The notes beneath the pieces were generated by a model, which was given only the letters and a program-made list of their open reading frames with translations, had not been told where the DNA came from and made no database searches. 60,471 nucleotides of DNA, taken from the NCBI GenBank assembly GCA_949282305.1, contig CASDPB010000089.1:1-60471 (forward strand). Direction: 5' to 3'. Within the stretch, counting starts at the first letter, position 1; each line of letters opens with the position of its first letter. A program made the translations under genes and the position numbers. Source of the stretch: an uncultured Lentisphaeria bacterium. GTDB lineage: Bacteria > Verrucomicrobiota > Lentisphaeria > Victivallales > UBA1829. Positions 1 through 60,471 of this stretch are shown piece by piece.

Positions 1-125
1 AACCTCCTGTTCTATGCAGAGTTCGGCTGGTGAACCAAACTCTAATATAGGGCCGGAGGTTTCTACTTGCAACTTGAATCTGAAGATTGACTGAACATAC
101 CGGCAAAGCCGGTAGTTTTATTGTC
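1..125 (+). ncRNA. Possible 3' end of an IS200/IS605-type omega RNA / right end
   Basis: No gene is present. The segment is strongly structured: aacctcc at 1-7 can pair with ggaggtt at 55-61 around an inner gagtt/aactc arm, and a short perfect hairpin accggc-aaa-gccggt lies at 99-113, followed by agttttatt. The order (structured arm, TAATATAGG, GAATCTGAAG, terminal hairpin, TTTTATT) recalls the 3' region of TnpB-associated RNAs that overlap the right end of IS200/IS605 elements. The tnpB gene would lie upstream, outside the window. This rests on pattern memory, not an alignment. Another structured RNA or transcript tail is possible. Confidence 0.35.
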
Positions 126-136
126 CTGAAGGGGAC

Positions 137-177
137 AAAAAAACCGGGAAAAGACCTTTTACAGACTTTTCCCGGTT
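137..177 (-). terminator. Rho-independent terminator of rhamnulokinase gene
   Basis: A perfect 12-bp stem, aaccgggaaaag (142-153) with cttttcccggtt (166-177), has a 12-nt loop. Read on the minus strand it is followed directly by a run of T (the A-tract 137-143 on the plus strand). It lies about 20 bp after the rhamnulokinase stop codon. Confidence 0.85.
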
Positions 178-196
178 CCCTGTTTTTCCGGATGAC

Positions 197-1684
197 TCAA
201 TCTTTTCCGGTGAGTTCCCTGAATTTGCGGTATGCCGCATCATAGGGGGCGCGATCTACCGGACGCGGCGAATAGATCTTCGGCGTAAAGGAGGATTTTA
301 CAATTTCACGTGCGTTCACGAGATCTTTGACGGAACCTGCCGCCATCGCCTGGGAAAGAATATTGCCCGTCGCCGTGGCTTCGACCGGACCGGCAATCAC
401 CTTCACATTGCAGACATCCGTGGCAATCCGCATCAGGACATCCGCATTTGAGCCGCCGCCAACGATATTCAAACAGTCATAGACACATCCGGAAAGTTCG
501 GACAGCTGTTCCAGTTTTGCGCGGAAGCAGAGACCGAGAGAGTCGTAGATGCAGCGGATCGTTTCGGCATCATTCGGAGTTCCCTGCCCGGTACGTTCGC
601 AGAAACGGCGTATTTTCCCCGCCATATCGCCGGGGGAAAGGAATTCCCGTTCATTCGGATTGATGATGAACTTGAGCCCTTCGGACTCGATTGCCATCTT
701 GTCAATCACAGACCACGGTTTCTTTTCTCCGTCGCGCTTCGCCCAGTCCGCCCGAAGTTCCTGCGCCAGCCACATGCCGATGATATTCGTCAGGAAACGG
801 ATTTTGTGATTCAGTCCGCCCTCATTGGTAAATCCGGCTTTCCGCGCCTCCTCCGTCAGAACGGGTGCATCCAGTTCCGCGCCGAAGAGCGCCCAGGTGC
901 CGCAGCTGATATAAACCCATTTACGGTCCCCGGGAGCAGGAACGGACGCAACGGCGGAAGCGGTGTCATGACTGCCGACTTTGCAGATGTTGATCCGGGG
1001 GACGCCGAGTTCCTCTGCAATCTCCGGCTTGAGTTTTCCGACGATTGTCGAAGGCTCCACGATCTCCGGGAAGAAGGAACGGCGGAAACCGAGTTTGTCA
1101 AGTGTGACAAAATCCCAGTCGCGCGTAACGGCGTTCAACATGTGGGATGTGCTGGACTCGGTATATTCGCAGGTGCGGTCGCCGCAGAAGAGATAAGAAA
1201 TCGCATCGGGAATCATCAGCATGATGTTGCCGTCCGCAAAATCCCCGGGATGCTTTTCACGATGCGCGACAAGCTGGAACAGGGTGTTGATCTGCATCAG
1301 CTGCATACCGGTACGGGAGTAAAGTTCCGCTTCCGGAACTGTCCTGAAGACCTCCTCCGGCACATTGTCCGTGCGGGAATCGCGGTAGTTGTAAGGCTCA
1401 CGCGCAAAAGAGCCGTCCGGTTTGACGATCACATAATCCACGCCCCAGGTATCAATGCCCATGCTCCTGATGTCCGGATATTTGGCAAGAGATTTGCGGA
1501 CACCTTCCTTGAGTTCGGCAAAAATCGACTCCATGTTCCAGTAGAGGGAGCCGCCGCGTTCCGTGGGTCCGTTTTCAAAACGGTGCATTTCTTCCAGTGT
1601 GATTTTACCGTCTTCGAGAATTCCGACGATCGCGCGTCCGCTGGAAGCGCCGATATCAATGGCCAGATACTTTTCAGAAGCCAT
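197..1684 (-). CDS. rhaB: Rhamnulokinase (FGGY carbohydrate kinase)
   Basis: Cytoplasmic FGGY-family kinase that phosphorylates L-rhamnulose to L-rhamnulose-1-phosphate. The N-terminal phosphate-1 motif DIGASSGR sits at residues 10-17, and the C-terminal nucleotide-binding segment has IVGGGSNADVLMR and GPVEATATGN. About 495 residues is normal for RhaB. The reading frame extends 15 codons upstream, but the ATG at 1684 is preceded by GGAAAGGA at good spacing and is preferred. No rhaA, rhaD or transporter is adjacent, so the gene stands alone, divergent from the KpsF/GutQ gene. Substrate is inferred from overall resemblance; another deoxy-sugar ketose cannot be excluded. Confidence 0.88.
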   Translation of the reverse strand: MASEKYLAIDIGASSGRAIVGILEDGKITLEEMHRFENGPTERGGSLYWNMESIFAELKEGVRKSLAKYPDIRSMGIDTWGVDYVIVKPDGSFAREPYNYRDSRTDNVPEEVFRTVPEAELYSRTGMQLMQINTLFQLVAHREKHPGDFADGNIMLMIPDAISYLFCGDRTCEYTESSTSHMLNAVTRDWDFVTLDKLGFRRSFFPEIVEPSTIVGKLKPEIAEELGVPRINICKVGSHDTASAVASVPAPGDRKWVYISCGTWALFGAELDAPVLTEEARKAGFTNEGGLNHKIRFLTNIIGMWLAQELRADWAKRDGEKKPWSVIDKMAIESEGLKFIINPNEREFLSPGDMAGKIRRFCERTGQGTPNDAETIRCIYDSLGLCFRAKLEQLSELSGCVYDCLNIVGGGSNADVLMRIATDVCNVKVIAGPVEATATGNILSQAMAAGSVKDLVNAREIVKSSFTPKIYSPRPVDRAPYDAAYRKFRELTGKD

Positions 1685-1732
1685 ATTCTTTCCTTTCCAG
1701 TCTTTTTGGGTTGCGTTTTCCATTTTCACTGA

Positions 1733-1761
1733 ATTTTACATCATCGGCGTCCGCTTTTCAA
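1733..1761 (-). promoter_or_regulatory. Sigma70-like promoter of rhaB
   Basis: On the minus strand, TTGAAA (1761-1756), a 17-nt spacer and TAAAAT (1738-1733) lie about 50 bp upstream of the rhaB ATG. Confidence 0.55.
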
Positions 1762-1791
1762 ATTACTTTTCATAAAGTGGCGCAGTTTTTC

Positions 1792-1820
1792 TTGCTTAAA
1801 TCCTGAAATCATTGTATATT
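1792..1820 (+). promoter_or_regulatory. Sigma70-like promoter of the KpsF/GutQ gene
   Basis: TTGCTT (1792-1797), a 17-nt spacer and TATATT (1815-1820) lie 36 bp before the GTG start of the next gene. The downstream ribosome site is AGGAAAGGA. Confidence 0.55.
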
Positions 1821-1855
1821 GTCGCCGGAAACTTATTTTCAGGAAAGGAACTGAA

Positions 1856-2836
1856 GTGGATACGGAACTTATTTTGAAGACCGCCGCGGAAGCGGTGCAG
1901 GTGGAAATTGACGGGCTCCTCTATCTCAAGGAGCACCTCGGCAGGGAGTTTGCGGAACTGGTCAGGCTCTGCACCAAAATCCTGGACAACGGCGGAAAGA
2001 TCGTTGTCTGCGGCATCGGCAAAAGCGGACACGTCGGCAAAAAGATTGCCGCGACGCTCGCCAGCACCGGATCTCCTGCCATCTTCGTTCATGCGGTTGA
2101 AGCCATGCACGGCGACCTCGGAATGCTCCAGGAGCAGGATCTGCTGCTGGCGCTCAGCTACAGCGGGGAAAGCGACGAACTGGTCCGCGTCCTGATCCCG
2201 GCAAAACGTCTCGGCGTAACCATCGCGGCATTCACAGGCAATCCGGAGTCCTCTCTCGCAAAACTTTCCGACCTCACGGTGCCGCAGACCATTACCAAAG
2301 AGGCGTGCCCGTTCAATCTCGCACCGACCACCAGCTCCACGGCAACCCTTGTTCTCGGCGATGCTCTTGCAATGACCCTGCTGCGTCGGCGCAAATTCAC
2401 GAAGGAGAAATACGGGCGGCTGCATCCGGCGGGCGCCATCGGGCGCGCCGTCACAATGCGTGTCTCCGACGTCATGCGCAGCGGCGATCATCTTGCGCTC
2501 GTCTCCCCCGACGCCACCATCAAGGAAACCATTCTCGCCATGACCAAAGCCCATGGCGGTTCGGCGGCAGTCGTGGACAAAGCAGGAAATCTGCTCGGAA
2601 TTTTCACGGACGGCGATTTCCGCAGGAAAGCGGAAAACGATATGGAGATTCTGTCCAGAAGAGTCGGCGACGTCATGACAAAAAATCCTGCATCCATCCG
2701 CGCGGACTCCCTCGCAATCGAGGTATTGAAAGTGGTCGAGGCACGCAAGATTGACGATATTATCGTGCTTGACACAGACGGCAAGGTCGTCGGCATTGTG
2801 GACATTCAGGATCTGCCCGGACTGAAACTGATGTAA
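1856..2836 (+). CDS. kdsD: Arabinose-5-phosphate isomerase (KpsF/GutQ family)
   Basis: Interconverts ribulose-5-phosphate and arabinose-5-phosphate, the first step towards KDO for lipopolysaccharide. Residues 1 to about 190 form a SIS domain, with GIGKSGHVGKKIA near residue 52 and the family signature HPAGAIGR. Two CBS domains follow, about 205-326. The 326-residue length matches KdsD/KpsF. Translation starts at a GTG, chosen because AGGAAAGGA lies at ideal distance and no ATG precedes the SIS domain. It implies a Gram-negative outer membrane, and the glycosyltransferase that follows fits envelope work. A 12-bp-stem terminator separates the two genes. Confidence 0.9.
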   Translation: MDTELILKTAAEAVQVEIDGLLYLKEHLGREFAELVRLCTKILDNGGKIVVCGIGKSGHVGKKIAATLASTGSPAIFVHAVEAMHGDLGMLQEQDLLLALSYSGESDELVRVLIPAKRLGVTIAAFTGNPESSLAKLSDLTVPQTITKEACPFNLAPTTSSTATLVLGDALAMTLLRRRKFTKEKYGRLHPAGAIGRAVTMRVSDVMRSGDHLALVSPDATIKETILAMTKAHGGSAAVVDKAGNLLGIFTDGDFRRKAENDMEILSRRVGDVMTKNPASIRADSLAIEVLKVVEARKIDDIIVLDTDGKVVGIVDIQDLPGLKLM

Positions 2837-2842
2837 GTTCCT

Positions 2843-2890
2843 TCTGCGGAACGGCTCAGGGACACCTGGACACCCCGTTCCGCAGATCAT
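2843..2890 (+). terminator. Terminator after the KpsF/GutQ gene
   Basis: A perfect 12-bp inverted repeat, tctgcggaacgg (2843-2854) and ccgttccgcaga (2875-2886), is followed by tcatttt. The loop is long (20 nt), so efficiency is uncertain. Confidence 0.55.
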
Positions 2891-3004
2891 TTTCCATCGG
2901 AGTTCCGGGAAAACCTCTGCCGTTTCCCTGTTTTCGCCCGTTCCGCAATACATCCCAATGTCTGACCGTCCAAGCCCGAACCCTGTAATTCAAGGAATCC
3001 ATTT

Positions 3005-4690
3005 ATGGTTCTGCGCCCCGTTTCCGCCGCCGCAGTCGTATGCCTCCTGTTCATTCTGCTCTATCTCGTTCCCCTGGGACTCCGTCCGCTTCTGATTCCG
3101 GACGAAGCCCGCTATGCGCAGATTCCCCGTGAAATGCTCCGGAACCATACATGGCTCGCGCCACAGTTTGCGGACATGCCTTATTATGAAAAGCCGTCCG
3201 GCGGATATTGGCCTGAAATCGCCGCGCAGAAACTTCTCGGAGAAAACAATTTCCTGATCCGGCTCCCCTATGCGCTTGCCGCCGCGGTGACACTTCTCCT
3301 GACATGGCTTATCGCACGCCGTTTCCAAAGCGGCGACCCCGGCGGGCGGTTCCGCGAACTGCCGCTCTATTCCGTCCTGACCCTCATGACCATGGGAGAA
3401 TTCTTCCTCATCAGCACAACGGCGGTTCTGGACGGACTGTTCACCGCATGGATCACGGCGGAATTCGTATTCTTCTATCTTGCATGGGACGAAAAGAAAT
3501 CTCCGGGAAAATCACTGCTCCTGCTCTTCCTCTGCGGCATCGCAGCCGGCTGCGCCTTCATCACCAAAGGCTTCCTTGCCTTTGTGCTCCCCGGACTCGG
3601 CGTCACGGCGTTTCTGCTGTGGGAACGCGATTACCGGAGTATCCTTGCGAAACCATGGATTCCCCTTCTGGCATCGCTGCTTGTCATCGTTCCGTGGGGA
3701 CTCGCAACCGCCGGAGCCGCACCGGATTTCTGGCGTCATTTTATTGTGATCGAACACTGTCAGCGGTTCTTTCTGGAGGTCTCCTCCCAGCATCCCGAGC
3801 CGTTTTTCTATTTCATCCCGGTGATTCTCCTCGGGGCTCTGCCGTTCACGCTGTTCTTCATGCCGCTGTTTTCCGGCGGCCGGGAGCTGCCCTGGAAACA
3901 TCATCCCCTTCTGAAATACTGCACAACCTGGATTCTCCTGCCGTTTCTCTTCCTCTCCCTTTCCCGCGGCAAGCTGGCGACCTATATTCTGCCTCTCTTT
4001 CCGCCAGCGGCGATCCTTGCGGCGCTCTGCATGCTCGGCGCACAGGGAAAGGAAAGCGCATTGAGGTCTTTTGACCTCACTGTAAAAATCACAGCCGGTG
4101 TCCTTGCCGTCGGACTCGTCGGGTTCCTGGTCACAAATTCCGCGATCTGTCCAGTCTACGGAACAGGTCAGACGTTTCTGCTCGGCACCGCAGTCCTGTG
4201 CGTCATCCTTTTCCTGGCAGTGCTCCTGCGGGCACTTCGCAAAAGGACAATGAAGGAAAAATACCTGGCACTTGTCACCGCCATGTTTTTCCTGATGCCG
4301 ATATGGCAGACGGGACTGCCCGAGTCTGTAATGAACCGGAAAGCGCCGGAGATTTTTCTGAAAGAGAGTCTTGCGGAAATTCCCCCCGACGCAGTCATCA
4401 TGACACGCGATCAGTTCCTGGGGATTCTTCTGTGGATCACCGGCAGAGACGACCTTCTGCTGTTTTATAAAACCGGCGAGTTTGAATACGGGCTGAATCA
4501 CTCTCCCGACAAGGATGCACGTTTTGTCTCCGCAGAGAGATTCAAAGAGATGCTGGACAACCCGGCATCCAGAAACTGCCGCCCGATTGCGCTGTACGTC
4601 CCTGCAGAACAGGAGAAACGTTACAACACCCTGCCCCAGTTCAGGAAAGCCGTTTCCAACGGGGAAATCTCCCTGATGCTGTTTGAATGA
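3005..4690 (+). CDS. ArnT-like membrane glycosyltransferase (GT83/PMT superfamily)
   Basis: Polytopic inner-membrane glycosyltransferase that would use a polyprenyl-phosphate sugar donor and act on the periplasmic side. The first membrane segment (about 10-28) is followed by PDEARYAQIPREML (32-45), which carries the conserved acidic pair of ArnT-type enzymes, and then by YYEKPSGGYW. About ten further hydrophobic segments lead to a soluble C-terminus of about 120 residues; 561 residues is normal for the family. AAGGA lies 8 bases before the ATG. The position after the KDO-pathway isomerase suggests lipid A or envelope glycan modification. The acceptor and donor sugars are unknown. Confidence 0.75.
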   Translation: MVLRPVSAAAVVCLLFILLYLVPLGLRPLLIPDEARYAQIPREMLRNHTWLAPQFADMPYYEKPSGGYWPEIAAQKLLGENNFLIRLPYALAAAVTLLLTWLIARRFQSGDPGGRFRELPLYSVLTLMTMGEFFLISTTAVLDGLFTAWITAEFVFFYLAWDEKKSPGKSLLLLFLCGIAAGCAFITKGFLAFVLPGLGVTAFLLWERDYRSILAKPWIPLLASLLVIVPWGLATAGAAPDFWRHFIVIEHCQRFFLEVSSQHPEPFFYFIPVILLGALPFTLFFMPLFSGGRELPWKHHPLLKYCTTWILLPFLFLSLSRGKLATYILPLFPPAAILAALCMLGAQGKESALRSFDLTVKITAGVLAVGLVGFLVTNSAICPVYGTGQTFLLGTAVLCVILFLAVLLRALRKRTMKEKYLALVTAMFFLMPIWQTGLPESVMNRKAPEIFLKESLAEIPPDAVIMTRDQFLGILLWITGRDDLLLFYKTGEFEYGLNHSPDKDARFVSAERFKEMLDNPASRNCRPIALYVPAEQEKRYNTLPQFRKAVSNGEISLMLFE

Positions 4691-4839
4691 GTTTCCGGAC
4701 CGGGAAAACGGAAAAAGTTCAGAAAGGAAAGAAAACGGAATCGGTTTCCTCTTTCGGCGGAATGCACGGACCGCCGGGGGAAAATCCGGAATTTTTCCGG
4801 AAAAAATAAAAAAATTCACGGTTTTTCTCTTCCGCCCCC

Positions 4840-4867
4840 TTGACAAAGCAGCAGATTTGCTTATAAT
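4840..4867 (+). promoter_or_regulatory. Consensus sigma70 promoter of the LacI-pseudopilin-hydrolase operon
   Basis: TTGACA (4840-4845), a 16-nt spacer and TATAAT (4862-4867) are perfect matches to both consensus hexamers. The predicted start point near 4874 lies just before the palindromic operator at 4882-4897. Confidence 0.85.
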
Positions 4868-4881
4868 TAAAAACAGAATCA

Positions 4882-4897
4882 GATTAACCGGTCAATC
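4882..4897 (+). promoter_or_regulatory. Probable LacI-family operator (autoregulation)
   Basis: The 16-bp sequence gattaaccggtcaatc is palindromic at 14 of 16 positions and has a central CG, as LacI/GalR operators do. It covers the expected first transcribed bases, about 24 bp before the regulator's ATG, where a bound repressor would block transcription. Binding is inferred. Confidence 0.6.
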
Positions 4898-4920
4898 ATA
4901 GAAAAAAATCAGGGAAAAGA

Positions 4921-6003
4921 ATGCACAGGCAGGCAAAAAAGACGAGGCTGATTGATATTGCATGCAGACTGGGAGTCTCCAAGGCCACGGTGGCGGCAGT
5001 GCTTTCCTCCGGAGGCAGCGGCACGGTCCGTTTCAGTGAGGAGATCGCGGAGAAAATCCGCAGGACAGCCAGGGAGATGGATTACCAGCCGAACATCAGC
5101 GCCAAGACTCTTGCCGGACGCGCCAGCAAGGTGATCGGCATTCTCATAGACAGTTATGCCGCGGTTCCGCGATTCCGCATTCTGGAAGGGATTGAACACG
5201 AAGCGACTCTTCGCGGCTACCGCTGCATGATCGGGGAAGCTCACGATTCACTGGAAAATCTCCGTCGCAACTATGACATTTTCATGCAGCACGGCGTGGA
5301 CGGCGTGGTCTGCCTTTCCCACGATTATCCGGGAACGGAGGAGGAGTTCAAAAGGCTTTTTTCCGACACGCTTGACAAAATTGTCTTTATTGATGTGCCG
5401 AATCACCCCGATGCCTCTTACATCAACATTGACCGGACGGCATCGACACGGCAGGCGGTCAGGCATCTTCATGAGCAGGGCGCCCGGAAAATCGCCTTTG
5501 TGCGCGGGCTGTGCTCATGGAAAACGACTCTTCAGCATGAAGCTGGCTACCGCAACGCCATGGAAGAGCTGGGATACCCGGAAAGGGAACTGCATATCAT
5601 CAACACGCGGAAAGAACTCATTCAGCAGAGGGAAATTTCGGAAGACAGCATTTCCTGTCTTATCGAACATGACGTCATCCCGAAAAAAATAGACGGAATC
5701 ATCGGGATGAACGACCTCATGTCGCTTGCATTCATCAAGGCGCTGAAGGCGGCGGGCAAATCCTGCCCCCGGGATGTCATGGTCGTGGGATATGACAACG
5801 AAAAGTTTTCCCGATATACCGCCCCCGCATTGACAACGGTGGATGAAAACTATGAACTCCAATCCAGAATGATCGTCGATCTCCTGCTGGAGAAGCTCAG
5901 TCATCCGGAAAAGGAGATGAAAGGCTGCTTTGCGACGGTCGTGCCGCAGCTGATCATACGGGATTCAACAGGAAAAAAAGAAACGAAGGAGGGTTTTCAA
6001 TGA
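4921..6003 (+). CDS. LacI-family transcriptional regulator
   Basis: A 360-residue DNA-binding regulator. The N-terminal helix-turn-helix with hinge (about 8-58) contains the LacI signature around [14 protein letters not shown]. The remainder is a periplasmic-binding-protein-like effector domain, with the typical [16 protein letters not shown] and VVGYDN segments. It is the first gene of its operon and lies directly under a consensus promoter and a matching palindrome, so negative autoregulation with a sugar inducer is the simple model. The stop codon overlaps the pseudopilin start as ATGA, so the two are translationally coupled. The effector is unknown, probably a sugar released by the hydrolase encoded two genes on. 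Confidence 0.88.
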
Positions 6004-6806
6004 AAATGAGGCATAAACTGAAAAGTATGAAGACGGGAAGAATGCTATTCACTCTCATAGAACTTCTTATTGTCATAGCGATCATCGCCATTCTTGCAAG
6101 CATGCTTCTGCCCGCCCTGAACAAGGCAAAACAGAAAGCCAAGGCAATCTCCTGCCTCAGCCAGCAGAAACAGATCGGAACGGCGTTCACCATGTATGCC
6201 GGTGATTACAATGACTGGATGGTTCCGGTCAGGAAAAAGAAAATCATGAACAAGAATGACGGCTACTGGCACTATACGGTTTTCCCCTATCTTTCGGACG
6301 GAAAGCCGGTTGACCCGGAAGACCCGTCGCTGGCGGCGAAGAGGAAAGCCATGATATGCCCGGAAATGACGGCACAATCCGCAAAACCCAATGAAGTCCT
6401 GCTCTCCGGTTACCTCGGCACCAATTATCTCTGGAGCAATCTTCTGGGGTATTATGACCCGGATTCCGGAGAATGGCAGCCGATCGACGGCGGTGCAAAG
6501 GGGGGATACTGGAGAAAACTCTCCAACGCCAGACAGCCTTCCAGGGCACTGGTCATGATCGACGGAAGGCCCTTGACATTCTGGGGCGGAACCTATTACT
6601 TTTATTCCGGACTTCAGGACACTTTCGCCAAGAGCTGCATCTCATGGAGACACGCAGGTTCCGACAACGGACTCTATGCCGACGGGCACAGCGAAAGCAA
6701 AAGATTCCGGTCAATGAGCCCGGGAGACCACATTGTTGAAGTCCAGTACGGCTATCAGTCGGTCTGGAGCGGAACTGCTTCCAGTTTCGGCATCCATTGG
6801 AAATAA
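6000..6806 (+). CDS. Prepilin-like protein with N-terminal methylation domain (DUF1559-like)
   Basis: A 268-residue type II secretion/type IV pilin-like protein. A short basic leader is followed by FTLIELL (17-23) and a hydrophobic helix to about residue 37; Glu21 equals the conserved Glu5 of mature pilins. The residue before the expected cleavage site is Leu16, not the usual Gly. The C-terminus carries [18 protein letters not shown], resembling the H-x-G plus DGH segment of PVC pseudopilins. It starts by an ATGA overlap with the LacI gene, with AAGGAGGG before it. In PVC bacteria such proteins occur in many copies beside sugar-degradation genes; their role is not established. Confidence 0.85.
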
Positions 6807-6845
6807 GCCAAATCATCCTGCATCAAGAATAAAGAAAGGAAAGAC

Positions 6846-8807
6846 ATGAAAAAATCACTCATCGCAGCATTCCTCCTCTCCGGCGGAATTCTGTCCGCAC
6901 AGAACCATGTGGACATTTCACAGTTCAGGCCATTGACAGTGGCATCCGGTTCCCAGGCGGGTGTTTCACAGGATTTCAATACTAAAAAGATCCCAAAGCT
7001 CAGCCTGCCGAAAGGATTTTCCATCGATCCCAGCGGCGGCGAGAACGGGACAGGAGCGTTCTTTTATCAGAAGACAGATCCCAAAGCATACCGGATTGCC
7101 GGTTACAAGGTCAGGCTGAGCCCGGAATTCAAATACAGGGCAACGGTAAAATATAAAGCGGAAGACATTAAGAATGTTCCTGACGCGACATCCCGCCTTT
7201 TCTGCATTGAATTCATGAATAAGGGAAAATATGCAGGGGGAAGTTATTTCTATAAAAAAATCGTGGAAGACAAATGGACGGAAATTGTTCTGGAGTTCCA
7301 GCCTCCCGCGGAATTCGATCAGACGATCGTCGGTTTTTATCTGTGCAAAAACGCCACGGGAAAAATCTGGTGGGACAACCTGCATATTGAACCCATAGGC
7401 GCACTGCCGGCAATCATCTACAACACCCGTCCGTCCAATCTGACGATCCGCGACGCCCGGGGAGAAATGACACTGAAAAGCAAAGTCTTTCTGAAAGGGT
7501 TCTCCGACTCCGATCTCGCCGCCCGGGTCACGGTCAACGGCAAGAGCCGGCTCTGGAAAGGCAGGAATCAGGTCTATACCGGCAGCCTCGGCAGTCTGCC
7601 CGACGGAAAAGTGAAAGTCGATGTAAAACTCCTGAACATGAAAAATAAAACGATTCTTGCGGAAAAGACGTTTCATCTGTTCGTGAAAAAGGGAAAACCC
7701 GGCGGAAATTCCAGCTATATCGACGAACACGGCAGGACGATTGTCAACGGAAAACCCTTCCTTCCCATCGGATTCTACTGCAGCAGAATTGATGAATCCG
7801 TCCTGAAAAATCTCAAGGAAGGCGGGTTCAACTGCGCCATGCCGTACCACGGCGGCGGCTCCATGCTGACGGAACGTTTCGATCTTGCGCAGAAATACGG
7901 AATCAAACTTTTCATGAACGTCATGTACCAGCGTCCGAAAGGAATGGCTCAGGCATGGCCGACCATGGAGTTTGAAGGTGTGAAAGGCATCGAGCCCGTT
8001 CTTCAGGCATGGGCACGGAAACTGAAAGACCATCCGGCACTCCTGGGATACTATGTCTCCGACGAAAATCCGGTGGAGGAAGTCCCCTACATGCGCAAGG
8101 TGCGCGAGCTGCTCAGCGAGGCAGACCCGGATCATTTTACGGTTACGCTGACCTACATTGCGCGCCATTTCCCGTTCTTTGCGGAAACAGGGGACGTGCT
8201 TGCCGTCGATACTTACCCGGTGGAAAACAACGCCAGCAGAAGCATGGAGGGAATTCCGGCTCTTCTTTCCGCAGCCGAAGCCGCCGGAATTTCCCCCTGG
8301 CTGGTACCGCAGGCGTTCAACTGGGGCAATTACAAGACAAAAGATCCGGAAGAATACAAAAAATACCGTTTCCCGACGGAACAGGAAATGCGTTCCATGT
8401 ATCTTGCCGGAGCCGTAAACGGCGCGAAAGGTTTTCTCCTTTACAACTATTCCGATATTTTCGGAACCGGGGAAAAGAGAGTCCCCGGCAGTGCGGCGGA
8501 AAACTGGCCGAAGGTCGTTGCCGCGGTCAAACCGCTGAAAGAGCTGACGCCGTTCATACTGAGCATTGAGAAAGCGCCGGAGGTCAAAACCGGGAAAATG
8601 CGGAAAGCACAGCTCAGGGCGTGGAATGCAGACGGCAGAACTGCGGTCGCCGTCGTCGGAATCGGACCGGGGGAGAGCATCGCGGAATTCACGATCCCCG
8701 GCAGGGACAATCTGAAATCCCGTTATGGAGCAACGCGGAATCTCGGCGGCGGGAAATACCGTTTCACCGGGAAAGACATCTCCTCGGATGTGCTTTTCAG
8801 CGAGTAA
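6846..8807 (+). CDS. Secreted TIM-barrel glycoside-hydrolase-like protein
   Basis: A 653-residue exported protein with a classic Sec signal peptide (about 1-19). A beta-rich module covers roughly 20-290. A TIM-barrel-like domain begins near GRTIVNGKPFLPIGFY and contains GYYVSDENP with Glu407, a plausible acid/base residue, then VDTYPVEN and PWLVPQAFNWG. It ends in a small beta domain. The layout resembles GH2/GH5-type beta-glycosidases, but I cannot assign a numbered family. It is third in the LacI operon, 39 bp after the pseudopilin gene and with AAAGGAAAG before the ATG. It is likely the catalytic output of the operon, acting on a plant or mucin glycan. Confidence 0.7.
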   Translation: MKKSLIAAFLLSGGILSAQNHVDISQFRPLTVASGSQAGVSQDFNTKKIPKLSLPKGFSIDPSGGENGTGAFFYQKTDPKAYRIAGYKVRLSPEFKYRATVKYKAEDIKNVPDATSRLFCIEFMNKGKYAGGSYFYKKIVEDKWTEIVLEFQPPAEFDQTIVGFYLCKNATGKIWWDNLHIEPIGALPAIIYNTRPSNLTIRDARGEMTLKSKVFLKGFSDSDLAARVTVNGKSRLWKGRNQVYTGSLGSLPDGKVKVDVKLLNMKNKTILAEKTFHLFVKKGKPGGNSSYIDEHGRTIVNGKPFLPIGFYCSRIDESVLKNLKEGGFNCAMPYHGGGSMLTERFDLAQKYGIKLFMNVMYQRPKGMAQAWPTMEFEGVKGIEPVLQAWARKLKDHPALLGYYVSDENPVEEVPYMRKVRELLSEADPDHFTVTLTYIARHFPFFAETGDVLAVDTYPVENNASRSMEGIPALLSAAEAAGISPWLVPQAFNWGNYKTKDPEEYKKYRFPTEQEMRSMYLAGAVNGAKGFLLYNYSDIFGTGEKRVPGSAAENWPKVVAAVKPLKELTPFILSIEKAPEVKTGKMRKAQLRAWNADGRTAVAVVGIGPGESIAEFTIPGRDNLKSRYGATRNLGGGKYRFTGKDISSDVLFSE

Positions 8808-8855
8808 GACAACGCAGCGGAACACCCCTGATTAACGGGAAACGGTCGCTGACCT

Positions 8856-8888
8856 GCTGCGGTCCAGCCAGCACAAGTTGACCGCAGC
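8856..8888. terminator. Possible bidirectional terminator between convergent genes
   Basis: The inverted repeat gctgcggtc (8856-8864) / gaccgcagc (8880-8888) has a 15-nt loop and lies between two convergent genes. There is no clear T-run on either side, so this is weak. Confidence 0.35.
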
Positions 8889-8920
8889 GGTTGAAATCCC
8901 CCCAGGAGCTCCCAGCGGAC

Positions 8921-10111
8921 TTACTTTTCCGCAGTCTCAAAGTCGCGATGAACCGCCTCGCGGAAAGCCCTGTCGGTAAAATAGCGCAGACAGACCTGCG
9001 CCATGATCGAACCGGTCTTCATTGCCGCCTCGAACGCACCGTCCGTCTTCGCGAATTCCCGGAACTCGACCGTATGGAGCGCGGCGGGAACCCCGCCCGT
9101 GACGCCGAAATAATAATGGGCGCAGGGAATCACATACGAAACGTCGCCGGTGTCGGTCGAGCCCCTGCCCTCCGTCCCGTTCGTCTCTTTGAGCTCCACG
9201 CCGTATTCGCGCCAGCCGCGGATGAACTCGTCATTCAGCGATTTGTTGAAGACCATACCCTTGTATGCCGAAACCCAGTTCACCGCAGTTCTGCATCCGG
9301 TCTTCGCGGCGGCGGAGGCGGCAATGGATTCAAGGCGCTGCTTCATCATCCCGATCTCCGATTCATTCCCCGCGCGGATATAGAAAAACGCCTGCGTGTG
9401 ATCCGGAATGATGTTCGCCGCGTCTCCGCCCTTCGTGAAAATGCCGTGGACACGCTGACGCTCCGTAATCGTCTTTTTCCACTCGAGAATGCCGTCATAG
9501 AAAGCGACCAGGGCATCCAGCGCATTGATTCCCTCTTCCGGCGCAAACGCCGCATGGGAGGCGCGCCCGTAAAAATCAATATAAGCCCGCGCGACGCTCA
9601 GGCACCCGAAGTCGGGCGAGGTATGATCCAGAGGATGCGCAATCACTCCCGCGGCAATATCCCGAAACGCACCGCCGGCAACCAGCTTCACCTTGCCGCC
9701 GAGCCCCTCCTCCGCCGGAGTGCCGATGTAACAGATCCGCGCGGGAATCCTCTCCGTTTCGATCATCCGTTTTGCGGCATACGCGGCAAAAAGCGAGGCG
9801 GCGGCGATCAGGTTGTGTCCGCAGCCGTGCCCGAGTCCCGCCAGAGCATCATATTCCCCCATGAAACAGAAAGTCGGAATGTTTTTGTCATCCGTCGATT
9901 CCCAGTAGGCCTTGAACGCAGTTTCGAGCCCGCAGACATTCTCCTCGACGCGGAACCCCCATGACCGGAGCAGTTCCTTCAACTTCGCGGACGCCTGAAA
10001 CTCCTGATAGCCGAGTTCGGGATTGTCATGGATGAAATCGGAAACCTTTCTCACTGCGGAGGCGGCTTCGGAAGCAAAGGAAAGACTGGATTTCACCGCG
10101 GCACCTTTCAT
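8921..10111 (-). CDS. M20-family amidohydrolase (AbgB/PM20D2-like)
   Basis: Zinc-dependent cytoplasmic peptidase/amidohydrolase of 396 residues. Metal-site motifs are visible in order: GLGHGCGHN, TPAEEGLGGK, a dimerisation insert with GRASHAAFAPEEGINALDA, and a C-terminal HTVEF. The family hydrolyses aminoacyl or aminobenzoyl-glutamate amides. The frame is open further upstream, but the ATG at 10111 overlaps the preceding phosphatase stop as ATGA, the pattern used throughout this operon. It is last in the unit tsaD - phosphatase - amidohydrolase. The substrate cannot be read from the sequence. Confidence 0.8.
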   Translation of the reverse strand: MKGAAVKSSLSFASEAASAVRKVSDFIHDNPELGYQEFQASAKLKELLRSWGFRVEENVCGLETAFKAYWESTDDKNIPTFCFMGEYDALAGLGHGCGHNLIAAASLFAAYAAKRMIETERIPARICYIGTPAEEGLGGKVKLVAGGAFRDIAAGVIAHPLDHTSPDFGCLSVARAYIDFYGRASHAAFAPEEGINALDALVAFYDGILEWKKTITERQRVHGIFTKGGDAANIIPDHTQAFFYIRAGNESEIGMMKQRLESIAASAAAKTGCRTAVNWVSAYKGMVFNKSLNDEFIRGWREYGVELKETNGTEGRGSTDTGDVSYVIPCAHYYFGVTGGVPAALHTVEFREFAKTDGAFEAAMKTGSIMAQVCLRYFTDRAFREAVHRDFETAEK

Positions 10112-10776
10112 GTCCGGGAACAGCGGATCTGTCCGGCGCGGGGAACCAGATGATCCACCAGTTCGGAAAAACAATTGAGTTTCAAATCATATTCCGCACC
10201 GTCAAGCGTGCCGAAGCCGTATGCGGCATAGGCGCTTTTCATGCCGCCGTTCCTTGCGGCATTCATATCCGTATGATTGTCGCCGCAGAACCAGGAGAGC
10301 GAGGCGTCCGCCCCGGATACTTTCAGGATGTGAAACAGTGCCTCGGGATCGGGTTTCAGCGGAAAACCGGAACTGCCTCCGATGATCTCGCAGAAAAAGG
10401 CGTCCAGCCCGAAATGACGGAAAATCATCCGGCAGAGCTCTGTCGGCTTGTTGCTGACAAGCCCCAGCTTCCAGCCGTTTTCGGACAGCCTCCGGATTCC
10501 GTCCGCGACTCCGGGATACAGAATCGTTTTCACGACCGCATGTTCGGCGTAATGCCCGCCCATCACGCGAATTGCCTCCTCCAGATCCACATCCGTTCCC
10601 GCAAAAGAGCGCTGGATCAGTTTGCGCACCCCGTCGCCCACATAGGAGACAACGGTCTCCTGCGGCAGCGGCGGCAGATTGAAGTCATGCCTTGTGGCGT
10701 TCACCGCATCCGCAATATCCTCGCGCGAATCGATCAGGGTTCCGTCGAGATCGAAGATCACACACCGGTTCTTCAT
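10108..10776 (-). CDS. HAD-superfamily phosphatase (phosphoglycolate phosphatase-like)
   Basis: A 222-residue HAD hydrolase. Motif I is DLDGT with nucleophile Asp9 and general acid Asp11; motif II lies in VSNKPTE; motif III/IV is GDNHTDMNAARNGG. An alpha-helical cap fits between motifs I and II, as in Gph. It probably removes phosphate from 2-phosphoglycolate or a similar small sugar phosphate. It overlaps both neighbours (tsaD upstream, M20 amidohydrolase downstream) by ATGA and is therefore translationally coupled. Its specificity is inferred from family resemblance only. Confidence 0.82.
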   Translation of the reverse strand: MKNRCVIFDLDGTLIDSREDIADAVNATRHDFNLPPLPQETVVSYVGDGVRKLIQRSFAGTDVDLEEAIRVMGGHYAEHAVVKTILYPGVADGIRRLSENGWKLGLVSNKPTELCRMIFRHFGLDAFFCEIIGGSSGFPLKPDPEALFHILKVSGADASLSWFCGDNHTDMNAARNGGMKSAYAAYGFGTLDGAEYDLKLNCFSELVDHLVPRAGQIRCSRT

Positions 10777-11864
10777 GCGCTCCTCCTGCGGAACGGGACT
10801 TCCGTGATATGAGGCAGGCGGGCGAAGGTGTCCAGCGTCAGATCGCTGAACTTTCCGGCGGCGTAGTAATGATATGCCAGCCCCGCGACCATCGCGGCGT
10901 TGTCCGTGCAGAACTTTTTCGGGGCAATCAGCGGAATCACGCCGCGAGGGACCGTCGATTCAAAACGTCTGCGCAGAGGCGTGTTGCAGGCGACGCCGCC
11001 GCTCAGAATCGCGGATCTGCAACGGAAATGCTTCACGGCGTCAAACGCCTTTGTGCAGAGGACGTCCACCACGGCTTCCTGATAGGATGCGAGCGTATCG
11101 GTCAGAACCTGTCCCTCCAGATGCTCCGCATTGCCGTCCGGGGAAAGATTGCGCGCATGATACAGCAGTGCGGTTTTCAGCCCGCTGAAACTGAAGTTGA
11201 AACGGTTTTCAGGAGCCAACGCCTTGCCTGCCGTGCCGGTCAGGGAGCGGGGAAAGTTATATTTGCGGATGTCGCCGGAAGCCGCCAGTTTTTCGATGAC
11301 GGGACCGCCCGGATAACCGAGATTCAGCATCTTCGCGCCCTTGTCGAGACACTCTCCCGCGGCGTCGTCGATCGTGCTCCCGACCACCCGCGCCCTGCCG
11401 TCTTCCGTGATAATGACAATCGAAGTATGCCCGCCGGAAACAACGAGCGCAGCCATCGGGTAAAGCGCCGGGTCATCGAATTCATACTGTTCGGAATCAA
11501 TGAACACCCCGTACATGTGGGCGAGAAAATGATTGATCCCGATCAGCGGCTTTCCATAGGCGGCGACAAGCCCCTTGGCGAAATTCAGCCCGACCAGCAG
11601 TGCGGGAACAAGTCCGGGGGCGTGCGTCACGGCAATCGCGTCGATTTCATCGAAGGAGACGCCGGCAGCCGTCATCGCCTCGTTGCAGACCTTCTCAATC
11701 GCAGTCAGATGTTCGCGTGCCGCCAGTTCCGGCACGACGCCGCCGTAGACAGCATGTTTCGCCATCTGCGATGAGACGGCATTGGAGATCACTTTCTTTC
11801 CGTTTTCCACAACGGCGACCGCAGTTTCATCGCAACTGCTTTCAATTCCCAGTATAAGAGCCAT
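10773..11864 (-). CDS. tsaD: tRNA N6-adenosine threonylcarbamoyltransferase TsaD
   Basis: Transfers the threonylcarbamoyl group to A37 of ANN-decoding tRNAs, together with TsaB and TsaE. A 363-residue protein of ASKHA fold: LGIESSCDETAVAV at the start, the metal-binding HFLAH motif, VVSGGHTSIV, and LSGGVACNTPLRRR near the C-terminus. The frame runs 41 codons further upstream, but the ATG at 11864 directly before the conserved start ALILGIESSCDET is the natural N-terminus. tsaB and tsaE are not in the window. The gene heads a minus-strand operon with a Gph-like phosphatase and an M20 amidohydrolase. Confidence 0.93.
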   Translation of the reverse strand: MALILGIESSCDETAVAVVENGKKVISNAVSSQMAKHAVYGGVVPELAAREHLTAIEKVCNEAMTAAGVSFDEIDAIAVTHAPGLVPALLVGLNFAKGLVAAYGKPLIGINHFLAHMYGVFIDSEQYEFDDPALYPMAALVVSGGHTSIVIITEDGRARVVGSTIDDAAGECLDKGAKMLNLGYPGGPVIEKLAASGDIRKYNFPRSLTGTAGKALAPENRFNFSFSGLKTALLYHARNLSPDGNAEHLEGQVLTDTLASYQEAVVDVLCTKAFDAVKHFRCRSAILSGGVACNTPLRRRFESTVPRGVIPLIAPKKFCTDNAAMVAGLAYHYYAAGKFSDLTLDTFARLPHITEVPFRRRSA

Positions 11865-12268
11865 GACAAAATCCTGAATTAAATTTTCCGCAAACTTCGC
11901 AATATGTACTCTAGCACGCAACAAAAGTTTTTCCAACCGCTCCCCGGAAAAATCGGGAAAATCATCCCTTCCCGGGAAATGCGTCAATCAGCGGAATGCA
12001 TCGGATGCGGAGACTCGTCAGCGCCACTCACCTCGCGGAATGTCCCGCGGGCGGTTCCGGGGAACGGACACGGAAAACCGCATTTTCAAAATGCGGTTCG
12101 GGAATGCTTTTTACCTTGCGGACGACCGTCCACGAGGTGCGTGGCATGCCGTCTGCACCTTTCCGGAAGACATTCGCGGGATGCGCCATTTCCCCGCTCC
12201 GGATGGAACGGTTTATCCTGAAAAATTCAATCTTCCCGCGCGTCCTGCTCTCCGGCTGTTTCCAGTAA
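11865..12268. other. Non-coding interval between tsaD and the serS terminator
   Basis: About 400 bp without a credible gene. Plus-strand frames here run on antisense into serS and show no domain or ribosome site. The interval holds the perfect palindrome at 12076-12098. The promoter of tsaD must lie near 11870-11940 on the minus strand, but I see no strong hexamers. Confidence 0.5.
12076..12098. repeat. Perfect 23-bp palindrome
   Basis: The arms aaccgcatttt and aaaatgcggtt pair perfectly around a single C. It could be a dimeric-regulator site or a hairpin in a transcript. No T-run follows, so it is not an obvious terminator. Confidence 0.6.
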
Positions 12269-12304
12269 AGAAAGAAAAGACCCGCAGGAGAAATCCTGCA
12301 GGTC
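12268..12304 (-). terminator. Terminator after serS
   Basis: On the minus strand, gacctgcagga (12304-12294) pairs with tcctgcgggtc (12289-12279) with one G-T pair and a 4-nt loop. A T-rich tail (ttttctttcttt) follows. It lies 10 bp after the serS stop codon. Confidence 0.85.
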
Positions 12305-12313
12305 CTGTTCCGG

Positions 12314-13600
12314 TCACTTCACCGGCTCAATCACATCAAAGCCGCAGTAGGGGCGCAAAACTTCCGGAATCTTCACGGAACCGTCCGCCTGCAGGTGATT
12401 CTCCAGAAACGCGATCAGCATACGCGGCGGCGCCACCACCGTATTGTTCAAGGTATGGGCAAAATATTTCCTGCCGTCCTTGCCGTTGACGCGGATTTTC
12501 AGGCGGCGCGCCTGCGCATCGCCGAGCGTCGAGCAGGAACCGACTTCGAAATATTTCTTCTGGCGCGGAGACCACGCCTCCACGTCAAGCGACTTCACTT
12601 TCAGATCGGCAAGGTCGCCGGAACAGCATTCCAGCGTCCGCACCGGAATATCCATGGAACGGAAAAAGTCAACCGTGTTCTTCCAGAGCTGTTCAAACCA
12701 GTGCATGCTGTCCTCCGGTTTGCAGATGACAATCATTTCCTGTTTCTCGAACTGATGAATCCGGTAGACGCCGCGCTCCTCAAGACCGTGCGCGCCTTTC
12801 TCCTTGCGGAAACAGGGGGAATAGCTCGTCAACGTCAGCGGAAGCGTTTCCTCCGGCAGAATCTGATCAATGAACTTGCCGATCATGGAGTGTTCGCTGG
12901 TGCCGATCAGAAAGAGATCCTCTCCTTCGATCTTGTACATCATCGAATCCATTTCCGCAAAGCTCATCACGCCGGAGACCACATTGCTGCGGATCATGAA
13001 CGGCGGCACACAGTAGGTGAAACCGCGCTGCACCATGAAGTTGCGCGCATAGGTCAGAATCGCGGAATGAAGCAGCGCGATTTTCCCCATCAGGTAATAA
13101 AAACCGTTTCCGGCGACGCGGCGGGCGCTGTCGAGATCCAGGCCGCCGAGCTTCTCCATGATTTCCGTATGGTACGGTATCTCGAAATCCGGCACCTTCG
13201 GCTCTCCGAAACGCTGAACCTCCACATTCTCGGAGTCATCTTTGCCAATCGGCACGGATGCGTCGATGATGTTCGGGATGACCATCATGGCCTTCAGAAT
13301 CTCTTCATCGACTTTCGCCTGTTCCGCGGTTAACTCGGCAATGCGGTCACCGTCCTGCGCAACCTCTTTCTTGACTGCTTCGGCTTCCTCCCGCTTTCCC
13401 TGCCCCATCAGCGCACCAATCTGCTTCGAGGCAGTATTACGTTTTGCGCGAAGCTGCTCCACCTCGGTCTTGAGGGCGCGGTTGCGCTGATCCAGTTCCA
13501 GGACTTTGTCGACAAGCTCCAGCTTGCCGTCCTGAAATTTCTTCCGGATGTTCTCTTTCACAAGCTCCGGATTCTCGCGTATCAGTTTGATATCCAGCAT
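12314..13600 (-). CDS. serS: Serine--tRNA ligase
   Basis: Class II aminoacyl-tRNA synthetase that charges tRNA-Ser. Residues 1 to about 105 form the N-terminal coiled-coil arm that contacts the long variable arm of the tRNA. The catalytic domain has TSEHSMIGKF, motif 2 around FRKEKGAHG and RIHQFEKQEM, and motif 3 ending in PPRMLIAFLENH. Motif 3 is slightly unusual: PPR replaces the common VGR/GRT. Length 428 is standard. It is the third gene of the phosphatase - rpiB/glyA - serS unit, 20 bp after the fusion gene, and ends at a strong terminator. Confidence 0.95.
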   Translation of the reverse strand: MLDIKLIRENPELVKENIRKKFQDGKLELVDKVLELDQRNRALKTEVEQLRAKRNTASKQIGALMGQGKREEAEAVKKEVAQDGDRIAELTAEQAKVDEEILKAMMVIPNIIDASVPIGKDDSENVEVQRFGEPKVPDFEIPYHTEIMEKLGGLDLDSARRVAGNGFYYLMGKIALLHSAILTYARNFMVQRGFTYCVPPFMIRSNVVSGVMSFAEMDSMMYKIEGEDLFLIGTSEHSMIGKFIDQILPEETLPLTLTSYSPCFRKEKGAHGLEERGVYRIHQFEKQEMIVICKPEDSMHWFEQLWKNTVDFFRSMDIPVRTLECCSGDLADLKVKSLDVEAWSPRQKKYFEVGSCSTLGDAQARRLKIRVNGKDGRKYFAHTLNNTVVAPPRMLIAFLENHLQADGSVKIPEVLRPYCGFDVIEPVK

Positions 13601-13620
13601 ATTGACTTTTTCTCCTTCGT

Positions 13621-15342
13621 TCAGAACTGCGGAAGCGGAAACGCCTTTGTAAAGGCGCGAACCTCTTCCGCGATCTTTGCAAGAGCCGCATCATCGTCTT
13701 TCGCGGCAACGGCGCGGTCAATGAAATCGGCAATTCTGAGCATTTCCGCCTCTTTCATTCCACGGGTGGTGACAGCCGGAGTTCCGATACGGACGCCGCT
13801 GGTAATCATCGGTTTTTCGGGATCGAACGGGATCATGTTCTTGTTCAGGGTGATGCGCGCCTTGTCGCAGGCAATCTGAACCTCTTTCCCCGTCGCATGT
13901 TTCGGACGGAGATCGACGAGCATCAGATGGTTGTCCGTTCCGCCGGAGACAATGCGGAATCCCTTGTCCTTCAACGCCTGGGCGAGCACGGCGGCATTCT
14001 TTACAAGTTGCCGCTGATACTCCTTGAATTCGGGAGTCATCGCCTCCTTGAAGCAAATCGCCTTCGCGGCGATCACGTGCATGAGCGGACCGCCCTGGAG
14101 TCCGGGGAATACCTTGGAATTGATCGCCTTGATGTATTTCTCCTTGCAGAGAATCAGACCGGAACGGGGACCGCGCAGAGTTTTGTGGGTCGTGGTCGTG
14201 ACGACGTCACAATAGGGAACCGGGGAGGGATGAACTCCGGCGGCGACCAGTCCGGCGATATGCGCCATATCGACGAACAGATAGGCGTTCGCCTTGTCCG
14301 CGATCTGCCGCAGACGTGCAAAGTCGATGATTCTCGGATAGGCGGAGGCTCCGGCAAGGATCATGCGCGGCTTGCATTCCATCGCAAGGCGCTCCACTTC
14401 ATCATAATCAATCATTTCGGTTTCCGGAGAGACGCCGTAAGGAACAATGTTGAACAGTTTGCCGGAGAAGTTCATCGGATGCCCGTGGGTCAGATGACCG
14501 CCGTGGTCAAGACTCATGGCAAGAACCGTGTCTCCGGGATTGAGCAGGGCGAAGTAAACCGCCATGTTCGCCTGGCTTCCGGCATGCGGCTGGACATTCG
14601 CGGCTTCCGCGCCGAAAAGTTCGCAGGCGCGCCTGATCGCGATCTTTTCCACTTCATCGACGAACTCGCATCCGCCGTAATAGCGTCTTCCCGGATATCC
14701 TTCCGCATACTTGTTCGTCAGGACGGAACCCTGCGCGGCACGGATTGCGGTGCTGGTGAAGTTCTCGGACGCAATCAGCTCAATGCCGTCATTCTGGCGC
14801 TCCGCCTCCTTGTCGATCCATGCGGCAATCTCGGCGTCCGCGGAACGGACGGCGGCAATATCGTCATAAGTCTGGCGCTCCAGCTTCTCAAGACGGTTGA
14901 CGTGTCTCCGGTCATTGGAGAAAGGAGTGGACGCCCATGTCAGGATGATTTCCTTAATCGCCTCGAAATCAAGATAATCCGCAGGAATCACCAGGACATT
15001 GGAAGCATTGTGCTCGCGGGATGCCTTCGCCACTTTCGCGGAATAGGCGACAACCGCGCGGACATTGTGGAAACGGTTTGCATCAATCCCCATTCCGACG
15101 CCGGAACGGCAGAGCAGAATCCCGCTTGCCAGTTCGCCTTTGGAAACGGCTTTCGCCATCGGCGAGCCGAAATCCGGATAATCATCGGCGGGATCCAGTG
15201 CAAACGGACCGAAATCGACGGGTTTGAACCCGGCTTCCGCCAGAAATGCGGCAATCTGTTTCTTGAGTTCAAAACCGCCGTGATCCGACGCGAGTCCGAT
15301 TTCGCCTCTGGGATTTGTCTGCCAGTCTGTGATTTTCTGCAT
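13621..15342 (-). CDS. Fused ribose-5-phosphate isomerase B / serine hydroxymethyltransferase
   Basis: A 573-residue two-domain enzyme. Residues 10 to about 155 are a full RpiB domain: SDHGG with Asp19/20-His21, Cys78 in [15 protein letters not shown] (the family usually has CGTG), and REHNASNVL. It interconverts ribose-5-phosphate and ribulose-5-phosphate. Residues from about 158 are a complete Gly[33 protein letters not shown], and the PLP-lysine segment [14 protein letters not shown] with Lys387. It makes glycine and 5,10-methylene-THF from serine. The reading frame is continuous with a short linker and no internal stop. The order phosphatase-rpiB-glyA matches the Bacillus ywlE-ywlF-glyA region, so the fusion joins old neighbours. 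Confidence 0.92.
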
Positions 15343-15369
15343 GATTTACGATTCCTTATTTTGAATTGA

Positions 15370-15831
15370 TTATGTTGAATGTTCTCTGATGAAATCTAAA
15401 AACAGATTGTCCAGCGCGCCTTTCATTTCGGAAAAACAACTTCCGTAGACCTCCGCCGAACCCCCGAACGGGTCCGCCACATCAGCGCCGGGACGATCCG
15501 CATACTCCAGCAGGAGGTGCGTCTTCTTCAGCGCCTGCGGTTCAATTCCGCCAATCCGGATACGATGGGAACGGGTCATGACGACAATCAGATCGGCATC
15601 GGCAATCATCTGCTTCGTGAGCTGACGGTTGCGGAAGCCGGAAAGGTCGATCCCGTATTCTTTCATGGTCTGAACCGCATTCGCGGAAGCGGGCTGCCCG
15701 CCCCCCGCAAAGAGCCCTGCGGAACTGACGGAGAGCTCCGTCCGATCCGTTTTCGCACAGAGACTTTTCAGATAGCCTTCACACATCGGGCTTCTGCATG
15801 TATTGCCGGTGCATACAAAAAGCAGGTTCAT
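15370..15831 (-). CDS. Low-molecular-weight protein phosphatase, arginine-phosphatase-like
   Basis: A 153-residue LMW-PTP. The P-loop is CTGNTCRS: Cys7 is the nucleophile and Arg13 closes the CX5R motif. The general-acid loop is DPFGG. Residue 11 is Thr. In B. subtilis YwlE this Thr distinguishes a protein-arginine phosphatase from tyrosine phosphatases, which usually have Ile. Specificity for phospho-arginine is therefore plausible, but no McsB kinase is in the window to support it. It heads the operon with the RpiB-GlyA fusion and serS, and lies divergent from trmB. Confidence 0.85.
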   Translation of the reverse strand: MNLLFVCTGNTCRSPMCEGYLKSLCAKTDRTELSVSSAGLFAGGGQPASANAVQTMKEYGIDLSGFRNRQLTKQMIADADLIVVMTRSHRIRIGGIEPQALKKTHLLLEYADRPGADVADPFGGSAEVYGSCFSEMKGALDNLFLDFIREHST

Positions 15832-15945
15832 TCCGATAAATCCACTTATTTTTACGAAACGGGACTTTCAAGTTCGCGTTTCCGGGTCTATGTTATATTG
15901 GAACGGATAATATACCACAACATCAGGAAAATTTCATCATCACTT

Positions 15946-16578
15946 ATGGATAAAAATACGAAAACCTTGGAAGATATTTTTGTTTTGACCGGTAAATACA
16001 CGCTTCTGGAGGACTTTCTGGAACTTCCTCCGGGAAAAACCGTGGAGATGGATCTCGGCTGCGGCAAGGGCGGTTTCACCGTTGCAATGGCGCAGACATA
16101 CCCCGACCGTGTCATCATCGCGGCGGACATTATGCTGGGGCGTCTCAGGAAAGTTCAGAAGAAACTGCGCAGGATCGGCGCGGAAAACGCGCATCTCTTC
16201 CGCGTGGAGGCACGCCATCTGCTCGGGCAGATCATGCCGGATCAATGCCTCGACCGCATTCACATCCTCTGCCCCGATCCCTGGCCGAAACTCCGCCACA
16301 AGGGGCATCGGCTGCTTTCCGCGGACTTCATGATGTCGATCAACCGGGTGCTCAAGGAGAACGCCGTATTTCATTTCTCAACGGATGATCCGGAATACCT
16401 GGAAGCGGTCGTCAAACAGGTCAACGATTCGGAACTGTTCGCGCCCGCCCCGCTGTCCGTTCTGGACGATGTGAAAAACTTCAAAACGGAATTCGAGCGG
16501 GACTGGATCGCCCAGGGAAAAACAGTCACCCATCTTGCATGGTATGCGCTGAAACCGGAATTCCGCGGAGCGCATTGA
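15946..16578 (+). CDS. trmB: tRNA (guanine-N7-)-methyltransferase TrmB
   Basis: SAM-dependent enzyme that makes m7G46 in tRNAs. The SAM site is DLGCGKGGFTVAMA near the N-terminus. The family signature CPDPWPKLRHKGHRL and the C-terminal FHFSTDDPEYLEAV are clear. The frame is open upstream, but the ATG at 15946 gives a 210-residue protein of the usual TrmB length. The nearest AGGA (15924-15927) is about 18 bases upstream, so the ribosome site is weak. It is divergent from the phosphatase operon. A small inverted repeat at 16616-16645 may end transcription. Confidence 0.92.
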   Translation: MDKNTKTLEDIFVLTGKYTLLEDFLELPPGKTVEMDLGCGKGGFTVAMAQTYPDRVIIAADIMLGRLRKVQKKLRRIGAENAHLFRVEARHLLGQIMPDQCLDRIHILCPDPWPKLRHKGHRLLSADFMMSINRVLKENAVFHFSTDDPEYLEAVVKQVNDSELFAPAPLSVLDDVKNFKTEFERDWIAQGKTVTHLAWYALKPEFRGAH

Positions 16579-16710
16579 GCTTTCGATGCCATAAGCAACA
16601 ATGCACATGGCAGGAAACGGCAGCTCGCAACTGCGGACTGCCGTTCCCGGGAAATGAACGGCGCCGATGCAAAGTGCATACGGAGGCATCGGACCGGTTT
16701 TCAGAAAAGG

Positions 16711-17763
16711 TCAGTTCCCTTTTCTGTTTTTCCCGACCGGCGTGAAAATGAAGAAAATGCCGCCGAGGAGATTGAAACAGATGATAATGCCGGAAATAAC
16801 CAGTGAGACGGCAAGCGCGGCATCGCCGCTCATGCCGCCGCCTTTCAGAATCGGAATCACGAACATGTCGCGGACACCGAGTCCGGCGGGCGTCGTCGGG
16901 AGAAGCCCCGCAATATTGCCGACCGTAATCGCGGCAAGGGTGGAGCCGAACGGGGTGTCCTGCCCGTTCACGCCGACCGCCACGCAGTAAGCCATCAGTC
17001 CCAGAACCAGATTGACAAACACGACACTGGTCACAATGCAGAGCATCACCTCTTTCCTGCAATGATTGTAGGAATCCAGCGCATCGGATATTTTCGTGTA
17101 AAGACCGCCGCTGAAACGGTCCGCCAGATTCTTCATCCTGCAATAAAGCCCGATCCGTTCCAGCGCCTTATGCTTGAATACGACAAATGCCGCGAGAATC
17201 CCGCAGACACTCCCCGCAAGCAGAACGTAGATGAACTTTTCAATGATTCCCTTCACTCCCGCAATCGATTCCCAGACGAACGGCAGCATCAGGAGCGCCA
17301 CAAGAAAAATGCCGATCATGCCGGTAAAGCGGTCGATCAGGATCGTAAACGCCCCGTCGAATTTACGTCCCTTCTCAATGTGCGCGGCAAGAAATCCGGC
17401 GCGGACGAGATCGCCGCCGATCGCTCCGGGCAGAACCAGCGAAAAGAAAAAAGACTGCATGGTCAGGGACACGGCAAGCATCAGGGAACAGTCTATCTTC
17501 TGTGCCCGCAGCAGAATCCACCAGCGCCATGCGTTTGCAAAAATATGAAGCGCATAAAGCAGGAGCGCGGAACAAATCCATGACGGCTTCATCTTCCGCA
17601 GTGTTCCGAGAAGCCCGTCCGGCGCCTTATGGATCAGGAAAAGGATGATTGCGGCGGCGAGCGCCGCTTTCAGCAGAGTCTTCGCCAGCGGTGAAAAAAG
17701 GACTTTCCTGATTCTGCCGGGCTCTCTTCTCTCATCACCGGAGCCGCTCTCTTTTTTCATCAT
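16711..17763 (-). CDS. UPF0104 / lysylphosphatidylglycerol-synthase TM-domain family membrane protein
   Basis: A 350-residue polytopic membrane protein with about eight hydrophobic segments and no soluble catalytic domain. Family markers are the N-terminal half of the flippase-like fold with LPGAIGGDLVRAGFL, and the C-terminal LPTTPAGLGVRD. In MprF this membrane unit flips aminoacylated lipids; stand-alone members often sit with envelope-lipid genes and may flip or bind polyprenyl or glycolipids. The first 25 residues are charged and cytoplasmic. It is monocistronic and divergent from the YmdB-like gene. The substrate is unknown. Confidence 0.75.
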   Translation of the reverse strand: MMKKESGSGDERREPGRIRKVLFSPLAKTLLKAALAAAIILFLIHKAPDGLLGTLRKMKPSWICSALLLYALHIFANAWRWWILLRAQKIDCSLMLAVSLTMQSFFFSLVLPGAIGGDLVRAGFLAAHIEKGRKFDGAFTILIDRFTGMIGIFLVALLMLPFVWESIAGVKGIIEKFIYVLLAGSVCGILAAFVVFKHKALERIGLYCRMKNLADRFSGGLYTKISDALDSYNHCRKEVMLCIVTSVVFVNLVLGLMAYCVAVGVNGQDTPFGSTLAAITVGNIAGLLPTTPAGLGVRDMFVIPILKGGGMSGDAALAVSLVISGIIICFNLLGGIFFIFTPVGKNRKGN

Positions 17764-17956
17764 CTGATGCTCTTTCCACTCTTTTTCATCATAAATTACA
17801 CAATTTGTATTTGTAGAGACGTGTTTTCATATTATATTTCCTGAATTTACGGAAAGCACACGCCGCAAATGGTGAAAGATAGCCTGTTTATTGATTTTTT
17901 CAATACGGCAAATGGCGGGGTTTTCATAAATATCGAATAAAATCACAGGATGGAAA

Positions 17957-18775
17957 ATGGCTGAAAACGGACCTGTTTTGAATTTACTTTTTATTGGCGA
18001 TGTCGTCGGCAAGGGGGGACGGAACGCGGTCCGCCTCCTGACTCCCGAACTGAAGCAGCGTTTTCATTGTTCCTTTGTAATCGTCAACGGTGAGAACAGC
18101 GCAAACGGAGCGGGGTTCAGCCTGTCATGCGTCAAAGACCTGGAAATCGCCGATGTGCTGACCGCGGGAGATCACGTATGGGATCAGAAAAATTTTGAAA
18201 CGGAGATTCTTTCCGTCAGAAATCTGGTGCGCCCCGCGAATCTGAGTCCCATGCAGCCGGGAAAAGGCTGGAACGTCTTCCGCAACCCCGCGGGCGGGGA
18301 AGTCGCGGTCATTTCGCTCATGGGCAAAGTCTTCATGAAGGAGAGCGCATATTGTCCTTTTGAGACGGCGGAGAAAATCCTGCCTCAAATTCCCCGGACA
18401 GTCAAGTGCATCATTGTGGATCTGCACGCGGAGGCGACCAGCGAAAAAGCGGCGATGGCATGGTTTCTCGACGGCAAAGTTACGGCGGTGATCGGAACCC
18501 ACACGCATGTGCAGACCGCGGACGGGCGCATTCTGCCGGGCGGCACGGCGTTTCTTTCCGATGTGGGAATGGCGGGGGGGCACAACTCCATTCTCGGACG
18601 CGACATCAGGGACGTGGTCCGCAAGTTCCGCACGGGAATGCCGACCCGCCTCAATGTCACCGAACATGACATCCGCCTGGATTACGCCGTCATATCCTAT
18701 GAACTTATGACCGGACGCGCCGTCGCGATCAAAACCGGATCGGAATTTTTAACCACGGAGAAAATCAATGGATAA
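17957..18775 (+). CDS. YmdB-family metallophosphoesterase (TIGR00282)
   Basis: A 272-residue cytoplasmic phosphoesterase. Metal ligands are visible in GDVVGKGGR (Asp15), NGENSANG, TAGDHVWD, DLHAEATSEK and GTHTHVQTAD. Bacillus YmdB hydrolyses 2',3'-cyclic nucleotides and cAMP and influences biofilm formation. It overlaps nadC by 8 bp and therefore shares a transcript with nadC, ruvA and the 2H-like gene. AT-rich DNA upstream separates it from the divergent membrane-protein gene. Confidence 0.88.
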   Translation: MAENGPVLNLLFIGDVVGKGGRNAVRLLTPELKQRFHCSFVIVNGENSANGAGFSLSCVKDLEIADVLTAGDHVWDQKNFETEILSVRNLVRPANLSPMQPGKGWNVFRNPAGGEVAVISLMGKVFMKESAYCPFETAEKILPQIPRTVKCIIVDLHAEATSEKAAMAWFLDGKVTAVIGTHTHVQTADGRILPGGTAFLSDVGMAGGHNSILGRDIRDVVRKFRTGMPTRLNVTEHDIRLDYAVISYELMTGRAVAIKTGSEFLTTEKING

Positions 18776-19640
18776 GAAAAGCATACCTCAAATCGACTGG
18801 AAGCAAACCGACGCTCTGATCTCGCTTGCGCTGAGCGAGGATCTCGACACCGTCGGAGACGCCACGACGAATTCAGTCATTCCCGAAAATCTTCAGGCGA
18901 AAGCGGTGTTCCTCGCAAAAGAGGATTGCGTCTGCGCCGGACTCCCCGTCGCGGAACGCCTGTTCAAAACCATTGATCCGGCACTCGAATGGAAGACGCT
19001 GGTCAGCGAAGGCGAATTCTGTCCCAAAGGCACAATCATGGCGGAAGTCAGAGGCAATGCGCGCGCGCTGCTGACGGGCGAACGCACCGCGCTCAACTTC
19101 CTGCAAAGACTCTGCGGCGTGGCAACTGCGTCAAAGCGTTATCAGGACGCCGCCGGGGCGAAATGCCGGATTCTCGACACCCGCAAGACCACTCCGGGCT
19201 GGCGGAATCTTGAAAAATATGCCGTCGCAACCGGAGGAGCCTTCAACCACCGCATCGGACTGTTCGACAGGGTCATGATCAAGGACAATCACCGCGAACT
19301 TGCCGGGCTCGAAGGCGCCGGGGGAATCAAACGTTCCGTCGAGCGCGCCCGTGCGCTGTATCCGGATCTTGAAGTCGAAGTCGAAGTCGATTCCCTGAGT
19401 GAACTGGACGAGGCACTGGAATCCGGAGCGGAATACATTCTGCTGGACAACATGAGCGACGAGATGATGGCGGAAGCGGTCAGGCGGGTCAACGGACGCG
19501 CGAAACTGGAAGCCAGCGGCGGAATCACCCTCGCACGCATTCCGTCCGCGGCAAAAACCGGAGTCGATTTCATTTCCGCCGGCGCATTGACCCACTCCGT
19601 CAAATCCAGCGATATTTCCATGGACATCGTTCTGAACTGA
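18768..19640 (+). CDS. nadC: Nicotinate-nucleotide pyrophosphorylase (carboxylating), NadC
   Basis: Quinolinate phosphoribosyltransferase, which makes nicotinate mononucleotide in de novo NAD synthesis. A 290-residue protein with the canonical LLTGERTALNFLQRLCGVAT, DTRKTTPGWRNLEKYAV, FNHRIGLFDRVMIKDNH and LEASGGITL segments that form the phosphoribosyl and quinolinate sites. It overlaps the end of the YmdB-like gene. nadA and nadB are not in the window. ruvA follows after 18 bp. Confidence 0.95.
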   Translation: MDKKSIPQIDWKQTDALISLALSEDLDTVGDATTNSVIPENLQAKAVFLAKEDCVCAGLPVAERLFKTIDPALEWKTLVSEGEFCPKGTIMAEVRGNARALLTGERTALNFLQRLCGVATASKRYQDAAGAKCRILDTRKTTPGWRNLEKYAVATGGAFNHRIGLFDRVMIKDNHRELAGLEGAGGIKRSVERARALYPDLEVEVEVDSLSELDEALESGAEYILLDNMSDEMMAEAVRRVNGRAKLEASGGITLARIPSAAKTGVDFISAGALTHSVKSSDISMDIVLN

Positions 19641-19658
19641 AGACGGGGAGAGCTGATT

Positions 19659-20267
19659 ATGATTGCACAGATTCGAGGGAAACTGATTGCATCCACTTTT
19701 ACGGAAGTCGTGGTGGACGTCGGCGGCGTAGGATACCGCATATTCATTCCGATGAGCACATTCGACACCCTGCCGCAGCTGGGAGAGGAAGTTACGCTGC
19801 TGACACACATGCACGTCCGGGAGGATGCGATCATCCTGTTCGGTTTCGCAACCCGTCAGGAGCAGTCCGCCTTTGAGCTGCTGATCACAGTCAACGGCAT
19901 CGGCGCAAAAACCGCGCTCAACATCATGAGCTGCATGAATGTCACATCACTCTGCGCCGCAATTTCAAGCGGCGATCTCAAGACACTGAAAAAGATCAGC
20001 GGCGTAGGCCCGAAGTCCGCCGAACGCATGATCGTGGAGCTCCGCGACAAGGTGGATGCGATTGTTCCCGAGGCTCCGTTCCTCAACAGGAACGGCGAAC
20101 CGGCAAGACTGAAAGAGGTGGAAGACGCGATTCTTGCGCTTGGTCAGCTCGGGTTCCAGGGACCGAAGGTTCAGAAACTGGTCAACGAAGTTGCGCTCGA
20201 ACTACCGGAAAATGAACGGTCCACCGAAAACATTCTGCGCAAGTCAATTCAGGCACTGAACAAATAA
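19659..20267 (+). CDS. ruvA: Holliday junction DNA helicase subunit RuvA
   Basis: Tetrameric junction-binding protein that loads RuvB. A 202-residue protein with the N-terminal OB domain (1 to about 65, MIAQIRGKLIAST), two helix-hairpin-helix motifs (NGIGAKTALNIMS and SGVGPKSAERMIVELRDK) and a C-terminal RuvB-interacting three-helix domain after an acidic linker. A GGGGAGAG ribosome site precedes the ATG. Neither ruvB nor ruvC is adjacent; the next gene is a 2H-phosphoesterase-like protein. Confidence 0.95.
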   Translation: MIAQIRGKLIASTFTEVVVDVGGVGYRIFIPMSTFDTLPQLGEEVTLLTHMHVREDAIILFGFATRQEQSAFELLITVNGIGAKTALNIMSCMNVTSLCAAISSGDLKTLKKISGVGPKSAERMIVELRDKVDAIVPEAPFLNRNGEPARLKEVEDAILALGQLGFQGPKVQKLVNEVALELPENERSTENILRKSIQALNK

Positions 20268-20282
20268 CGGTCCGGGAGAATT

Positions 20283-20825
20283 ATGGACGGGGTCATTGAA
20301 TATCCCAGTTACATCGTGCTGGACATCCCCTCTCCGATGGAGGAGAAGATTCAGGCGCTGAGAAGCCGGTTCGACACGGAGCGCGCCCGGATGCCGGCGG
20401 AAATCACTCTGACGGGTTCCTGCGGGGTGGGCACGATTCTTCCCGGACAGGAAATCAGTTTCATCTGCGAGGAAATGGACCGCATTGCCGCACAGTATGC
20501 GCCGTTTGAAGCAGCCTTCGATCATGTGGAGCGCTTCCAGAACACGGACATCTATTATTTCGCATTCCGGGACACCGCCCCCTTTGCCGCACTTCACCAT
20601 GCTCTGGCAGATTCCGGAATCAGGTTCAGGCACACGGATTTTCCCTTTGTCCCTCATTGCACGCTGAAGCTCCGCCAGCATCCGACGGAACAGGAGCTGC
20701 TGGAACTCTTCTTCCTCCATGCGCCGCAGGAACCGTTCAAAATCAGCAGGATGTCACTCTATTCCCTGCCTGAGCTGACCTCCTGCATTCTGCATCATAA
20801 AGTTCCGCTGACCGGTCCGGAGTAA
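20283..20825 (+). CDS. 2H phosphoesterase-like (LigT/2'-5' RNA ligase superfamily) protein, one His motif lost
   Basis: A 180-residue protein of the size of LigT-type 2H phosphoesterases. The second catalytic H-x-T is intact as FPFVPHCTLKL (His125, Thr127). At the expected first motif the sequence reads PAEITLTGS, so the histidine is replaced by Glu40. If the alignment is right, the enzyme has lost one of its two catalytic histidines and may bind rather than cleave its ligand. GGGAG lies before the ATG, 15 bp after ruvA. Function is unknown. Confidence 0.6.
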   Translation: MDGVIEYPSYIVLDIPSPMEEKIQALRSRFDTERARMPAEITLTGSCGVGTILPGQEISFICEEMDRIAAQYAPFEAAFDHVERFQNTDIYYFAFRDTAPFAALHHALADSGIRFRHTDFPFVPHCTLKLRQHPTEQELLELFFLHAPQEPFKISRMSLYSLPELTSCILHHKVPLTGPE

Positions 20826-20829
20826 ACGT

Positions 20830-21345
20830 TCAGACTGCCTCCCATGCTTCGGAAAATTCCTTGTCGGCGAACATTTCGGCAAGCCCGGATATCTGGGAGA
20901 GGCGCAGAACCTCGTCCGGCTCCATTCCAAGTTCGCGGCTGATCCTGACGTCGCTCCAGTTGCGCCGCTTCAGTTCGATCACAATATCGCTCATTGCGGC
21001 GATCTCGTGTCTGCCGCGGGCACGATTGTGCCGGATCGTGGAGGCAATCCGGTCATTGCGGTCCGTGCGGTCCTGATTCACAATCACAATCGGGAGATAT
21101 TCCATGCCCAGTTTTTTCCCGACAAGATGCCGATGAAATCCGTCGATGACCTCATAATGATCCTCGGTGCGCCAGCAGACGATCGGCTGGGTGAAGCCGT
21201 CGGATTTGATCGACAGCTCCAGCAGCTCCATTTCAGGAGGAGCCACCGTATTCGGATTGTAATCATTCGCCTGCACCTCCGAGGCAGGCACCCAGATCAC
21301 ATGAGACACCGGGTGTTGTGCAGTCCAGCCCATATTTCCTTCCAT
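20830..21345 (-). CDS. ParB-like nuclease-domain protein (IbrB-like)
   Basis: A 171-residue protein with an N-terminal ParB/Srx-type domain: NDYNPN, FTQPIVCW and IDGFHRHLVGKKLG (68-80), the last corresponding to the GxRR-type phosphate or CTP-binding region. A helical C-terminal part with RNHRNS-like and SDVRISRELGMEPDEVLRL suggests a helix-turn-helix. It resembles E. coli IbrB, the partner of IbrA, which activates prophage-linked genes. GAGGAGGG lies five bases before the ATG. The start overlaps the 3' end of the PP-loop gene by 49 bp, so the two are coupled. It is not the chromosomal ParB: too short, and no ParA is near. Confidence 0.8.
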   Translation of the reverse strand: MEGNMGWTAQHPVSHVIWVPASEVQANDYNPNTVAPPEMELLELSIKSDGFTQPIVCWRTEDHYEVIDGFHRHLVGKKLGMEYLPIVIVNQDRTDRNDRIASTIRHNRARGRHEIAAMSDIVIELKRRNWSDVRISRELGMEPDEVLRLSQISGLAEMFADKEFSEAWEAV

Positions 21346-22535
21346 AATTCCCTCCTCTTTGCCATAAGTTTCTTATATTTTTCATAAGATCCGCTCTTCG
21401 TCTGAGAGAATGACAGACCTTTGCACCAGTAGTCATTCCTCAGCAGTGTCTTTGCAATCCGCGTCCAGCTTGGCGTCTTCCTGTCCGTGACGCTTCCCTC
21501 ATCGGGAATTCCGTCGGGATACCCCCGCGTGGAATACCATTTCAGGAAAACGCTGATCTTGTTTTCGTAATGTTCCCTTGTCCGGGGCGGCATGGAAGCC
21601 AGCAGAAGTTTGGAAAAACTTTCCCATGTATGCCCCTCCGGTTTGCTGATCTTCAGATTGCCGGTGATATTCCCGTGCTCCCTGCAGTAAAGCGCCCCCT
21701 GATTCGCGCCGTTCACGCGCGCAACGACACGGGACCATGTTTCCGGCTCGATCAGATGAAACAGCCACAGCCCCTTTTTCTGATCGTCGCCGTAAGGCTG
21801 GCAGATGCGCATCTGGTGAATTGAAAGTCCCGCCTGGTACATCCGGTCATACAGCCGGTTGTAGGGCAGTTTGTATTTGCCGAGATAAATCCAGTCGTCC
21901 TCGGTGCGCCAGTCGTAAATCGGGTAAATATTGTAAAGATTTCCGCCACACCATGTCGTCCATTTTCTGTCCCGGAAATATGAGTTCCGGTGCATTGTAA
22001 TGGCACTGAAGCGGCTCAGGCTTTCCGCCGTGCGAATGCCGACAAGACATGCCGTCAGACTGTCGCCCCCGTACCATTTCCCGAATTGCGGCACAAATTC
22101 TTCAAACTCCATTCCCTTGTGGAAAAACGGGAAATAGTTCTCATCCGAGATCGCGCACTCCGGCATCGGTCGGATCCAGTCCTTCTCACGGTCCTTGTCC
22201 CAGCAAATCCAGTGCGGCTCAAACTGGGAGACCGCATTGCGCAAATGCAGCGGCAGGCAAATCCAGAACAGTTCGATATGCTCCGCATACAGCCTGCAGC
22301 ATTCGCTGATATGATCAATCGTAAGTTTGTACTGTCCTTCCAGGTCGATGAACAGGATTCCGACTTTGCGCTTCCGCCGAATCGCCTCTTCCATTACGAG
22401 ATGCAGCATGCACGTGCTGTCCTTGCCCCCGGAAAAGCTGACATAGATTTTCGGAAAGGAATCGAAGACCCAGGCAACCCTTTCCCGGGCGGCCTCCAGG
22501 ACATTCTTTCCTATGAAACGCTTCTGTCCAGGCAT
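21297..22535 (-). CDS. PAPS-reductase-like PP-loop protein (IbrA-like, DUF3440)
   Basis: A 412-residue protein. The N-terminal adenylate-binding PP-loop FSGGKDSTCMLHL (SGGKDS 35-40) is followed by the PAPS-reductase fold (VGILFIDLEGQYKLTIDHI). The C-terminal half is rich in Trp and Cys (CLVGIRTAESLSR, YPIYDWRTEDDW) and is typical of the IbrA/DUF3440 group, not of sulfate-assimilation CysH. It probably adenylates or transfers sulfur to a nucleic-acid substrate, but the reaction is not known. It overlaps the upstream unknown gene by 25 bp and the ParB-like gene by 49 bp, so all three form one translational unit. No sulfate-assimilation genes are near. Confidence 0.82.
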   Translation of the reverse strand: MPGQKRFIGKNVLEAARERVAWVFDSFPKIYVSFSGGKDSTCMLHLVMEEAIRRKRKVGILFIDLEGQYKLTIDHISECCRLYAEHIELFWICLPLHLRNAVSQFEPHWICWDKDREKDWIRPMPECAISDENYFPFFHKGMEFEEFVPQFGKWYGGDSLTACLVGIRTAESLSRFSAITMHRNSYFRDRKWTTWCGGNLYNIYPIYDWRTEDDWIYLGKYKLPYNRLYDRMYQAGLSIHQMRICQPYGDDQKKGLWLFHLIEPETWSRVVARVNGANQGALYCREHGNITGNLKISKPEGHTWESFSKLLLASMPPRTREHYENKISVFLKWYSTRGYPDGIPDEGSVTDRKTPSWTRIAKTLLRNDYWCKGLSFSQTKSGSYEKYKKLMAKRRELWKEIWAGLHNTRCLM

Positions 22536-22903
22536 AGGTTCAATTCTTCCTCCGTCAGTTTGATCTTTTCCCCGTGTTCGGAAACCGTCAGGAAATACCG
22601 CAGATTCTCCTCCGGAGTTTTCTCCTTCACCTCATACATGCGGCCCGACTCCACCAGATAATACGCAAAGACACCCCGGTTGAAAGAGTCGGAAGCCATC
22701 GTATAGTCCACATGCGGCTGAATGAATGAACGGGCATACCTGTACTTCCGGCTCCTGCCGGTGATTTCCGCCACCCACCACGGGGAAGGTCGGGCAAAAT
22801 TCCGCCCGACCCCGGGAACAATACGGTCTGCAATCGCCATCTGAAGCCTGTCATCCTGCCAGGTCTTCCATCCGATAAGCTCAAGTCTGATTTGAGTGAA
22901 CAT
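22511..22903 (-). CDS. Small conserved-looking protein heading the IbrA/IbrB-like unit
   Basis: A 130-residue soluble protein I do not recognise. It has WWVAEITG, RYARSFIQPHVDYTMASDSFNRGVFAYYLVESGRMYE split over two predicted strands and helices, then an acidic, helical C-terminus (KTPEENLRYFLTV, KIKLTEEELNLC). There is no signal peptide or membrane segment. It overlaps the PP-loop gene by 25 bp and has a coding character like its neighbours, so it is very likely real and functionally tied to them. It may be an adaptor or substrate-recognition partner; that is inference. Confidence 0.7.
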   Translation of the reverse strand: MFTQIRLELIGWKTWQDDRLQMAIADRIVPGVGRNFARPSPWWVAEITGRSRKYRYARSFIQPHVDYTMASDSFNRGVFAYYLVESGRMYEVKEKTPEENLRYFLTVSEHGEKIKLTEEELNLCLDRSVS

Positions 22904-23417
22904 CCCTTCATAACCTCAATACCATATTCTTTCGATTCCGTGTCTCCGGCATCGCTCCGCCGCTCTTATTGACTTTATGAATTTCAGTGTTTTCAAATTT
23001 CCGCTGAGTCAACCAAACAATATTTTCCGTAAAATCCGTACAAATTAAATTCCATTGGCAGACAGAACTGCAATCTGCACTTCCGGGAAATTAAGTTTAT
23101 GATTCAATTCCGCTATTTACAATACATGGAAAGCGCTGATATTCAATAGCGGTTCGGAAAAAATCCATTCATTTCACGATCAGGGACCGCCTTGCCGCCG
23201 AAAAGAAAAAAAGCAGGATTTTCCATGAAACGGAACATCGTCGTCACGGAAACGGCAGAGAGTCATTCCGCATTGTCTCTGAACACTTTACATTGTCGTA
23301 AAACTATTGCATTCCGCCGGATTCCTGTTCCGTTCCCGGGGAGGCATCGACGTGAAAACTGTTTCCCGGCTTTCCTGCGGAAAAAACTCTATCTGCCGAA
23401 AAAATGATTGTCCCCTC
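22904..23417. other. AT-rich non-coding region between the ParB/PP-loop unit and the tat operon
   Basis: About 510 bp between divergent operons, visibly richer in A+T than the flanks. No credible gene: short frames near 23192-23407 lack any domain or ribosome site. It contains an 8-bp inverted repeat, ccgctatt (23110-23117) / aatagcgg (23145-23152), enclosing a small agcgct palindrome, which may be a regulator site. Confidence 0.5.
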
Positions 23418-23446
23418 TTGATTTTCCCGCTTTCCACATGTAAATT
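23418..23446 (+). promoter_or_regulatory. Promoter of the tat operon
   Basis: TTGATT (23418-23423), a 17-nt spacer and TAAATT (23441-23446) lie 41 bp before the preferred tatA start. The -35 context TTGATTTTCC recurs before other genes in the window. Confidence 0.55.
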
Positions 23447-23487
23447 TTCATATCCGCCGGACAAGGCGGATAGAAATGGAGCATCCT

Positions 23488-23724
23488 ATGTCACTCGGTC
23501 TTACAGAAATTCTTCTTATTTTTGTTGTGATTCTTCTTATTTTCGGTGCAAAACGGATTCCTGAAATTGCCCGTGCGCTCGGACGCGCCAGCCATGAATT
23601 CAAGAAAGCGAAGGATGAAATCATCAGTGAAACCGAAGAACTGAAAGACGCCGCTGAAAAAAGGGCGGCACTGGAAGATCAGGCAGACAAAAAGGGCAAA
23701 GACAAGAAAAACAACTCCGAATGA
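23488..23724 (+). CDS. tatA: Twin-arginine translocase subunit TatA
   Basis: Pore-forming Tat subunit. A 78-residue protein with one N-terminal membrane helix (LGLTEILLIFVVILLIFGAK split across residues 3-22), the conserved FGAKRIPEIARALGRA hinge and amphipathic helix, then a long charged Lys/Glu-rich tail. The frame also allows an ATG at 23476; the second ATG at 23488 is preferred because GGAG lies 6-7 bases before it and TatA proteins begin just before the helix. First gene of the operon; tatC follows after 15 bp. There is no separate tatB, as in the minimal TatAC systems. Confidence 0.93.
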   Translation: MSLGLTEILLIFVVILLIFGAKRIPEIARALGRASHEFKKAKDEIISETEELKDAAEKRAALEDQADKKGKDKKNNSE

Positions 23725-23739
23725 CGAAGGCTTTTCCCC

Positions 23740-24495
23740 ATGAGTGACACAAAGGAACTTTCCTTTCTGGAACATCTGGATGTTTTCCGCGGCGTCCTGT
23801 TCAAAATCATCGGAACTTTCTGTTTCCTCTGCATTCCCGCGTGGTTTTGCGCGCCCTATATCATGAAATGGCTGCTTGCATTCGCAACGCCGGAAGGGTT
23901 CAAGCTGCATTACTTTTCTCTGATGGAACCCTTTTTCGTTCAGTTGAAAGTCATGCTGACGCTGGCGATCTTTGTCTCTCTGCCGTCTACCGCATACTAT
24001 CTCTGGGAGTTTATCGCGCCGGGGCTGACCGAACTGGAACGGAAAAGAATCCGTCCGCCTCTGCTGCTGAGTTTTTTTCTCGCCGTTGCCGGAGCCTTAT
24101 TCGCAATACTGCTGATTGTGCCGGTCATCGTCCGCTTTTCCCTTTCCTTCCAGACGGAAGGCATGGAGCCGGTCATCGGAATTGAGAGTTTTGTTTCAAT
24201 GATGCTGCTGTCCGCGCTTGCCTGCGCGGCTTTGTTTCAGTTCCCGGTACTGCTTCTGATTCTGCTGTCCCTCGGCATTATTGATATTGCCTGGGTGCGC
24301 AGACAGCGTGCCGTCGTGCTTGTTGTGATTCTGATTGTCGCGGCGGTTGTGACGCCGCCGGATATATTCAGCCAGCTGATGGTGGCGGTGCCGACTTATC
24401 TGCTGTTCGAGGCAAGTCTCCTGCTTTTCCGTTTTTACAGGAAACCGGATGACAGTGCGAAGATCTATGAAGAAGAGTCAAAAAAGGAATCATAA
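23740..24495 (+). CDS. tatC: Sec-independent translocase TatC
   Basis: Receptor subunit that recognises twin-arginine signal peptides. A 251-residue protein with six membrane helices. The signature N-terminus ELSFLEHLDVFRGVLF (family: HL.ELR.R) and FVQLKVMLTLAIFVSLPSTAYYLWEFIAPGL in two parts match TatC. Downstream within 15 bp comes a protein with a clear Tat signal, then a ferredoxin with an internal Tat-like motif. This translocase is therefore encoded with its own substrates. Confidence 0.95.
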   Translation: MSDTKELSFLEHLDVFRGVLFKIIGTFCFLCIPAWFCAPYIMKWLLAFATPEGFKLHYFSLMEPFFVQLKVMLTLAIFVSLPSTAYYLWEFIAPGLTELERKRIRPPLLLSFFLAVAGALFAILLIVPVIVRFSLSFQTEGMEPVIGIESFVSMMLLSALACAALFQFPVLLLILLSLGIIDIAWVRRQRAVVLVVILIVAAVVTPPDIFSQLMVAVPTYLLFEASLLLFRFYRKPDDSAKIYEEESKKES

Positions 24496-24510
24496 CGCAA
24501 GGAGCCGAAT

Positions 24511-25470
24511 ATGGACAGACGTGATTTTCTGAAAACCACCGCCGCGCTTGCCGCCCTGGGGGCTGCGGCCAAAGCCGGCAGACTGCTCGCCGCCCCGCCC
24601 GCGGAAAAGAACAGTGCTCCCGTCGCGGGGACAGGCATCCCCGACATGGTGGCGATCAGAGGCGGAGAGCCTGCGCAGATGTTTGATCTCGGAATCAGGG
24701 AATTCGGCGGAATGCGGAAATTTGTCAAAAAAGGACAGTCTGTCGTCATCAAGCCGAACATAGGCTGGGACAAGACGCCGGAATATGGCGCCAATACGAA
24801 TCCCGATCTGGTCCGGCGCATCATTGAGCATTGCAAAGAGGCGGGCGCATCCGAAATCTATGTGTTCGACACGACATGCAGCCCGTGGAACCTGAGCTAC
24901 AAGAACAGCGGAATTGCGGATGCGGCGGAAAAAGCCGGCGCAATCGTGGTCGGCGGAGACAGCGCCAAGGACAGGGCATATCTGGAAAACAACTATGTGG
25001 AAGTTGAGATCCCCGGCGCAAAACGCCTCAGGAAGATGATGCAGCACCGTCTCATCAGGGAGTGCGATGTCTTCATCAATGTCCCCGTCCTGAAACATCA
25101 CGGCGGGGCGCATATGACCTGCTGCATGAAAAATCTGATGGGGACGGTCTCCAAACGCACCCAGCAGTATTTTCATGGCAATGATCTTCACCAGTGCATT
25201 GCCGAATGCTGCGCTTTCCGCAAACCGGATTTGAATGTGGTGGACGCCTATCGCGTCATGACGAAACGCGGTCCGCGCGGAGTGGATCTGAGCGATGTCG
25301 TCATCATGAAATATCAGATGATCGGCACCGATCCGGTTGCGCTTGACACTGCCGCGGCACGCCTGATCAAATTCAATTTAAGCAGAATCGGGCATATCCG
25401 CATCGGTGAATCGCTCGGAATCGGAACAACCAGACTCAATACCCTGAATATCAGGCGGATCACGGTATGA
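24511..25470 (+). CDS. Tat-exported DUF362-domain protein
   Basis: A 319-residue protein with a textbook Tat signal: DRRDFLKTTAALAALGAAAK, then an Ala-rich h-region ending near AGRLLAA. The mature part is a DUF362 domain (VVIKPNIGWDKTPEYG, PVLKHHGGAHMTCCMKNLMGT, DAYRVMTKRGPRG). DUF362 members are often iron-sulfur or redox-related and of unknown reaction. This one has no CxxCxxC ferredoxin cluster of its own, so it may take electrons from the multi-cluster protein encoded next, which it overlaps by ATGA. Probably periplasmic. Function not assigned. Confidence 0.85.
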   Translation: MDRRDFLKTTAALAALGAAAKAGRLLAAPPAEKNSAPVAGTGIPDMVAIRGGEPAQMFDLGIREFGGMRKFVKKGQSVVIKPNIGWDKTPEYGANTNPDLVRRIIEHCKEAGASEIYVFDTTCSPWNLSYKNSGIADAAEKAGAIVVGGDSAKDRAYLENNYVEVEIPGAKRLRKMMQHRLIRECDVFINVPVLKHHGGAHMTCCMKNLMGTVSKRTQQYFHGNDLHQCIAECCAFRKPDLNVVDAYRVMTKRGPRGVDLSDVVIMKYQMIGTDPVALDTAAARLIKFNLSRIGHIRIGESLGIGTTRLNTLNIRRITV

Positions 25471-26957
25471 TGCTCCGGAAAAAACTGCCGTGGTGGCGTA
25501 TTCTGCGGATTCTGGCTGCAGGCGTTGTTCTGACTGCACTGATGGGGGGAACCTGGTTTTTCCCGGGATATGAAAGCGTATTTGTCTCGCAGTTCGGTTC
25601 CAGTCTGCTTGCCCTGTTTTCCTCCTTTTCACTGGGGGCGTTCCTTGCCGTTGCCGCAATCGCGGCAGTGACTCTGCTTGTCGGCAGACTGTATTGTTCG
25701 ATTCTGTGTCCGCTTGGAATTCTCCAGGATCTCATGATGGTTTTCAAGAGGCGTTTTGCTTTTCAGGGAACATACCGCCGGATCAAATATCCGGTATTTT
25801 TTCTTGTGGCGGGGCTGACATGTGCAGGGCTGATGTTTCCGCTTGCACTCCTGATGCCTTCGGCAAACTTCGTCGCCATTGAAAATCATGTATTCCGGGA
25901 GGTCTGCGCGCGGGTCTTCTATCTTTTTGACATGCCGGTCGGGGAAGTGACGATTCATCCCGTTCTCGGCGGATTCATCAGTGCGTGGACGGTCTTCATT
26001 CTGCTTGCCATCCTGGTGCGCTGGCGCGGCAGAATTTACTGCAATACACTTTGTCCCGTCGGCGCCCTGCTCTCGTTGATTGCGAAATTTTCTTATTGGA
26101 AAATCACGCTGACAGACCGCTGTGTCCGCTGCGGCGCATGCGAACGTGTCTGCAAGAGCGGATGCATCGACGTGAAAAACAGGCGTGTCGTTAATGAGAA
26201 CTGTGTCATGTGCCTGAACTGCATCGACAAATGCAAGTTTTCCGCTTTGAAGTTCGGGCATGAGAAGCCGGTGCCGGAAAACAGGGAAACGCAGTCAGAG
26301 GCAAGACGTGATTTTCTGATCGCCGGCGGCGCTCTGCTGGCGGGACTGGCGGCAGGGAAAGCGGCACATGCGCTTGGCGGCAGGAAGATTCCGGCGCATG
26401 ATTATGCCCCGGCAATGCCTCCCGGTGCGGTCTCCTACGACCGTTTCGCTTCCCGTTGTGTTGCCTGCGGGCTTTGCATTGCCGCATGCAAGGGGCATGT
26501 CCTTGCCCATGCGACGGATCAATATGGACTGCGCGGTTTTCTCCAGCCTTACATGCGCTTCTCCGGCGGAGCCTGCGAATTCAACTGCAATGAGTGCATC
26601 AAGGTGTGTCCCTGCGGAGCGCTGGACAAGCTGACTCCCGATGAAAAAAAACGCTGGCGCGTCGGTCTTGCGCGGTATACGGAGACCCGCTGCATCTCCT
26701 ATATCGACGGCACCGACTGCGGCGCATGTGCGGAGCATTGTCCGGTTGGGGCACTTGAAATGGTTCCCTTCAAGGAGACGACGATTCCGAAAGTGCATGA
26801 GAATCTCTGCATCGGCTGCGGCGCATGTGAAAACATCTGTCCCGCCCGTCCGGTCAAGGCAATCCGTGTCAACGGCTCCGCAGAACAACATTTTGTAGAA
26901 AAACCCGTCGCAACGCAATCGGCTGTCATTGCCCCCGAAGAGGACTTCCCATTTTGA
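25467..26957 (+). CDS. NapH-NapG-like fused membrane polyferredoxin with internal Tat signal
   Basis: A 496-residue protein. Residues 1-210 hold about four membrane helices with the NapH-type cysteine motifs LYCSILCPLG (77-81) and IYCNTLCPVG (192-196). Residues 219-256 carry two 4Fe-4S sites (C219, C222, C225, C229 and C246, C249, C252, C256). At 279-305 comes ARRDFLIAGG plus a hydrophobic stretch, an internal twin-arginine signal. The rest resembles NapG: about four more 4Fe-4S clusters (C331-C341 onward, ending CIGCGACENICP). Electrons would pass from the quinol pool or cytoplasm to the periplasm. The internal Tat element would let the C-terminal half be exported folded. It starts at ATGATG over the previous stop codon. 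Confidence 0.85.
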   Translation: MMLRKKLPWWRILRILAAGVVLTALMGGTWFFPGYESVFVSQFGSSLLALFSSFSLGAFLAVAAIAAVTLLVGRLYCSILCPLGILQDLMMVFKRRFAFQGTYRRIKYPVFFLVAGLTCAGLMFPLALLMPSANFVAIENHVFREVCARVFYLFDMPVGEVTIHPVLGGFISAWTVFILLAILVRWRGRIYCNTLCPVGALLSLIAKFSYWKITLTDRCVRCGACERVCKSGCIDVKNRRVVNENCVMCLNCIDKCKFSALKFGHEKPVPENRETQSEARRDFLIAGGALLAGLAAGKAAHALGGRKIPAHDYAPAMPPGAVSYDRFASRCVACGLCIAACKGHVLAHATDQYGLRGFLQPYMRFSGGACEFNCNECIKVCPCGALDKLTPDEKKRWRVGLARYTETRCISYIDGTDCGACAEHCPVGALEMVPFKETTIPKVHENLCIGCGACENICPARPVKAIRVNGSAEQHFVEKPVATQSAVIAPEEDFPF

Positions 26958-27457
26958 TGAATACAAAAAGGATTTTTCTGATCGGCGTCCTTTGTGTCCT
27001 GGCTGTTCTGACGCTCATTCCGCTGGTTGTGCCTGTCTTCGTCCCGTGGACAACACTGAACTGCCGGAGCCTCTATATCGACATACGGTCCGGCAGGACA
27101 CGTTTTGTGCGTCACTTGTATTTCATTCCGATCCGGGATGAGGTACACGAAACCTCCTGCTCGCGCTCTTTATTCCCGAATCGGGATTATCCCCCGCCGG
27201 ACTGGAAGATGGATACAAGGCTTTCCCCGTATCTCCGTAATTCTCCGCATTACGCACTGCATGGCGCCGCGACAACCATGAGAATGATCGATATGGAAAG
27301 TGAACTTTCCGAAGAGGAAAAAAACACATTGAGAAGACAGATCCTCCATCTCTGGCAGAGCGGGAAAGGAAAGCATGAAGCAAAAAACCTGCTCTTGGAA
27401 ACTGCGGAACGGAAAACAAATCAAACCGGACAGGACAGAAAGGATGTTCCGAAATGA
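26957..27457 (+). CDS. Small membrane-anchored protein of the tat operon, unknown function
   Basis: A 166-residue protein I do not recognise. One strong membrane helix (about residues 7-27) is followed by a hydrophilic, probably periplasmic domain with a CSRSLF segment and a charged helical C-terminus. It lacks a haem or iron-sulfur motif. The ATG at 26957 overlaps the ferredoxin stop as TGATG; a TTG one codon earlier is less likely. Its 3' end overlaps the aldo/keto reductase start by ATGA. Translational coupling on both sides argues that it is real and part of the same system. Confidence 0.7.
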   Translation: MNTKRIFLIGVLCVLAVLTLIPLVVPVFVPWTTLNCRSLYIDIRSGRTRFVRHLYFIPIRDEVHETSCSRSLFPNRDYPPPDWKMDTRLSPYLRNSPHYALHGAATTMRMIDMESELSEEEKNTLRRQILHLWQSGKGKHEAKNLLLETAERKTNQTGQDRKDVPK

Positions 27458-28302
27458 AAAACAAGACTTTGAAGTGCGGATTTTCAATGCCGGTTCTCGG
27501 TATGGGAACATGGCGGATGGGCGGCAGTATGGAACGCGATTCCCGGAATGACGACGCCGGGCAGATTCAGGCTTTGAAAACCGGTTTGGACTTGGGCTTC
27601 AATCTGATTGACACGGCGGAATCCTATGCGGACGGCAAGGCGGAGGAGCTGGTTGGAGAGGCGATCCGGGGCTATGACCGCGGCAAACTGTTTTTGACGT
27701 CCAAGGTCTGGAAAACCCATGTTGCCTATGATGATGTGCTGCGCGCCGCGGAAAACTCGTTGAAGCGGCTCGGCACGGATTATCTTGACCTGTATCTTTA
27801 TCATCAGGTCAACAACGAGGTCCCGCTGGAAGAGACGATGCGTGCGTTCGACCGTCTGGTATCGGAAAAGATGGTGCGTCATATCGGAGTCAGCAACTTC
27901 GCGCTGGAGCGGTTCAAACGAGCCCAGGCGTGCGCGGAACACAAGATCGTGGTCAACCAGATTCATTACAGTCTGTCGATGCGCGAACCGGAAAACGAAC
28001 TGCTTCCCTGGCTTCAGGAAAACGACGTGATGATTCAGGCATGGCGTCCTCTGCGCGGTGTTCCCGACTGCGCACTTTTGAACGATCTCTGCGCCAGATA
28101 CGGCAGAACGAAACCGCAGATCGCGCTGAACTGGCTGCTCATGCAGAAGAACATTGTCACGATCACAGCGTCCTGTTCCGCGCGGCATATTCAGGACAAC
28201 CTGGATGCCGCCGCGTTTGAACTGGTGCCCTCCGATGTGGAACTCCTGACGCGCGATTTTCCGGAAAAGAGACTGATTTCCGATGCCGTTCCCCTGAGCT
28301 GA
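27454..28302 (+). CDS. Aldo/keto reductase
   Basis: A 282-residue NAD(P)H-dependent (beta/alpha)8 reductase. The catalytic tetrad is visible: Asp50 in NLIDTAESY, Tyr55, Lys near LFLTSKVWKTH, and His in DLYLYHQV. The C-terminal cofactor segment TITASCSARHIQDNLDAA fits the family. It is coupled by ATGA to the preceding membrane protein and is the last gene of the tat operon. It has no signal peptide, so it is cytoplasmic and unlike the Tat substrates before it. The carbonyl substrate is unknown. Confidence 0.88.
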   Translation: MKNKTLKCGFSMPVLGMGTWRMGGSMERDSRNDDAGQIQALKTGLDLGFNLIDTAESYADGKAEELVGEAIRGYDRGKLFLTSKVWKTHVAYDDVLRAAENSLKRLGTDYLDLYLYHQVNNEVPLEETMRAFDRLVSEKMVRHIGVSNFALERFKRAQACAEHKIVVNQIHYSLSMREPENELLPWLQENDVMIQAWRPLRGVPDCALLNDLCARYGRTKPQIALNWLLMQKNIVTITASCSARHIQDNLDAAAFELVPSDVELLTRDFPEKRLISDAVPLS

Positions 28303-28431
28303 GTCATCCGTCCGCCGGTTGAAAACGGAAGATGCGATGCTATATTCCTGTCGTTTGCCTGGCGGCGCGAGATCCGTGAAAATCCGCCCGTGCATCAAAT
28401 TCAACAGTATCGAAGAAGTATCGGGGGCTGC

Positions 28432-29088
28432 ATGAAAACCAGGATTGACAGAGAGCATTGGGAGCGTAAAGAATATTTTGATTTTTTCGGTTCTTTCACC
28501 GAACCTTTCTGGGGAATCAATTTTTTCGTGGATGTTTCCGGCGCCAGAGAATTTGCCGCCGACAGCCGCATCTCTCTGTTCACGTGTCTTCTGTATGGAA
28601 TCATGAAAGCGGCGAACGCTCAGGAAAACTTCAGGTATCGCATCGAAGAAAATGATATCGTCCTGTACGACCGGATTCCTCCGTCCTTCACCGTCGCACG
28701 CGAGGATCGCAGTTTCTGTTTCGCTTTCACTGAATACACAGAGAATTTCCAGGTTTTCGCAGAGAATCTTGCAAAAGAGATCGCGAGGGTAAAAAAGATG
28801 AAAGGGCTCTTTACTTCGGAAAACGACCGGCGGACGGACGTCGTTCATTTTTCAGCAATTCCGTGGATTCCGTTTACGGGCCTCACACATGCCAGGAATT
28901 TTGCGTTCCGGGACAGTGCCGTAAAAATATCGACGGGCAAAATCGAGTTCAAAGACGGCGCGTTTCTGATGCCGCTTGCATGTTATGCTCATCACGGTTT
29001 CGCAGATGCCTCCCACATCGGCGCATTTTACGAAAATCTGCATGAACTGTTCCGGACTTTCGGCTCCGGAGAAGATTTCATCCGCTGA
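28432..29088 (+). CDS. Chloramphenicol acetyltransferase-like protein (CatA fold)
   Basis: A 218-residue trimeric-type acyl-CoA acetyltransferase. The active-site segment reads YAHHGFADASHIGAFYENL, with His188 and Asp192 equal to CAT His195 and Asp199; the usual Gly after the Asp is Ala193. The N-terminus RKEYFDFFGSF and ISLFTCLLYGIMKAAN also match CatA. The ATG at 28432 is chosen because GGGGG-rich sequence lies just before it and the family start aligns there. It could acetylate chloramphenicol, but chromosomal CatA homologues of anaerobes often have other acceptors. It follows the tat operon after 129 bp. Confidence 0.82.
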   Translation: MKTRIDREHWERKEYFDFFGSFTEPFWGINFFVDVSGAREFAADSRISLFTCLLYGIMKAANAQENFRYRIEENDIVLYDRIPPSFTVAREDRSFCFAFTEYTENFQVFAENLAKEIARVKKMKGLFTSENDRRTDVVHFSAIPWIPFTGLTHARNFAFRDSAVKISTGKIEFKDGAFLMPLACYAHHGFADASHIGAFYENLHELFRTFGSGEDFIR

Positions 29089-29136
29089 AACAGGAAGATT
29101 CATTCTGCCGGACGTTCCGGCGGAAGACTGCCGGAT

Positions 29137-29164
29137 TTGCATTTTTCAAAAAATGTATTATACT
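29137..29164 (+). promoter_or_regulatory. Promoter of the CorC/HlyC-family gene
   Basis: TTGCAT (29137-29142), a 16-nt spacer and TATACT (29159-29164) lie about 40 bp before the coding start in AT-rich DNA. Confidence 0.5.
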
Positions 29165-29205
29165 ATGGTTTCTGAAAAGAGCTTCTACCTTATGGAAGCC
29201 CTGGA

Positions 29206-30567
29206 ATGATAACGAAAGGATTTGTTTTGCAAGCCGACAATGTATTGCTGTTCCAACTTCTGGTTCTGGTGCTGCTGATATTTCTCAATGCGTTTTTTGC
29301 ATCATCGGAAGTCGCCCTGATTTCACTGAAACAGTCTGCCGTGCGCAGACTTGCGGCAAATGGAGGGCGGCGCGGCAGACGGCTTGCGGAACTGCTTTCC
29401 AATTCCGGCAGATTCCTTGCCACTGTCCAGGTCGGAGTGACTTTCGCCGGATTCATGGCGAGTGCTTTCGCGGCGGAATCCTTCTCCGAGCCGCTGACGG
29501 AATACCTGTTGGCGAAGGGCTTCGATTTTTTCCCCGCCGCGACGCTGGAAGGAATCATTGTCGTTGTAATCACAGTTCTGCTTTCCTATGTCTCTCTGGT
29601 ATTCGGTGAACTTGTTCCGAAGCAGCTGGGACTCCGTTATGCGGAAACGGTCGCACTGAATGTCGCCGGCCCGATCAACTTTCTGGCGAATGTGACGGCG
29701 CCGTTTGTCTGGATTCTGAACACATCGGTAAGTATCGTGATGAAGCTCTTCGGGAGCAGGAAGAACGAGGAACAGGAAGTCACGGAGGAAGAAATCCGCA
29801 TGATGGTCGACATCGGCGAAGAAAAAGGCGTCATAGAGAAAACCGAGCGTGAAATGATTCATAACATCCTCTCGTTCAACGATAAAACAGCGGATGAACT
29901 TATGATTCACCGGCGCGAGATCACGGCTCTGGACATTGATTCGCCCAAAGACCAGATTGACACGCTTCTCATGAATGCCGGGCATCCCCGCATTCCGGTT
30001 TACCAGAAAAATATCGACAATATCATCGGGGTTCTGCACTTGCGCGAGTATTTCGGGGCAAAACTCCGCGGAAGGGAAAACCGGGATATTCGCACTCTGA
30101 TGAAGCCGGTTTACCTAGTTCCGGAAAATGTGCGTGCGCATGTTCTGTTCCGCGAAATGCAGGAACGCAAAATCACACTGGCGGTTCTGCTGGATGAATT
30201 CGGAGGAACTGCCGGAATTATAACGATTGAAGATATGGTGGAAGACATTGTCGGCTCTCTCCGTGATGAATTCGACGTGGAGGAAAAGAAACTTGAGTCC
30301 CTGCAGGATGGAGTCTGGCGTGCAGACGGTTCCATCAAACTTGATAAAATCATGCGCCTGACGGGAATCCGTTTGCCCTGCGGCGATTACGACACCCTTG
30401 CCGGTATGATCCTGACACACTTGAAAACGGTTCCGGAACGGGAAACGGTTCTGACCATCCCCGAATGTTCCGTGGAGCTTACGGTAGAATCTCTGGCAGG
30501 CTGCCTTCCCGGACAGGTCATCATCAGGAAACTGCAGACACCTGAAATGCCCGGCGCAGCCCCTTGA
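29206..30567 (+). CDS. Hemolysin/CorC-family membrane protein (DUF21-CBS-CorC_HlyC)
   Basis: A 453-residue membrane protein. Three to four helices of the CNNM/DUF21 domain (about 10-190, with LIFLNAFFASSEVALISL) are followed by a CBS pair (about 210-340, including MIHRREITALDI and VLLDEFGGTAGIITIED) and a CorC_HlyC domain. Relatives act in Mg2+ or Co2+ efflux. The annotated ATG at 29206 has a weak ribosome site; a TTG at 29227 preceded by GAAAGGA is an equally good start. It stands alone behind its own promoter. Confidence 0.88.
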   Translation: MITKGFVLQADNVLLFQLLVLVLLIFLNAFFASSEVALISLKQSAVRRLAANGGRRGRRLAELLSNSGRFLATVQVGVTFAGFMASAFAAESFSEPLTEYLLAKGFDFFPAATLEGIIVVVITVLLSYVSLVFGELVPKQLGLRYAETVALNVAGPINFLANVTAPFVWILNTSVSIVMKLFGSRKNEEQEVTEEEIRMMVDIGEEKGVIEKTEREMIHNILSFNDKTADELMIHRREITALDIDSPKDQIDTLLMNAGHPRIPVYQKNIDNIIGVLHLREYFGAKLRGRENRDIRTLMKPVYLVPENVRAHVLFREMQERKITLAVLLDEFGGTAGIITIEDMVEDIVGSLRDEFDVEEKKLESLQDGVWRADGSIKLDKIMRLTGIRLPCGDYDTLAGMILTHLKTVPERETVLTIPECSVELTVESLAGCLPGQVIIRKLQTPEMPGAAP

Positions 30568-30712
30568 ATCATACGCCGGAATGTGTGTTGAAAACCTTGC
30601 CGGCAAATCGTTCCGGGACGGCAAACCGCCGTGCAGACGCCGTTTCCCCGAATGCGGAGGAAAAACTGAAACGGCCATTTAATAGAAATCAGTTGATTTT
30701 TCCGAATTTTTC

Positions 30713-30740
30713 TTGATAAATCCTCTTTTCCGGTTATAAT
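30713..30740 (+). promoter_or_regulatory. Promoter of the sialate O-acetylesterase gene
   Basis: TTGATA (30713-30718), a 16-nt spacer and a perfect TATAAT (30735-30740) lie about 100 bp before the ATG. A second TTGATTTTTCC block lies just upstream, at 30693-30703. Confidence 0.7.
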
Positions 30741-30844
30741 CATTGCTGTAATTTTTATCAGACGGAACGGATTTTTCTGTATTCCGCAATGACTGCGAAA
30801 TCGTTCCGTTTCGGAAAGAAAACATTGAAAAGGAGGAATGCCGT

Positions 30845-33022
30845 ATGAAAAAATCGGTATTGCTGCTGGCGTCTCTGGTTGCCGCTCTCGGCGGAAATGC
30901 GCTGGCGGATGTCACTCAGCCGAGTATTTTCGGAAACAACATGGTTTTGCAGAGGGATGCGAAGGTTCCCGTATGGGGATGGGCGGATCCGGGGGAGGAA
31001 GTGACAGTCACTTTCAACGGTCAGACGAAAACAACGGCTGCCGGTGCCGATGGTTCCTGGCAGGTCACGCTGGAACCGATGAAGTTCGGCGGACCGTTCC
31101 AGATGAGCGTCAAAGGAAAAAATGAACTCAAATACAGCAACGTTGCCATTGGAGAGGTCTGGATCTGCTCCGGTCAGTCCAACATGGAATGGCGCACTTC
31201 CAACGTCGACAATGCCGCTGCGGAAATGAGCAAATCCGATTATCCGGACATCCGTCTCTTCTACGCCAACACCTATAAAGGGTCGATGGCTCTGCAGAAG
31301 GACATTCCCGGCAGAATCTGGCAGGTCTGCGGTCCCCGGACTGTAGGACGTTTCTCCGCGGTCGGATATTTCTTCGGACGTGAAATCTACAAGGCTCTGA
31401 AGATTCCGGTCGGCCTGATTTCCGTGAACTGGGGCGGAACGCGGATCGAGCCCTGGACAAGCACTTACGGCTTTTCGACCCAGCCCTCGCTGAAAGGCAT
31501 TTACAATCAGCTTCAGGCGAATGTCGCAGGAACTCCGAAAAACATTGAACTTTCCCAGAAGGCGATTGCCGATATGGAAAAGTGGCTTGCCGAAGCGAAA
31601 AAAGCCGTCGACGCCAGACAGCACATTCCGGATCTTCCCGATTTTCCCAATGGAATTCGTTATATCAATCAGAGACAGCCGACCGTTCTGTTCAACAACA
31701 TGGTCGCACCTCTGACAAAGTATGCCCTCCGCGGAATGCTCTGGTATCAGGGCGAGGCAAATCTCGGGGACGGCGCAGTCTACACCGACAAGATGAAAGC
31801 GCTTGCCGCTTCCTGGCGCAAGGAATTCAACAATCCGGAGATGCCGCTTTACTTTGTCCAGCTGGCTCCGTTCAATTATGGAAATCCGGAAAGTCTTCCC
31901 ATGTTCTGGGAGGCGCAGCAGGCGTATGCGGATCAGGACAAGAACGCCGGAATGGCAGTCATCAATGACATCGGCAATTTCCGTGACATCCATCCGCGCA
32001 ACAAGCAGGACGTCGGACACCGTCTTGCGCTTCTTGCCCTCAAGCACACCTATGGCAAGGCTGATCTGACTGCGGATTCCCCGTTCTTTGAATCGCTGAA
32101 GGCGGACGGTTCCAAACTGGTCGTCACCTTCCGCAACGCGAAGACGCTGAAAACCCGCGACGGCAAGCCCGCGCCCTATTTTGAAATCGCCGGACTCGAC
32201 GGAAAATATTTCCCCGCAACGGCCGTCCTCGAAGAAAACAAGGCGATCCTTTCCTCCGACAAGGTCGCCAAACCCTACATGGCACGTTATGCCTGGAACC
32301 ACAATGTGACGACGACTCTGGTCAACGAGAACGATCTTCCTGCCGGCGCCTTCCGTGCGTCTCTGCCGATTCCTGTCCGCGGACAGCTCGACGCCAACGT
32401 TCCGGAAGCCAAAAACTTTCAGGTGCTTTACGCTGTCGATGCGAAAAAGGCATGGATGAACGGCGCTCCCTCCTATCTCCGGAACAACGCAGAACAGTTT
32501 GCCGGAAAGAAGATCAAGAAGCTCGGATATTTCATGTATCTTTCCGCCAACGATGGAAAACCCTCATATGTCTTTGTGACAATGGATCCGTTTACGCAGG
32601 AGATCGGAAAACTCGGACTTCCCGCCGCCCGGACGAAAGCCTTCTTCATGCAGACGGTCAGGAATCTGACGGTCAAGAGCAACGTGCCCGGACTCAGGAA
32701 CGGAACCTTCGCTGACGGCAACATCGAATTCTGCGGCAGCAATTACCGCCCGCAGAACCAGGCGAATATTCCCGGCGCCGACGACAGCAGATATGACTTC
32801 GGCGACGGCGGCGCCTCTCCGAATTCCGACGGCTACGGCTCCATGCAGATCCATAACTACAAGGAGAAGCAGGTTGTCTTTGCCTTCAACAATTTCCGTG
32901 CCGGGGGCAATGCCGACATCGGAATCGGCACCAATCCTTCCGGTAATCCGGATTATACATTCTCCCAGTCCATGAAAAACTATTCCATGGCACTGATTCT
33001 TGTTCTTGCCGAACTGGAATAA
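30845..33022 (+). CDS. Secreted sialate O-acetylesterase
   Basis: A 725-residue exported esterase that removes O-acetyl groups from sialic acids or related glycans. A Sec signal peptide (1 to about 22) precedes a beta-sandwich start (QPSIFGNNMVLQRD). The SGNH/GDSL core has SGQSNMEW at 109-116 with nucleophile Ser112, and the catalytic Asp-His pair in FRDIHPRNK. The family is usually 470-650 residues; the extra C-terminal 200 residues, with a DSRYDFGDGG segment, form an additional domain of unknown role. AGGAGG lies 8 bases before the ATG. Its own promoter and terminator make it monocistronic. Fits mucin or plant-glycan foraging. Confidence 0.88.
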   Translation: MKKSVLLLASLVAALGGNALADVTQPSIFGNNMVLQRDAKVPVWGWADPGEEVTVTFNGQTKTTAAGADGSWQVTLEPMKFGGPFQMSVKGKNELKYSNVAIGEVWICSGQSNMEWRTSNVDNAAAEMSKSDYPDIRLFYANTYKGSMALQKDIPGRIWQVCGPRTVGRFSAVGYFFGREIYKALKIPVGLISVNWGGTRIEPWTSTYGFSTQPSLKGIYNQLQANVAGTPKNIELSQKAIADMEKWLAEAKKAVDARQHIPDLPDFPNGIRYINQRQPTVLFNNMVAPLTKYALRGMLWYQGEANLGDGAVYTDKMKALAASWRKEFNNPEMPLYFVQLAPFNYGNPESLPMFWEAQQAYADQDKNAGMAVINDIGNFRDIHPRNKQDVGHRLALLALKHTYGKADLTADSPFFESLKADGSKLVVTFRNAKTLKTRDGKPAPYFEIAGLDGKYFPATAVLEENKAILSSDKVAKPYMARYAWNHNVTTTLVNENDLPAGAFRASLPIPVRGQLDANVPEAKNFQVLYAVDAKKAWMNGAPSYLRNNAEQFAGKKIKKLGYFMYLSANDGKPSYVFVTMDPFTQEIGKLGLPAARTKAFFMQTVRNLTVKSNVPGLRNGTFADGNIEFCGSNYRPQNQANIPGADDSRYDFGDGGASPNSDGYGSMQIHNYKEKQVVFAFNNFRAGGNADIGIGTNPSGNPDYTFSQSMKNYSMALILVLAELE

Positions 33023-33037
33023 GAGAGATTTTCACAG

Positions 33038-33075
33038 GCGGCTCCCGTTGCAGAAGGAACGGGAGCCGCTTTTGT
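33038..33075 (+). terminator. Terminator of the sialate O-acetylesterase gene
   Basis: Perfect 12-bp stem gcggctcccgtt (33038-33049) / aacgggagccgc (33058-33069) with an 8-nt loop, followed by TTTTGT. Confidence 0.9.
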
Positions 33076-33276
33076 ATTTCAAAACGGAATGATCGAATAC
33101 GGCAATACCGCGTTCCGGGTCATCCGGATCGGTTCGCTGGAACCGGAAAAATCTGGCATTTCAGAATCTTCCTGCCGCGGCATTGTATGAACGGCATCGT
33201 GACCTGCTCCGATCCTCAGCAGGCGGATTGTCGGAATTCGCTTTCCGGAACCCCGGGGGCGGAACGGAAACCGCTT

Positions 33277-33711
33277 TTATTCCGCATCCGGATTCAGCTT
33301 GAACGCCTTGCGCATTTTCTCCGCAATCTCATCGCGGACCGCATCGGATTCATACTTGAGCTGACGCCAGTTCCAATGAAAGGAATCGTCCGTGCTCCGC
33401 GGCACCACGTGCAGATGCGCGTGCATGACGACCTGTCCGGCGCAAGTCCCGTCCGCAAGATGCAGATTGAACGCATCCGCATCCACGGCACGCTTGATTG
33501 CGACGCCGATTCTTGCACCGACATGGAACATGCGTCCGCACGTCGCTTCCGGGATCGTGGCAGTGCTGGTGTGATGCTCCTTCGGAATGACAAGCGTATG
33601 CCCGAAATTGATCGGCGCGATGTCCATGAAGGCATAAACGAGATCGTCCTCATAAATCTTGACGGAGGGAATCTCGCCGCGGACGATTTTACAGAAGATG
33701 CAGTCTTTCAT
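33277..33711 (-). CDS. HIT-family nucleotide hydrolase/transferase (HinT-like)
   Basis: A 144-residue histidine-triad protein. The N-terminal zinc-type CIFCKIVRGEIPS and the triad HAHLHVVPR mark the HinT branch, which hydrolyses AMP-linked amino groups such as aminoacyl adenylates. A C-terminal extension of about 30 residues (ending LNPDAE) follows the triad. It lies 27 bp after the YugP-like protease gene on the same strand, so the two are probably co-transcribed. Confidence 0.92.
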   Translation of the reverse strand: MKDCIFCKIVRGEIPSVKIYEDDLVYAFMDIAPINFGHTLVIPKEHHTSTATIPEATCGRMFHVGARIGVAIKRAVDADAFNLHLADGTCAGQVVMHAHLHVVPRSTDDSFHWNWRQLKYESDAVRDEIAEKMRKAFKLNPDAE

Positions 33712-33738
33712 ATCGTTATCCTTTGCTGATTATATGGG

Positions 33739-34428
33739 TTATTCCCGGTTCATGCTGCTTGCCCGGAGCAGATAATACAACAGAGTCAGAAGAGAACTGA
33801 TGACCGCCGCGACGTATGTCATGAAAGCGGCGTTCAGCACTTTGCCCGCGCCGTCGCGCTCCTGCTCGGAAACGATTCCGCTGGAAACCATCAGTCTTTT
33901 CGCCCTGGCGCTTGCATCCCACTCAACGGGAAGCGTGACGATCGAAAACAGCACGACCGCGCTGAACAGAATTGCGCCGAGCATGACAAGGTGTCCCGCC
34001 TGCAGGACAAAACCGAGAATGATGGCGCCGTAGGAAAGATAGGAACCGATATTCGTCATCGGAACAAGCTGACTGCGGATGTGCATGGGGAAATATCCCG
34101 CGGCATGTTGAAGCGCATGTCCCGCCTCATGACAGGCGACTCCGATCGCGGAAAGCGAATCCTCGTCATACACCTTCGGGGAAAGCCGGAGAGTTTTCGC
34201 CAGCGGATCGTAATGGTCGGAAAGAAAACCGTCCACACGTTCAATCTTCACATCGTGGATTCCGGCGCGGGAGAGCATGCGCGCCGCCGCCTCCGCCCCC
34301 GTCATGCCGGAGGACGCCCGTTTGCGGGAATACTCCATGAACATGGTGTGGGTATACATGGACGCGAGTCCGGCGATAATCAGTCCGGGGATTGCAAAAA
34401 CAAGATACATGGGGTCTAAGTAAAACAT
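33739..34428 (-). CDS. YugP-like membrane zinc metallopeptidase
   Basis: A 229-residue membrane protein. One N-terminal helix and two C-terminal helices flank a soluble domain with the zinc motif HEAGH (in VACHEAGHALQHA). The family (DUF2268-like neutral zinc metallopeptidase, YugP) has no firmly known substrate. The ATG at 34428 is chosen because AAGGAG lies 9 bases before it; a TTG three codons earlier has no proper spacing. A strong promoter about 230 bp upstream gives the mRNA a long leader. The HIT gene follows. Confidence 0.87.
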   Translation of the reverse strand: MFYLDPMYLVFAIPGLIIAGLASMYTHTMFMEYSRKRASSGMTGAEAAARMLSRAGIHDVKIERVDGFLSDHYDPLAKTLRLSPKVYDEDSLSAIGVACHEAGHALQHAAGYFPMHIRSQLVPMTNIGSYLSYGAIILGFVLQAGHLVMLGAILFSAVVLFSIVTLPVEWDASARAKRLMVSSGIVSEQERDGAGKVLNAAFMTYVAAVISSLLTLLYYLLRASSMNRE

Positions 34429-34737
34429 GTCAGTCAACTCCTTGCGATATAAATTTCATCTTTCTTTCAGACAGCATTCTTTGAATCTTGTTCCATCTCC
34501 GGCAAATTCTTTTACCGCATACGGCGGAAAGCAGGAACAGCTCCGCCGGGGAAACGGTTCAGGAGCCGAACTCAAAAACTGCGTCTGAAAAACCTTCGGC
34601 TTTTCCGCATAATTCTTTACAAGACAACGGCAGCCTCATATTCATCGGCGGTAATGTACCATGCCGCCCGGCTTTTGTCAACCCGGCTTCCGCTTTTTGC
34701 ATTCCGCCGCGATTCCTCCTTCCGGGAAAACGCGGAA
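34429..34737 (-). other. Leader and intergenic region upstream of the YugP-like gene
   Basis: No gene is visible. A minus-strand consensus promoter sits at 34653-34681. The roughly 215 bp from there to the protease start would be an untranslated leader, unless a small RNA ends within it. Nothing else recognisable is present. Confidence 0.5.
34653..34681 (-). promoter_or_regulatory. Promoter of the YugP-HIT unit
   Basis: On the minus strand, perfect TTGACA (34681-34676), a 17-nt spacer and TACATT (34658-34653). It points towards the YugP-like gene. Confidence 0.65.
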
Positions 34738-36621
34738 TCATCCCCGTCTGCCGAAGCGGCGCTCAATCTCCCTGGCGGAAATGTTCAGAATCGTCGGACG
34801 GCCATGGGGACATGTGAAAGGCTGTTCACACTGTGAAAGCTGTTTCAGAAGGGCAAGAGCTTCTTCAATCGTCAGCTTGTCATTAGCCTTGACCGCCGCT
34901 TTGCAGGCACTCATGGCAACGGTTTCCAGATCGGTCCGCGAAGTCGCGGAACTGCCGCTGTCAATCGCCCGGGAAAGCATGTCCTTGAACGTATTTCCCG
35001 CATTGTCCTGCGACAACGCGGCGGGAATCGCATTCAGTTTGATCGTATTCTGCCCGAACAGTTCAATCTCATACCCCACTTTCTCCACGAATTCCGCGTT
35101 TTTGGAAAGAAACACCATATCCGAACGGGAGAGATCAATGGTCACGGGGATCAGCAGACGCTGCGACAGATTGCCGTCCACGCCCTTCAGAATGCGCTCG
35201 AAGAGCACCCGTTCATGCGCGGCGTGCTGATCTATCAGAATCAGTCCGTCCGCCTTTTCCGCGATAATGTAAGTATCGGAAAAGATTCCGATCAGGCGCA
35301 GTCCCAGCGGCTCCGCCTTCCCTGCCGACGGCGGCTGTTCCGCAGTCGCGGGAGTCTCGTCCCGTTCCAGCTTCAGCTCTTCCTTCCGTTCCTCCCGCGG
35401 CGGCGCAAAACCGGGCAGAGAGGCTGCCGTCACAGGAACCTGCGTCAGAAACGAAGGCGTGTAGTCGACAAACGCATTCGCCATCACCCGGTTGATCCCG
35501 GAAAAATCCGGTTCGCGGTGAAATTCAAACGGCACCGCGGGAATATCGGGAAACGGGGCGGGCGAAACACTCCCCGCGTCCGCGGAACCGGTCTGCGGCG
35601 CACTGCAACCGCCCAGGTCAAGGATCGAAGTTTCGGCGGCACGCAATGCGGCGCCGACCGCGGCACGCACCGCGCATGTGACTTCATAGTCGCTGGAAAA
35701 CCGCACCTCGCGCTTTGCCGGATGCACATTCACATCCACCAGTGCCGGATTCAGGGAAAGGAAAAGAATGCAGGGCTGATAACGTCCTTTGTCAAGAGTC
35801 GGGCCGCATCCTTCGCGGATTCCACGATAGACAGCCTGCGATTCAATCGGGCGGCCGTTCACGAAAACCCGCTGTTCCAGGCGGGACGGGCGCGTGAAGG
35901 AGCGCCGGGCGATAAATCCGGTCACGTTAATCCCCCGCTCGCTTCTGGAAACGGGAATCATCGCATCCGCGTAATTGCGCCCGAACAGTTCCCGGATACG
36001 CGGAATCAGATCCTTCGCCGCAGGACTCGCAATAAAGGGGCGCCCGTCAAAAGTCAGTTCAAAACTGATTTCCGGATGCGCCAGAGAGATATTTGTAATC
36101 ATCTCGCTGATATGCTTTTCCTCTGTCGCCTGGCTTCGCAGAAACTTTTTCCGCGCGGGAGTGTTGAAAAACAGATCCCGCACAACAACCTCCGTTCCGG
36201 GCGCACATCCGAAAGGTGCGGAAGAGACCATTTTCCCGCCGCTGATCACAACTTCAAACCCTTCGGCAGTATCCCTGCGGCGCGTATGGAGCGTAACTTT
36301 TGAAACGGACGCGATACTCGGCATCGCTTCGCCGCGGAACCCGAAAGAGGAAATCGCATAAAGATCCTTTTCCGTTTTGATCTTGCTTGTCGCATGCGCC
36401 TCGAAACAAAGAATCGCATCATCGGGATCCATGCCCTCGCCGTCGTCGACGACAGAGATCAGCTGTTCCCCCGCCTTCCGTATTGTGACAACAATTCTGA
36501 GCGCTCCCGCGTCCAGAGAATTTTCAAGCAGTTCCTTTAACACGGAAGCCGGGCGTTCCACGACTTCGCCTGCTGCAATTTTGTTGTAAATCTGTTCCGT
36601 CAAAAGCCGTATCTTACTCAT
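34738..36621 (-). CDS. mutL: DNA mismatch repair protein MutL
   Basis: A 627-residue MutL. The GHKL ATPase has IAAGEVVERPASVLKELLEN, VDDGEGM and the lid motif GFRGEAMPSI. The C-terminal endonuclease motif DQHAAHERVLFE fits DQHA(X)2E(X)4E, and ACKAAVKA and CPHGRPT also match, so this is the nicking type found in bacteria without MutH. A Pro/Ala-rich linker joins the halves. The ATG at 36621, not the in-frame ATG eight codons upstream, overlaps the TPR gene stop as ATGA. mutS is not in the window. It is the last gene of the five-gene unit that begins at 39985. Confidence 0.95.
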   Translation of the reverse strand: MSKIRLLTEQIYNKIAAGEVVERPASVLKELLENSLDAGALRIVVTIRKAGEQLISVVDDGEGMDPDDAILCFEAHATSKIKTEKDLYAISSFGFRGEAMPSIASVSKVTLHTRRRDTAEGFEVVISGGKMVSSAPFGCAPGTEVVVRDLFFNTPARKKFLRSQATEEKHISEMITNISLAHPEISFELTFDGRPFIASPAAKDLIPRIRELFGRNYADAMIPVSRSERGINVTGFIARRSFTRPSRLEQRVFVNGRPIESQAVYRGIREGCGPTLDKGRYQPCILFLSLNPALVDVNVHPAKREVRFSSDYEVTCAVRAAVGAALRAAETSILDLGGCSAPQTGSADAGSVSPAPFPDIPAVPFEFHREPDFSGINRVMANAFVDYTPSFLTQVPVTAASLPGFAPPREERKEELKLERDETPATAEQPPSAGKAEPLGLRLIGIFSDTYIIAEKADGLILIDQHAAHERVLFERILKGVDGNLSQRLLIPVTIDLSRSDMVFLSKNAEFVEKVGYEIELFGQNTIKLNAIPAALSQDNAGNTFKDMLSRAIDSGSSATSRTDLETVAMSACKAAVKANDKLTIEEALALLKQLSQCEQPFTCPHGRPTILNISAREIERRFGRRG

Positions 36622-37379
36622 TTTTCCGCCTGTGATCCGTTCCATGATTTTCCGCGCGCCTGATCGATGATCTCCCGGAATTCCTCCTGATTGCGGATAT
36701 TGTCGAAATTCGGGTCATTGGAAAGCGGCAGGATTCTTTCCCCCAGCATGTCATAGGCGCGCTTGAAATATTCGATCGCCTTCTTCGTATTGCCCGCCAT
36801 CGAGTGAATGCCGGAAAGGTTCAATGCGGCGATTGAGGACGCCGGCTCCATCCGCAGACCTTTTTCCGCAGTCGTGATCGCTTCGCGGAATTTCTTCTGC
36901 TTCGCCAGCGCCGCGCCGAGGTTGTTGTAAACGGAGGTGTCATCCGGGCGCAGAAACGCCTGCCGTCGGAACACCATTTCGGCATCCTTGTATTTTCCCT
37001 GCATGTAAAGCACGCTGCCGAGCATGGAAAGGAGCTTCAGGTTCGTGTGATGGAACACCAGGGCAGTCCGGAGCACATCCTCCGCCTTGTCATACTCCCC
37101 GTTGTCGCAGAAGTCGGCAGCATACTGCAAGGTGGAGTCCACGCGCGGAATCGGGCTTCTTTCGCGGTAATCGCCTTTCATGAGCATGTTCCCGCTGTAT
37201 TTGAACGGACTCAGTTCCATGCGAAGCTGCTGTTCCTCCATCGGCGTAATTGCAGCCTCATGCCCGTGCATCTCCGGCGCGCGGCGGTTGCTGAGCACCA
37301 GTGTGCAGAGAATCACAATCGCCAGAAAAATAATCAGCGGCGCAAGCTGTTTCGTTAACGGCACCTGCGGTTTCAGCAT
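36618..37379 (-). CDS. Membrane-anchored TPR protein
   Basis: A 253-residue protein with one N-terminal membrane helix (about 13-30, LAPLIIFLAIVILCTLVL) and then five to six TPR-like units between about 75 and 235, rich in the spaced G-A-L-A-F pattern (for example YNNLGAALAKQKKF and NLSGIHSMAGNTKKAI). It is probably a periplasmic scaffold. An excellent AAGGAGGTGG inside the end of the ABC ATPase gene precedes its ATG. It overlaps that gene by 7 bp and mutL by 4. Its partner is unknown. Confidence 0.82.
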   Translation of the reverse strand: MLKPQVPLTKQLAPLIIFLAIVILCTLVLSNRRAPEMHGHEAAITPMEEQQLRMELSPFKYSGNMLMKGDYRERSPIPRVDSTLQYAADFCDNGEYDKAEDVLRTALVFHHTNLKLLSMLGSVLYMQGKYKDAEMVFRRQAFLRPDDTSVYNNLGAALAKQKKFREAITTAEKGLRMEPASSIAALNLSGIHSMAGNTKKAIEYFKRAYDMLGERILPLSNDPNFDNIRNQEEFREIIDQARGKSWNGSQAEK

Positions 37380-38389
37380 CCGCCCACCTCCTTCCGGTCG
37401 AGCAGATGACAGGCGCAGAAATGTCCGGCTCCGACTTTACGAAACTCCGGCACGACACATCTGCAGTGTTCCTGTTCCGCCGCGGACGCTTCCGCATACA
37501 GGGCGCAACGCCCTGAAAAACGGCATCCGGCGGGAAAATTCGCCGGCGACGGCACCGAACCGGGAATCGTGGACAGACGTCCCTTCTCTCTGCCCAGCAC
37601 GGGGACTGCCGCAAGAAGCGCCTTCGTATAAGGGTGCTTCGGTGAATCAATCAGCTCGCGCACCGGGGCATATTCCACAATCCGCCCCGCATACATTACG
37701 GCAACATTGTCCGCGGTTTCCGACACGATTCCGAGATTGTGAGTTACAAGAATGATCGACATTCCCATCTGCTTCCGGAGTTCCAGAAGCAGATCCAGGA
37801 TCTGCGCCTGAATTGTCACGTCCAGCGCGGTCGTCGGCTCATCCGCCACCAGCACCGAAGGCCGGCTGGCAATCGCCATTGCAATCATGACCCTCTGCTG
37901 CATTCCGCCGGAAAGTTCATGCGGATACCGCGAAACCCGGTCGCCCGGTTCCGGAATCCCGACCTGGCGCAGAAGCCCGACCGCCTCCGCCCAGGGATCG
38001 ACGACATCAGGGCGATGCAGGGAAACCGCCTCGGCAATCTGTTCGCCGACGCGGAATACGGGATTCAGAGAGACCGACGGTTCCTGAAAAATATAGGAAA
38101 TTTCTCCGCCGCGAATCCTGCGCAGCTCCTTTTTTGAAAGACTCAAAACATCCACGATGGCACCGTCGCGCTTCTCCAGCATGACTTTCCCGGAGGCGAT
38201 TCGCGCAGGCGGCTCCGGCAGAAGGCGCGCCAATGCCATGCACGAGACACTTTTCCCGCATCCGCTCTCGCCGACCAGTGCAAGAATCTCCCCTTTTTCC
38301 AGAGAAAAGGAAACATCCGTGACCGTCGGCTGCACCACGCCATCCGCCTGAAATCCAATCGTCAAACCTTCTACTTTCAAAATCGCCAT
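37373..38389 (-). CDS. Oligopeptide/dipeptide ABC transporter ATP-binding protein (OppD/DppD)
   Basis: A 338-residue ABC ATPase. Walker A GESGCGKS, signature LSGGMQQR, Walker B VLVADEPTTALD and H-loop VTHNLG are all intact. The C-terminal oligopeptide-transporter domain with its Cys-rich CRFSGRCALYAEA segment, whose cysteines can bind an iron-sulfur cluster in this family, is present. No permease, binding protein or OppF gene is adjacent; the unit instead holds a Nudix enzyme, a TPR protein and mutL. The partners must be elsewhere in the genome. Confidence 0.9.
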   Translation of the reverse strand: MAILKVEGLTIGFQADGVVQPTVTDVSFSLEKGEILALVGESGCGKSVSCMALARLLPEPPARIASGKVMLEKRDGAIVDVLSLSKKELRRIRGGEISYIFQEPSVSLNPVFRVGEQIAEAVSLHRPDVVDPWAEAVGLLRQVGIPEPGDRVSRYPHELSGGMQQRVMIAMAIASRPSVLVADEPTTALDVTIQAQILDLLLELRKQMGMSIILVTHNLGIVSETADNVAVMYAGRIVEYAPVRELIDSPKHPYTKALLAAVPVLGREKGRLSTIPGSVPSPANFPAGCRFSGRCALYAEASAAEQEHCRCVVPEFRKVGAGHFCACHLLDRKEVGGC

Positions 38390-38404
38390 GAACAGCTCCC
38401 AACG

Positions 38405-38965
38405 CTATGACTGTTTTGCGAGATAATCCCTGAGTTTCCGCAGAACCGACCGGATGTCCTCGCTGTCCACAATCCGTTCCGCCTTCTCCAGCTTGAACAG
38501 AAAACGCGAACGTTTCTCCGTCTCTTCCCATTGATCCAGAATCCGCGTGATCCGCAAAGGAAAAATCTGGACGAACTGCGACTGCTTGAACTTGTACGCG
38601 CCCAGCATCACCGGATCGCATGTGCCGATCACCCCCGCTTCCTCAAATGCCTCCTTCGCCGCGGATTCATACGTCGTCATGTTCTTCTCTATGTTCCCTT
38701 TCGGAAGCATCCACGCACCGCCCCCGCTCGGCGTCACCAGCATCACCCGGACCGTTCCATCGTCTTCCACCAGATACGGCACCGTTCCGGAACGCAGATT
38801 TTTGTCAAGAGGCGACTTTCCGCTCTTTTCCGCTTTCTTTACCGCCTTGCGTGTTTTTTTCTCCGTTTTTTCCGGCTTTGCGGCGGACTTCCTGTCTGCG
38901 CGGGATGCTTTCTTCCCCTTCTCCGGCATTGATTTCAGCAGGACGACTCCGGACATACGCTTCAT
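38405..38965 (-). CDS. Nudix hydrolase with lysine-rich N-terminal extension
   Basis: A 186-residue protein. Residues 1 to about 60 are a Lys/Ala/Glu-rich basic tail. The Nudix domain follows, with WMLPKGNIEKNMTTYESAAKE then AFEEAGV. The catalytic REUxEE core is present as KEAFEE, but the first Glu of the Nudix box is replaced by Met. The PKG context is that of the diadenosine/diphosphoinositol-polyphosphate group. It could clear dinucleotide polyphosphates. The basic tail may bind nucleic acid or polyphosphate; that is inference. It lies 9 bp after the oxidoreductase gene and 15 bp before the OppD-like gene. Confidence 0.82.
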   Translation of the reverse strand: MKRMSGVVLLKSMPEKGKKASRADRKSAAKPEKTEKKTRKAVKKAEKSGKSPLDKNLRSGTVPYLVEDDGTVRVMLVTPSGGGAWMLPKGNIEKNMTTYESAAKEAFEEAGVIGTCDPVMLGAYKFKQSQFVQIFPLRITRILDQWEETEKRSRFLFKLEKAERIVDSEDIRSVLRKLRDYLAKQS

Positions 38966-38974
38966 AAGAGTTCC

Positions 38975-39985
38975 TTACTGCTGCTTTTCGGCGGCTTCCC
39001 GGCAGACATCCTTGAGCTGAATGCCTGAAATTTTCAGGTTCGGAGCATAGACCGGGCTCTCAAAAGAACCGCGTTTTCCGCACAGGATATCACCCAGCGC
39101 CTCGCCCTGATCCTTTGCCGCAATCCAGAGACCCCAGGTGCGACCGTCGATTTCGGCACAGTCGCCGACTGCGTAAATATCGGGAAGCGAAGTCCGGAAC
39201 TGATGGTCCACGACAATCGCCTTGTTCACCTTGATCCCGCAGTCCGCGGCAGGATGGATCTGCGAACGAATTCCTGCGGAAAAGAGAAGCAGTCCGGTCT
39301 CCACAGCAGACCCGTCTGAGAAAGTCACTTTTACAGACTCCGAACCCGCCCCTTCCGTCACCTCCGCGGCAGAGACGCCGAGTCGGAAATGAAGCCCCGT
39401 TCCTCCGAGTTTTTCCAGGAGAACCGCGGACTCCGCCTCATTCAGCTGCCGGGGCAAAAGCCGGTTCATGAACTCCACCACAGTGACATCCAGTCCGCGC
39501 TCCCGCAAAGCCCAGGCGGCTTCAAGCCCGAGCAGACCGCCTCCGATGACAAGCGCGGTCTTCGCTGTTTCCGCACGTCTGATGATCCTGTCGGCATCCT
39601 CCATCGTGCGAAGCGTGAACACATCCGCGGTTTCCACTCCTTTCACCGGCGGGACAAATGCCGTTGCGCCGCTTGCAAGCACCAGTTTATCATAGGAATA
39701 TGCTTTCCCGCCTGAAGTGAAGATTTCTTTGTTCACAGGGTCAATCTTTTCGATCTTCTCTCCGAAACGGGGCTCGATGCCCTGCGATTTCATGGCATCG
39801 GCGGAAGCCAGAATCAATTTTTCCCGCGCCACTTTACCCGCGACATAATCGGGCAGGCGCATCTTCGCATAGAGACCGCAGACGTCATGATCCAGGATCA
39901 GCACCTCCGCTTCCGGCATGTTCTGCTTCAGCCTTCTGGCAGCGGCATACCCTGCCTGACCGGCTCCGAAAATGATGATTTTCAT
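38975..39985 (-). CDS. FAD-dependent pyridine-nucleotide-disulfide oxidoreductase (rubredoxin-reductase-like)
   Basis: A 336-residue flavoprotein. The FAD-binding motif at the N-terminus is IIFGAGQAGYAAARRL, the NAD(P)H motif is ALVIGGGLLGLEAAWAL, and the second FAD motif is DIYAVGDCAEIDG. There is no redox CxxC, so it belongs to the group of rubredoxin or ferredoxin reductases and nitrite-reductase N-domains. It likely passes electrons from NAD(P)H to a small iron protein. It is first gene of the operon that runs through Nudix, OppD-like, TPR and mutL. The partner is not in the window. Confidence 0.85.
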   Translation of the reverse strand: MKIIIFGAGQAGYAAARRLKQNMPEAEVLILDHDVCGLYAKMRLPDYVAGKVAREKLILASADAMKSQGIEPRFGEKIEKIDPVNKEIFTSGGKAYSYDKLVLASGATAFVPPVKGVETADVFTLRTMEDADRIIRRAETAKTALVIGGGLLGLEAAWALRERGLDVTVVEFMNRLLPRQLNEAESAVLLEKLGGTGLHFRLGVSAAEVTEGAGSESVKVTFSDGSAVETGLLLFSAGIRSQIHPAADCGIKVNKAIVVDHQFRTSLPDIYAVGDCAEIDGRTWGLWIAAKDQGEALGDILCGKRGSFESPVYAPNLKISGIQLKDVCREAAEKQQ

Positions 39986-40069
39986 AGAAAAGCTCCTGTT
40001 GAAATTGCAGTATCACATGGAAATATAAGACGCTTCCGGCAAGCATCAAGTTCCAAATATAAAAAAGGC

Positions 40070-40108
40070 GGAAAAAAGCCCCGGCAGACGGAACCGCGTC
40101 TTTCGGGG
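40070..40108 (-). terminator. Terminator after the M32 carboxypeptidase gene
   Basis: On the minus strand, cccc-agacg pairs with cgtct-gggg (within 40108-40079) and is followed by CTTTTTT. It lies directly after the stop codon. Confidence 0.8.
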
Positions 40109-40112
40109 AGAC

Positions 40113-41621
40113 TCAGAATCCGTAGATCGCAGAGTATTTCTTTTCCAGCAGCTCCATGAAACAGCCGGGATCAATCCGGTCGCTTCCGACGGAAAGACGC
40201 AGAGTCTCGTCCGGAGTGAACTTCGCCCCGTAAAAATGCAGATTTCCGCGGAGAAACGCCAGAAGCGGCGAAAAATCGCCTTTCCGGATGGATTCACCGA
40301 GCGCGGGAATCTCCTGTTCCGCACGTTTCCATATCTGCGCCGCAATCAGGTTGCCGAGCGCATAAGTCGGGAAGTAGCCGAACTCCCCCATGGACCAGTG
40401 AATATCCTGAAGAATCCCGTGGGCGTCGTCCTTAGGCATGATCCCGAGGTAGTCCTGAGACTTGCGGTTCCATGCCTCCGGAAGATCCCTGACCTCGATT
40501 CTGCCGTTCAGCATATCTTTTTCCAGCTCATACCGGAGCATGATATGCAGATTGTAGGTTGCCTCGTCCGCCTCCGTGCGGATGAAGGACGGCTCGACTT
40601 TATTGACCGCGCGGTAAAACTCCTCCATCGGCACCTTCGCCAGATGCTCCGGAAAAGTTTTCTGAAACTCCGGATAAAAGAATACCCAGAAGTCATAGGA
40701 GCGCGCCACGAGGTTCTCCCAAAGACGCGACTGGGATTCATGGAAACTGAACGAGGCGCCCTCTCCCAGCGGCGTCCGGTTCAGCGCCTTGTCGATTCCG
40801 AGTTCATAGAGGGCGTGTCCGCACTCGTGGACACTGCTCAGAAGACAGGAGACCGGAAGCTGTCTGAACACTTTCGTCGTAATGCGTACATCGTTCAGCC
40901 CGAAGCTCGTGGTGAACGGATGCGCACTCATATCCTGTCTGCCGCGCGTGAAATCATATCCCATCCGGGTAATGACTCCGGTCACAAATTCAAGCTGTTT
41001 CTTTTCGTCATATTCCGCATGGAGGAAGGAGTCGTCGACCTGTTTGCAGGAAGCGATCTTTTTCAGCAGGGCGACCTGTTTTTCTCGGAGCGCCGCAAAA
41101 ATGGGGTCCACTTTCGCCACCGTGTATCCTTCCTCGAAATTGTCGAGCAGGGGATCGTAAATATTCTGATACGGACGGAACAGCTCCGCATATTCGCGCC
41201 GCAGATCAATCAGGGACGCCAGATAAGGCTGGAAGATCGAGAAATCGGATTTTTCCCGCGCCTCCGCCCACGCATGATGCGCTTTTGCCGCGGTGCCGGC
41301 GGTTCTTGCGACAAGCGAAGAAGGAACCCGCGAAGTTTTTTCAAAGTTCCGCCGGAGCTTGCGGCAGAGGCACGCTTCCATGGAATCCGCCGGCATGGAT
41401 GCGGTCTCTTCGGAGGCGGCGTCAATCAATCTGCTGAATTCCGCGGAGGATGCCTTCTCATGCGCAAGTTTTGCCAGAGTCCCGATCTGCCCGGAACGGT
41501 CGGATGCGGAATTCGACGGCATGTAAGTCTGCTGATCCCATTCCAGCAGAGCCATTGCCGCGTGAAGATCGGAAATCTCCGCCACGATCTCCTTCAGTCC
41601 GTCAAAATATTTCATCACCAT
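40113..41621 (-). CDS. M32 family metallocarboxypeptidase
   Basis: A 502-residue zinc carboxypeptidase of the Taq/Pfu type. The metal motif is HECGH in SSVHECGHALYELG, with the downstream ESQSRLWENLVAR glutamate typical of M32. It removes C-terminal residues from peptides in the cytoplasm. The gene begins at ATGGTGATG overlapping the thyX stop; either ATG (41621 or 41615) could be used. It is the last gene of the FHA-pseudokinase / thyX / M32 unit and ends at a clear terminator. Confidence 0.93.
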   Translation of the reverse strand: MVMKYFDGLKEIVAEISDLHAAMALLEWDQQTYMPSNSASDRSGQIGTLAKLAHEKASSAEFSRLIDAASEETASMPADSMEACLCRKLRRNFEKTSRVPSSLVARTAGTAAKAHHAWAEAREKSDFSIFQPYLASLIDLRREYAELFRPYQNIYDPLLDNFEEGYTVAKVDPIFAALREKQVALLKKIASCKQVDDSFLHAEYDEKKQLEFVTGVITRMGYDFTRGRQDMSAHPFTTSFGLNDVRITTKVFRQLPVSCLLSSVHECGHALYELGIDKALNRTPLGEGASFSFHESQSRLWENLVARSYDFWVFFYPEFQKTFPEHLAKVPMEEFYRAVNKVEPSFIRTEADEATYNLHIMLRYELEKDMLNGRIEVRDLPEAWNRKSQDYLGIMPKDDAHGILQDIHWSMGEFGYFPTYALGNLIAAQIWKRAEQEIPALGESIRKGDFSPLLAFLRGNLHFYGAKFTPDETLRLSVGSDRIDPGCFMELLEKKYSAIYGF

Positions 41622-42319
41622 GCCTGCCCGTGTTTTTCAAAATAAGACGCCACATTCGGGATGACCGGCTTGATAAGCTGTTTGATTGCCTTTGCATATT
41701 CGCGGATCTCCCACTGCGCATGTTCACTGTCGCGCAGTTCCAGAAAATGAAGCAGATTGCTGAGGTTGACCGTCCCCCAGAAAGTCACCATCATATTCTG
41801 CGGCAGAATCCCGCGCGCCTGTTCACGGCAGACGCCCGCCTCAAGCAGTTTGTCGTAAAGCGCAAGAGAGTTCTGATTATGTTCACGGATCAGCCGCCGG
41901 AGTTCCCCGTCGTCGAAATCGGGGCTGTCCACGGATGCCTGACGGTTCGTTTCCGCCTGTCTGCGAAGTTTCGGCGGAGTATAAAACTCCAGGTCGACTT
42001 CCGTATACCTGCGCGAAATTTCATTGTAAGACCATGTGCGGTGGCGGTGCCACTGCCCGCGGATGAACAGGGGACAATGAATGCTGAAGGTAAACACCAG
42101 ATGTTCCAGCGGACTGGTATGTTTGTTGTCGATCAGATAGTGAAGCAGTGTGACATCCCGTTCGTCCATCTCTTTCTTGAGTTTGCCGAAAGAAACTCTT
42201 GCGGCATTGACAATGGTCGCCTCCGACCCGAGATGGTCGATCAGGCCGACCCATCCCTGTCCGTCAAGGACTTTTACATGATTCGCGGGGGGGATGTTGA
42301 GATGCTGGATGTTGCTCAT
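41615..42319 (-). CDS. thyX: FAD-dependent thymidylate synthase ThyX
   Basis: A 234-residue flavin-dependent enzyme that methylates dUMP to dTMP using methylene-THF and NAD(P)H. The ThyX motif RHRTWSYNEIS (RHRX7S) is intact in HRHRTWSYNEISRRY. The supply of methylene-THF comes from SHMT, here part of the RpiB-GlyA fusion. The gene lies 24 bp after the FHA-pseudokinase gene, and its stop codon overlaps the M32 start. Confidence 0.95.
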   Translation of the reverse strand: MSNIQHLNIPPANHVKVLDGQGWVGLIDHLGSEATIVNAARVSFGKLKKEMDERDVTLLHYLIDNKHTSPLEHLVFTFSIHCPLFIRGQWHRHRTWSYNEISRRYTEVDLEFYTPPKLRRQAETNRQASVDSPDFDDGELRRLIREHNQNSLALYDKLLEAGVCREQARGILPQNMMVTFWGTVNLSNLLHFLELRDSEHAQWEIREYAKAIKQLIKPVIPNVASYFEKHGQAW

Positions 42320-42343
42320 TTTGCGTTTTCCTGTCTTCTGTGA

Positions 42344-43597
42344 TTATGATTGTTTTTTCTGTTCTTCAAGCAGAGAATTCGCCTTCTTCAGCTGGAAAAG
42401 AATCTCATTCCAGGAAGAATAGCGGTTTTTCGGATTTTTCATCGTCATCCGGCGCACGATTCCCTCCGTGACACTGGTGACTTTCGCATTCTCATTGCGG
42501 GCCTTGATGAACGGCAGCGGGTCTTCCGTGTGCATCCGCGCCAGTTCCTGTTCGGTATCCGCGCGGAACGGCAGAACTCCGGTCAGGATCTGGTAGAAGA
42601 TGATTCCCAGAGAATACATATCCGATTTCCATGTAAGCTCCTGTCCGCCGAACCACTCAGGACTGGCATACCATTCGGGGCGCTGTCTGAAATTGCTTTT
42701 CAAGTGCGCCCGAAGCCATGCAGCAAGACCGTATCCGATCATGAGGGATCCCTTTTGAGAATAAAGAATCTTGGACGGCTTCAGATTGCCGTGGAAAATA
42801 TTCTGCCGGTTGGCATCGTCGAGAATCTCAATGATGGAAAAAATGATGGGCAGAGTCTTTTTTTCCTCCAGAGGAGCCCGCGCGGAAATCATCGTGGCAA
42901 GCGAAGGATACTCCTGAAAGTCCGTCGTGTAATAACAGCATTCCTCGTTGCGGATTCCGCCGCCGGTATAAGGCAGAAGCGTTTTCGGAAGCGTTCCGGA
43001 CCGAAAACCGGAAATGATGTCCGAGAACTCCTTCCCCGCTCCGGGATCGCCCTGCGGCATACTGAAGATTTTCATGGTCTGCCGCTGTTCCGCCCCATGC
43101 TTTGTCAGCAGATAATGAACGGACTCGTCACAGGCGGACAGCACCGCCGCAACCACCATTCCGTCAATGGATGCGCCGGGAGCCAGATTCTGCGTGCTGT
43201 TTTTCTGCATGCCGGGAGCCACCGAAGGAATCACGGGCGTATAGGAAAGCGGATCAATATTGAGCGGCTCCATCAGCTTCACGTCGGGCTGTTCCTGTTC
43301 CCCGCGGAAAGTGAAACGGATGGCTCCGACCTGAATCTGATCGCCGTCGTTCAGCGTCACATCGTTCTGGCTGATCTTGACTCCGTTGAGTTTCGTTCCG
43401 TTTGTGGAGTGCATATCCGCCAGAGCGTAGGCATTCAGATTCGTATTGAAATAGACGACGCAGTGGCGACGGCTCACCTGCGGGACGCCCGCCAGACAGA
43501 TGGTACACTGCTGATCGCGCCCGATGAAAGTCTCCCTGTCGCCGGCAAGATTTATTTTTCTGATTGTTCCGTGGTCGTCATACTCCAGATACGGCAT
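42344..43597 (-). CDS. FHA-domain protein with C-terminal pseudokinase domain
   Basis: A 417-residue cytoplasmic protein. Residues 1 to about 97 are an FHA phosphothreonine-binding domain with all key residues (Gly26-Arg27, Ser42, His45, Asn66-Gly67). After a Pro/Gln linker, residues 145 to about 400 are an Hanks-type kinase fold: Lys176 in TMKIF, catalytic loop HGNLKPSK (269-276) and the region IGYGLA where DFG should be, then ASPEW and SDMYSLGIIFYQILTG. The catalytic Asp is Asn271, the metal Asn is Lys276, and the DFG Asp is Gly288. It should bind but not phosphorylate. It heads the thyX-M32 unit. Confidence 0.85.
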   Translation of the reverse strand: MPYLEYDDHGTIRKINLAGDRETFIGRDQQCTICLAGVPQVSRRHCVVYFNTNLNAYALADMHSTNGTKLNGVKISQNDVTLNDGDQIQVGAIRFTFRGEQEQPDVKLMEPLNIDPLSYTPVIPSVAPGMQKNSTQNLAPGASIDGMVVAAVLSACDESVHYLLTKHGAEQRQTMKIFSMPQGDPGAGKEFSDIISGFRSGTLPKTLLPYTGGGIRNEECCYYTTDFQEYPSLATMISARAPLEEKKTLPIIFSIIEILDDANRQNIFHGNLKPSKILYSQKGSLMIGYGLAAWLRAHLKSNFRQRPEWYASPEWFGGQELTWKSDMYSLGIIFYQILTGVLPFRADTEQELARMHTEDPLPFIKARNENAKVTSVTEGIVRRMTMKNPKNRYSSWNEILFQLKKANSLLEEQKKQS

Positions 43598-43809
43598 AAA
43601 AAAGTCTCCGATTACACTGCAATATCATAGCACTGATAAGGATGATTTCAAGGAAGAGAGGAGTTTCAGGCGCTTAAAAAATGATGCGGAAACGAGTTTT
43701 CCCCCGCTCTTTCCTCCATCATCGGAAGCAATTTTCAGGGGATTCCGTCCGGCGGACCTTTCAAAAATCTGCAAAACATCAAAAAAATGGAATTATTTTC
43801 TTTCAATAG

Positions 43810-43827
43810 TTTGCAAAACTGCGCAAA
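43810..43827 (+). promoter_or_regulatory. Possible DeoR-type operator
   Basis: An inverted repeat TTTGC (43810-43814) / GCAAA (43823-43827) in AT-rich DNA lies 45 bp before the regulator gene. Weak; sequence alone cannot show binding. Confidence 0.3.
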
Positions 43828-43871
43828 AGGTATCATATTTCATCACAACAAAACAAAAACGCGGGTGAAAC

Positions 43872-44645
43872 ATGGTTCCTGAAAGGAAGAGGAAGCTGCT
43901 TTCCACTGAGAGGGAAGCTCTGATTTGCAGAAGTCTGCTGGAGGGTGTCAAGACCATCTCCGAGCTCAGCAATGAGCTTGGGGTGTCGGAGGCGACCGTC
44001 CGTCGCGATCTTGAGACACTTGAAGCAAACGGAAAACTGCGGAGAGTTCATGGGGGAGCGGAACTTCTTCGTCAGCACCAGGAACCGGTTTACGAGGAAA
44101 AGGCCTCACGGAATGCGGCGGAAAAGGCTTACATTGCAGAAAAAGCCGTCTCTTTCATCAAGGAATCGGATACGATTTTCCTTGACGGGGGCAGTACCGT
44201 TCTTGAACTCGCCAAGATGCTGGAGCGTTTTCATGATCTTACCGTCGTGACAAATTCGCTCATGGCGGCTTCGGCGCTGATGGAACGGAACTTCCGCCTG
44301 ATTCTCGTCGGCGGCGAGTTCAGAAGTCTCAGCCGGACCCTGGTCGGTCCGCTTACAGCAAAAATTCTCGGCGGAATGAACATTTCCAAAGCATTTCTCG
44401 GCACCATCGGGTTCGATCCGGAAAAGGGAATCAGCACGACCGACACCAACGAGGCTTACACCAAGGAACTCGTCATGAAGCGCGCGGATCATGTCTTCGT
44501 GCTTGCGGACAGCTCCAAACTCGGAGTATCCTCTTTTGTCTTCAGCGGAGACATTTCCGATATCGACACCCTGATCTCCGATCCCGGAATCCCGCAGCAC
44601 ATCCTGAAAAAACTGAAAACCCAAAATATAGAAGTCATATTCTAA
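43872..44645 (+). CDS. DeoR/GlpR-family transcriptional regulator
   Basis: A 257-residue sugar-responsive regulator. The N-terminal winged helix-turn-helix has ISELSNELGVSEATVRRDLETLE (in two halves), the DeoR signature, and GKLRRVHGGAEL. The C-terminal DeoRC effector domain contains DTIFLDGGSTVLELAKML and VVTNSLMAASALM. It usually senses a sugar phosphate. The fused E1 gene follows after 19 bp on the same strand, so it likely controls that operon. Its ribosome site is weak (GGGTG before the ATG). Confidence 0.9.
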   Translation: MVPERKRKLLSTEREALICRSLLEGVKTISELSNELGVSEATVRRDLETLEANGKLRRVHGGAELLRQHQEPVYEEKASRNAAEKAYIAEKAVSFIKESDTIFLDGGSTVLELAKMLERFHDLTVVTNSLMAASALMERNFRLILVGGEFRSLSRTLVGPLTAKILGGMNISKAFLGTIGFDPEKGISTTDTNEAYTKELVMKRADHVFVLADSSKLGVSSFVFSGDISDIDTLISDPGIPQHILKKLKTQNIEVIF

Positions 44646-44664
44646 CCAATCCAAGGAGAACGAA

Positions 44665-46968
44665 ATGGGCAACTACCTGAGCGATTCCGGTCCGAACTTC
44701 AAGGCCGGAGAAGTAAAACTGAACTCCATCCCCGAGTATCAGTATAACAAAGACATGAAGAAGGAACTCAAGGCCGGCCATCTCAAAAAAGAAGATCTGG
44801 CGGAACTCTATGAGTCCATGCTCGTCATCCGCGAATTCGAGGAAATGATCCTCAAACTCAAAAACGGCGCCTATGAAGTCCTCAGCGACTATGAATACCG
44901 CGGCCCGACGCACCTTTCCATCGGTCAGGAAGCAACAGCGGCGGGCGTCTGCTCCGCTCTCAACATCACGGACGAAATCACCTCCACCCACCGCGGGCAC
45001 GGAGACTCCATTGCGAAGGGCTTTCATGCCATCAAGAGAATGACCGAGGCACAGCTCAAGGCACGCTGCCCCGAATTCTCCGCCCTCTCCGGCGACGCGC
45101 TTCTGGAAGCCGTTCTTGAAGATCACGTTTTCAGAACCATTGCCGAACTCTTCGGTAAAGAAGCCGGCTACGGCAAAGGACGCGGCGGAGGAATGCACAT
45201 CGCGGACTTCCGCGTCGGGCACCTCGGCGCAAACGCGATCGTCGGCGGCGGCATCCCGATCGCCACGGGCGCGGCAATGACCAACCGCATCGACATTGAT
45301 CCTTCCCATAAGGGAAAAATTGTCTGTGCATTCGCCGGTGACGGCGCTTATGCCAACGGTGTCGTGCTGGAATCCTTCAACTGGGCATGCCAGGGACAGT
45401 TCACCGATCCGGATCTCTCCAGCATCAACTTCGGGCTCCCGATCATCTACTGCCTCATCAACAACCACTTCGGAATGACGGGCAGAGCCGATCGCGAAGT
45501 GACCGGCGTCAATCCGCTTGTCCGCCGCGCCGCCGGGTTCTCCAATGAAAACATGCACGCCGAAGTCGTCAACGGCATGGACCCGCTGGCTGTCAGAGAC
45601 GCCATCGAACGCGCAAGGAAAACCATTGCCGAAGGCAAGGGCCCGGTCATGCTCGAATTCAACACCTACCGCTATTTCGGACACTCCCTTTCCGACCCGA
45701 GAACGGAATACCGCACGAAAGATGAAGAGGCGAAATGGAAAGCGGTCGATCCGGTTCCCTGCTTCCGGCAGAAACTGCTCGAGAGCGGCGTCTTCACGGA
45801 AGAGGAGCTTGCCGGCATGGAAGCGAACGTCGTGGAAAGAAACAAGAAGGCGGCGCGCCGTGCCGCGGATTCCGACGATCCGAAGCCGGAAGACGTCATC
45901 AAATACATGTACACCGATACATCCAGCGAAACCGTCCCCGCTCCCTACAATCAGCTCATGAAACGCGGCGAACGTCCCGTCATCAAGCGTGACGCGGAAA
46001 GCCGCATCACCTACAAGGACGCGATCAAGGAAGGCATGATTGAGGAAATGGAACGCGATGCGCGCGTCGTTCTCTACGGAGAGGACGTTGCGGATTACGG
46101 CAATGCGTTCAAGCTGACCAAGGGCATGCTCGAATACTTCGGACGCGCCCGCGTGTTCAACACCCCGATTTCCGAAGCCGCAATCGTCGGCACCGGCGTC
46201 GGCATGGCAATGACGGGCTATCGTCCGGTCGTCGAACTCATGTATATGGATTTCGCGCTGATGGCTTCCGACCAGATTTCCAATCAGGCGGCGAAATGGC
46301 ATTACATGACCGGCGCATCGACCAAGGTTCCGATGGTGATCCGCTGCTCCGTCGGCGGCGGCAAGGGATACGGCGGGCAGCACTCCCAGTCCCTCGAATC
46401 CATCTTCGCCCACATTCCCGGCACCTACGTCGTATATCCCTCCAACCCCTACGATGCAAAGGGACTCATCAAGACCGCGATCCGCGACGACAACCCCGTC
46501 GTCTTCGTGGAAGGCCAGCTTCTTTACAACATGAAGGGCGTGGTTCCGGCGGAAGATTACACAATTCCGTTCGGCGTTGCGAACGTTCTGCGTGAAGGTT
46601 CCGACCTCACATTCGTCGGCTGGGGCCCCGCAATCAACGACGCCGTCAAAGCGGCGGATGCTCTCGCGGAAGAAGGCGTCAGCGTTGAGGTGATCGACGC
46701 ACGCACGCTCGTTCCGTTCGACTGGGAAACCGTTTTCGCCTCTGTCCGCAAGACCGGCAAGTGCGTTGTCATGAGCCAGTGCGTCGACATCGGCAGCTTC
46801 ACGGGAGAAATCGTTTCCAGAATCATGGAGGAATGCTTCGACTCTCTTGACGCACCGGTTCTCAAGATCGGCGCGAAAAACGGTATTGCCCCGCAGGCGC
46901 ACTGCCTCGAAAAGGCGTTCCTCCCGAGCGTCGAGGAAATGGTCGCAGCAGCTAAGAAAATCCTTTGA
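44665..46968 (+). CDS. 2-oxoacid dehydrogenase E1 component, fused alpha and beta subunits
   Basis: A 767-residue thiamine-diphosphate decarboxylase. Residues 1 to about 425 match E1 alpha: GPTHLSIGQEATAAGVC, the TPP/Mg motif GDGAYANGVVLESFN and NNHFGMTGRADREVTG. An insert of about 30 residues in the N-terminal half (LEDHVFRTIAELFGKEAGYG) is notable. From about 430 the protein matches E1 beta (DAIKEGMIEEMERDARVVLYGEDVADYG split in two, then GGGKGYGGQHSQSLE). Alpha and beta are separate genes in most bacteria. The E2 gene overlaps its end by 4 bp. The substrate may be pyruvate, acetoin or branched-chain 2-oxoacids; I cannot tell. Confidence 0.92.
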   Translation: MGNYLSDSGPNFKAGEVKLNSIPEYQYNKDMKKELKAGHLKKEDLAELYESMLVIREFEEMILKLKNGAYEVLSDYEYRGPTHLSIGQEATAAGVCSALNITDEITSTHRGHGDSIAKGFHAIKRMTEAQLKARCPEFSALSGDALLEAVLEDHVFRTIAELFGKEAGYGKGRGGGMHIADFRVGHLGANAIVGGGIPIATGAAMTNRIDIDPSHKGKIVCAFAGDGAYANGVVLESFNWACQGQFTDPDLSSINFGLPIIYCLINNHFGMTGRADREVTGVNPLVRRAAGFSNENMHAEVVNGMDPLAVRDAIERARKTIAEGKGPVMLEFNTYRYFGHSLSDPRTEYRTKDEEAKWKAVDPVPCFRQKLLESGVFTEEELAGMEANVVERNKKAARRAADSDDPKPEDVIKYMYTDTSSETVPAPYNQLMKRGERPVIKRDAESRITYKDAIKEGMIEEMERDARVVLYGEDVADYGNAFKLTKGMLEYFGRARVFNTPISEAAIVGTGVGMAMTGYRPVVELMYMDFALMASDQISNQAAKWHYMTGASTKVPMVIRCSVGGGKGYGGQHSQSLESIFAHIPGTYVVYPSNPYDAKGLIKTAIRDDNPVVFVEGQLLYNMKGVVPAEDYTIPFGVANVLREGSDLTFVGWGPAINDAVKAADALAEEGVSVEVIDARTLVPFDWETVFASVRKTGKCVVMSQCVDIGSFTGEIVSRIMEECFDSLDAPVLKIGAKNGIAPQAHCLEKAFLPSVEEMVAAAKKIL

Positions 46969-46988
46969 TACAGAGAGAAGGTCGCTAC

Positions 46989-48371
46989 ATGGCAACTAAG
47001 ATACCAGTACCCAGACTCGGTCAGTCCGAGGAGACCGTCACGATTCAGTCGTGGAAGGTCAAAGAGGGCGATGTCATCAAGAAGGGCGACGTTCTGTTCG
47101 ACGTCGAAACAGACAAAGCCGTTCTTGATGTGGAATCGCAGTTTGAAGGAACCGTTCTGAAGATTCTCGTTCCGGCGGGAAAAGAAGTTCCGGTTCTCTG
47201 TACAGGTCTGATCGTCGGCACCCCCGGCGAAGACATTTCCGCACTTGTGGCGGAAGCATCGGCACCGGCACCCAAAGCCGCACCTGCGGCACCCGCTCCG
47301 AAAGCGGCGGCTCCCGCTCCCAAGGCGGCACCTGCGGCACCGGCTCCCAAAGCGGCTCCGGCGCCTGTCGCGGCACCTGTTGCCGCAGCTCCCGTCGCAG
47401 CTCCGGCACCGGCGGCGGCACCCGCGAAGAAACCGGTCTCCCCGAGAGCCCGCGCCTTTGCGAAAGACTATCTGATCGACATCAACAAGGTCCCCGGAAC
47501 CGGCGGAGATGTGGGGCGCGTCACGGAAAAGGACGTGAAAGACTATCTTGAGACTTCCGGCTACAACGCGAAGAAGATCACTCCCGCGGCGCTGAATGTC
47601 GCCAGAGAGAACAAGCTGGAACTGCTCAGCCTGAACGGCAGCGGCGAAGGCGGCAGAATCACGCTTGCGGACGTGAAGGACGCGGTCGCGGAACTTCCGA
47701 AACCGATGAGCACGATGCGCAAAGTGATTGCAAGACGTCTTTCCGAGTCCAAGCACGTCATGCCGCACTTCTATGTCACGGTCTCCATCGACATGAGTGC
47801 GGTCAAGGCGAAACGCGCGGCACTGAAGAAACAGAATATCAGCATCAGCGTCAATGTGTTCATCGCGAAAGCGGTCGCACTTGCCCTGAAGGAGTTCCCG
47901 AACATCAACGCCGAGTGCATCGGAGACGCCGTCGTACACAAGACCAAAGTGAACCTCGGCATCGCGGTCAGCCTCGACAACGGACTGGTCGTTCCGGTCA
48001 TCCGGAACGCCGACAGAAAAGCGCTGGATGAACTTGCGGACGAAATTGCGGAACAGGCAGCCAAGGCACGTTCCGGCAAACTTACGCCGGAAGACATGTC
48101 CGGCGGTTCCTTCACAATCTCCAACATGGGCATGATGAACGTGGAAAACTTCTGCGCGATCATCAATCCCGGTGAAAGCGGAATTCTTGCGGTGTCCTCC
48201 GCAATCCCGACTCCGGTTGTGGACAAGGAAGGCAATATCGTTGTACGCGACATGATGAAAATCACATTGAGCGTGGATCATCGTATCGTCGACGGCTCCG
48301 AAGGAGCGAAGTTTGTGAACGCAGTCAAGTCAAAACTTGAAAATGCGGCACTTTGGGATTCATTGATCTGA
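46989..48371 (+). CDS. Dihydrolipoamide acyltransferase (E2) of 2-oxoacid dehydrogenase complex
   Basis: A 460-residue E2. The lipoyl domain (1 to about 78) has VETDKAVLDVES with the lipoylated Lys. Residues about 88-155 form an Ala/Pro/Lys linker with many APAPKAAP repeats. The peripheral E1/E3-binding domain (RARAFAKDYLIDINKVPGTG in part) leads to the catalytic domain with GGSFTISNMGMM and DHRIVDG (active His). A second small peripheral-type segment (PAALNVARENKLEL) seems present. The in-frame codon at 46965 is less likely than the ATG at 46989, which follows GAGAAGG. No E3 gene is adjacent, so the lipoamide dehydrogenase must come from elsewhere. Confidence 0.93.
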   Translation: MATKIPVPRLGQSEETVTIQSWKVKEGDVIKKGDVLFDVETDKAVLDVESQFEGTVLKILVPAGKEVPVLCTGLIVGTPGEDISALVAEASAPAPKAAPAAPAPKAAAPAPKAAPAAPAPKAAPAPVAAPVAAAPVAAPAPAAAPAKKPVSPRARAFAKDYLIDINKVPGTGGDVGRVTEKDVKDYLETSGYNAKKITPAALNVARENKLELLSLNGSGEGGRITLADVKDAVAELPKPMSTMRKVIARRLSESKHVMPHFYVTVSIDMSAVKAKRAALKKQNISISVNVFIAKAVALALKEFPNINAECIGDAVVHKTKVNLGIAVSLDNGLVVPVIRNADRKALDELADEIAEQAAKARSGKLTPEDMSGGSFTISNMGMMNVENFCAIINPGESGILAVSSAIPTPVVDKEGNIVVRDMMKITLSVDHRIVDGSEGAKFVNAVKSKLENAALWDSLI

Positions 48372-48394
48372 TCTTGCGCGATCGCTGTTCCCTG

Positions 48395-48435
48395 CGGGAA
48401 AAGACAGGCAGTCCTGTCTTTTCCCGTTTCTCTTT
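48395..48435 (+). terminator. Terminator of the E1/E2 operon
   Basis: A perfect 14-bp stem, cgggaaaagacagg (48395-48408) / cctgtcttttcccg (48413-48426), has a 4-nt loop and is followed by TTTCTCTTTTT. Confidence 0.95.
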
Positions 48436-48449
48436 TTATGAAAACTGTA

Positions 48450-48515
48450 TTTAACAGGTTAATGTTAAATATAACATAAGAAAAGACTTGATTTTTCCTT
48501 ATTCCATTATATTAT
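48450..48515 (+). promoter_or_regulatory. Promoter and palindromic sites of the 724-residue hydrolase-like gene
   Basis: TTGATT (48488-48493) is followed after 16 nt by TATTAT (48510-48515). Just upstream, two overlapping inverted repeats are seen: tttaac/gttaaa (48450-48455 and 48464-48469) and atgtta/taacat (48462-48467 and 48472-48477). They could bind a regulator. Confidence 0.5.
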
Positions 48516-48562
48516 ATATTCCGACACTGAACCACCCGTAAAAACAAACGAGGATCAATCTT

Positions 48563-50737
48563 ATGAATATCAGTGATTTGCCGACGGGCACCGCACCGGC
48601 GCCGATTCGTTTCAAACATTTTCCGGTCAAGTGGCAGGCATTCCTGTGGCGGAACTGGGAGTATGTCCCGGCAGCCAGACTTGCAGAGGTTCTCCAATGC
48701 ACGGAACAGACCGTTCTCGACGCCGCGGCGGAGCTGGGACTGCCCGCAGCGCATGAGGTCAGCCCGAAATGGCTCCTTTCCGGTTATCTGACGATCATCC
48801 GCTCGAACTGGCACCTCCTCAACTACCGTCAGCTTCTTCAGCTTCTGGACTGGACTCCGGAACAGCTTGCCTACACGCTCAAGGAAGAAGATTTCCTCTG
48901 GGCGAAACTCGGTGCTCTCAAGCCCGCCTGCGGGGAACTGAAATACATGCCGCTGACTCCGGAAGAACGCAAAGCTACGGCTCTTTTCCGTGAGCGGGTC
49001 CGCAAGCATATTCCGCAGGAATGCGGGATGAATTATTCCGAACCGCCTTTCACTTTCGCAGAGAAATACGCCGCACAGGAATTCACCGGCGGCAGGGAAC
49101 GGTTTGAACTGAATTTCATCCATTCCTATGCGGCAAGCTGCGGGGACATCTTTATCGACATCGAAAAACGCGATCCGGTTCCGGAAAATCTGCTTCAGCA
49201 GTATGCCTCCATGGGAATCAAGGGAGTCTGGATGCACGCGATTCTCTATCTGCTTCATCCGGTGAAAGGTTCCGAGGAATTCTCCAGGGGATATGAAACG
49301 CGCCTCCGCAATCTCGCCGTTCTTGCGGAACGCTGCGCAAAATACGGGATCGGCATTTATCTGTATCTGAACGAACCGCGCGGAATGCCTTATGCGTTCT
49401 ATGAGAAAAATCCGGACTGGGCAGGCATCGACGTTCCCGGAAACAATATGCGCACCAACTGCACAAGCGGGGGAAAACCTCTTGAATGGCTTGAAGAGGC
49501 ATGTGCGGCGGTGTTCAAAGCGGTTCCGGCGCTTGCGGGCGCATTCATGATTACAATGTCGGAAAATCCGACCCACTGCAATTATGCGTTCAACAAGCGG
49601 GAATGCCCGCGGTGCAAAGACCGGGACGGCGCGGATCTGATTGCGGAAGTCATTGCGGCGGCGGAGAGAGGAATTCATGCATCCGCTCCCAAGGCGAAGC
49701 TGCTGGTTTCCGACTGGGCGTGGCGGGAAAAGGCGCCCGACACGGATAACACCGCATTCAAGCGGAAAGTCATTGACAGGCTTCCGAAGAATGTCTGGTT
49801 CATGAGTATCAGCGAATGGGGCAAGGAGACGGTTGCCGGAGGCATAAAAGGCAGCGTCGTGGACTATTCGATCTCACAGGTCGGTCCCAGCGGGGAAGCC
49901 GCCGAAGTCTGGCGGCACGCGCAGTCGCGCGGACTCAAAACCGTTGCGAAGATACAGATGAACAACTCCTGGGAACTTTCCGCGGTGCCGTATATTCCCG
50001 TCCCGTATCTGCTCCAGGAACATCTGGACAATCTTTCGCGTCTCGGCGTGGACGGACTGATGCTGAGCTGGACGCTCGGCGGCTATCCGGGCGGCAATCT
50101 CGAGCTTCTCTACAAGAATGTGGAAGTGCTTGCCGCCGACAAGTTCAGCGTGAACGTCGCCGGTAAAATCTGCGAGGCGTGGCATCTGTTCAGCGACGCA
50201 TTCCGCGAATTCCCGTTCAGCTGTCCTGTGATCTATAACGGACCGATGAACTACGGACCCATGAATCTCCTGTATCCGGAGGACACCGGATACCGTGCCA
50301 CCATGCTCGGTTTTCCTTATGACGACCTGACCGGATGGAGGGATATTTATCCGGAGGAGATTTTCGAGGATCAGTTCCGCAAAGTCACGGAAGGCTGGCA
50401 GAAGGGACTTGATCTTCTGACTTCGCTCAAGGAACAGCTGAAACCGTCGGATCAGGCTCCCTATGAGGAACTCCGCCGCATGGCGGAAGCATCCTACTGC
50501 CATCTGCGGAGCACATACCTGCAAATCCGTTTTGTGCGTCAGCGCAACGCCGGCGACAAAACGGCGATGATCGCGACAGTCCGGGAGGAATTGTCTCTGG
50601 TTCACCGGCTTTACGAACTGGCGCGCATAGATTCCCGGATCGGATTCGAGGCGAGCAATCACTATTACTACTCTCTGAACGACCTGATTGAGAAAATGGT
50701 CAATTGCGAGGATGTAATCGACCGTCTGTCGGAATAA
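48563..50737 (+). CDS. Putative TIM-barrel glycoside-hydrolase-like protein
   Basis: A 724-residue soluble protein. No signal peptide is evident, so it is probably cytoplasmic. Residues 20-140 are helical and contain an HTH-like AARLAEVLQCTEQTVLDAAAEL. The central region (about 170-520) reads as a beta/alpha barrel: GIKGVWMHAI, KYGIGIYLYLNEPRGMPY, GAFMITMSENPTH with a candidate catalytic Glu in SEN, CPRCKDRDGADLIAEV, LVSDWAWR and LMLSWTLGGYPGGN. A helical C-terminus follows. It loosely recalls GH20-like or DUF4838-type proteins common in Lentisphaerota. The substrate is unknown. It is monocistronic, with its own promoter and a 3' hairpin. Confidence 0.6.
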   Translation: MNISDLPTGTAPAPIRFKHFPVKWQAFLWRNWEYVPAARLAEVLQCTEQTVLDAAAELGLPAAHEVSPKWLLSGYLTIIRSNWHLLNYRQLLQLLDWTPEQLAYTLKEEDFLWAKLGALKPACGELKYMPLTPEERKATALFRERVRKHIPQECGMNYSEPPFTFAEKYAAQEFTGGRERFELNFIHSYAASCGDIFIDIEKRDPVPENLLQQYASMGIKGVWMHAILYLLHPVKGSEEFSRGYETRLRNLAVLAERCAKYGIGIYLYLNEPRGMPYAFYEKNPDWAGIDVPGNNMRTNCTSGGKPLEWLEEACAAVFKAVPALAGAFMITMSENPTHCNYAFNKRECPRCKDRDGADLIAEVIAAAERGIHASAPKAKLLVSDWAWREKAPDTDNTAFKRKVIDRLPKNVWFMSISEWGKETVAGGIKGSVVDYSISQVGPSGEAAEVWRHAQSRGLKTVAKIQMNNSWELSAVPYIPVPYLLQEHLDNLSRLGVDGLMLSWTLGGYPGGNLELLYKNVEVLAADKFSVNVAGKICEAWHLFSDAFREFPFSCPVIYNGPMNYGPMNLLYPEDTGYRATMLGFPYDDLTGWRDIYPEEIFEDQFRKVTEGWQKGLDLLTSLKEQLKPSDQAPYEELRRMAEASYCHLRSTYLQIRFVRQRNAGDKTAMIATVREELSLVHRLYELARIDSRIGFEASNHYYYSLNDLIEKMVNCEDVIDRLSE

Positions 50738-50755
50738 ATCAATTTTCCGGATTCA

Positions 50756-50790
50756 CGGAACGGGGAAGCTGACATGGGTTCCCCGTTCCG
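50756..50790. terminator. Bidirectional hairpin between convergent genes
   Basis: Perfect 12-bp stem cggaacggggaa (50756-50767) / ttccccgttccg (50779-50790) with an 11-nt loop, placed between the 3' ends of two convergent genes. No T-run is present. Confidence 0.5.
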
Positions 50791-50811
50791 GCAGTTGATG
50801 CCGTCCGGAGA

Positions 50812-52014
50812 CTATTCTCCCTCTCCTTCCGCGCGGACGCGGAGCGAACCTTTGGAAAGACGGGCAGTCAGCAAGGTTCCCGCGGGGACTTCACGCGCAT
50901 CCGTGACCGGCTTTCCGCGGGAATCGAAAATCATTGCATAACCGCGGTTCAGAATGCTGAACGGACTCAGGCTTTTCAGTTGTCCCTGCATCATGCGGAG
51001 CCGGGCGTCCGCATCGGACACGGCATTGTCCAGAGCAACGGACATATCTTTCAGAAGCGTATCAATTTCCTGGCTTTTCTCCATTACGAAGTAGGAGGGA
51101 CGGCGCAGCGCCTCCGAGGAAATCAGGGAATCCAGACGGCTCTTCGCACGTTCATACGCAAGGGAAATCGAGGCGACAATCCGAGTCCGCATGGAATCCA
51201 AAGCCTCATTCAGCGCCGCTTTGTCGGGGATAATCATTTCCGCCGCCCCGGAAGGCGTTGGCGCACGAAGATCCGCGGCAAAATCGGCAATCGTGAAATC
51301 AATTTCATGACCGACCGCGCTTACGACGGGAATCCGGCTCGCCGCAATCGCGCGCGCCACCACCTCTTCGTTGAACGGCCAGAGGTCTTCCAGACTGCCG
51401 CCTCCGCGCGTCACCACGATCACGTCCACTTTTCCGTAACGGTTGAAAAAATTCACTCCGGCTGCAATATAACGTTCCGCCCCCCTGCCCTGAACGGGAG
51501 CCGGATAAATCTTGATGTCAAGCGTCGGGAAACGCGAAAGGGAAATTTTCAGAAAGTCATGCAACGCGGCTCCGTCGGGAGATGTCACGAGCCCGATGCG
51601 TGCCGGAATGTACGGAATCGGCTTTTTCCGGGATTCGTCGAAGAGCCCTTCCGCGGCAAGACGCTGTTTCAGCAGTTCAAACTGGCGCTGGAGATCGCCG
51701 AGCCCCACAGGGCGCAGACTGCGGATATTGAGCTGATACTCTCCGCGCTGCATATAAACGGACAGCTTGCCGTATGCTTCGATCTGGGCACCTTCGCGCA
51801 CTTTGAGTTTGGCGCATTCATTCGCGCCGCCGAAATAGACCGCCTTGATCTGGGAAGAGGCATCCTTCAATGTCATATAGGCATGACCGCTGCGGTGAAG
51901 CGTCAGATTGCCGACCTCGCCGCTGACCCACATCGGACGAAGCGAGCCGTCGACGATGTCGCGCATGATCCCGTTCAGTTCGGTCACGCTCCATATTTTC
52001 TCCGTCTCCGGCAT
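50812..52014 (-). CDS. xseA: Exodeoxyribonuclease VII large subunit
   Basis: A 400-residue catalytic subunit of the single-strand DNA nuclease. The N-terminal OB fold starts WSVTELNGIMRDIV and has VSGEVGNL. The nuclease domain has GLVTSPDGAALHDFL, VTRGGGSLEDLWPFNEE and VSAVGHEIDFTIADFAADLRAPTPS (in parts), then a coiled coil. xseB is not adjacent. It is the last gene of the minus-strand unit YjbQ, IMPase, M50, XseA, 1 bp after the M50 gene. Confidence 0.95.
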   Translation of the reverse strand: MPETEKIWSVTELNGIMRDIVDGSLRPMWVSGEVGNLTLHRSGHAYMTLKDASSQIKAVYFGGANECAKLKVREGAQIEAYGKLSVYMQRGEYQLNIRSLRPVGLGDLQRQFELLKQRLAAEGLFDESRKKPIPYIPARIGLVTSPDGAALHDFLKISLSRFPTLDIKIYPAPVQGRGAERYIAAGVNFFNRYGKVDVIVVTRGGGSLEDLWPFNEEVVARAIAASRIPVVSAVGHEIDFTIADFAADLRAPTPSGAAEMIIPDKAALNEALDSMRTRIVASISLAYERAKSRLDSLISSEALRRPSYFVMEKSQEIDTLLKDMSVALDNAVSDADARLRMMQGQLKSLSPFSILNRGYAMIFDSRGKPVTDAREVPAGTLLTARLSKGSLRVRAEGEGE

Positions 52015-52015
52015 C

Positions 52016-52645
52016 TTATGCGCTCCCGCCGACCAGATGCGCGATCACTGACACCAGCAGAGAACCGATCACAAAGAGAAAACGGACTCCCAGGAAAGCA
52101 AGAAGCATGACGAACAGCATGAACCCCTTGACGACTTCCGAGGATACGCTGTTCAGTTTCGGAAAAATGCTCGCCAGGATATGCCAGCCGTCCAGCCCCG
52201 GCGCCGGAATCAGATTGAAAGCGAGAAGGACAAAGTTGTAAATGCCGAACAGAGCCAGAAACTGCTGAAGCATCGTCCTTGCCTGTTCCTCAAGCCCGGG
52301 AATCCGGTAGCTTATGCCGAGCAGAATGCCGCCGACAAGAAAAAGCACAAAATTGGCAAAGGGACCGGCGACGGATACTTTCAACATGCTCCAGCGTCCG
52401 CGGAGCAGCGTCGGATTCACGGGGACGCCTCCCCAGGCAATCCCGAAAAACGCCATCATCAGCAGAGACATGAAGCCCATCTGTTTCATCGGATTCAGGG
52501 TGAGATGATCCTGCAGGGTATAGTCTCCCTCCCGGACTCCCATCCAGGCATGGAAATATTCGTGCAGGCATACCGAAAAAGTCACAATCAGGCACACGGA
52601 AAAGAAATAAACCGGATTGGTCCATAATGTCTGAATAAAAAGCAA
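52016..52645 (-). CDS. Site-2 protease family (M50) membrane metalloprotease
   Basis: A 209-residue intramembrane protease with about five to six helices. The zinc motif is HEYFH in SVCLHEYFHAWMG and the third ligand lies in the LDGWH segment (LIPAPGLDGWHIL). It lacks a PDZ domain, like the short rhomboid-sized S2P group. The start is a TTG: AGGAGAA lies at ideal spacing, and no in-frame ATG exists near the N-terminal helix. It may cleave membrane-bound anti-sigma factors or signal-peptide remnants. It lies between IMPase and xseA. Confidence 0.85.
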   Translation of the reverse strand: MLFIQTLWTNPVYFFSVCLIVTFSVCLHEYFHAWMGVREGDYTLQDHLTLNPMKQMGFMSLLMMAFFGIAWGGVPVNPTLLRGRWSMLKVSVAGPFANFVLFLVGGILLGISYRIPGLEEQARTMLQQFLALFGIYNFVLLAFNLIPAPGLDGWHILASIFPKLNSVSSEVVKGFMLFVMLLAFLGVRFLFVIGSLLVSVIAHLVGGSA

Positions 52646-52705
52646 TGTTGTTCTCCTGTTACTGTTTCATGAAAAAGCGTATTATACAATCGGAATGTCC
52701 GATTT

Positions 52706-53578
52706 TCAAGACGGAGCCCCTGCGGGAAATTCACAATGTGCGGCAACCGCGTCGACAATTTCATCGTTCAGGGCGAGAATGGTCTGCCCGCGAATCGAAA
52801 AAAGACGCGGCGATGCGAAGTCCAGATCATAAAGCCTGCCGCTGATCTCACCGCTCAGCAGATCGTCCCCGGCGGGAGTCCTGCCGTGAAAGCCGAGACT
52901 GCGCAATGCAGGCAGCGAACCGGCAATATCCCAGATTTTGCATCCCGTAATATATGCCGCATCCTTGCCCAGCGCAAGTTCCGCGCAGGAATAGGCGCAG
53001 GTTCCGATGGCGATGACCGGGTTCGCCCCGCGGAACAGCCCGCGTTTCACCATAGCCTGTGAAAGATTGATCACCGCGGCATCATCGAAACGAATCTCCG
53101 GAGGAGTCATCTCCCTCAGATTGGAACGCAGAGATTCCGCATCGGGAATGCCGGACACATGCGAATAAAAAGCCCTGCCGCCGGAGGAGATCATCATTTC
53201 CCCGAGCTCCGGCATGTAAACGCCGCCGTCCCGGATTACGCCGCCCTCGGCAAACGCAATGGAAATCCCCCACAACATGCGCTGATGCGCAAAATTGGCG
53301 GTTCCGTCCACGGGATCGATGATCCACGTCTTCCCCGTCAAAGCGCGGGCAAGATACTCCGGGCTTTTCTGACGGTGCGTTTCCTCTCCGAGAATATAAA
53401 CCCCGTTCGTTTCATCGCCGAGCTCTGCGGTCAGAATCCGTTCAATGCCCCGGTCGGCATCCGTGACAAGAGTCCGGTCATATTTCAACGCGGCATTCGG
53501 ATGTTTCCTGATTTCAAGAGCCTGTCTGCCGCATTCGGCAAACAGCTCCATGATACGTCCGGCATTCCAGAAATCCAT
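52706..53578 (-). CDS. Inositol monophosphatase family protein
   Basis: A 290-residue Mg2+-dependent sugar phosphatase of the IMPase/FBPase/CysQ fold. The metal motif IIDPVDGTANFAH (family W-I-D-P-L-D-G-T) and the GEETH segment with its metal-binding Glu are present. The second metal motif is the KIWDIAGSLP region near the C-terminus. It could act on inositol phosphate, fructose-1,6-bisphosphate or PAP; the PAP option fits no visible sulfur gene here. YjbQ precedes it by 3 bp. Confidence 0.9.
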   Translation of the reverse strand: MDFWNAGRIMELFAECGRQALEIRKHPNAALKYDRTLVTDADRGIERILTAELGDETNGVYILGEETHRQKSPEYLARALTGKTWIIDPVDGTANFAHQRMLWGISIAFAEGGVIRDGGVYMPELGEMMISSGGRAFYSHVSGIPDAESLRSNLREMTPPEIRFDDAAVINLSQAMVKRGLFRGANPVIAIGTCAYSCAELALGKDAAYITGCKIWDIAGSLPALRSLGFHGRTPAGDDLLSGEISGRLYDLDFASPRLFSIRGQTILALNDEIVDAVAAHCEFPAGAPS

Positions 53579-53581
53579 CGG

Positions 53582-54001
53582 TCAGTCACCAATAATCTTG
53601 ATCAGGGCGCGTTTTCTGCGCCCGCCGTCGAACTCGCCGTAGAAGACCTGTTCCCAGGGTCCGAAATCAAGTTTGCCGTTCGTGACCGCGATCACGACCT
53701 CGCGTCCCATCACCTGGCGCTTCATGTGGGCGTCGGCGTTGTCCTCGCCCGCCAGATTGTGAAGATAAGCCGTCGTCGGTTCATGCGGTGCAAGTTTTTC
53801 AAGCCACTTGTCATAGTCCTGATGAAGCCCGGATTCATCGTCGTTGATAAATACGGACGCGGTGATGTGCATGGCATTGCAGAGCAACAGCCCTTCCCGG
53901 ATGCCCGATTCTTCCAATGCCTTCTGAATCTGCGGCGTGATGTTGACGAATCCCCTGCGTCCGGGAATGTTGAATACCAGTTCCTTTCTGTAACTTTTCA
54001 T
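53582..54001 (-). CDS. YjbQ family protein (secondary thiamine-phosphate synthase enzyme, UPF0047)
   Basis: A 139-residue trimeric cytoplasmic protein. The family signatures are seen: [13 protein letters not shown] near the start, [30 protein letters not shown] (split), [19 protein letters not shown] and the C-terminal [16 protein letters not shown]. Known members have a weak thiamine-phosphate synthase side activity, but their true role is unclear. The ATG at 54001 is chosen because GGGAG lies upstream and the family starts with this short N-terminus; the open frame extends 23 codons further. First gene of the minus-strand unit. Confidence 0.9.
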
Positions 54002-54098
54002 AGCTGAAAATCTCCCGTTTTTCCTGATTTTACATTTGATACACCAGGGAATGTAACACGAATCCGCCAAAAAGCCAGCATGATTTTACAACTTAGAC

Positions 54099-54127
54099 TT
54101 GATTTCTCTGCAAACTGCTAATATTTT
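54099..54127 (+). promoter_or_regulatory. Possible promoter of the sugar isomerase gene
   Basis: TTGATT (54099-54104), a 17-nt spacer and TATTTT (54122-54127) lie in AT-rich DNA about 145 bp before the start. It matches the TTGATTTCTC context seen elsewhere. Confidence 0.35.
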
Positions 54128-54272
54128 ATTGGATTTAACATAAATAACAAAACTGCCGGAAGGAGAAGAGAAGCGGCGCGGCGGGAAAAATTCCAGCCGC
54201 GGTGTCGTCTTTGATTTCCGGAATGACATAAAGTTTTCAGGATGTCATCATAAAACATTCAGGAGAATCAGA

Positions 54273-55163
54273 ATGGATCAGATCAAAATCGGCACCATGG
54301 TGCAGGCAAATGAAAAAGCCGCATCTTACATCAGCCGGATCATTTCCCATGGATTTGAATGTTTCGCATTCACTTACGGCGGGGGAAAATTCAACGGTTT
54401 TGAACCGGAAAGACTTGCGGATGCCGTCATGCCGATCCTGCGGGAAAAACAGATTGAGGTTTCCAATATTTCCGTCTTCGGGAACATGCTGGAACATACG
54501 GAGGAGGCGGAACACACGCGGCAGTGTTTCAAGCATGCGATTGATACCGTGGCCCTGTTCGGAAGCAATTTGGTGACAGGCTTCACCGGACGCGAAACAG
54601 GAAAATCCATTCCCGACAATATCGGGCGTTTCAGGGAAATCTGGCTCCCGCTGGCGGAATATGCCGCCTCCAAAGGAGTCAGAATCGCATTTGAAAACTG
54701 TCTGATGGGCGGAAACTGGCATACCGGTTCCTGGAATATCGCGATCAATCCCGACGCATGGGAGCTGATGTTCGATGCGGTCCCCCTGGACAACATCGGA
54801 CTGGAATGGGAACCATGCCACCAGATGGTCCAGCTGATTGATCCGCTTCCGCAGATCCGCGAATGGGGAAAGAGATTTTTCCACATCCACGGCAAGGATG
54901 CCACGATCCGCCGCGACGTCATCGCAAAACACGGTTTTCTAGGCAGGGAAACACCATGCTGGCACAGAACCCCGGGATTCGGTGACTCCAACTGGACGGA
55001 TATTATTTCCGAACTGCGTCTTGTCTCCTACCGGGGGAACATCGACATCGAAGGCTGGCATGATCCCGTCTACCGCGGCGACCTGGAAATGACCGGGCAG
55101 GTGGCGGCGTTGAATTATCTGAAACAATGCCGCGGCGGATCTTTTGTCGCCAATCCGGAATGA
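54273..55163 (+). CDS. Sugar phosphate isomerase/epimerase (xylose-isomerase-like TIM barrel)
   Basis: A 296-residue metal-dependent TIM-barrel enzyme. Candidate metal ligands are visible: VRIAFENCLMGGNWHTG, IGLEWEPCHQMVQLIDP, RFFHIHGKDATIRRD and the C-terminal NIDIEGWHDP. These are the four acidic/His sites of the AP-endonuclease-2/xylose-isomerase superfamily. GGAGAATCAG lies just before the ATG. It probably isomerises or epimerises a keto- or inosose-type sugar. It is alone on the plus strand, divergent from the YjbQ unit. Confidence 0.85.
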   Translation: MDQIKIGTMVQANEKAASYISRIISHGFECFAFTYGGGKFNGFEPERLADAVMPILREKQIEVSNISVFGNMLEHTEEAEHTRQCFKHAIDTVALFGSNLVTGFTGRETGKSIPDNIGRFREIWLPLAEYAASKGVRIAFENCLMGGNWHTGSWNIAINPDAWELMFDAVPLDNIGLEWEPCHQMVQLIDPLPQIREWGKRFFHIHGKDATIRRDVIAKHGFLGRETPCWHRTPGFGDSNWTDIISELRLVSYRGNIDIEGWHDPVYRGDLEMTGQVAALNYLKQCRGGSFVANPE

Positions 55164-55225
55164 AAACAGAATACAATGAATTTTCGTGTGCTGATTTGCA
55201 AAGCATCAAAACGGAGGTATGAATT

Positions 55226-55684
55226 ATGAGATGTCCCAGATGCGCCTGCCAGGACGATAAAGTCATGGATTCCAGAGCCACCAAGGAAGGCGCTGGAGTC
55301 CGCCGGCGCCGCGAATGCCTGAACTGCGGGCACCGTTTCACAACTTACGAGGAGATTATTCAGGCGGAATTGAAAGTCCTGAAGCGCGACAACACACACG
55401 AGGATTTCGACCGGGAAAAACTGCGCCGCGGAATCGAAAAAGCCTGCTGGAAACGGAATATCCGCCCCGAACAGATTGACACGCTGCTCTCAAAAATCGT
55501 CATGGAAATCGAAACGGAGTATGACAGGGAGATTTCCAGCGTTGAAATCGGCAACAAAGTAATGACGGCGCTGCGTCAGCTCGACAAGGTCGCCTATGTG
55601 CGCTTTGCCTCTGTCTACCGCGACTTCAAGGACATCGAAGAATTCATCGCCGAAATCCGTACCATGGGAGCGAAAAAGCGCTGA
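55226..55684 (+). CDS. nrdR: Transcriptional repressor NrdR
   Basis: A 152-residue regulator of ribonucleotide reductase genes. Residues 1-35 form a zinc ribbon (CPRCACQDDKVMDSR and CLNCGHRF, giving C3, C6 and a second C-x2-C pair). From about 45 comes an ATP-cone domain. It senses dATP/ATP and binds NrdR boxes upstream of nrd operons; no nrd gene or box is in the window. GGAGG precedes the ATG by 8 bases. The ClC gene follows after 6 bp and is probably co-transcribed. Confidence 0.95.
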   Translation: MRCPRCACQDDKVMDSRATKEGAGVRRRRECLNCGHRFTTYEEIIQAELKVLKRDNTHEDFDREKLRRGIEKACWKRNIRPEQIDTLLSKIVMEIETEYDREISSVEIGNKVMTALRQLDKVAYVRFASVYRDFKDIEEFIAEIRTMGAKKR

Positions 55685-55690
55685 CGCATC

Positions 55691-57493
55691 ATGAAATTTC
55701 TTCTATTCACGAAAGAGCTCATTCGGAACTATTCCTTCATGGGAGTAATTCACCGTACGCTCGGCGACAAGGGATACATCCTTCTCCTGAGCATCGCAGT
55801 CGGAATCATCTCCGGCACGGCCGCCGTCCTCCTGAAACTCTTCGCCCACGGGTGCCACGATCTTTCCCTGATGCTTGCAGAGCGTCTTCCCTGGATGATG
55901 TGGATTCTTCCTCTGGTCCCCGCAGTCGGAATTTTCGGATGTATTGTGATCGTCCGGCTGTTTTTCAATAAAGGACCTTACGAAAAAAGCCTTGCGGGAG
56001 TCATAATGGCAACCACCAACGGAACCAGCGACCTGCCCCGCAGCAAGACCTATTCGCACATCATCACCAGCGGACTTGCCGTCGGCATGGGGGCGTCCGC
56101 CGGACTTGAGGCGCCAATCGCCTTGACCGGTTCCGCCATCGGCTCCAATGTGGCGAAGGCGCTCCAGCTCGGACGAGAAAGCCGGACTCTGCTTCTTGCG
56201 TGCGGAGGCGGCGCCGGAATTTCCGCCATTTTCAACAGCCCCGTTGCAGGAGCTCTTTTTGCCTGTGAAATCCTGCTTCCCGCTTTTTCCGTCCCCGCAC
56301 TGGTTCCGCTTCTGATGGCATCCGCCGCGGCCGCGGTCATTTCGGAAATCTTCTACAACCAGCATACTTTCATTCAGCTCAATGAAGGAACCGCATGGAC
56401 CGTCAACAATATTCCATACTATGTGCTCATCGGGCTTGCGGCGGGTCTTGTCTCCTCTTTTGTCATCAGAACGTCGGTTCTTACGGCAAAAAAGGCGGAA
56501 AAGTATAAAAATGTCTGGGTGCGCGGCGCAATCGGCTGCCTCATTCTTTATTTCTTCTTCCTGCTGTTCCCTGCGCTGAAAGGCGAAGGCTACGGTTATA
56601 TTTCCAACCTCATCAGCGGCAGAGAAGGCACGGTTGCGGCGGGAAGCCCGATTTCATTCCTGTTCAGCGGACCCAATGCACTGGTAATTCTGCTGGGACT
56701 CCTGGTTGTCATCAAGCCCTTTGTCTCGGCTGTCTCCGTTGAAAGCGGCGGCGACGGCGGTATTTTCGGCCCTTCCATGTTCATCGGAGCTTTTCTCGGG
56801 TATTTCATCTCAAAAATTCTGAATCTTACGGGAATTACCGTGATTGATCCAGTCAACTGCATTGCAGTCGGCATGGGAGGCGTCCTTGCCGGAGTCATGC
56901 ACGCGCCGCTGACAGGAATGTTCCTGATTGCGGAACTGACTGGCGGATACAAACTGTTCGTCCCGCTGATGATCGTCGTGGCGCTTTCCAGTTTCATCAG
57001 CAAACGCATTGCCAGACACAACGTTTATAAATCCATGATCGTCATGAAAGGAGGTACTCCGGAACAGAAAGACGATGCCGTCATGATGATGCACAAACAG
57101 CTCCGCGACCTGATCGAGAACGATTATGTCCCGGTAAAGCAGACGGATACCCTGCGGACTCTCCTGAAAGCGCTGATGAAATCCAAGCGGAATATTTTTC
57201 CGGTGCTCTCCGATGAGGGTGCAATCGTCGGCATTGTGCGTGTGGACAATATCCGTCCGTTCATTCTGGACACGGAGTTATACGATATGGTTCTGGTTTT
57301 CGACATCATGTCCCCGACAGGTCCGGCTCTTGAAGCAACGGATTCCCTGCATGATGCCATGAGATTGTTTGAAAGTCTGCATATCTGGAATCTTCCGGTC
57401 GTGGAAGACGGCAGGTATCTGGGTTTCGTTTCAAAAGCCGGCGTTTTCGACAGTTACCGCAAGATGCTCAGCACAAAACCCGACCTGTTCTGA
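55691..57493 (+). CDS. ClC-family chloride channel/transporter with C-terminal CBS pair
   Basis: A 600-residue membrane protein. About 40-440 is the ClC fold with selectivity-filter segments GASAGLEAPIALTG and GGDGGIFGPSMFIGAFLG. The C-terminus carries two CBS domains (about 470-600, with SDEGAIVGIVRVDNI and VVEDGRYLGFVSKAGV). It may be a channel or H+/Cl- antiporter; the glutamate of the GxEGP motif is present as Glu in GLEAP. The gene overlaps no other and lies 6 bp after nrdR. Confidence 0.92.
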   Translation: MKFLLFTKELIRNYSFMGVIHRTLGDKGYILLLSIAVGIISGTAAVLLKLFAHGCHDLSLMLAERLPWMMWILPLVPAVGIFGCIVIVRLFFNKGPYEKSLAGVIMATTNGTSDLPRSKTYSHIITSGLAVGMGASAGLEAPIALTGSAIGSNVAKALQLGRESRTLLLACGGGAGISAIFNSPVAGALFACEILLPAFSVPALVPLLMASAAAAVISEIFYNQHTFIQLNEGTAWTVNNIPYYVLIGLAAGLVSSFVIRTSVLTAKKAEKYKNVWVRGAIGCLILYFFFLLFPALKGEGYGYISNLISGREGTVAAGSPISFLFSGPNALVILLGLLVVIKPFVSAVSVESGGDGGIFGPSMFIGAFLGYFISKILNLTGITVIDPVNCIAVGMGGVLAGVMHAPLTGMFLIAELTGGYKLFVPLMIVVALSSFISKRIARHNVYKSMIVMKGGTPEQKDDAVMMMHKQLRDLIENDYVPVKQTDTLRTLLKALMKSKRNIFPVLSDEGAIVGIVRVDNIRPFILDTELYDMVLVFDIMSPTGPALEATDSLHDAMRLFESLHIWNLPVVEDGRYLGFVSKAGVFDSYRKMLSTKPDLF

Positions 57494-57661
57494 ACAGTTC
57501 TGTATTCAACCGTCTTTTCTGTTCAGTGCATTTCTGATTTTTTCAGAGAATATGAGGACAGCCGTTCTGCCCTGCCCGGATTATTTTGGACTTTCCGCAT
57601 CCCGCATTCATATACTGAAAGGATCAGCTGAAATATTTTTGATATTTTTTCTCTTTTGAGT

Positions 57662-57690
57662 TTGACATTTTGCAGATCGTCATGTATTTT
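57662..57690 (+). promoter_or_regulatory. Promoter of tRNA-Phe
   Basis: TTGACA (57662-57667), a 17-nt spacer and TATTTT (57685-57690) lie about 35 bp before the tRNA. Confidence 0.65.
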
Positions 57691-57724
57691 ACAGATCTAT
57701 TCCAAGATGGCAGTAATGCCAAGT

Positions 57725-57800
<76 letters not shown>

Positions 57801-57814
57801 TTTTTTGTCTCTTT

Positions 57815-57843
57815 GCCGGATGGACACCGCGTCCGGCTTTTTT
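57815..57843 (+). terminator. Terminator after tRNA-Phe
   Basis: The stem gccgga (57815-57820) / tccggc (57832-57837) with a mostly structured loop is followed by TTTTTT. Confidence 0.75.
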
Positions 57844-58070
57844 GTTTCCCTGTTTTGAGCGTTGATTTTCAACGATTTGCAAAATCAGAGAAAAACGGAG
57901 ATTCTCCGTTCGCCACCATTCCCGATGCAGATTCCCTGATTCTCCGGCAAATTCTCCGTTTGCCTCGTGTCCGGGACACATGGATTGAAAAAGTTATAAC
58001 CAATTGGAGAAAGAGAACTTACGAAAACACACCTCTAAACTCGTCTTGATTTCTCCAAATATGATGCCCA

Positions 58071-58111
58071 TAAAAAACAGCGAACTTTTCTCTGTTTTAC
58101 GCTGTTTTTTA
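58071..58111. repeat. 12-bp inverted repeat (hairpin)
   Basis: taaaaaacagcg (58071-58082) pairs perfectly with cgctgtttttta (58100-58111) around a 17-nt loop. The T/A-rich outer ends would make it a bidirectional terminator, or a recombinase site. Confidence 0.6.
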
Positions 58112-58441
58112 TGATTTTACGCAGAAACCATGTGTCACAAGTCCCCCCAAAACGGAGAATTTCGGTTTTGATTTATGCAAAGATGATACCATTTTTTCAT
58201 GCGGCAAGGACACATGGATCCTGACAAGCTAAAGGTTCTATGTCGATACGCCCAGAAATCTGCCGGAATTCGAGGAGAAATGAGGGGGAAGTCTTGCTTA
58301 CTTGAAAATATAATTTCATGTGCTATTATAAGTCAGAATAAATCAATTTTTATTGGCAGCTTCACATTTTTTTCAAAATTTGGGACATTATCTATTACGG
58401 GTTAAAAATTAACTGCACAGAATATCAGAGGAGAGAAAGCG

Positions 58442-60451
58442 GTGAAAACAGAGTGCCCATATTGCGGCCAACACTATGAAATCAATGCTGAGTATAAAGG
58501 CTGTTCTGTTGAATGTCTCTCTTGTAAACGCGAATTTATTATTGCTCCGCGTCAATCGCATTTGCTTGCGGATATGAATCCGGAACAGAGAGCGGCTGTT
58601 ACGGCTCAGGAGGGTTACATCCGCGTAATTGCGGGAGCGGGAACCGGCAAAACCAGAGTGTTAACCCATCGTCTGGCTTATATGATAGAGGAACTCCATA
58701 TCCCCGCAGACAGTGTATTGTCTGTAACTTTTACCAACAAGGCGGCGAAAGAGATGAATTACCGGATTCGCCGCCTGCTCGGAAACAGTGCCAAATCCCG
58801 AGTCTCCACGTTTCATGGTTTTTGCAACACCGTTCTACGCGAGGATATATCCCGCTTGTGCTACCCGGCCAACTTTACCATCATGGATGAGGACGACCAG
58901 AAACTGCTAATCAGGGAAATATTTTCCGAGCTGGGTTTAAGTTCGAGAGATTTCAGTTTCAAAAAGGTTAAAGATTTCATTTCCAATGCGAAGAAGAATA
59001 CAGGTTATGTTCATAACGTCATCATGCCGGGCGCAGAAAACTTGAAGCAAGCTCCTGAAGATGATACCACAACCCGCATATTTAAACTTTATTTATGGAA
59101 ACAGCGTAAGAATTTCTTTCTAGACTATGACGATCTGATACAGTTCGCCTTATATATGTTCGAGACAATCCCAATGGTTCTGGAAAAATGGCAGGAACGC
59201 TTGCAATATATACAGGTGGATGAATTCCAAGATGTGAACACTGCCCAATACAACTTGGTCATGCTCTTATCTCAAAAGCACAAGAATTTGTTTATTGTGG
59301 GAGATCCGGATCAGACCATTTACGAATGGCGGGGAGCAAACGTAAATTTGTTTTTGGACTTTCCGGCAGATATTACAATCAAATTAAACGCGAACTATCG
59401 TTCATCCAGTAATATTCTTTCTGCCTCCAATTCGCTTATTTCCCACAACCAAAGTCACATAGAAAATCCGCTTATTTCAATCCGCGGCGCAGGGACTGCT
59501 CCTGTTTTTTTCGCGGCAGACTGGGAACACTCTGAAAGCGACTGGATCGCAAAACAAATTAAAATATTAAGCCAACACCGTCCATATGCTGACTGCGCCA
59601 TTCTCTGCCGATCATTGTTTCAAACCAGAAAAATTGAGGAATCGCTTATTCGGCGAAACATACCATACCACATTTACAACGGCACCGATTTTTACAAAAG
59701 GGCTGAAGTTAAAGATGCTTTGTCCTACTTGCGTTTGGTCGCCGGAGAAGACGATCTGGCTTTTTTGCGTATAATAAATTCTCCGCGTCGCGGCATGGGC
59801 AAACAGCGCATTGAACTTTTGAAACAGATTTCCGCCAAAACCAATCTATCCTTATTTCAAGCATTATCTGAAAATTTGCATGACAAAAAATTTGCCAGAT
59901 GCAGTGAGTTTGTCCAAAGCATAAGAGATGCGCAAAAAATGGCAAATGAAGGCATGAATATATCAGATTTGCTAAATATCGTTCTGAAGTCAACAGGCTA
60001 CGAATCAGCGTTGTTAAGCGAGGGAGACGAAGCCCGCCGGGAAAACTTGGAAGAGCTGAAAAATTCCATAAGAATACTGGAAAAAGAAGAGGAAGATAAA
60101 ATTACATTGTCGGACTATCTGACACAAATTACTCTGTATTCTGAACGTGCTGAAGATGCAGACCATGACGCAGTAAAAATAATGACCATCCACACGGCCA
60201 AAGGCTTGGAATTCCCGTGTGTTTTCGTGGCCGGGTTAAATGAGGGGACGTTGCCGAATTCCCACGCAGTCACACCGGAGGCAATAGAACAGGAACGGCG
60301 TGTGGCTTACGTAGCCATAACCCGTGCTGAAGAGCTGTTGTTCCTGTCGAGCGACAATCCGGACCGCTTCAGTTTTCAGGGAGAGAAACTCGACCTGTCG
60401 AGATTTGTTTATGAGTTAAGCAATAAATCTCCCAAGGATCATCGGGCATGA
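58442..60451 (+). CDS. UvrD/Rep-family superfamily I DNA helicase with N-terminal zinc finger
   Basis: A 669-residue SF1A helicase. Residues 1-34 form an MJ0042-type zinc ribbon with C5, C8, C25 and C28, unusual for UvrD. The helicase motifs then follow: Q-motif MNPEQRAAVT, Walker A AGAGTGKT (Lys70), motif Ia TFTNKAAKEM, motif II VDEFQDVN, motif III GDPDQTIYEWRGA, motif V TIHTAKGLEF and motif VI VAYVAITRAEELL. It starts at a GTG after GAGGAGA. Base composition is more AT-rich, with ATA, TTA and AAT codons rarer upstream, so it is probably acquired. The next gene overlaps its stop by ATGA. Confidence 0.92.
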   Translation: MKTECPYCGQHYEINAEYKGCSVECLSCKREFIIAPRQSHLLADMNPEQRAAVTAQEGYIRVIAGAGTGKTRVLTHRLAYMIEELHIPADSVLSVTFTNKAAKEMNYRIRRLLGNSAKSRVSTFHGFCNTVLREDISRLCYPANFTIMDEDDQKLLIREIFSELGLSSRDFSFKKVKDFISNAKKNTGYVHNVIMPGAENLKQAPEDDTTTRIFKLYLWKQRKNFFLDYDDLIQFALYMFETIPMVLEKWQERLQYIQVDEFQDVNTAQYNLVMLLSQKHKNLFIVGDPDQTIYEWRGANVNLFLDFPADITIKLNANYRSSSNILSASNSLISHNQSHIENPLISIRGAGTAPVFFAADWEHSESDWIAKQIKILSQHRPYADCAILCRSLFQTRKIEESLIRRNIPYHIYNGTDFYKRAEVKDALSYLRLVAGEDDLAFLRIINSPRRGMGKQRIELLKQISAKTNLSLFQALSENLHDKKFARCSEFVQSIRDAQKMANEGMNISDLLNIVLKSTGYESALLSEGDEARRENLEELKNSIRILEKEEEDKITLSDYLTQITLYSERAEDADHDAVKIMTIHTAKGLEFPCVFVAGLNEGTLPNSHAVTPEAIEQERRVAYVAITRAEELLFLSSDNPDRFSFQGEKLDLSRFVYELSNKSPKDHRA

Positions 60452-60471
60452 AAATGTACATGGAGCACAAC
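60448..60471 (+). CDS. Start of a following gene (truncated by window end)
   Basis: An ATG overlaps the helicase stop codon (ATGA), and the frame stays open for the eight codons left in the window (MKMYMEHN). The overlap suggests translational coupling with the helicase. Too short to identify. Confidence 0.4.

Follow-up and report, generated by a model that had tools for sequence, protein, structure and literature searches.

A phage-type, three-gene variant of the IbrAB pair in the genome of an uncultured Lentisphaeria bacterium

The three-gene locus and its setting

The window considered here is a 60,471-nucleotide stretch of DNA from an uncultured Lentisphaeria bacterium (assembly GCA_949282305.1, contig CASDPB010000089.1). 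Its reverse strand carries three overlapping genes, here called T, A, and B. An earlier note, made from the letters alone, had described this arrangement with overlaps of 25 and 49 bp, and our coordinates reproduce it, with all three genes on the (-) strand:

22511..22903, (-): T, 130 aa, first gene of the operon (ORF call; phrog_26647, 1.4e-9)
21297..22535, (-): A, 412 aa, IbrA-type PP-loop/DUF3440 protein (ORF call and family matches)
20830..21345, (-): B, 171 aa, IbrB-type ParB/sulfiredoxin-fold protein (ORF call and family matches)
22511..22535, (-): T/A overlap, 25 bp, at the start of A (ORF coordinates)
21297..21345, (-): A/B overlap, 49 bp, at the start of B (ORF coordinates)
22416..22433, (-): PP-loop SGGKDS, A residues 35-40 (the SxGKDS residues are invariant across aligned A proteins)
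21130..21144, (-): DGFHR motif, B residues 68-72 (DG[FY]HR in 189/190 B proteins)
21007..21039, (-): TIRHNRARGRH signature, B residues 103-113 (alignment of B proteins)
20826..20829, no strand: left junction, the 4 bp that separate the stop of a 2'-5' RNA ligase-like gene from that of B
22904..23475, no strand: right junction, an AT-richer gap (GC 0.435) from T to tatA

Family matches bear out the naming of the pair as IbrA and IbrB. A carries the SGGKDS loop and matches PF11922 (DUF3440) at 7.2e-32, above the curated cut-off, as an IbrA-type protein does; it also matches PF01507 (5.6e-16) and phrog_2302 (2.9e-91). B matches PF02195 at 1.2e-8, again above the cut-off, and phrog_2159 at 6.2e-64; with its 49-bp overlap, it is the overlapping ParB_N partner of A.

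The GC content of the trio is 0.536 versus 0.538 for the window, repeats around it are short or chance-like, and the sole Rfam match is a tRNA at 57725. Three same-genus genomes lack the trio and keep its two flanking blocks, each intact but apart from the other. The first block runs TIGR00282 phosphoesterase-nadC-ruvA-RNA ligase; the second runs tatA-tatC, a gene we take to be DUF362-like, and ferredoxin. In the window, these blocks are joined (20822-23475), and the trio sits at the rearrangement joint, separated from the RNA ligase gene by 4 bp, with same-genus synteny breaking at the left junction (20826..20829). The family matches of the ten flanking proteins that were scanned with NCBIfam are those of ordinary bacterial proteins, and no phage gene was recognized beside the trio. 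The cassette is of phage type, as the relatives described below attest, but stands among housekeeping genes. Elsewhere in the window, a single (-) strand ORF at 13621-15342 encodes an RpiB-GlyA fusion, with matches to ribose-5-phosphate isomerase B and serine hydroxymethyltransferase; similar long ORFs are visible by eye at the same-genus loci L265 and L266.

Protein T and the slot before A

T has no match at E<=1 in Pfam, NCBIfam, or PADLOC, and its only family match is to the phage family of unknown function phrog_26647. AlphaFold models it as an alpha+beta fold (pLDDT 93). Against the PDB, sequence search gives nothing below E 0.03 and Foldseek nothing below 0.001, and the top VIA Z is 5.5; in BFVD, two matches fall below 0.001, A0A3G8F6F3 (TM 0.72) and the archaeal-virus protein A0A8B0LNJ4 (TM 0.59), neither with a function. 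The structure prediction and remote homology search proposed in the earlier note return a confident fold and no clear match to an unrelated housekeeping family, and a housekeeping identity for T was rejected on these searches. Phage_Gp111 (PF07410) is matched by 4 of 14 T proteins (best E 0.008); the T protein of the window is not among them.

As a query, the T protein of the window finds viral contig L002, Chlorobiaceae phage CV-1-33, and two Streptomyces plasmids, and IbrA and IbrB follow in all four. Five T proteins as queries yield 3 genome loci and 25 viral loci, with A directly downstream in 28/28 and B in 27/28, the remaining contig ending inside A; two of the 28, L114 and L126 (a contig from a Parcubacteria MAG and a viral contig that agree in length and map), are probably the same record. 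Of 47 T loci, redundant contigs counted, 45 have T overlapping the start of A. This recurrence of order and overlap makes the trio more than a chance arrangement, and the suggestion that the third gene is a real part of the module holds in a phage, in viral contigs, and in plasmids. T is a dedicated partner of the IbrAB pair. A pattern scan of genome contigs found 3 T loci; solitary or remote T genes could be missed by it, because its patterns were derived from IbrA-linked T proteins. One apparent solitary T (L112) proved to be a 37-residue chance match inside an apparent DNA polymerase, and a short protein linked to a helicase in Streptococcus phages, considered as a possible T relative, did not pass that test. 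In Streptomyces plasmid locus L222, T appears by eye to form the C-terminus of a 484-aa Cys-rich protein with CxxC repeats.

The closest parallel to the trio as a whole is in phage CV-1-33 (MT192033), where genes 6-8 share the T-A-B order and the overlaps, with A 61.6% and T 34.7% identical to their counterparts in the window. Unlike the window copy, this trio has RusA and ERF genes nearby, in a phage genome of 34.6 kb.

T is not the only protein to occupy its position: elsewhere, an unrelated small protein, here called U, or an SNF2-like helicase takes the slot that overlaps the start of A. Among 66 viral loci found with A, a set that includes many of the 28 T-driven loci, 15 carry T, 43 carry U, 7 carry the helicase directly before A, and 1 (L033) carries none of these. 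In its 43 loci, U either occupies the place of T or forms the C-terminus of B; such a fusion is present in 17 of 190 loci and links U physically to the pair. U as a query gives at least 580 confirmed matches, and among the best 80 of 580, B is present in 80 and A in 79. T and U were never seen together within the flanks of a locus, which mostly span 3 to 8 kb. Profile comparison finds no match between the two and rules out a single family. Their models also differ, that of U being all helix (AlphaFold, pLDDT 96.7) versus alpha+beta for T; U itself has no clear match among families and solved structures. U-type modules, such as those of Pseudomonas phage Amjad_SA and Mycobacterium phage Gaia, thus share with the window an IbrAB core plus a small protein, and in Amjad_SA, U overlaps the start of A as T does in the window. 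They differ from the window in the unrelated, all-helical nature of that protein and, in Gaia-type modules, in an extra cupin-ParB protein and a separate piece for the C-terminus of A. T is therefore one of at least two alternative partners of IbrAB. On a Parabacteroides plasmid (L268 2585-2989), the start of IbrA is overlapped by a 134-aa protein, another possible slot occupant, whose assignment as GNAT-like rests on our own profile, with no Pfam match.

Two further enzyme types recur, each in a minority of loci and never together within this locus set. In total, 14 loci, of the T, U, SNF2-helicase, and host types, contain or adjoin a GNAT-like gene. Seven stand-alone GNAT-like proteins were compared with Pfam GNAT: 5 score above the curated cut-off, that of L222 falls below it, and that of L268 gives no match. 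At L077 (1054-2772), an IbrA protein and, after it, a GNAT-like region that Pfam does not match share one ORF. An ectoine-synthase-like cupin is found in 53 loci and shares an ORF with B in 49 of these; an example is L154 3079-4029 (PF06339, 2.9e-37). In 55 loci, the C-terminal domain of A has a short gene of its own, and the cupin loci mostly have this gene after U.

Distribution and exchange of the third gene

T was not found in the relatives of its host. Of 100 relatives, as of 387 genomes from the phylum, 1 carries T, the own genome both times, and T was rejected as a feature of relatives. Any match to A occurs in 18 of the 100 relatives, mostly weak and partial. Seven strong A loci from the same family or order, own genome left out, have B in 7/7, T in 0/7, and an SNF2-like helicase in 1/7. 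In G057, there is a second, partial copy of A (L022), with B not seen in its short flanks. E. coli IbrAB/YbdNM likewise comprises a PP-loop and DUF3440 protein followed by an overlapping ParB_N protein (the ybdN/ybdM overlap is 28 bp); it differs from the window in having no adjoining third gene, with 146 bp to citR, and in belonging to another clade of the A tree. The earlier note had held that many such pairs without the third gene in close relatives would speak against the trio as a unit. In part they do: neither the same-order relatives nor E. coli K-12 join T to their pair, which makes it an alternative partner and not a universal one. T is nonetheless not unrelated to the pair, because it is found only beside IbrAB.

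A tree was built from 93 A proteins, which remained after the 190 loci had been thinned at 80% identity among those sharing a label. On it, the slot labels are strongly clustered: T changes 3 times in 26 rows against a shuffled mean of 23.1, U changes 6 times in 45 (31.2), the U-B fusion changes once, and all labels together change 9 times against a shuffled mean of 42.5, on a tree in which many branches are weak (41/90 open). The slot has therefore been exchanged a few times and not constantly. The window A groups with T-linked phage proteins, the nearest being that of L026 at 69% identity, and the order-level relatives' pairs and E. coli YbdN form a separate clade without T.

Predicted chemistry and competing explanations

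PF01507 and the database name 'phosphoadenosine phosphosulfate reductase' would make A a CysH-type auxiliary metabolic gene for sulfate assimilation. We consider this barely credible. The active site of CysH PAPS reductase is a motif of the ECG[LI]H type, and the pattern ECG[LIMV]H occurs in 0 of 190 A proteins, that of the window included. CysH models (NCBIfam) score 44.8 bits on A versus a curated cut-off of 254.2, and none of the ten flanking proteins scanned with NCBIfam has a sulfate-assimilation gene as its best match, in agreement with the earlier remark that no sulfate genes lie nearby. The ATP loop, in contrast, is kept: S-x-G-K-D-S is conserved at 100% in aligned A proteins, and two acidic residues (D60 and E62, trimmed numbering) vary little or not at all, as do many Arg, Trp, and Tyr positions. 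No Cys is invariant. The best column, C367 (trimmed numbering), holds Cys in 165 of 185 proteins counted, so a sulfur role is possible for a subset.

In the B proteins, DG[FY]HR and TIRHNRARGxH are invariant or nearly so, and the nearest solved relatives by sequence are Noc and ParB, with weaker likeness to SbnI and free serine kinase. Because the loop of A is intact, A lacks an invariant Cys, and B has these motifs and structural neighbors, we infer that A belongs to the AMP-forming (N-type) ATP pyrophosphatases and adenylates a substrate, rather than being a sulfonucleotide reductase, and that B is its NTP-binding partner of the ParB/sulfiredoxin fold. The same argument, from a missing cysteine to substrate AMPylation, is made in a study of type IV-B CRISPR CasCysH (PMC8175902). 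At the superfamily level, that protein shares with A a CysH-like fold in which the PP-loop is kept and the catalytic cysteine lost; unlike CasCysH, the window A is not part of a Cas complex.

Much the same residues bear on DNA phosphorothioation of the Dnd/Ssp type, which the earlier note had raised. A does weakly match DndC (7e-8 in NCBIfam, 4.6e-9 in PADLOC), and both systems have a ParB-fold partner. As described in PMC10853773 and PMC12839542, Dnd (DndC/DndB) and Dpd (DpdB) pair a PP-loop or base-inserting enzyme with a ParB-fold NTPase, and DpdB is a ParB-like ATPase that works in deazaguanine DNA insertion (PMC12839542). The DndC score, however, lies far under its curated cut-off (31.8 versus 290.4 bits, NCBIfam), and no cysteine desulfurase is found among the three genes and the ten flanking proteins scanned. 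Among the genes examined, the trio also differs from Dnd and Dpd in lacking DndD, DndE, invariant cysteines, and a TGT enzyme. Since A has no invariant Cys and the scanned flanks have no sulfate-assimilation gene, this is a less supported part of the earlier note, and we hold phosphorothioation to be very improbable.

A third gene of two unrelated kinds suggests a multi-part machine for chemical modification rather than a sulfur enzyme. Our tentative reading, which we would call a serious contender but not yet a probable one, is that T-A-B was acquired horizontally and represents a phage-type form of IbrAB with three subunits, the third of them interchangeable, which carries out an AMP-forming modification, probably on nucleic acid. 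A would adenylate the substrate without sulfonucleotide reduction, and B would serve as the NTP-binding partner within the module. T, like U, would act as a small adaptor or binding subunit and bring the substrate, most likely nucleic acid, to A, and the GNAT or ectoine-synthase-like cupin enzymes of some modules would tailor the added group. In phages, the modification would mark or protect phage DNA or RNA; the copy in this bacterium would be domesticated or stranded.

Modification, regulation, and defence are all possible functions for the module. A three-part transcription regulator, in which B binds DNA and A and T modulate B, would fit phage records that carry the note 'co-activator of prophage gene expression IbrA/IbrB'. 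IbrAB is also said to activate the prophage-linked eib genes in E. coli ECOR-9, a role for E. coli IbrAB that Sandt et al. 2002 reportedly described. A pure regulator would, on the other hand, need neither the invariant enzyme loop of A nor the joined GNAT and ectoine-synthase-like domains, and we regard regulation as unlikely. An anti-phage module borne by the host, or a counter-defence module borne by phages, with the modification as a self or camouflage mark, seems to us about equally doubtful. Most relatives of the trio sit in viral contigs, and the Streptomyces plasmid copies (L222 3879-5333; L223 4806-5333) adjoin type I-E cas genes; yet the trio has no recognized nuclease or effector, its PADLOC matches are weak ones to DndC, BrxP, and MTase only, and the window copy lies among housekeeping genes.

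A bolder extension of the modification reading, and an improbable one in our judgment, makes IbrAB modules a large unrecognized class of phage systems for nucleic-acid hypermodification. A would adenylate a base or end group, to which an amine or amino acid would then be attached; an EctA-like GNAT would acetylate, or an EctC-like cupin cyclise, the attached group as in ectoine synthesis, with T and U as interchangeable substrate-recognition subunits. If so, many phage 'PAPS reductase' auxiliary metabolic genes would belong to this class. In one study, 167 phage cysH genes are reported as assimilatory (PMC10914622), and IbrA-like genes are often labelled as PAPS reductase or phage sulfur genes; our results advise caution with a sulfate-assimilation reading of them.

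The IbrAB pair is already known and unexplained, and T-A-B appears to be an undescribed variant of it. The accessible portions of the open full-text literature on IbrA/IbrB-like genes (further papers are PMC10434257, PMC4541368, PMC10763512, PMC9068703, PMC12783734, and PMC11437467) hold annotations and hypotheses and no description of T, U, or the slot, in line with the expectation that the three-gene form was new. A third subunit that is both dedicated and swappable, together with tailoring enzymes that recur, offers concrete parts for asking what IbrAB makes. The genes concerned are common: IbrA-like genes are found in 588 of 72,556 plasmids and 143 of 50,697 phage records, and 5371 of 5426 E. 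coli genomes have a match to ybdN. The ATP loop of many A proteins linked to U (for example, L048, L073, and L093) reads SAGKDS in place of SGGKDS.

Follow-up and report, generated by a model that had tools for sequence, protein, structure and literature searches.

A fused NapH-NapG-like polyferredoxin with a predicted internal Tat signal, encoded in a tatA-tatC-DUF362 operon of a Lentisphaeria bacterium

The stretch of DNA from an uncultured Lentisphaeria bacterium that was analysed in this study (60,471 nucleotides, referred to as the window) encodes at 25467..26957 of its forward strand a polypeptide of 496 residues in an intact open reading frame, in which a NapH-like four-helix part with cytoplasmic iron-sulphur clusters is joined to a four-cluster NapG-like part. 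This fusion protein probably carries electrons outward through its clusters, with its outer half presumably being exported in a folded state by the Tat system. It is a further member of a kind of polyferredoxin that has been described since 2017 (Tooke et al., 2017), and the new element concerns its context, namely a tatA-tatC-DUF362-fusion operon and a DUF362 neighbour with resemblance to LarA.

The distinct parts of the protein are reflected in its sequence. The NapH-like membrane part (25491..26027, +), defined by a match to PF12801, an AlphaFold2 model and hydropathy, contains helices at residues 9-30, 56-72, 104-120 and 167-187 and a CX3CP motif (77/81), and it is followed by a second CX3CP motif (192/196) and a cytoplasmic two-cluster ferredoxin (26040..26234, +) with cysteines at positions 219/222/225/229 and 246/249/252/256. 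At the junction (26292..26378, +), the residues A279-R280-R281-D282-F283-L284 and an adjoining hydrophobic stretch constitute a putative internal Tat signal and a fifth transmembrane helix (TMD5, residues 276-304), as judged from conservation, hydropathy and charges, and the model. The predicted exported NapG-like part (26457..26840, +), delineated by profile matches and alignment, harbours four 4Fe-4S motifs with cysteines located between residues 331 and 458 (331-341, 370-381, 409-425 and 448-458). Searches against Pfam identified Fer4_5 and many Fer4 models, and the Rieske Tat-signal model PF10399 reaches residues 273-300 with a score below its cut-off, while ferredoxin domains were the sole matches obtained in a Foldseek search with the model.

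An initial annotation had proposed a fusion of NapH-like and NapG-like halves in a single polypeptide, which is borne out by the intact reading frame and by the retention of its cysteines. The search for full-length homologues that it had suggested provided 37 sequences for alignment, originating from Lentisphaerota (whole genomes) and from Bacteroidales and Gastranaerophilales (genome contigs). Both CX3CP motifs, the 16 cysteines of the outer clusters and a junctional [RK]R (RR in 30 and KR in seven cases) are found in all 37 homologues and the eight inner cysteines in 34. The homologues in L074-L076 do not contain the inner ferredoxin but they retain the CX3CP pairs, the RR-helix and the outer clusters. 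Within an alignment of 34 sequences, with 31-80% identity to the fusion protein, R281 is invariant and F283 is conserved in >90%, whereas the rest of the linker is variable, which argues against a junction motif that has arisen by chance. Each of the mentioned short fusions (L074 4397-5683, L075 3122-4342, L076 7722-8996) adjoins a gene coding for a DUF362 protein with Tat signal, and a similar DUF362-fusion pair is contained in L120 and L121. The homologues on plasmid records of Parabacteroides and Bacteroides are annotated just as '4Fe-4S binding protein' or '4Fe-4S dicluster domain-containing protein'. In G001:C13, two open reading frames overlapping by four bases were considered as a natural split that would prove a free-standing Tat signal. 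This interpretation was rejected in favour of a frameshift, either in the gene or in the assembly, because the last cysteine of the inner clusters resides in the second frame.

The topology of the protein was deduced from hydropathy, charges and the AlphaFold2 model. The number of Lys and Arg residues amounts to 4, 5 and 17 in the presumed cytoplasmic segments and to 0 and 2 in the periplasmic segments, and these loop charges fit an arrangement with the N-terminus inside and the C-terminus outside. In the model (pLDDT 87.8, pTM 0.84), a single helix spans residues 276-304 at the junction. The described features support the predicted placement of both halves on opposite sides of the membrane, as the initial annotation had anticipated. 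In most homologues, TMD5 is less hydrophobic than TMD1 (with a median KD hydropathy of 1.56 compared to 2.18), and the 20 residues following it contain 2-5 Lys or Arg. TatC was detected in 27/27 genomes containing the fusion compared to 4/14 genomes without it (41 genomes; Fisher p=9e-7, with genomes treated as independent). This distribution, together with the conserved junction and its invariant arginine, supports the proposed location of a candidate Tat signal at residues 279-305, and we thus infer Tat-dependent export of the C-terminal domain, a process that was demonstrated by others for a relative.

The fusion is the fourth gene of an operon that also encodes components of this export system. 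It is preceded by tatA (23476..23724, +; TatA_B_E 64.4 bits; TIGR01411 61.7, cut-off 53.9), by tatC (23740..24495, +; PF00902 162 bits; TIGR00945 135.9, cut-off 132.7), for which no second copy was found in the genome, and by a gene coding for a DUF362 protein with N-terminal Tat signal and predicted LarA fold (24511..25470, +; PF04015 178.9 bits; PF10518 24.6, cut-off 22.7), whose stop codon overlaps with the ATG of the fusion (ATGATG). The same order of the four genes is found in the relatives L021-L024, and a pair of a Tat-signal DUF362 protein and the fusion in 17 of the 27 relatives carrying the latter. On its 3' side, the fusion is followed at 26957-28302 (+) by genes with overlapping ends encoding a 166-residue protein without family match and a 282-residue aldo/keto reductase without Tat signal, latter of which is kept in L021 and was not found in L022-L024. 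Elsewhere in the window, at 20830-22535 (-), a ParB_N-domain protein adjoins a PAPS-reductase/DUF3440 protein, a pair that we take to resemble IbrA/IbrB.

A relationship of the DUF362 protein to LarA, the lactate racemase, is indicated by structure prediction and conserved residues. In a Foldseek search of the PDB with its AlphaFold2 model (pLDDT 86.4), the first 19 matches are LarA or LarA-like proteins (prob 1.00, E 1.9e-6 to 5e-4, TM 0.38-0.51), and both families are assigned to the same Pfam clan, CL0471 (PMC11770544). A sequence search of the PDB with DUF362 returned no useful match. Six columns are invariant in 23 diverse DUF362 sequences (K81, K195, H197, K207, G211 and H222). In LarA, Lys184 and His200 bind the nickel-pincer nucleotide (NPN) and His174 is catalytic (PMC7583248), with the roles of His174 in catalysis, of Lys184 as NPN tether and of His200 as Ni ligand also described in PMC12611868. 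Based on invariance and on their register in hhalign, His197, Lys207 and His222 of the DUF362 protein (codons within 25099..25176, +) are the equivalents of His174, Lys184 and His200. This register was obtained upon comparison of broader DUF362 sets with 12 LarA sequences (E 1e-3 and 9e-6, probability 22% and 83%), with LarA numbering transferred by spacing from the invariant H172/K182/H198. For Tat-type DUF362 proteins alone, the profile comparison to LarA was not significant (probability 2%) and the broader sets were thus needed. None of the invariant columns of the 23 DUF362 sequences matches Arg75 or His108 of LarA and, in the region covered by hhalign, the place of His108 is not occupied by a histidine, so that a net redox reaction rather than racemisation would be expected. 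The LarA profile passes its cut-off on some DUF362 genes. In DUF362 genes that are not paired with a fusion, the NPN-type motif is found in 14/14 checked and an own ferredoxin, either inserted or appended, in 12/14, whereas the DUF362 proteins encoded next to a fusion do not contain a ferredoxin of their own.

Gene content provides a further link to the cofactor. The home genome, whose nearest named relatives are assemblies of Victivallales and Lentisphaeria, contains LarB, two copies of LarC and LarE, and LarA is absent from it. Such a combination has been noted on a larger scale, with about 15% of surveyed genomes seeming to make the nickel-pincer cofactor without LarA to use it (PMC11796402). 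Among 41 genomes, LarC is found in all 17 containing the DUF362(Tat)-fusion pair compared to 14 of the other 24. A survey of the phylum covered 143 well-assembled genomes, 86 of which are without LarA. In these 86 genomes, DUF362 and LarC are found together in 25, DUF362 only in five, LarC only in eight and neither of them in 48, corresponding to a p-value of 3e-10 for co-occurrence when the genomes are taken as independent, a value that is inflated by the many members of a single genus. In this LarA-less genus, DUF362 takes the place of LarA and directly precedes larB-larC-larE (L118 1910-5787, L119 2248-6086) or larC-larE (L117 2823-6911). There are also genomes containing DUF362 without LarC (the Bacteroides ihuae control, G089, G094, G110, G129 and G151) and others containing LarC in the absence of both DUF362 and LarA. 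In G008, G010, G015, G017 and G023, LarA was detected and LarC was not found, which might mean that the gene escaped detection where assemblies are incomplete or that the cofactor has a different origin. The LarA fold, the His and Lys residues, the presence of LarB, LarC and LarE without LarA, the co-occurrence of DUF362 with LarC and their gene clusters make DUF362 proteins candidates for the missing NPN proteins other than LarA, and our search of the literature found no proposal of NPN in DUF362 or of an exported NPN enzyme. We thus tentatively propose, at somewhat less than an even chance, that DUF362 proteins are the NPN clients in larB/larC/larE genomes without larA, and that the one described here would be exported in a folded state with its cofactor by the co-encoded TatAC to exchange electrons with the polyferredoxin, which would constitute an extracytoplasmic NPN redox enzyme that is wired to the cell interior.

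Different interpretations of the fusion have to be weighed against the described reading. If TMD5 were a plain membrane anchor or a helix inserted by Sec and the RR-motif incidental, no Tat export would take place. Such a possibility, which we regard as improbable, would be in line with a TMD5 that is sufficiently hydrophobic to be called as a helix and with the weaker Tat motif KR in seven Prevotella-type homologues, but it would not account for the retention of RR within a variable linker, the presence of TatC in every genome with a fusion, where its gene is often adjacent, or the reporter data published for a relative (PMC5449189). It appears even less plausible, to an extent where we assign it hardly any weight, that the protein would act as a Nap-type quinol dehydrogenase feeding a periplasmic nitrate reductase. 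Although the NapG and NapH models account for the best local similarity, their scores are far below the curated NCBIfam equivalog cut-offs (NapG, residues 273-467, 79.4 bits compared to 269; NapH, residues 56-263, 67.9 bits compared to 213; and a further score of 60.6 compared to 234). Moreover, the home genome, with 96% completeness, contains neither a molybdopterin oxidoreductase (PF00384, the family of NapA) nor a recognised menaquinone prenyltransferase, and a Nap function was thus rejected by profile scores and gene content. The sole UbiA-family protein found in this genome is nearest to EboC, with a score below the cut-off, and is neither MenA nor MqnP, and several further genomes bearing the fusion, such as G012 (98% completeness), were without UbiA match. 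A quinol donor is therefore unsupported and, of the earlier assignment as a NapH-like quinol-oxidising part, the resemblance to NapH persists while the oxidation of quinol finds no support in this organism. We consider a cytoplasmic ferredoxin as donor to be at least as likely.

A larger share of doubt concerns the partner of the conduit, whose main clients could be other Tat-exported redox proteins, above all two-cluster aldo/keto reductases, with DUF362 either acting in maturation or adjoining the fusion without a functional link. Fusions in Prevotella, other Bacteroidales and Gastranaerophilales adjoin aldo/keto reductases that combine a Tat signal with two clusters in a C-terminal domain, frequently in the company of tatA or tatC, and many of the Bacteroidales homologues are located next to such reductases with Fe-S motifs and not next to DUF362, the partner of the fusion thus being variable. 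The second fusion of the home genome (G000:C34:23618-31282; L058 5619-13283) shares an operon of the order PFD-larC-larE-tatA, containing the second tatA of this genome, with three Tat aldo/keto reductases with C-terminal 4Fe-4S motifs, and in L066 a broken fusion gene is followed by larB, larC, tatC and a reductase. At the locus described here, the overlapping upstream gene encodes DUF362, which is paired with the fusion in the majority of relatives bearing it, and no Tat aldo/keto reductase adjoins the counterparts of this copy in L021-L024, which makes reductases as main clients possible but rather unlikely. Since larC and larE flank the reductases in L058, we have also considered the use of NPN by these enzymes, which was weakened by the Prevotella reductase loci, where no larC is found nearby, and by G010 and G015, which are without any. 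The presence of NPN in DUF362 is itself challenged by DUF362 genomes that do not contain LarC, by genomes in which LarC is accompanied by neither DUF362 nor LarA, by the missing equivalents of Arg75 and His108 and by the modest TM-scores and hhalign probabilities, and its partnership with the fusion by the alternative reductase partners.

In the mechanism we propose for the Tat-exported polyferredoxin, Sec would insert helices 1-4, with the first ferredoxin domain remaining inside, and the weakly hydrophobic TMD5 preceded by RR would be passed on to Tat, which would move the folded four-cluster domain to the outside, as was shown by others for a relative. Electrons would presumably enter from a cytoplasmic donor, either ferredoxin or quinol where an organism has one, and pass along the clusters before reaching an exported partner. 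In the tatA-tatC-DUF362-fusion operon, this partner would most likely be the Tat-exported DUF362 protein, which in light of its computed fold and residues probably carries NPN. As a whole, a transmembrane conduit belonging to the dual Sec/Tat polyferredoxins and partnered by an exported DUF362 protein with a probable NPN has in our view about equal chances of being right or wrong. DUF362 proteins with a LarA fold, the cofactor-binding lysine and histidine, and relatives in larBCE clusters would be a named candidate for NPN users in LarA-less genomes, and the polyferredoxin beside DUF362 suggests an NPN chemistry beyond racemisation.

Among known systems, the domain make-up and cluster motifs resemble NapG and NapH of the periplasmic nitrate reductase, which are two separate proteins, whereas they are joined in one polypeptide here. 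The initial annotation was mistaken in knowing of no NapH-NapG example, since Tooke et al. (2017; eLife, PMC5449189), in their account of polyferredoxins, describe the protein MLMS-1 Q1NSB0 with five TMDs and an RR-motif before TMD5, refer to it as NapH fused to NapG, show that reporters attached behind TMD5 are exported in a Tat-dependent manner and mention homologues in several phyla. Features of the polyferredoxins described there are found here in a polytopic start combined with a cofactor-binding C-terminal domain, a conserved twin-arginine before a weakly hydrophobic and positively trailed last TMD, and four outer besides cytoplasmic clusters. By this description, the fusion is like MLMS-1 Q1NSB0 and its relatives in its five TMDs, inner ferredoxin clusters, RR preceding TMD5, four outer clusters, low hydrophobicity of TMD5 and positive charges after it. 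It differs in its inner clusters, with three being credited to MLMS-1 Q1NSB0 compared to two clear clusters and two CX3CP motifs here, and in its tatAC-DUF362 operon, which is not mentioned in their polyferredoxin account. Actinobacterial Rieske proteins share the polytopic Sec-inserted start and the Tat dependence of the last helix and cofactor domain but, unlike the fusion, they contain three TMDs and a single Rieske cluster. The DUF362 protein is akin to LarA and nickel-pincer enzymes in its predicted fold, clan, equivalents of three functional residues and genomic tie to larB, larC and larE, and distinct from LarA in its Tat signal, shorter length, absent equivalents of Arg75 and His108 and pairing with a polyferredoxin. 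With its operon-linked tatA and tatC, this member from Lentisphaerota joins the few known families that require both Sec and Tat.
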